From NCBI RefSeq assembly GCF_015207245.1, contig NZ_JADEXF010000146.1, positions 1-7,415 on the forward strand: 7,415 nt of DNA. Direction: 5' to 3'. Every line of letters starts with the position of its first letter. The stretch's first letter is position 1. This document shows positions 1 to 7,415 of this stretch, one piece after another. The notes under the pieces were generated by a model. The model searched no databases, had not been told where the DNA came from, and saw nothing but the letters and a program-made list of their open reading frames with translations. Origin of the DNA: Nostoc cf. edaphicum LEGE 07299 (GTDB taxonomy: Bacteria; Cyanobacteriota; Cyanobacteriia; Cyanobacteriales; Nostocaceae). The translations under genes and the position numbers were made by a program.

Positions 1-18
1 GCTCCCCTGCCCCCCTGC
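1..18 (-). repeat. GCAGGGGR octamer tandem repeat inside the GH31 reading frame (partial)
   Basis: Read on the minus strand, positions 18 to 3 are two exact octamers, GCAGGGGG then GCAGGGGA, followed by GC of a third at the window edge. The unit matches that of the intergenic array at 2902-2944. It sits directly after the codons for WFPLDAP in the GH31 gene and is read in frame as Q-G-G-R-G. Only about 2.25 copies are visible, so the full length is unknown. Confidence 0.6.
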
Positions 19-1304
19 GGCGCATCTAGAGGAAACCAAATCTTTTCACCATCATCTCCGAAAGGGCGATCGTTTATGGCAGGTTCATTCATATCATTCC
101 AAATTCCTGCCACACCAATATCAGTTAAGCTTTTGTGTAAATCAGCCCACCAGTTACTCACATCAGGACGTAAAAAATCAGGAAAAACAGCTTTCTCAGG
201 CCAAACGTAGCCGTGGAACAACGTACCATCAGCTTTACGCACAAAATAATCGTTTTCTACTCCTTCGTCAAAAACATGATAATTACCTTCTGGTTCATAC
301 TTCACACCAGGATCGATAATTGTGACTGTTTTGAAACCATCCTCTGCTAAATCACTAATGAGTTTTGCCGCATTGGGGAAACGTTGAGGACTCCAAGTAA
401 ACACTCGATAGCCCCGCATATAGTCAATATCCAAGTGAATAACATCGCAAGGAATGCGGCGTTGACGAAATTCCTTTGCTAGTTCCCGCACAACGTTTTC
501 TGATTCGTAACTCCAACGGCATTGATGATAACCTAGCGCCCATTTCGGCGGTAATGGCATTCTCCCAGTTAGCTGAGTGTAAGTCTCCAGGATTTGGGCT
601 GGTTCCGGGCCGTAGATAATGTAATAATCCAATTCACCGCCACGAGTTTCCATCTTCCAAATACCTGGTTGTTCAGCACCGATATCGAACTGACTCCAAA
701 AAGTGGTGTTGAAAAAGATGCCATAGCTTACTTGCGGACGCAAAGCCATAAAAAATGGAATTGCCTGGTACATTTCATCAGTTAGTGAATCATAATCTAG
801 GGCATCCGTTGTCCAATTGGTTTTCACTTCGCTGAGTTTATCCAGAAAGCCTGTGCGTTCACCAAAGCCATAGAAATGTTCATCGGCTGCAATTTCCTTC
901 CACCCTGCAACTGCACCCATCCGCCAACCCATCCCCATATCCGCATCTTGGGCGAAGGGACGATTAGCTTTATCAAAACAGGCGATGCGACATTTTTCCC
1001 GCTGAACGCACACACGAATCTGTGTTGTTTCAATTTCTACTGTTGCTTCAGTTTCCCGCACTTCAAAAGGTGTTATTGCCCATTCTGCATCATCTGGCGT
1101 CACTGCCCAAGAGCGACGAGGCATAAATTCCCCAGTTGGTGCAAAACGCACACGGATTAAATTCGGAGTAAGTACGCTGATGGTCAGGCGTGAGTCGTCA
1201 CAGTCAAAATTAACAATATTATTTTCCCAGCTTACAGATTTTACATTGCTAACAGTTGTCCAAGCTTGGTTTGTGGTGGGTAATTTTCCGAAATATTGCG
1301 GCAT
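1..1304 (-). CDS. GH31 family alpha-glucosidase, N-terminal part (3' end outside window)
   Basis: Glycoside hydrolase family 31 enzyme, expected to release glucose from the non-reducing ends of alpha-glucosides. I translated the minus strand from ATG at 1304 (MPQYFGKLP) and it stays open to the left edge, giving 434 codons. Residues 1 to about 250 form the N-terminal beta-sandwich region, including the family-typical EHFYGFGERTGFLDK. The catalytic barrel starts near MPLPPKWALGYHQCRWSY and contains HLDIDYMRGYRVFTW. The nucleophile motif GIWNDMNEPA places the catalytic Asp at residue 404. The acid/base Asp would lie beyond the edge, since family members are usually 700-800 residues. An in-frame stop (1314-1316) lies just upstream, so 1304 is the first possible ATG. 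No clear Shine-Dalgarno is seen. The last residues before the edge (Q-G-G-R-G, 430-434) are encoded by a GCAGGGGR octamer repeat, so the gene may carry an insert or be broken just outside the window. Family assignment is firm; substrate is not. Confidence 0.93.
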   Translation of the reverse strand, partial: MPQYFGKLPTTNQAWTTVSNVKSVSWENNIVNFDCDDSRLTISVLTPNLIRVRFAPTGEFMPRRSWAVTPDDAEWAITPFEVRETEATVEIETTQIRVCVQREKCRIACFDKANRPFAQDADMGMGWRMGAVAGWKEIAADEHFYGFGERTGFLDKLSEVKTNWTTDALDYDSLTDEMYQAIPFFMALRPQVSYGIFFNTTFWSQFDIGAEQPGIWKMETRGGELDYYIIYGPEPAQILETYTQLTGRMPLPPKWALGYHQCRWSYESENVVRELAKEFRQRRIPCDVIHLDIDYMRGYRVFTWSPQRFPNAAKLISDLAEDGFKTVTIIDPGVKYEPEGNYHVFDEGVENDYFVRKADGTLFHGYVWPEKAVFPDFLRPDVSNWWADLHKSLTDIGVAGIWNDMNEPAINDRPFGDDGEKIWFPLDAPQGGRG

Positions 1305-1440
1305 ATCAGTTATTTAGCTATTTAGCAGGTAAACACTTATCCGCATTCATGATTACAGAGATAGTCAGCCTCAAACTCTTTCTTTCGCTAGAGGTTGCTG
1401 AAAGATGAACAGATATTTTTTACCAAAATTGTTTTTATAA

Positions 1441-1456
1441 TGTACAAATTTGTGCA
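1441..1456. promoter_or_regulatory. Candidate operator: near-perfect 16-bp palindrome upstream of the GH31 gene
   Basis: TGTACAAATTTGTGCA has a perfect 10-bp core, ACAAATTTGT. Its outer TGT/GCA flanks pair except for one T-G position. It lies about 137 bp upstream of the GH31 start in AT-rich DNA, where a repressor or activator site would be plausible. No specific regulator can be named, and such a dyad can arise by chance in AT-rich sequence. Confidence 0.3.
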
Positions 1457-1532
1457 TTGGTCTATCAATAGGCGATAAATATCAAAGTTAAAATTGCATA
1501 ATTTAAACGAATTTTCTGGAATAGGCTAATGT

Positions 1533-1551
1533 AGTAATGTAGATTATTACT
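1533..1551. promoter_or_regulatory. Candidate operator: AGTAAT-N7-ATTACT dyad before the small ORF and rsgA
   Basis: Two perfect 6-bp inverted arms, AGTAAT at 1533-1538 and ATTACT at 1546-1551, are separated by 7 bases. The dyad ends 9 bases before the AAGGAGG ribosome binding site of the 34-codon ORF, a position typical of a promoter-overlapping operator. This is seen as a pattern only; no regulator is identified. Confidence 0.25.
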
Positions 1552-1574
1552 GTAGTACAGAAGGAGGACGAACT

Positions 1575-1679
1575 ATGACTGAGTTGCTAGCAGTCCGGGT
1601 TACTTTGACCATCCCAACTCAAAGAACGCAAGGCGCAGAGATTCTGTTCAGTCCTCTTTTTTACAGGAATGGAAACTAG
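1575..1679 (+). CDS. Possible small protein or leader peptide, 34 aa, unknown function
   Basis: A short ORF starts at ATG 1575 and ends at TAG 1677-1679. Its best support is a consensus Shine-Dalgarno, AAGGAGG at 1561-1567, seven bases before the ATG, stronger than that of rsgA. The peptide begins MTELLAVRVTLTIPTQ and ends LFYRNGN. It has no recognisable domain, no cysteine pair and no clear membrane segment. It lies 99 bases upstream of the preferred rsgA start and on the same strand, so it could be a leader peptide or an independent small protein. Against it, the middle codons (about 1621-1641) cover an AACGCAAGGCGCAGAG-type motif that I recall as a common interspersed sequence in cyanobacterial genomes, so the frame may be accidental. 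I do not recognise a family. Confidence 0.35.
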   Translation: MTELLAVRVTLTIPTQRTQGAEILFSPLFYRNGN

Positions 1680-1766
1680 AATTCACAGACATTCTGGTGC
1701 GGGGAGTTCTCCTGCATAGAAGTGTCTTCCTCTGTGGAACCTTGTGCAAAACAAGTAGCACACATC

Positions 1767-1770
1767 GAGG
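1767..1770 (+). promoter_or_regulatory. Ribosome binding site that decides the rsgA start
   Basis: GAGG lies eight bases before ATG 1779. The upstream in-frame GTG at 1722 has only GGGGAG and GGAG-like sequence much further away, and its extra 19 residues do not resemble the usual RsgA N-terminus. The ATG is therefore preferred. Confidence 0.6.
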
Positions 1771-1778
1771 AAACATCA

Positions 1779-2840
1779 ATGAATTTGGATTATTTAGGCT
1801 GGAGTGACTTTTTTGCTCGCAGCTTTGAACCCTATCGCTTACAAGGATTTAGCGTTAGTAGGGTTGCCATTGAATACAGAAATACTTACACCCTCTATAG
1901 TGAACAAGGGGAACTTTCAGCAGAAGTTTCAGGTAAATTGCGGCATCGTGCTTCTCAACCACAAGATTTTCCTGCCGTTGGAGATTGGGTTGTGATTAGT
2001 GTCAGAGAATCTGAAGGACGAGCTACTATCAACGAGATTTTACCCAGGAAAAGCAAATTTTCTCGCAAAACGGTGGGTAGTAAAATAGAAGAACAAATTG
2101 TTGCAGCGAATATTGATACAGTCTTCTTAGTCTCAGGATTGGATGGCGATTTTAACCCAAGAAGAGTTGAGCGTTATCTGATTCTGGCTTGGGAAAGTGG
2201 TGCAAATCCGGTAATTGTGTTAAACAAAGCAGATTTGTGCAACTCTCTAGAAGAGTATTTAACCCAAGTAGAAGCAGTTGCTTTGGGTGTACCAATTGTA
2301 GTTTTAAGTGCCACCAATCATCAAGGATTGGATGCCTTAAAACCTTACTTGCAACCAGGACAAACAGTTGCTTTGTTAGGGTCTTCTGGTGTTGGTAAAT
2401 CCACCATCACCAACCAACTGCAAGGTGCATCTGTCCAAGTTGTGCAACCAGTACGGCAAGGTGATGACCGAGGTAGACATACAACAACTAATCGTGAGTT
2501 GATTTTGCTCTCTACTGGCGGATTAATTATTGATACTCCAGGAATGCGGGAAATCCAAATTTGGGCAGGTGATGAAGGTTTACAAGAAACTTTTGCAGAC
2601 ATCGAAATCTTGGCGCAAGAATGCCATTTCCGCAATTGTCAGCATAACAACGAACCGGGTTGTGTCGTGCAGCAGGCTTTGGCTGAGGGAGAACTTGATT
2701 ATTCCAGGTTTCTTAGCTACCAAAAGTTACAAAAAGAACTTGACTACCTTAACCGCAAACAAGACCAGAGGGCGCAATTAGCTGAGAAAGAACGATGGAA
2801 GAAGATTCATAAATCCATGCGAAATCATCACAAGCGCTAG
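1779..2840 (+). CDS. rsgA: Ribosome small subunit-dependent GTPase A (RsgA/YjeQ)
   Basis: Circularly permuted GTPase that acts in late maturation of the 30S ribosomal subunit in the cytoplasm. From ATG 1779 the product is 353 aa, the normal size for the family. An OB-fold-like N-terminal part (about residues 20-95) precedes the G domain, whose motifs run in the permuted order G4-G5-G1-G2-G3. These are NKAD at 149-152, SAT at 177-179, P-loop GSSGVGKS at 201-208, GRHTTT at 232-237 and DTPG at 252-255. A C-terminal zinc knuckle follows, with Cys282, Cys287, His289 and Cys295 in a CX4CXHX5C arrangement, and then a basic tail ending [13 protein letters not shown] at 1722 would add 19 residues, but the better ribosome binding site and the cyanobacterial-type N-terminus [12 protein letters not shown] favour 1779. 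It faces the aldo/keto reductase gene tail to tail. All expected motifs are intact, so function is secure. Confidence 0.96.
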
Positions 2841-3053
2841 TTGCAAAGGTGTCAGTACGGAATGGCACTAAGAAAAGGTAAATTGTTGAAGCAGCAAGGG
2901 GGCAGAGGAGCAGGGGAGCAGGGGAGCAGAGGAGCAGGGGAGCAAACAAGAGGATGGGGAACTTTTGAGTAAAGTGCTTTGTTGCAAACTCTTTTCCCTC
3001 TGCTCCACTGCAACCCTTACGCTGCCTACTATACGGCTTAACTTAGTGCCAGT
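2841..3053. other. Convergent spacer between rsgA and the aldo/keto reductase gene
   Basis: No gene is supported here. The main content is the GC-rich octamer array at 2902-2944. I see no strong hairpin plus T-tract that would serve as a standard intrinsic terminator for either converging gene. Confidence 0.5.
2902..2944 (+). repeat. GCAGRGGA octamer tandem repeat, about 5.4 copies
   Basis: Five consecutive 8-bp units start at 2902, 2910, 2918, 2926 and 2934: GCAGAGGA, GCAGGGGA, GCAGGGGA, GCAGAGGA, GCAGGGGA. They are followed by a partial GCA. Only one base of the unit varies (A or G at position 5). Short tandem repeats like this are common between genes in Nostoc-type cyanobacteria. The array is strand-asymmetric (purine-rich on the plus strand) and lies between two convergent genes. 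Confidence 0.85.
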
Positions 3054-4094
<1,041 letters not shown>

Positions 4095-4129
4095 TTAAAG
4101 ATCGGAACTGTCCTACTCCAGGATCGGGT

Positions 4130-4210
4130 CTGGTATTGTTCATCGCTGACCTGTTCCATTTAGTCCACAGTTTTGCCGTCGCTCTGTTACTGAATGGCGA
4201 TGTGCATCAT
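4130..4210 (-). pseudogene. Remnant of a second cupin gene (3' end only)
   Basis: On the minus strand from 4207 the frame reads MHIAIQ, stop, QSDGKTVD, stop, MEQVSDEQYQ. This aligns with the C-terminus of the intact cupin at 5510-5905 ([17 protein letters not shown] then LEYVSDEQY). The in-frame stops are at 4187-4189 and 4160-4162. Only about 27 codons survive; the metal-binding core encoded upstream in the intact gene is absent. The DNA itself is visibly similar to 5516-5597. It is therefore a decayed duplicate, joined at its 5' side to the SDR remnant by a deletion. Confidence 0.8.
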
Positions 4211-4247
4211 GTCCGTAGATTTGATGATGATGCTTCTTGTGCGATCG

Positions 4248-4545
4248 CTAGAACGAACCGTCTGTTGATTTCGATAGCTCTTCATGGGCGCGCGTCGCCT
4301 GCAACCGTTCCTCGACAGCCGGCGCGATCGCCGTAAGGGCATCACTTCCGGCAACGAACAACTTCGGCGGATTCTCCATCCCGACAATTTTGACCAGAGC
4401 ATCCACCTGCCGAGTTCCTCAATCATGCGGGCCGTTTCTTGATTGTCAGCGACCACCACATTAGCGCCGTCGTGCGGCCAATGCCCCTCCCCGCTCCGGT
4501 GACAAAGGCCACCTTACCTGTGAAGTTTCTATTCGAGTTGGGTAG
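4248..4545 (-). pseudogene. Collapsed short-chain dehydrogenase gene (N- and C-terminal pieces in three frames)
   Basis: Three minus-strand frames together spell parts of an SDR. The first, from about 4545, gives NSNRNFTGKVAFVTGAGRGIG with the TGxxxGIG cofactor loop. A shift of frame then gives GANVVVAD-NQETARMIEELG. A second shift gives VDALVKIVGMENPPKLFVAG through EELSKSTDGSF and a TAG at 4248-4250, resembling an SDR C-terminus. Against the SDR part of the chimeric gene at 4571-5452, this copy lacks exactly 22 bp between two GGCGCT hexamers and 15 bp after GTCGCTGAC. Nearly all of the middle, including the catalytic Ser-Tyr-Lys region, is gone. The C-terminal piece looks like a different SDR subtype from the N-terminal piece, so it may be a scar joining two genes. 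No start codon is evident. It cannot make an active enzyme. Confidence 0.8.
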
Positions 4546-4570
4546 ATGTTTTCTCCTGCCAGTTGCTCGT

Positions 4571-5452
4571 TTACCGACTGAGATGCTGATTGAAAAAGGA
4601 CGCAAGCTTGTCCCACGGGATAAGGTTTACTCGATCGTACAAATCGACGTGTCCCGCGTTCGGAACGATGTAGAGATCCTTTGGCTCGGCTGCACGCTTG
4701 TAAGCATCTTCACTGAACTCTCTGGAGTGTGCATCTGCCCCCGTGATGAACAGCATGGGACGAGGCGAAATCGTCTCGATGTCGTTGAACGGGTAGAAGT
4801 TCCCGAACTTGACGATGCTGGTCAGTGTCGGGTGCGTTGTCAGGTTCGGCGACGAACTTTTGGGGGTGTATTCGCCTCTGGAAGTGCGGTAAAAGTCATA
4901 AAACTCACGCTGAATGGGGTGGGTGTTCTTGTTAAGCTCATGCACCGTGCCGCCCGTGTATTTGGTCTCGCCGCCGGTGAACTCCACGTAGCGCTGTTCA
5001 GCCGCCTCTGCGATGGCTATCTTTCTTTGTTCGAGGGTTGTCGAATGCCTCAGCCCATTACGGTAGGCCGCACCCATGTCATACATGCTGACCGTCGCAA
5101 TAGCCTTCATGCGCGGGTCGATCTTGGCGGCACTGATGACGAAGCTGCCGCTGCCGCAAATCCCAAGAACGCCAATCCGGTTCCTGTCAATGAATGGCCG
5201 GGTGCCCAGAAAATCGACCGCAGCACTGAAATCCTCGGCTTGCGTCACGTTGCACTTGACGGCGATCGCTCGTCCGCCGAGTTCTTCGATCATGTGTGCC
5301 GTTTCTTGATTGCCCTGTTCTAAAACGTCGGCGACCACTACATTAGCGCCCTCACGGGCAAATGCCAGCGCCGTAGCTCGACCGATGCCGTTCGCTGCTC
5401 CAGTCACAAACGCAACTTTTCCTGTGTACTTTCCATTCTCGTTCGTTTTCAT
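4571..5452 (-). CDS. Chimeric ORF: SDR N-terminus fused to alpha/beta hydrolase C-terminal domain
   Basis: A 293-aa uninterrupted frame made of two unrelated families. Residues 1-74 are the start of a classical SDR: TGAANGIG (17-24) forms the NAD(P) loop, Asp42 ends strand 2 and KCNVT lies at 66-70. From about residue 73 (EDFSAAVDFLGTRPF) it becomes a dienelactone-hydrolase/YcjY-like alpha/beta hydrolase. The nucleophile elbow GICGS has Cys99, and likely acid Asp240 (ITGAD) and His268 (NAGHVDLYD) complete the triad. The hydrolase lacks roughly its first 80-100 residues, including the usual oxyanion-hole strand, and the SDR lacks its catalytic half. Activity of either type is doubtful. ATG 5452 has AAAGGA at 5461-5466, eight bases upstream, and lies 57 bases after the cupin stop, so it is probably co-transcribed and translated. 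Most likely a deletion fusion of two operon genes; the domain calls are firm. Confidence 0.85.
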   Translation of the reverse strand: MKTNENGKYTGKVAFVTGAANGIGRATALAFAREGANVVVADVLEQGNQETAHMIEELGGRAIAVKCNVTQAEDFSAAVDFLGTRPFIDRNRIGVLGICGSGSFVISAAKIDPRMKAIATVSMYDMGAAYRNGLRHSTTLEQRKIAIAEAAEQRYVEFTGGETKYTGGTVHELNKNTHPIQREFYDFYRTSRGEYTPKSSSPNLTTHPTLTSIVKFGNFYPFNDIETISPRPMLFITGADAHSREFSEDAYKRAAEPKDLYIVPNAGHVDLYDRVNLIPWDKLASFFNQHLSR

Positions 5453-5509
5453 GATTTTTTTCCTTTAATTCTTTACCTAATAAGGTCTTAAAACCACCAG
5501 ATGCAGAGA

Positions 5510-5905
5510 TCAGTTGGGATATTGCTCGTCGCTGACATACTCCAGCCAGTCCACTGGTTTGCCATCGAGTTCTTCGTGAATGGCAATGTGCGTCATGGCT
5601 GTGGTGGCTGTAGCTCCGTGCCAGTGTTTCAGTCCGGGCGCAATTCGGACAACATCACCTGGTCTGATTTCCTGAATTTGTCCGCCCCATTGCTGGACAT
5701 AACCAGACCCAGCAGTCACAATCAGGGTCTGTCCCAATGGGTGGGTGTGCCATGCTGTCCGAGCGCCAGGCTCAAACGTGACACTGGCTCCAGACGTGCG
5801 TGCTGGATCGTGCGCCTCGAATAGGGAATCAATGCGTACAGTGCCGGTAAAATAATCAGCCTGCCCTTTGGCAGAAGGCTGTGAGCCACTTCTTTTGATG
5901 TCCAT
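5510..5905 (-). CDS. Small cupin protein, hydroxynitrile lyase-like (CMD-associated cupin type)
   Basis: Single-domain metal-binding cupin of 131 aa, the normal length. The core motif [15 protein letters not shown] supplies His53, His55 and Gln59, and the second motif KHWHGA supplies His94 (with His96). This is the ligand set and numbering I recall for the manganese-dependent cupin hydroxynitrile lyase of Granulicella tundricola, which this protein resembles along its whole length ([40 protein letters not shown]). His106 is present, and residue 110 is His where I recall Gln in that enzyme. Hydroxynitrile lyase activity in that family is a laboratory finding and the physiological role is not established. 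AAGGA at 5915-5919 lies nine bases before ATG 5905. It is the first gene of the leftward set, divergent from the AraC-type regulator. A degraded second copy lies at 4130-4210. Confidence 0.9.
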
Positions 5906-5944
5906 TTTCTTAATTCCTTCACTTGATCTAATTTTGGTGGCTAG

Positions 5945-5956
5945 GAGACAAGTCTC
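5945..5956. promoter_or_regulatory. Candidate operator: GAGAC-AA-GTCTC dyad before the cupin gene
   Basis: A perfect 5-bp inverted repeat with a 2-bp centre lies about 40 bases upstream of the cupin ATG, where it would overlap the promoter or leader of the leftward operon. It is a plausible regulator site or small hairpin; no direct link to the AraC-type protein can be shown. Confidence 0.3.
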
Positions 5957-6009
5957 TTACCCAATCAAAACTGAGTTTTCTATTAAATAAAAATCCAGAA
6001 TGCTTATAA

Positions 6010-6042
6010 GAAGCTAAAATCATTTTTTATTGCTTTAGCTTC
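6010..6042. promoter_or_regulatory. Candidate regulatory dyad, GAAGCTAAA-N15-TTTAGCTTC, in the divergent region
   Basis: Perfect 9-bp inverted arms at 6010-6018 and 6034-6042 are separated by an AT-rich 15-base centre. The dyad lies 104 bp from the cupin start and about 72 bp from the regulator ATG, between two divergent genes. That is the expected place for the binding site of a divergently encoded AraC-family activator. AraC-type sites are more often direct repeats, so this is a candidate only. Confidence 0.4.
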
Positions 6043-6073
6043 ATTCTATGAATCCTGAAGAACAAGTAATAGG

Positions 6074-6098
6074 ACGATCGTCTAAGATCGTTGTACAA
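6074..6098. promoter_or_regulatory. Dyads ACGATC-N6-GATCGT and TTGTACAA next to the regulator start
   Basis: ACGATC at 6074-6079 and GATCGT at 6086-6091 form an inverted repeat. It runs directly into the 8-bp palindrome TTGTACAA at 6091-6098. Both lie within 45 bases upstream of the regulator ATG at 6115, suitable for autoregulation. The TAAGAT at 6083-6088 could be a -10 element, but I see no matching -35. Confidence 0.3.
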
Positions 6099-6114
6099 TT
6101 CTGCAAACTTAGAA

Positions 6115-6882
6115 ATGAACGCTGCCAAAACGAGTGAAAAGCCCGATCGCGATTTAATGAACGACCCGCAGGCAAAGCGCGAGGTAGACAGAGCGCAAGC
6201 CAACAGAGACGAACTGAAAGAGCTGATTGCACACGCGATTCCTCATGATGGGGCGATTGAGCCGCTCAAAGGCTTGCACTTTAACCGCTCCTCCTCGCCT
6301 TCGGAATGCGTTCATAGTGTCTCTATCCCTGCGTTTTGTGCGATCGCTCAGGGCAGCAAAGAAGTTCTTTTGGGTAGCGATCGCTATCAGTACGACCCGA
6401 TGCATTATCTGCTGGCTACGGTCGAACTGCCGATTGTCAGCCAAATTCTGGAAGCGTCCAAAGCGCAACCGTACTTTAGCCTTCGCCTCGATCTCGACCC
6501 TACTCTCGTTGGCTCAGTGATGGTCGAGGCAGGGTATCCCTCATCGCGTAGCCGTGCTGATGTGAAAGCGATTGACGTAAGTCCATTGAATGCAAATCTG
6601 TTGGACGCTGTAGTGCGGCTCGTCAGGCTTTTGGATTCCCCTGCTGAAGCTCATGTTCTCGCACCACTGATTAAGCGGGAAATCATTTACCGACTCCTGA
6701 TGGGAGAGCAAGGTAATCGGCTCCGTCATATTGCAGTTCTGGGTGGCTACACCTACCACATCGCCAGAGCCGTCGAGCAACTTCGTAAAGACTTTAATGA
6801 GCCGCTTCGGATTGAAAACATCGCACGAGAGCTGGGAATGAGTGTATCGGGCTTCCACCATCACTTCAAGATCAGGATTTAG
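6115..6882 (+). CDS. N-terminal fragment of the YqhC-like regulator
   Basis: The part a gene caller would report as a gene: 255 aa from ATG 6115. It holds the complete sensor domain and the first helix-turn-helix, then four foreign residues (KIRI counting the shared Lys) and a TAG. Without the second HTH an AraC-family protein is not expected to bind its operator normally. It could still fold and dimerise or bind ligand. A TTG at 6091 gives an eight-residue longer frame, but ATG 6115 is the better choice. Confidence 0.7.
6834..6870 (+). repeat. 37-bp direct repeat, copy 1, in the regulator's first HTH
   Basis: Begins GGGAATGAGTGTATCGG and ends CATCACTTCAAG. It encodes most of the recognition helix region [12 protein letters not shown] and is the original, in-frame copy. 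It is identical base for base to 6911-6947, with a 77-bp period. Confidence 0.95.
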
Positions 6883-6899
6883 TTGCTACCAAACATTTA

Positions 6900-7175
6900 A
6901 TGTTGCATCAGGGAATGAGTGTATCGGGCTTCCACCATCACTTCAAGTCTGTCACTGCAATGAGTCCCTTACAGTACCAAAAGCAACTGCGGCTCCAGGA
7001 GGCTCGCCGTCTGATGCTGGGGGAAAAGCTTGATGCTACCAGTGCTGCCTACCGCGTGGGTTACGACGATGCCTCGCATTTTAATCGCGAGTACAAGCGG
7101 CTTTTTGGTGCGCCACCAATGCGCGATGTGGAGAGGCTGCGAGAAGCTGCTAGGGAGACTGCTAGTTCAATATGA
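6900..7175 (+). CDS. C-terminal fragment of the YqhC-like regulator
   Basis: A 91-aa frame from ATG 6900 ([19 protein letters not shown]). It carries the duplicated recognition helix of HTH1 and the whole of HTH2 ([26 protein letters not shown]), ending in a polar tail. No ribosome binding site is evident before ATG 6900 or the internal ATG 6915. It lacks the first half of HTH1 and all of the sensor domain. Translation as a separate protein is possible but unproven; it is better read as the downstream half of the broken gene. Confidence 0.6.
6911..6947 (+). repeat. 37-bp direct repeat, copy 2
   Basis: Exact second copy of 6834-6870, placed after 40 unrelated bases (6871-6910). Those bases include the palindrome AACATT-T-AATGTT at 6892-6904 and ATCAGG at both of their ends (6871-6876, and 6907-6912 running into the repeat). 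Because the period (77 bp) is not a multiple of three, the duplication shifts the reading frame. Confidence 0.95.
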
Positions 7176-7277
7176 TGACAAAATTTTTGACTGCAAAAAT
7201 AAGAATTTCTGTTTTCTTTTTCCAACATTAGTTTTAAATACTTTTATCAAATTTCCAAAAGCATCTAACTGCACATA

Positions 7278-7318
7278 TTGGCTATGACAAATAATTTCAT
7301 TAACTAGTTAATAGCCAA
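7278..7318 (+). repeat. Inverted repeat TTGGCTAT / ATAGCCAA enclosing the palindrome TAACTAGTTA
   Basis: Perfect 8-bp arms at 7278-7285 and 7311-7318 surround a 25-base loop. The loop ends in the perfect 10-bp palindrome TAACTAGTTA (7301-7310). It lies about 100 bp after the regulator stop and is followed by AAAAGTG rather than a T-tract. It could help end transcription from the left or be a small degenerate inverted-repeat element; no transposase is nearby. Confidence 0.4.
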
Positions 7319-7339
7319 AAGTGTTGAATGTTAATAAAA

Positions 7340-7378
7340 ATCCGATAAAAATAGCCCAAAATATGTTAAATTTTGGGC
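7340..7378 (-). terminator. Intrinsic terminator for a leftward gene beyond the right edge
   Basis: GCCCAAAAT at 7354-7362 and ATTTTGGGC at 7370-7378 make a perfect 9-bp stem with a 7-base loop. Read on the minus strand the stem is followed by TATTTTTATCGGATTTTTATT, a good T-rich tract. On the plus strand the stem is followed by GGAAGATT, so it fits a minus-strand transcript entering from the right. Confidence 0.6.
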
Positions 7379-7415
7379 GGAAGATTAAAGTATATCTATT
7401 TGATAGTGATTATAA

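Follow-up and report, generated by a model that had tools for sequence, protein, structure and literature searches.

A spacer-length, plasmid-related insert between 37-bp direct repeats interrupts a regulator gene in a Nostocaceae genome: a probable case of off-target CRISPR spacer integration

The window, i.e. the whole stretch of 7,415 nucleotides analysed here, corresponds to contig C449 in a draft assembly from the Nostocaceae (4.99 Mb in 997 contigs, 72.7% complete, contamination estimated at 0.09%). It carries a gene for an AraC-family regulator that is read as two separate frames (Table 1). The 5′ frame features the AraC_N domain (PF06719, E 4.6e-53 in a Pfam domain search) and stops at a TAG at 6880–6882, within an inserted segment; the 91-residue frame beginning at 6900 holds most of the HTH domain (HTH_18, PF12833, E 4.9e-21). 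An earlier note on this DNA described the regulator frame as broken by 77 inserted bp between perfect 37-bp repeats, and both the sequence and the open reading frames bear this out. Arithmetic on the sequence likewise agrees with its statement that removal of the 77 bp yields one frame of 327 residues from the ATG at 6115. The premature stop would be expected to cost the regulator its function.

Table 1. Features of the interrupted regulator gene and of the insertion site (positions in the window)
Feature	Position	Strand	Basis and remarks
8-mer TTGAAAAC	6812..6819	+	Identical to an 8-mer conserved in CRISPR leaders
Regulator, 5′ part (AraC family)	6115..6882	+	ORF list; start at ATG 6115 or TTG 6091; TAG within the insert
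Target duplication, copy 1 (repeat-like unit)	6834..6870	+	Exact match of the 37-mer
Insert, read as a spacer	6871..6910	+	40 bp; the frame starting at 6873 matches the core of the plasmid protein family
Target duplication, copy 2	6911..6947	+	Exact match of the 37-mer
Regulator, remaining HTH part	6900..7175	+	Separate 91-residue frame, ORF list

The two copies of the 37-mer are exact, offset by 77 bp and separated by 40 bp, as had been claimed, and two matches arose in none of 200 shuffles. The bases immediately outside the two copies differ, which limits the duplication to 37 bp or less and makes the insert 40 bp or more. The checks proposed alongside the original description included a search for the insert elsewhere in the genome and a comparison of the locus in sister strains. 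With up to three mismatches allowed, the insert is single-copy in its own assembly, and its own place was likewise the only hit among 217 Nostocaceae genomes and among 388 genomes of the class (own genome counted in each set). A repeat search found no terminal inverted repeat in it. Among the relatives, 75 of 79 loci have a distance of exactly 37 bp between the flanks, i.e. no insert, and the other four (L085, L086, L089 and L090) have no scorable site; the long form carrying the 77 bp occurs in none of the 75. This uninterrupted site indicates that the 77 bp are an insertion rather than an ancestral feature. BLASTN alignments with the nearest loci show 95–97% identity on either side of the break, with the 37 bp covered twice.

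By sequence comparison, the 40 bp are related to a plasmid gene family. A search of a plasmid collection gave four matches, the best two being the Nostoc plasmids pNLP3 and pn2 (35 bp, 85.7%, E 0.04), where the match falls within a hypothetical protein gene slightly upstream of a single-strand-binding protein gene. Such a value is insufficient alone, because the AT-rich interior of a repeat unit on another contig, C945, described below, matches plasmids of unrelated hosts at E values as low as 0.006. The claim of a plasmid relation rests instead on codon register and on a control with shuffled and random 40-mers. When read in one frame, the insert encodes 12 residues, 11 of which are identical to the conserved core of a family of cyanobacterial plasmid proteins, and its six base differences from pNLP3 within 12 codons include four that are synonymous. 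Across 115 homologues, 11 of the 12 residues are common to 6 proteins and 10 of 12 to 17. When 30 loci were aligned to the insert, 18 fell in the same codon register, at 26 to 32 of 40 bases; L117 and L094 represent one and the same plasmid, and two additional rows that reach 24 are matches by chance. In the control, the best match of the insert to any 12-residue window of the 115 proteins was 11, where 2000 dinucleotide shuffles and 2000 random Nostoc 40-mers reached 8 at most (0/2000 of each reached 9). At the DNA level, the donor family matches the insert in no more than 32 of the 40 bases. Among 208 Nostocaceae genomes, 23 have the family. It also occurs on 11 plasmid records, each from Nostoc, Tolypothrix, Fischerella or Anabaena, and seven of these records span the part with the motif; it is absent from the own assembly. 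Phages and viral contigs yielded no convincing source for the insert. The donor may have been a plasmid present in this lineage.

The family itself (e.g. L093:5022–6119 and L094:5509–6249) is widespread on cyanobacterial plasmids and has no confident Pfam match. Its genes sit near ssb, and in pNLP3 ardA directly precedes this hypothetical protein/ssb neighbourhood.

The dimensions of the unit were compared with those of the resident CRISPR arrays. The genome's arrays, on contigs C74 and C945, have a repeat of 37 bp, the same length as the duplication, and 22 spacers of 30–40 bp. The insert lies within this range, but in its upper tail, as one of the 22 own spacers is at least 40 bp long (40 bp exactly). 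Among the 150 genus spacers listed, which come from three of 46 genomes with arrays, four are 40 bp and ten are at least 40 bp. The combination of a repeat-length duplication with a spacer-length, plasmid-related piece is the footprint expected of Cas1–Cas2 integration, here outside the arrays. On neither strand does the 37-mer fold better than its shuffles (z 0.40 and 0.04), whereas the resident repeat reaches z −2.94; lacking the repeat's hairpin, the new unit would probably be inert as CRISPR.

The integration site was further assessed for junction features. In 16 ungapped comparisons of the site with the genome's own leader–repeat junctions and repeat, random sites did equally well in a fraction of 0.34 to 0.97, so that the site showed no likeness above the random level. 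Off-target sites that resemble the leader–repeat junction have been reported for type II-A (PMC6895254, in excerpt); as this is another CRISPR type, such resemblance is not a strict requirement here. The 8-mer TTGAAAAC, present once in the window, precedes the left junction by 14 bp; it is found in both own leaders, where it lies 30 bp from the junction, and in four of five relatives' arrays among those listed. Of random sites, 0.21% carry it in the 60 bp upstream. We regard it as a lead and not as proof, because it was noticed post hoc and its spacing differs from that in the leaders. The first duplicated base is a G, matching the guanine preference of Cas1 given in the available part of PMC6895254, and the opposite end does not fit.

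Taken together, these data lead us to propose, at a probability of roughly 60%, that an off-target spacer integration truncated the regulator, which would then not be an evolved switch. A Cas1–Cas2 integrase probably joined a 40-bp prespacer, whose source may have been an invading cyanobacterial plasmid, to a 37-bp-wide site outside CRISPR. Gap repair would then have duplicated the 37 bp, leaving a repeat–spacer–repeat unit within the regulator gene. In canonical adaptation, as outlined in the excerpt of a commentary, one end of the prespacer is attached at each border of the repeat, on opposite strands, and the repeat is thereby duplicated (PMC4940900). According to the available parts of the cited papers, integration outside arrays occurs in vitro (PMC6895254; PMC10011333), by a type V-C Cas1 (PMC13034035) and upon Cas1–Cas2 overexpression (PMC11788318). 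The weakest link of the proposed spacer integration is that neither cas1 nor cas2 had a match in the own assembly (completeness 72.7%); cas1 is present in 44 of 53 genus genomes.

The same lesion could have arisen if a long-staggered break had been filled in, duplicating the 37 bp, and a 40-bp plasmid piece had been captured at the joint, with no CRISPR enzyme involved. Such filler repair needs neither cas genes nor a junction motif, in keeping with the absence of cas1 and cas2 matches from the own assembly and with the junction comparisons above. It fails, however, to predict jointly that the duplication should equal the resident repeat in length, that the insert should fall in the spacer range and that its source should be a plasmid family, and we therefore consider it unlikely. 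Still less probable is an assembly or library artefact, for which the fragmentation and incompleteness of the draft offer some grounds; an artefact would have to produce a flawless duplication of 37 bp and also, between the two copies, a foreign piece of 40 bp, in a genome whose contamination estimate is 0.09%.

Phase variation may run by slippage between direct repeats, and the earlier note had suggested such an arrangement for the locus, with a one-off loss of function considered equally possible. In a switch of this kind, the regulator would be turned off when the 77 bp are gained and on when they are lost. The perfect 37-bp repeats do permit slippage deletion, and slippage between them could in principle remove the insert. 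However, slippage could not restore the insert once lost, because the 40 bp are foreign and single-copy, and the presence of the short form alone in the 75 scorable loci of relatives gives no sign of a maintained switch. With an insert that is akin to plasmid coding sequence, the proposal is not supported, and we regard it as highly improbable. The broken frame and the perfect repeats of that reading stand, its phase variation lacks support, and the CRISPR-like repeat–spacer geometry had been overlooked. A tiny mobile element with target duplication is scarcely credible, since the flanking direct repeats that it would explain enclose an insert that is single-copy in its own assembly and without terminal inverted repeats in the repeat search, and even 28-bp duplications, as in E. 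coli, are called long relative to those of DNA transposons (commentary excerpt, PMC4940900).

The proposed spacer integration can be compared with several known systems. Non-canonical, or off-target, Cas1–Cas2 spacer integration was described by Nivala, Shipman and Church (2018), as cited in the available parts of PMC9456107 and PMC11788318. The regulator locus resembles it in that a spacer-length fragment lies outside arrays between copies of its target, as double-ended integration leaves it. It differs in its setting, a conserved gene in a natural cyanobacterial draft genome with a plasmid donor family, and in a site without a junction motif, where the enzyme is only presumed. The 2018 study is said to discuss natural sequences too. 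With canonical adaptation at the resident arrays (C74, C945), the locus shares a 37-bp unit and an insert within the observed range of spacer lengths; unlike those arrays, it has no leader, no resident repeat sequence and no hairpin, and comprises one unit only. Ectopic spacer acquisition in Streptococcus thermophilus also places a spacer at an unusual position, but does so within existing CRISPR arrays (PMC7999890 and PMC5338259, in excerpt), whereas the regulator insert lies in an ordinary gene. Slippage-based phase variation likewise involves direct repeats able to lose the DNA between them; here there is no sign of two forms, and the intervening DNA is foreign and single-copy. In the parts of this literature that were available, we found off-target integration (in vitro or upon overexpression) and ectopic integration within arrays, and no natural gene disruption of this kind.

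If the proposed integration is correct, the locus offers a natural scar in a conserved gene, with a nameable donor family and an empty site in 75 relatives' loci, and would show that adaptation carries a mutational cost in nature. It would also provide a searchable signature, i.e. a repeat-length duplication around spacer-length mobile DNA outside arrays, and would bear on the origin of new CRISPR loci. A broader and more doubtful suggestion is that CRISPR adaptation writes plasmid memories into the ordinary genes of wild cyanobacteria, making the immune system both a mutagen and a seed of new repeat–spacer units. If so, the scar described here may not be the only one in this lineage, as near the array on C945 there is a 38 + 34 bp unit that is single-copy in the nearest relative (G121).

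This unit (L096:1472–1581) comprises a perfect 38-bp duplication around 34 bp and lies approximately 1.1 kb from the CRISPR array. It sits in a dispersed intergenic repeat, and two other relatives lack that repeat at this place. It is possibly a second ectopic unit and possibly a product of repeat biology.

Near-repeat scans covered 0.86 Mb from this genome and 1.17 Mb of DNA from elsewhere (an earlier scan covered 1.24 Mb). They list many perfect near-repeats, by eye largely simple or protein-internal, so a repeat–spacer geometry cannot by itself serve as proof of integration. A duplication of 36–38 bp with a gap of 34–40 bp was found three times in own DNA (the window, C945 and C351) and once in other DNA (L068, a repetitive stretch). 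The C351 example (L237:6096, 36 + 39 bp) was rejected as a further event: it is a protein repeat inside one frame of 1287 residues, and the region aligns at full length in the nearest relatives.

Further features lie elsewhere in the window. A frame at 4571–5452 fuses the first ~80 residues of a short-chain dehydrogenase to part of an alpha/beta hydrolase, and its two parts match separate places in relatives' loci among the matches listed (e.g. L014). Beside it, 4409–4471 resembles 5276–5353 of the dehydrogenase part, at 89% and 81% over two short stretches, and so is a dehydrogenase remnant or a partial duplication next to the fused frame. Lastly, an intergenic tandem array at 2893–2945 consists of 6.5 copies of the 8-bp repeat AGCAGGGG.
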